The position numbers and the translations under genes are program-made. DNA of 9,062 nucleotides, taken from positions 1 through 9,062 of the forward strand of contig PWOD01000035.1 of the NCBI GenBank assembly GCA_003557545.1, written 5' to 3'. This stretch comes from a bacterium. Lineage in GTDB: Bacteria; T1Sed10-126. How positions within the stretch are numbered: the first letter of the stretch is position 1; every line of letters begins with the position of its first letter. Below the pieces are notes generated by a model. It saw only the letters and a list, made by a program, of their open reading frames with translations. It ran no database searches and was not told where the DNA came from. This document shows positions 1 to 9,062 of the stretch, in pieces.

Positions 1-961
1 CCGCCAGAACCGGGACGAGGTCCGGGCAATCTCCGGCATCAAAAGTAAAGGGTGGCGGTCTAAAGGGGCCGGTCAGCTCCAATCCTGGATTAGAGGTGTT
101 CCGATTAATCCAGTTAATTTTAGCTCCAAGTTTTTGAAGCAGTTTCAGAAGTTTTCTATCCGCCTGCAGATCATCCGGCTGGAGTCCATCCAATCTTACT
201 GTTCCAGCCGTCAGCAGCCCACCGACAATATGAAAAGCTGCCGAACTATAATCACCGGGCACAGTATAATCAAGTGGTTTGACTGCAGTTCGCTCTACCC
301 GGTACTGACCGGTTTCTGCAGCTTCAATTGTAATTCCAGCCCGCTGCAAAAGCTCGACTGTCATATCAACATAAGGTTTGCTAACCAGCTGGCCAGAAAC
401 TTCAACTGTTCCGCCGCCGATAGTGGCCAGAGCAATTAGCCAGCCAGAAACAAGCTGGCTGGTGGTTCGAGCTGATATTCTAATTATACGATCTGAAACC
501 GATTGACCCGGATAACAGCAGATAGGAACCGTATGATCATCCCCGGTCCCAGACAGTTCAAGATCATTCTGTCGGAAGGCCCGGACAAGTTCAACATTTG
601 ACCGCTTTTTTAAAGTACCCCGTCCAACGATACGAACTCTTTCAGGACCCGGCAAGACAGAACAGAGCGGCAGTAAAAATCGTAACAGTGTCCCACTTTC
701 CCCAACTTCAAGCCGATCGGTTGTAATTCCAGGCCGATCTGCGGCAACTATTTCAAGAGAACTATCCATCTCCCTCAGTCTCGAACCAAACCGGGGTAAA
801 ATCTCTTGAGTGGCCCGATTATCCTCGGAATCCAGAGGATGGTAAATAGTTCCGCCAGAGATTAATCCGGCGACTAATAAAGCTCGATGTGTGAATGATT
901 TTGAGGCCGGGATCCGCAGCTGGCCGGTTAGCTCAGCCGAATTTTCAACTATTGCTCGCAT
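1..961 (-). CDS. aroA: 3-phosphoshikimate 1-carboxyvinyltransferase (EPSP synthase), C-terminus cut off by window edge
   Basis: EPSP synthase transfers the enolpyruvyl group of PEP to shikimate-3-phosphate, the sixth step of the cytoplasmic shikimate pathway towards chorismate. I translated 320 codons from an ATG at 961; the frame stays open to base 1, so about 100 C-terminal residues of the usual ~430 are missing. Visible motifs, in order: PASKSFTHRALL (K21, S22, R26, shikimate/PEP site), GESGTLLRFLLPL near residue 85, TSQ (phosphate binding), SKPYVDMT, PGDYSSAAF, and CPDLVPVLA with D314 at the position of the catalytic Asp (E. coli D313). The SKSxxHRA, GESGT and CPD forms resemble the AroA branch I associate with Clostridia. 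The start overlaps the last 17 bases of rnc; CAGGTAG upstream can serve as ribosome binding site, so translation is probably coupled. Placing aroA behind rnc is unusual. Confidence 0.93.
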   Translation of the reverse strand, partial: MRAIVENSAELTGQLRIPASKSFTHRALLVAGLISGGTIYHPLDSEDNRATQEILPRFGSRLREMDSSLEIVAADRPGITTDRLEVGESGTLLRFLLPLCSVLPGPERVRIVGRGTLKKRSNVELVRAFRQNDLELSGTGDDHTVPICCYPGQSVSDRIIRISARTTSQLVSGWLIALATIGGGTVEVSGQLVSKPYVDMTVELLQRAGITIEAAETGQYRVERTAVKPLDYTVPGDYSSAAFHIVGGLLTAGTVRLDGLQPDDLQADRKLLKLLQKLGAKINWINRNTSNPGLELTGPFRPPPFTFDAGDCPDLVPVLA

Positions 962-1661
962 TGTTATCTACCTGAAGCGATTCCAGCGCCTGCTGGGCCG
1001 CTGACTGTTCAGCATCCTTTTTGTTTGTTCCGGTTCCCCGACCAAAAATCTCATCATTGATCTGAACATTAACCCGGTATTTTGGAGCATGCTCAGGCCC
1101 CGACACCGTCTCAACCTGATAGGTAGGATACTGATTCCATGTCCGCTGAACAGCCTCCAGCAGCCGACCTTTATAATTCTTACTGCCCTCCTCCAGATAT
1201 CTTGTAACCTGCTGTTTTAAATAGGGTAAGATAAACTGTTTTGTTATCTCGAGTCCTGAGGTCAAGTAAACCGCTGCAGTCAACGCCTCCACGGCATCGG
1301 CCAGTTCCCGCTGAAGACCACGCTGAGCCTTTTGTTCACCGACACCCAGTCTAAGCAACGGCCGCAAATTAAGTTTAAGGGCGATTTCATAAAGAGAGTT
1401 TGTATTAACAACCGCGCTTTTTATCTTGGAAAGTCTACCCTCCTGGGCCTGCCCAAACTTTAGAAAGATAAATTCGCCGGCAATCAATTCAAGAATTGCA
1501 TCACCTAAAAACTCCAGCCTCTCATTATCATAATCAAGATCATTTTCATTACGATAGCTGCTGTGAGTCAGGGCTTCAAGAAAATCGTCCGGGTTATCCT
1601 CAACAGGTAAATCAAACCTGTCTTTAAGTGCGGTAAGCAGATCATTATCTTCGTCAGTCAT
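945..1661 (-). CDS. rnc: Ribonuclease III
   Basis: RNase III is a cytoplasmic homodimeric endonuclease that cuts double-stranded RNA, including pre-rRNA, structured mRNA leaders and sense-antisense duplexes. The 238-residue product has the usual length. The nuclease domain (about residues 10-155) carries ALTHSSY (30-36) and the signature NERLEFLGD (46-54). The catalytic acids are E47, D54, D122 and E125, the last two in LADAVEAL. A double-stranded RNA-binding domain follows (about 160-230: NYKGRLLEAVQ, GRGTGTNKKDAEQSAAQQAL). The segment between GEQK and LAD is about one residue shorter than usual, but no key residue is lost. The ATG at 1661 is preceded by AGGGGA at 11 nt, a distant site set in a small hairpin. 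The 135-bp gap after fabF is structured and could be an autoregulatory leader, as known for E. coli rnc. Confidence 0.96.
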   Translation of the reverse strand: MTDEDNDLLTALKDRFDLPVEDNPDDFLEALTHSSYRNENDLDYDNERLEFLGDAILELIAGEFIFLKFGQAQEGRLSKIKSAVVNTNSLYEIALKLNLRPLLRLGVGEQKAQRGLQRELADAVEALTAAVYLTSGLEITKQFILPYLKQQVTRYLEEGSKNYKGRLLEAVQRTWNQYPTYQVETVSGPEHAPKYRVNVQINDEIFGRGTGTNKKDAEQSAAQQALESLQVDNNASNS

Positions 1662-1684
1662 CTGAAGTAGTTCCCCTATTACAG
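1662..1684 (-). promoter_or_regulatory. Imperfect hairpin over the rnc ribosome binding site
   Basis: The 23 nt directly before the rnc ATG form a near-palindrome. On the minus strand CTGTAATAG faces CTACTTCAG across a GGGAA loop, with 7 of 9 positions paired. The only Shine-Dalgarno-like stretch of rnc (AGGGGA) lies at the top of this stem. Folding would place the site partly in the loop and extend the gap to the ATG. The stem is short and AT-rich, so its stability is doubtful. Confidence 0.35.
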
Positions 1685-1711
1685 TTAAATAATAAATTTT
1701 TAGCTGCCAAA

Positions 1712-1790
1712 CACGCTCCCTGACAATTCAAACAAAAACTGGTCATAATGGAGAAATCGAGGAGAAATGACCGATTACTCAGGGAACGTG
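1712..1790 (-). other. Nested RNA hairpin in the fabF-rnc intergenic region
   Basis: Two arms, 1779-1790 (CACGTTCCCTGA on the minus strand) and 1712-1723 (TCAGGGAGCGTG), pair over 12 positions with one G-U. Inside them a second 6-bp stem forms between GGTCAT (1772-1767) and ATGACC (1746-1741). The apical loop of 20 nt (1766-1747) is pyrimidine-rich and contains TTCTCCTC and TTTCTCC, complementary to Shine-Dalgarno sequences. No T-tract follows, so it is not a standard terminator. It begins only 6 bases after the fabF stop codon. Plausible roles are an RNase III processing site, an mRNA 3'-end stabiliser, or a regulatory loop acting on the fabF start region. A weak promoter-like pair for rnc (TTGTCA 1726-1721, TAAAAA 1702-1697, 18-bp spacer) overlaps its distal arm. 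Confidence 0.6.
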
Positions 1791-1792
1791 AG
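1751..1792 (+). repeat. Inverted partial copy of the fabF translation start region, 3' flank of fabF
   Basis: Read on the plus strand this segment repeats the minus-strand sequence around the fabF start. Block one, 1751-1772, equals 3059-3039 with one extra C at 1758 (21 matches). Block two, GGAACGTGAG at 1783-1792, equals 3036-3027 exactly. Between the blocks are 10 bases here and 2 bases at fabF. Both copies lie in opposite orientation and closely bracket the fabF reading frame, whose stop codon is at 1799-1797. Confidence 0.85.
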
Positions 1793-1796
1793 AAAG

Positions 1797-3038
1797 CTAA
1801 TATTTTTGCAGAACAATGGTGGCGTTATGTCCACCAAAACCAAAGCTATTACTAATGACCGTGGAAACCTCTGCCTCCCGCGCGATATTGGGCACATAGT
1901 CCAGGTCACAATCAGGATCAGGGTTTTGATAATTTATCGTCGGCGGAATCAGACTCTGATTAATTGTCAGAATTGAACTGATTGCCTCAACTGCACCGGC
2001 CGCACCGAGCAGATGGCCGGTAGTCGATTTAATCGAGCTCACAGTGAGGCTGTCGGCATGGGAGCCAAACACGGTCCTCAGAGCAGCAGTTTCGGCTTTA
2101 TCATTCAAAGCTGTTGAGGTACCGTGGGCGTTAACATACTGAACATCCCGGGGTTTGACTCTGGCATCAGCCAGCGCATTTTTTATACAGTTAACAGCAC
2201 CCTGGCCATCACCGCGCGGCGCAGTTATATGATGAGCATCACAGCTTTGACCAAACCCGGATATTTTAGCGTAAATACGTGCTCCACGTTTTTCAGCGTG
2301 TTCACGTGATTCGAGAACTAAAACACCAGCCCCCTCTCCCATGACAAAGCCGTCTCGTTCAGCATCAAAAGGACGTGAAGCTCCCTGGGGGTCATCATTT
2401 CTGGTGCTGAGAGCTTTCAAAGCACAAAACCCACCAAACCCCAGCGGAGTTATACCGGCTTCACTACCACCGGCAAGAATCAGATCAGCTTTACCATCAC
2501 GAATAAACTGCATTGCATCGCCCAGCGAATGTGTAGCCGTGGCACAGGCAGTAACAACCGCCTGGTTAGGACCACGACACTTAAAATGTATTGCTACCTG
2601 GCCGGGAAGAATATTGATCAATAGCTTGGGGATAAGGTAGGGGGACAGACGGCGAGCGCCCCGTTCAAGCAACCGTTGATGTTGGGTCTCAATAGATTCG
2701 ATTCCGCCAATACCAGAACCAATTACGACACCGGCCCGGTCAGAATCGTATTCCGGATTATCCGGATCGAAACCGGCATCAGCGACCGCTTCACGCGCGG
2801 CGACCAGACCATATTGGACAAAAGTATCCATCCGCCGGACTTCTTTACGGTTGAAATATTTCTCCGGTTCAAAATCACTGACCAGACCTGCAATTTTCGA
2901 ACTATATTGTTCGGTATCAAACCTATCTAGCCGGGAAACACCGCTACGTCCTTCAACCAGCGATTCCCAGAACTTATCCACACCGATACCATTTGGTGCA
3001 ACAGCACCGAGACCGGTAACAACTACCTCACGTTCCAT
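1797..3038 (-). CDS. fabF: Beta-ketoacyl-ACP synthase II
   Basis: FabF condenses malonyl-ACP with acyl-ACP, the elongation step of type II fatty acid synthesis in the cytoplasm. I chose the ATG at 3038 over the in-frame ATG at 3044: GGAG (3050-3047) lies 8 nt before 3038 but only 2 nt before 3044. This gives 413 residues, the usual FabF length. The thiolase-fold motifs are complete: nucleophile C165 in VTACATATH, H305 in NAHGTST, K337 and H342 in KSTTGHLLGAAGA, plus the C-terminal NSFGFGGHN. These positions are all two above E. coli C163, H303, K335 and H340. The two-histidine arrangement separates it from FabH. It follows acpP by 36 bp. Its start region is copied in inverted form just behind its stop codon, suggesting RNA-level control. 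Confidence 0.96.
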   Translation of the reverse strand: MEREVVVTGLGAVAPNGIGVDKFWESLVEGRSGVSRLDRFDTEQYSSKIAGLVSDFEPEKYFNRKEVRRMDTFVQYGLVAAREAVADAGFDPDNPEYDSDRAGVVIGSGIGGIESIETQHQRLLERGARRLSPYLIPKLLINILPGQVAIHFKCRGPNQAVVTACATATHSLGDAMQFIRDGKADLILAGGSEAGITPLGFGGFCALKALSTRNDDPQGASRPFDAERDGFVMGEGAGVLVLESREHAEKRGARIYAKISGFGQSCDAHHITAPRGDGQGAVNCIKNALADARVKPRDVQYVNAHGTSTALNDKAETAALRTVFGSHADSLTVSSIKSTTGHLLGAAGAVEAISSILTINQSLIPPTINYQNPDPDCDLDYVPNIAREAEVSTVISNSFGFGGHNATIVLQKY

Positions 3039-3059
3039 GGTCATTTCTCCTCATTTCTC
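3027..3059 (-). promoter_or_regulatory. fabF ribosome binding site and start, with tandem 10-mer and complement downstream of the gene
   Basis: The leader contains two adjacent copies of GAGAAATGA(G/C) (3059-3040), with the Shine-Dalgarno GAGGAG at 3052-3047. ATG triplets occur at 3054, 3044 and 3038; spacing favours 3038. The ATG at 3054 would open an out-of-frame 8-codon ORF (MRRNDHGT) ending inside fabF. The region is complementary to the RNA from 1792-1751. Confidence 0.7.
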
Positions 3060-3074
3060 GCAATATTGTAGCGA

Positions 3075-3305
3075 TTACTGCTTTGATTCAATCTGTGCTA
3101 CAGCTTCTCCAACTGTAGAAATCTTTTCGGCTTCCTCATCTGAAATTTCAATATCAAACTCAACCTCGAAAGCCATAATCAGTTCAGCAAGGTCGAGCGA
3201 GTCGGCGTTAAGATCTTCAGTGAAAGAAGCTTCATCTGTAATTTCAGAACTAGCAACTCCCAGTTGATCTTCAATAATTTCCGCAACAGTGTCCTTAACC
3301 GACAT
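3075..3305 (-). CDS. acpP: Acyl carrier protein
   Basis: ACP carries growing acyl chains on a 4'-phosphopantetheine arm through fatty acid and phospholipid synthesis. The 76-residue, strongly acidic, four-helix protein has the attachment motif [10 protein letters not shown], with S36 as the modified serine. The residue two before D35 is Asn where Gly is more common, a tolerated change. A GTG at 3314 is in frame, but it lies inside the Shine-Dalgarno AGGAGGTG (3319-3312). The ATG at 3305 sits 8 nt behind AGGAGG and is the real start. The site matches AGGAGGTGAT almost perfectly, fitting a very highly expressed protein. A 186-bp gap with a promoter candidate separates it from fabG, so it probably has transcription of its own. 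Confidence 0.97.
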
Positions 3306-3345
3306 TACAATCACCTCCTAAAAAATATGATAAAACCAGCAACTA

Positions 3346-3375
3346 ATTTTACCAGTCTATGAAACAGTTAGACAA
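3346..3375 (-). promoter_or_regulatory. Predicted acpP promoter
   Basis: On the minus strand TTGTCT (3375-3370) and TAAAAT (3351-3346) stand 18 bp apart, and TGG directly before the -10 gives an extended -10 element. A start near 3339 would yield a short leader of about 35 nt containing the strong acpP ribosome binding site. A separate acpP promoter fits the high ACP demand known in other bacteria. Confidence 0.45.
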
Positions 3376-3386
3376 CATCCAGAGAA

Positions 3387-3417
3387 TAGCATATTAGCAG
3401 AAAGATAATTATGCTAA
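3387..3417 (-). promoter_or_regulatory. Overlapping dyads upstream of the acpP promoter
   Basis: Two overlapping inverted repeats are present: TAGCATA (3387-3393) with TATGCTA (3410-3416), spacer 16, and TTAGCA (3394-3399) with TGCTAA (3412-3417), spacer 12. The unit begins 12 bp upstream of the predicted -35. It could bind a dimeric regulator or be an AT-rich upstream element. It does not match a regulator site I recognise. The rest of the 186-bp fabG-acpP gap (3315-3500) shows only weak foldbacks and no terminator. Confidence 0.35.
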
Positions 3418-3500
3418 AAAAACCGAATAATTCAAGTTTTATAGATGTCAGCCAGCTTTAACCCCGGTTCAACTGAGTTAAAAAGGGTTTAAAAACAGGA

Positions 3501-4247
3501 TTACATCTTCATACCACCATCAATTTTCAAAACTTCCCCGGTGATAAAACCACTCTCCTCACCGGCCAGAAAAAGTACGGCGGAAGCTACCTCTTCAGGC
3601 AATCCGAACCGCTTAAGAGGGGTCAAATTCTTTACCTGTTGTTTTTGTGAATCAGGAAGCTGATCAGTCATCTCCGTCTTAATGAAGCCAGGAGCAACGG
3701 CATTACATGTTATATTACGGCTACCAAGTTCCTGAGCAACCGATTTAGCCAGGCCAATAAGAGCTGCCTTAGAAGCTGCATAATTGGTCTGTCCGGCATT
3801 ACCACTCAAACCGATTACCGATGAAACCATAATTATACGCCCCCAGCGCTGTTTCATCATCGTCTTCAAAACGGCCTGGACACAGTTGTAGGCACCATTA
3901 AGATTTACATCAAGAACCATGTCCCAGTCCTGTTTTTTCTGGCGCAACAGAAGACCATCCCGGGTAATTCCTGCATTATTTATGAGGGTATTAATCGGTC
4001 CGTGCTGATCTATCCAGGAATTTAATTTTTCCTTCAATTGATCAAAATCAGTTACATCGGCAGTGAGCGGATAGACATTACCCGGATTATTTTCGGTCAA
4101 TTCTTCAGCGGTCTGCCGGACGATTTGAGACTCAAGGTCTAGCAGACATACGGTTGCTCCCTGGCTGGCAAATTTTTCTGCAATTGCCCGGCCAATACCC
4201 CGGGCACCACCTGTTACAACGACATTCTGATCTGATATTTTAGGCAT
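3501..4247 (-). CDS. fabG: 3-oxoacyl-ACP reductase, short-chain dehydrogenase
   Basis: FabG reduces 3-oxoacyl-ACP to 3-hydroxyacyl-ACP, the first reduction of each elongation cycle. The 248-residue protein is a classical short-chain dehydrogenase with TGGARGIG (12-19), NNAG (90-93), N115, S143, and Y156/K160 in YAASK. The catalytic positions are all five above E. coli N110, S138, Y151 and K155. The C-terminus ends GFITGEVLKIDGGMKM, typical of FabG. An Asp (D37, in CLLDLES) sits at the end of the second strand, where NADPH-using FabGs usually lack an acid; this suggests NADH use. R16 before GIG is kept, so dual use is possible. The ATG overlaps the fabD TGA by one base (TGATG), and GGAGGCGATC inside fabD serves as ribosome binding site, giving translational coupling. 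Confidence 0.95.
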   Translation of the reverse strand: MPKISDQNVVVTGGARGIGRAIAEKFASQGATVCLLDLESQIVRQTAEELTENNPGNVYPLTADVTDFDQLKEKLNSWIDQHGPINTLINNAGITRDGLLLRQKKQDWDMVLDVNLNGAYNCVQAVLKTMMKQRWGRIIMVSSVIGLSGNAGQTNYAASKAALIGLAKSVAQELGSRNITCNAVAPGFIKTEMTDQLPDSQKQQVKNLTPLKRFGLPEEVASAVLFLAGEESGFITGEVLKIDGGMKM

Positions 4248-5191
4248 CAGCTGATCGCCTCCAGAGTTTTTTTAGTTTTTTCTATATTATCGGTCTGATA
4301 AACCGTTGGTTTGGCGCCGGCATTTCTAGCAATCCTTTTAACCAGCCCGGACAGCACCTTACCAGGTCCAACCTCAACAAATGTTTCAACACCATCCTGC
4401 AGCAGAGTTTCGATGGTTTTTACCCAATTAACCGGTTTCACCAGTTGATCAAGCAGCTGCTTGACCGGAGCAGTCCCTGTAAAAACCTCCCCATCAACAT
4501 TGGGGAGATAGGGTTTTCCCGCTTTCCAATCAACCTGCTCCAACTCCCGTTCAAGCCGGGGAATTGCCGGTGCCATATAGCTACTGTGCCATGGACCGGA
4601 CACATCCAGCCGCACGGCTTTCAGAGCACCGGCCTGGCTGGCCTGCTCGACAACAGCCTCCAGAGCGGCATCCGAACCAGAAACAACCAGTTGACCCGGC
4701 GCATTAAACAGTGACAGCTCAGCCTGTCCCTCAATTGCCGGATCAGTGGAGATATGCTGACAGATCTGTTCAAGTTTATCAGGAGCAAGTTTTAAGATGG
4801 CTGCCATTCCTCCAGAAAGTTTTTCGGCCTGTTCATCCATCGCCCGGCCACGGGCCTGGACAACCGGAAGAAGCTGCTCGAATGATGCCCGGCCGGAGGC
4901 AACCAGAGCATTATATTCTCCAAGACTATGCCCGGCAAAATAATCAGCCTTAATTCCCGCCGCTTTCAACCGACGATAAATCAGCTGGGAAACCACAAAA
5001 ATTGCCGGTTGAGTGTAGCGGGTTCTGGCCAGCTGTTGATCTGTTCCTTCAACCAACAGCTGATGCAGATCAAAATCCAGCAGTTGATCAGCCTGTTCAA
5101 ACCAGGATTTTTCCTGCTGATCGATAAAATCAAGTCCCATTCCCTGTCTCTGAGAACCCTGCCCCGGAAAAATAACTGCCAAACTCACCAC
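4247..5191 (-). CDS. fabD: Malonyl-CoA:ACP transacylase
   Basis: FabD moves malonate from CoA to ACP, supplying the extender unit for FabH and FabF. The product of 314 residues has the family's length. Motifs present are GQGSQ (10-14), nucleophile S89 in GHSLGE, R114 (malonate carboxylate binding), H202 in SGPWHSS, and VGPGKVLSGLVKR near the C-terminus. S89, R114 and H202 match E. coli S92, R117 and H201. The start is a GTG, and two are adjacent (5191 and 5188). AGGTGATC, matching the extended anti-Shine-Dalgarno complement, lies directly upstream and allows either; I use 5191. The protein is notably rich in glutamine. An 87-bp AT-rich gap separates it from fabH, and its stop overlaps fabG by one base. 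Confidence 0.96.
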   Translation of the reverse strand: MVSLAVIFPGQGSQRQGMGLDFIDQQEKSWFEQADQLLDFDLHQLLVEGTDQQLARTRYTQPAIFVVSQLIYRRLKAAGIKADYFAGHSLGEYNALVASGRASFEQLLPVVQARGRAMDEQAEKLSGGMAAILKLAPDKLEQICQHISTDPAIEGQAELSLFNAPGQLVVSGSDAALEAVVEQASQAGALKAVRLDVSGPWHSSYMAPAIPRLERELEQVDWKAGKPYLPNVDGEVFTGTAPVKQLLDQLVKPVNWVKTIETLLQDGVETFVEVGPGKVLSGLVKRIARNAGAKPTVYQTDNIEKTKKTLEAIS

Positions 5192-5215
5192 AGATCACCT
5201 GCTTTTAGGAATAAA

Positions 5216-5244
5216 AATATAAAATTAGATCTCATTAAAATCAA
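5216..5244 (-). promoter_or_regulatory. Possible internal promoter before fabD
   Basis: In the 87-bp AT-rich gap between fabH and fabD, TTGATT (5244-5239) and TATATT (5221-5216) are 17 bp apart on the minus strand, ending about 25 nt before the fabD start. Such matches arise easily in AT-rich DNA. The gap's position inside an otherwise tightly packed operon is the main support. Confidence 0.28.
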
Positions 5245-5278
5245 ACAAATATTGAATTAACAACTAGATTTCAAAACT

Positions 5279-6274
5279 CTACCCTGGAAGGTTAACAATC
5301 GCTGCGCCCCAGGTCAATCCACCACCGAAAGCAACCATCATCACCTTATCCCCCGCCCTGATTTTACCCTCCCGACGGGCCTCATCAAGGGCTATACCGA
5401 TAGAGGCAGCCGATGTGTTACCATATTTATCAAGATTAATAATCATCTTCTCTTTCGGCATATCAAGTCGTTTCCTGACCGACTCAATTATTCGTGTGTT
5501 GGCCTGGTGACAGATAACCCAATCAATCTCATCCGGACCCATATCAGCACGATTAAGCGCCCGCAGCGCCGAAGATTTCATTTTGCGAACAGCTATACGA
5601 TAAACAGCTCGCCCATCCATCGCCAGCATATGTTCATTTTTTTCTACCGATTCCGGAGTTAAGGGAACGGCAGAGCCCCCGGCCGGGAGTGTAAGAATAT
5701 TACGATTTTCACCATCAGCTTTAATATAAAGAGAATCAAACCCGTTTGTTGGACTATCAGGTTGATTACTAACAACAACACCGGCGGCACCATCGCCAAA
5801 AAGCACGCAAGTAGTGCGATCTTCCCAGTTTAAAACCCGTGAATAAAGTTCAGAGGCAACTACGAGGACATTTTCCACAACACCTGCTTTAATCTGACTA
5901 TGAGCAAGGGAAAGGCCATAAATAAATCCCGAACAAGCAGCCGAGATATCAAAAGCGGCAGCACTGGATATACCAAGGCGATCCTGTAGAGCGCAGGCAG
6001 TCGAAGGAAAAGCCATATCTGGAGTAGCAGTGGGGACTATAACAAGATCGATCGCATCGGGCGATATTCCGGCATCCTCCAGGGCAGCACGGCCCGCCGG
6101 AACAGCCAGATCGGAGGCCGATTTATCATCAGAACAAAAGCGTCGTTCACAGATTCCACTTCGAGTCCTGATCCATTCATCGGACGTATCAACCCGCTCT
6201 TCTAAATCACAGTTAGTCACAACATTTTCCGGAACATAACTACCGGTACCGACAATCACAGGATTTCTAACCAT
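5279..6274 (-). CDS. fabH: Beta-ketoacyl-ACP synthase III
   Basis: FabH starts fatty acid synthesis by condensing a short acyl-CoA with malonyl-ACP. The 331-residue protein shows the full Cys-His-Asn triad: C114 in DISAACSGF, H256 in CHQANTRI and N286 in YGNTSAASI, matching E. coli C112, H244 and N274. The N-terminal IVGTGSYVPENVVTN, the WIRTRSGI block and the C-terminal FGGGLTWGAAIV are typical of FabH and separate it from FabF. Whether the primer is acetyl- or branched-chain CoA cannot be read from these motifs. The ATG overlaps the plsX stop by one base (TAATG), and GGAGGA (6286-6281) inside plsX lies 6 nt before it, so translation is coupled to plsX. An AT-rich gap follows before fabD. 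Confidence 0.96.
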   Translation of the reverse strand: MVRNPVIVGTGSYVPENVVTNCDLEERVDTSDEWIRTRSGICERRFCSDDKSASDLAVPAGRAALEDAGISPDAIDLVIVPTATPDMAFPSTACALQDRLGISSAAAFDISAACSGFIYGLSLAHSQIKAGVVENVLVVASELYSRVLNWEDRTTCVLFGDGAAGVVVSNQPDSPTNGFDSLYIKADGENRNILTLPAGGSAVPLTPESVEKNEHMLAMDGRAVYRIAVRKMKSSALRALNRADMGPDEIDWVICHQANTRIIESVRKRLDMPKEKMIINLDKYGNTSAASIGIALDEARREGKIRAGDKVMMVAFGGGLTWGAAIVNLPG

Positions 6275-7299
6275 TACTCTTCCTCCGGGAAACTCAATTT
6301 ATGCATTTGTTCAGCAATTTTAGCATTATAATCCTTATCAATACAAAGACTGGCCACTCTAATAGCATTTTTAATTGCTTTAGGAGAACTATCACCATGA
6401 GCAATTATACAGCTATAGTTAAGTCCAAGCAGAGGGGCACCACCAATTTCTGAGGCATCTATCATCTGCTCGAAATCATTAAAGACCGGTTTCAAAAGCA
6501 ACCCACCCAGTTTAGTTCGCAGTGAGCTGTAAATTCCCTGTTTAAGAAAATCTCGTAAATATTTGGACAAACCTTCCGACAGCTTTAGAACCACGTTGCC
6601 AACAAAACCATCACAGACGATAACATCAACCGCACCATCGGTAATAGAATTACCCTCAATATTACCGGCAAAATTAAGTGGTTGACCGGTGAACAACTTA
6701 TAGGCTTCACGGGTCAACTGATTGCCTTTGACATCCTCTTCTCCAAGATTCAACAGAGCTATTGAGGGGGACTGTTTATCCAAAACAATCTCAGCATAAA
6801 CCGCTCCCATCAGGCCAAACTGGACGAGTTGGACCGGAGTACAGTCAGAATTAGCTCCAACATCAATAATGATTGTATAATCATCAGACCGGGTGGGAAA
6901 CAGAGTCGCGATTGCCGGGCGCTCAACACCCTCACGAACCCCCCACTTAATCTTAGTAGCAACGGTAACAGCCCCGGTATTACCGGCGCTGACCAATCCG
7001 GCCGCCCGCCCCTCTGAAACGCTGTCTACGGCAACCATCAAGGAAGAGTTTTTTTTCTGGCGTACTGCACTCAGGGGATTTTCACACATGCCAATCTTAT
7101 CCTCGGCATGAATGATTTCATAACTACCCCTGAAATCGTTCCCTTTTCGGGAGTTAAGCCGAGACTCAATCAACTCTTCCGGTCCCACGAGCAGCAGGTG
7201 CAGATCATAGGCTTCAAGTGCCGCTTCCACCCCGGCAAGTTCAGCATCAGGAGAATTATCTCCCCCCAGTATGTCAACTGCAATAGAGGGGCGGCCCAT
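6274..7299 (-). CDS. plsX: Phosphate acyltransferase PlsX
   Basis: PlsX converts acyl-ACP and phosphate to acyl-phosphate, the donor PlsY uses to acylate glycerol-3-phosphate. It acts as a peripheral protein at the membrane and links fatty acid to phospholipid synthesis. I start at the ATG at 7299 (MGRPSIAVDILGGD), which gives 341 residues, the family's usual length. An upstream in-frame ATG at 7362 would add 21 unrelated residues and overlap rpmF by 61 bp. Visible motifs are AVDILGGDNSPD, CENPLSAVRQKKNSSL, SAGNTGA, DVGANSDCTP, GNIEGNSI, CDGFVGNVVLK and EIGGAPLLGLN. It begins 2 bp after the rpmF stop. Its ribosome binding site (AGAGAG) is weak, so it likely relies on ribosomes finishing rpmF. 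The fapR gene found before plsX in many Bacillota is absent. Confidence 0.95.
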   Translation of the reverse strand: MGRPSIAVDILGGDNSPDAELAGVEAALEAYDLHLLLVGPEELIESRLNSRKGNDFRGSYEIIHAEDKIGMCENPLSAVRQKKNSSLMVAVDSVSEGRAAGLVSAGNTGAVTVATKIKWGVREGVERPAIATLFPTRSDDYTIIIDVGANSDCTPVQLVQFGLMGAVYAEIVLDKQSPSIALLNLGEEDVKGNQLTREAYKLFTGQPLNFAGNIEGNSITDGAVDVIVCDGFVGNVVLKLSEGLSKYLRDFLKQGIYSSLRTKLGGLLLKPVFNDFEQMIDASEIGGAPLLGLNYSCIIAHGDSSPKAIKNAIRVASLCIDKDYNAKIAEQMHKLSFPEEE

Positions 7300-7301
7300 A
7301 A

Positions 7302-7502
7302 CTAGCTCTCTGCTCTTTTGCCGCTCAAATCGAGCACCTTCCGACCACGATAATAACCACAACTCATACAGACTCTGTGGGGGCGACCAAAGCTACCGCA
7401 ATTATCACACTGACTAACCGCAGGATTCTCAAGTTTGTTTTTCCACTGAGCATGTCGGCTTCGCCGTTTTGAACCAGAGGTTCGTTGTTTAGGTACTGCC
7501 AT
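7302..7502 (-). CDS. rpmF: 50S ribosomal protein L32
   Basis: L32 is a small protein of the large ribosomal subunit. The 66-residue product begins MAVPKQRTSGSKRRSRH, the family's basic N-terminus. It carries a complete zinc ribbon with C32, C35, C45 and C48 (CDNCGSFGRPHRVCMSCGYY). This is the zinc-binding form, not the cysteine-free paralogue some bacteria use under zinc limitation. The ribosome binding site GAGAGGTGAT is strong and lies 19 bp or less behind the DUF177 stop. The conserved order DUF177-rpmF-plsX ties ribosome output to lipid synthesis in one transcript. Confidence 0.97.
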   Translation of the reverse strand: MAVPKQRTSGSKRRSRHAQWKNKLENPAVSQCDNCGSFGRPHRVCMSCGYYRGRKVLDLSGKRAES

Positions 7503-7521
7503 CTAAAATCACCTCTCTAAT

Positions 7522-8046
7522 TTAATCCAGATCCAGCTGTTGCAACTTTTTTAAGCGGGGATCAATAGATTCCTGCTGCGACTGATGGTCACAGCTGGAT
7601 TCGTTAAGATCTTTTCCACAAACCTTACAGAGACCCCGGCAATTCTCATTACATAAGGGGAGCATAGGTACCGTAACAACAAAATCCTGTTTTAACAGCT
7701 CCCAGATATTAATTTTTTTTTGCTGATAACTTAACCTGTGCTGCTTATCATCAAGCTCCAGCTCACCCATAAAATCATCCGGTGTATAGATAGCTTTAAG
7801 GGCTTTTTTCAGACTGGCTTTAAGCGGTTTCAAACAACGCCCGCAACGCAGCTTCAAATCAACCTCATAGTTTCCATTAAATTCAATCAAGCCCCGGCCA
7901 AGGTGTTCCACAGCAAAGACCAGTTTGACCGGAGTTTTAACAGATATTTCTTCGGCCACAACTACTTTATCAGAACAATCAAGTTCCTCATGATGAACCG
8001 CTTTTTTCCCGGGCTCACAAAGTAAATCAGCGATATTTAGTTTCAT
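7522..8046 (-). CDS. DUF177/YceD family protein
   Basis: This 174-residue protein belongs to the DUF177 (YceD) family, nearly always encoded just before rpmF. The family is linked to large-subunit rRNA accumulation (shown for a plant chloroplast homologue); its exact bacterial role is unsettled. Seen here: CGRCLKP with C68 and C71 in the middle, and a second cysteine cluster near the C-terminus (C132, C136, C140, C143, C152; LCNENCRGLCKVCGKDLN), which could bind a metal. The paired CxxC and the C-terminal PRLKKLQQL tail fit the Bacillota form. It is the first gene behind the strong promoter at 8274-8303, with a leader of about 220 nt. The ribosome binding site AGGATGATC stands somewhat far from the ATG. 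Confidence 0.9.
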   Translation of the reverse strand: MKLNIADLLCEPGKKAVHHEELDCSDKVVVAEEISVKTPVKLVFAVEHLGRGLIEFNGNYEVDLKLRCGRCLKPLKASLKKALKAIYTPDDFMGELELDDKQHRLSYQQKKINIWELLKQDFVVTVPMLPLCNENCRGLCKVCGKDLNESSCDHQSQQESIDPRLKKLQQLDLD

Positions 8047-8267
8047 AACCAGATCATCCTAGATAATAGGCGTATTCTGAAACGACCCACAGTCAGTTCA
8101 AAAAACGCTTATCTCCCCCAGGTTACAGAAAGGTGTAAAACAGTTCACTGTCTCCGGTCAGTTACAGAGGAACTCAGTAAACATCTATCTCCGAAACCAG
8201 GGCGCTGGCACAGAGCAGAATAAAATTAACTCAAGCTATGGACCAGCCATCAATTAAATTTGTAAAC
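8047..8267 (-). promoter_or_regulatory. Long leader of the DUF177-rpmF-plsX operon with degenerate repeats
   Basis: About 220 nt separate the predicted transcription start from DUF177. No known riboswitch, T-box or terminator hairpin was recognised. The leader contains three degenerate units with GGAGA at 8192-8188, 8155-8151 and 8116-8112, spaced 37 and 39 nt. TCTGTAAC precedes the second and third (8168-8161 and 8129-8122). Other structure is a small dyad, ACAGT-GA-ACTGT, near 8140-8151, and a 4-bp stem CCAG/CTGG near 8200. Two tiny ORFs start next to the repeated GGAG motifs (8184-8158 and 8148-8098). Confidence 0.45.
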
Positions 8268-8273
8268 TATAGA

Positions 8274-8303
8274 ATTATACGGTCAATACAGACAAAAAGT
8301 CAA
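8274..8303 (-). promoter_or_regulatory. Strong housekeeping-sigma promoter for the operon
   Basis: On the minus strand TTGACT (8303-8298) and a perfect TATAAT (8279-8274) stand 18 bp apart, the best promoter match in the window. It lies in the 331-bp gap between pta and DUF177 and predicts a start near 8267. No palindrome resembling a FapR or FabT operator was recognised over it. The stretch 8304-8377 behind pta holds only an AT-rich 5-bp foldback (TCCGA/TCGGA) without a T-tract, so some pta transcripts may read in. Confidence 0.75.
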
Positions 8304-8377
8304 CCATTTCACAACTGGCTGAGCCGGTTATCCGATGTTATAAAATAATCTTCGGAACTATCTGTCAGGCAAGTAAT

Positions 8378-9062
8378 CTATTGCTGCGAAGAGCCCTGGA
8401 CCAGTGTTATGGCACTAACAGTAATAATGTCTTCAACAGTACAGCCACGGCTCAGATCATTGACCGCCCCGGCAAGCCCCTGCAAAATCGGTCCGTAAGC
8501 TCCTGCTCCGGCCAGACGTTGAACAAGCTTATAGCCGATATTAGCAGCGTTGAGATCGGGGAAGACAAGGATATTTGCCTGGCCGGACAGTGGGCTATCA
8601 GGAGCCTTTTTTCTGGCAACATCTGCCACCAGGGCGGCATCAAGCTGAAGTTCACCATCAGAACAGATTGTCGGATAGCGATTTTTAAATTTTTCAGCTG
8701 CCTTACTAACCTTATCAACCAGTGGATGTGACGCGCTCCCCCGGGTTGAGAAGGAAAGAAAAGCAACAGCCGGTTCCTCCTGCTCTCCCAGTAGATCATT
8801 ATACAGTTTAACCGCATCAGAGGCGATCTGTACCAGTTGTTTTGAATCGGGATCTGGAACAACTGCAGGGTCGGTAAAGAGCAGCTTGCCCTCTGCCCCC
8901 TGGGATTTATCATCCAGCTCCATGATAAAACTGCTAGAGACCAACGATGAATCCGGCGGTGTCCCAACCAGTGCAAGGGCGGCCCGCAAAACATCAGAAG
9001 TCGGATGACTGGCCCCGGCAACCATGCCATCAGAACGATTCATACCAACTAATCCCGCCCCG
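8378..9062 (-). CDS. pta: Phosphate acetyltransferase, N-terminus beyond the window
   Basis: Pta interconverts acetyl-CoA and acetyl-phosphate; with acetate kinase it makes ATP and acetate in fermenters. The frame is open to the window's right edge; 227 C-terminal residues of about 330 are visible. Family motifs are DGMVAGASHPTSDVLRAAL, GTPPDSSLVSSSF, FTDPAV, SGQANILVFPDLNAANIGYK and the active-site block GPILQGLAGAVNDLSRG followed by CTVEDI, with the conserved Ser, Arg and Asp described for Methanosarcina Pta. GAV stands where KPV is usual before NDLSRG. The related phosphate butyryltransferase is less likely, given the NDLSRG block. In many Clostridia ackA follows pta before DUF177; here it does not. 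No clear terminator follows. Confidence 0.92.
   Translation of the reverse strand, partial: GAGLVGMNRSDGMVAGASHPTSDVLRAALALVGTPPDSSLVSSSFIMELDDKSQGAEGKLLFTDPAVVPDPDSKQLVQIASDAVKLYNDLLGEQEEPAVAFLSFSTRGSASHPLVDKVSKAAEKFKNRYPTICSDGELQLDAALVADVARKKAPDSPLSGQANILVFPDLNAANIGYKLVQRLAGAGAYGPILQGLAGAVNDLSRGCTVEDIITVSAITLVQGSSQQ

Follow-up and report, generated by a model that had tools for sequence, protein, structure and literature searches.

Gene content of the fabF locus

The window, which is the whole 9,062-nucleotide stretch of DNA analysed here, is an entire contig of a MAG. It carries acpP, fabF and rnc in that order on the minus strand, together with two complementary segments, one at each end of fabF (Table 1). 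The initial annotation had placed an RNase III gene directly downstream of fabF. The domain matches bear this out, and rnc likewise follows fabF in the one other genome of the phylum that was compared, G001, which belongs to a different genus and whose FabF is 81% identical. Both organisms that carry the element are known from MAGs alone.

Table 1. Genes and paired segments at the fabF locus (positions are those of the window)
Feature	Position	Strand	Evidence or remark
acpP, acyl carrier protein	3075..3305	(-)	PF00550, E 2.7e-12; directly upstream of fabF
fabF, beta-ketoacyl-ACP synthase	1797..3038	(-)	PF00109, E 3.8e-63, and PF02801, E 4.6e-40; second ATG as probable start
rnc, RNase III with dsRNA-binding domain	945..1661	(-)	PF14622, E 1.7e-30, and PF00035, E 5.5e-19; next downstream of fabF
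5' arm: fabF leader with SD (GAGGAG), spacer, start region and codons 2-5	3027..3059	(-)	Conserved in L034 (G001)
3' arm: antisense copy of the fabF translation start region	1751..1792	(-)	Starts 4 nt past the stop; loop 1773-1782, bulged G 1758
Shine-Dalgarno region GAGGAGAA	3045..3052	(-)	Within the 14-bp perfect helix

fabF probably starts at the second ATG (3038-3036) rather than the first (3044-3042), judging from spacing and homology. The second ATG has an SD spacing of 8 nt, and the protein begins MEREVVVTGLG in the window and MGREVVVTGLG in G001, both of which we take to resemble the customary FabF N-terminus. The first ATG leaves only a few bases between GGAG and the start, and the ORF read from it spans 1797-3044.

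Structure of the predicted pairing

The 5' arm reads, on the minus strand, GAGAAAT (3059-3053), GAGGAGAAATGACC (3052-3039), AT (3038-3037) and GGAACGTGAG (3036-3027). The 3' arm begins 0-4 nt past the fabF stop in the two genomes. Read on the minus strand, it opens with CTCACGTTCC (1792-1783) and the loop CTGAGTAATC (1782-1773) and continues with GGTCATTTCTCCTC (1772-1759), the bulged G (1758) and ATTTCTC (1757-1751). The arm duplex has 7+14+10 = 31 Watson-Crick pairs, interrupted by one bulge and one 2x10 loop, which reproduces the arm coordinates and the structure first reported for this locus. Because the start is probably the second ATG, the duplex appears to cover the SD, the spacer and codons 2-5, and the internal loop takes in the start codon's A and U. 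The initial annotation had the duplex covering GAGGAG and codons 1-4; the SD part of this holds, and the codons are now 2-5.

The isolated arms have a predicted duplex energy of about -46 kcal/mol in the window and about -45 in G001. RNAduplex with long flanks was noisy, and the analysis therefore relied on shorter flanks and on folds of whole messages. In these folds, which are equilibrium predictions without ribosomes, the SD is paired with the 3' arm at a probability of about 1 in the full-length fabF mRNAs of both genomes, and also in the whole acpP-fabF-rnc transcript of the window genome. The predictions agree with the pairing proposed initially. Extended double-stranded RNA upstream of rnc is also predicted for the fabF-rnc transcripts of both genomes, co-transcription of the two genes being assumed. 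The coding strand between fabF and rnc showed no terminator-like site, and the 3' arm may therefore belong to an intercistronic spacer and not be a true 3' UTR end.

Specificity of the complementarity

The complementarity is real and not a chance match. A search of the 2.15 Mb assembly that tolerated one mismatch found the 14-mer GAGGAGAAATGACC at these two places only, and controls in which ends were re-paired gave at least 14 complementary nt once in 6000. This upholds the view in the initial annotation that a match of this kind was unlikely to be accidental. Among 134 fabF loci, including those of the two genomes, these two have 14-15 complementary nt and the rest at most 9. Duplex energies compared with shuffled flanks at the same 134 loci give z-scores of -6.3 and -6.9 for the two, -2.5 for the next locus, and a mean of -0.2 for the rest. 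The 44 other fabF loci that likewise include acpP and rnc show no such pairing, which rules out a general habit of fabF-rnc operons. An assembly artefact is likewise ruled out by the same element in an independent MAG.

Nor is the pairing a general habit of these two genomes, as judged from 513 sampled genes (about 0.35 Mb of G000 and 0.45 Mb of G001), in which the start region and the 3' flank typically share 5-8 complementary nt. fabF is the sole outlier in this sample, save for a 17-nt match at a transposase-like gene in G001 (L183:8440-9375). The latter gene is flanked by the inverted sequences CCTCGGAGGTTGAAAGTTTGAAA and TTTCAAACTTTCAACCTCCGAGG, which probably mark where a mobile element ends on either side, and judged by eye it resembles a REP-associated (Y1-type) transposase.

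The 3' arm could work mostly in trans, either as a small RNA derived from the 3' region or by pairing one mRNA copy with another. Intermolecular pairing would in principle be equally stable, and a dimer-like form of the icaR mRNA has been seen in vitro (PMC3868564). Such a role appears unlikely, however: the best target of each 3' arm is its own fabF, among 225 and 385 sampled starts, with a margin of at least 6.7 kcal/mol over the next-best one in each genome. No convincing trans target was found among the sampled starts, and the extended exact match in the window genome occurs only at fabF.

Conservation and covariation in a second genus

G001 has the same gene order, consisting of plsX, fabH, fabD, fabG, acpP, fabF, rnc and an aroA-like gene. 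CACGTTTCCTAACTGGTCATTTCTCCTCCGCTTCTC lies right after its fabF stop and is complementary to its own fabF leader, GAGAAGTGAGGAGAAATGACCATGGGACGTG. The two fabF genes are identical at 78 of 189 fourfold degenerate sites (41%), and neutral sites are therefore close to saturation. The 3' arms are identical at 26 of 30 compared positions (binomial p 4e-7 against 41%), and the remainder of the fabF-rnc spacer cannot be aligned between the genomes, the best 30-nt match there being 17/30. A wider search of the phylum for relatives returned G001 alone, and a search of genome contigs found none above 57% identity; viral contigs gave distant relatives only.

Counted on the 31-pair structure of the initial annotation, 30 of the pairs are retained in G001. 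Helix 1 has one clean double change, from A-U to G-C, and one further double change lies past the broken pair, where helix 2 ends. Four pairs are not Watson-Crick in G001: three have one-sided changes, each of which leaves a G-U pair in the mRNA, and one is broken. Sliding the register by 1-3 lowers the paired cells to 43-53%. A column-shuffle control is powerless with two sequences (135/500), and because there are two sequences the covariation rests on the clean double change and the helix-end change. The compensatory changes that the initial annotation had expected of a functional pairing are present to this extent, with one clean double change and three changes that preserve G-U pairing against a background of near-saturated neutral sites.

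A neutral inverted duplication had been considered from the outset as an alternative. Template-switching events produce short inverted copies, and recurrent copying from arm to arm could also yield a double change at one pair. The 3' arms of both genomes share a 1-nt insertion (the bulge) and an enlarged loop, neither of which is found in the 5' arms. This suggests one old origin followed by co-evolution and argues against repeated or recent recopying. The element appears to predate the split between the genera and to have been kept while neutral sites neared saturation, and with this conservation across genera a neutral origin is now very unlikely.

The arms are also inverted repeats that flank 1.25 kb, and could be DNA sites, either the ends of an invertible stretch that contains fabF or an operator bound by a protein. 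Either arm could provide an SD after inversion. The orientation is the same in both genomes, however, and the changes in G001 keep G-U pairing in RNA and not symmetry in DNA. fabF is moreover a core gene, and a role of the arms as DNA sites seems extremely improbable.

Proposed function of the pairing

Pairing potential, conservation, covariation, position and gene order are demonstrated at the level of sequence, and it is likely, though well short of certain, that the arms act as an end-to-end latch of the mRNA, which blocks fabF initiation and probably forms an RNase III substrate just before rnc. We infer three activities, namely fabF repression, ribosome sensing and RNase III cleavage. The 3' arm would be a cis-acting mRNA element. 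Once RNA polymerase has moved past the fabF stop, the arm would fold back over 1.25 kb onto the fabF leader, burying the SD and codons 2-5 and shutting off new fabF initiation, and acpP, upstream of the 5' arm, would stay translatable. The terminating ribosome should cover the 3' arm because it starts so close to the stop, and with this cover heavily translated messages would stay open and idle ones would latch. The neighboring helices (21 and 10 bp) appear long enough for an RNase III substrate, and a cut would strip off the fabF start and leave rnc with a new 5' end. Translation during transcription could hold the 5' arm occupied, which may count against the latch.

Paired ends might also stabilize or mature the message, as the stems that bracket 16S and 23S rRNA do, with a positive or neutral effect on fabF. 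The geometry is that of rRNA processing stalks, whose complementary arms flank a single gene and are open to RNase III cleavage. The SD and start region lie within the 5' arm, however, so that fabF would not be translatable from a message whose stem is closed or cut, and a stabilizing role is quite unlikely.

It is possible, if less than likely, that the duplex chiefly serves rnc, as an RNase III operator and long-range counterpart of E. coli rncO, with the control of fabF as a by-product. RNase III cleavage would in that case separate rnc from fabF and destabilize the rnc message, resulting in autoregulation. The duplex is of sufficient length and immediately precedes rnc in the two genomes, and RNase III is known to cleave its own transcript in E. 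coli (PMC8708148), S. aureus and Streptomyces (PMC3386247). A local hairpin would be enough for this purpose, however, and the 44 other loci with acpP and rnc do without the duplex. What the arm copies is precisely the fabF start region, which points to fabF translation. If fabF and rnc are co-transcribed, the stem would, like E. coli rncO (PMC8708148), place double-stranded RNA shortly ahead of rnc, but rncO is a local 5' UTR structure, whereas the fabF stem is long-range, across fabF.

More tentatively, one stem could serve both as the fabF off-switch and as the RNase III operator of rnc, with translation across the fabF stop as the sensor; we regard this combination as rather unlikely. If true, a single cut would link the capacity for fatty-acid elongation to the level of RNase III.

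Relation to known end-to-end pairings

In S. aureus the 3' region of icaR pairs with its own SD, blocks initiation and creates an RNase III substrate (PMC3868564). The icaR pairing depends on a 7-nt UCCCCUG motif that lies 260 nt past the stop and is not in the icaR 3' UTR of the other staphylococci examined (PMC3868564). fabF resembles icaR in that a segment downstream of the gene, putatively in the 3' region of its own mRNA, is complementary to its own SD region, which in the fabF case is known from sequence. Unlike in icaR, the fabF duplex has 31 bp, begins 0-4 nt past the stop and is conserved between genera; the gene that is bracketed is a core metabolic one, and rnc is the next gene. Of the icaR-like end-to-end control proposed in the initial annotation, the pairing and the gene order are kept in G001, the only available relative, and the control itself is taken forward here as the latch described above.

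In the type I toxin mRNAs hok and aapA, a long-distance interaction between the 5' and 3' ends hides the ribosome binding site (PMC6733600). As in these, an anti-SD far downstream of the fabF start could occlude the ribosome binding site end to end, and the folding is conserved. Judged by its sequence, the fabF element may work like icaR and hok/aapA. The toxin messages are short, activated by 3' trimming and controlled by antisense RNA, whereas fabF is a 1.24 kb fatty-acid synthesis gene inside an operon. A type I toxin-antitoxin system was rejected for the locus, the message being fabF and an antisense promoter-like site (see below) having no counterpart in G001.

Few cases are known of bacterial end-to-end mRNA pairing over a start site (icaR and the toxin mRNAs), and a literature search for a case at acpP-fabF-rnc found none. 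What is new here is a 31-bp version at a core fatty-acid gene, found with covariation in two genera of a little-sampled phylum and located directly before rnc. The fabF case suggests that housekeeping genes are regulated by latches of this sort, and an anti-SD copy just past a stop codon is a signature that can be searched for in other genomes.

Other features of the locus

The window and L034 of G001 have no Rfam match above the gathering score. Two antisense features at the 3' arm were considered and rejected. A small ORF on the plus strand (1767-1976), with the 3' arm as SD and ATG, meets a stop after three codons in G001. The promoter-like site at 1720-1749 (plus strand, CTGACA-18-CATAAT) ends just before the 3' arm and lacks a counterpart in that genome.

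The 5' arm (3039-3059) is itself a near-tandem repeat, of GAGAAATGAG and GAGAAATGACC. The fabF-rnc spacer of G001 (L034:2014-2107) contains a tandem 24-nt unit, GCAACTTTTTAACTTTCACACTTT, in 3.9 copies with 100% matches, which is absent from the window.
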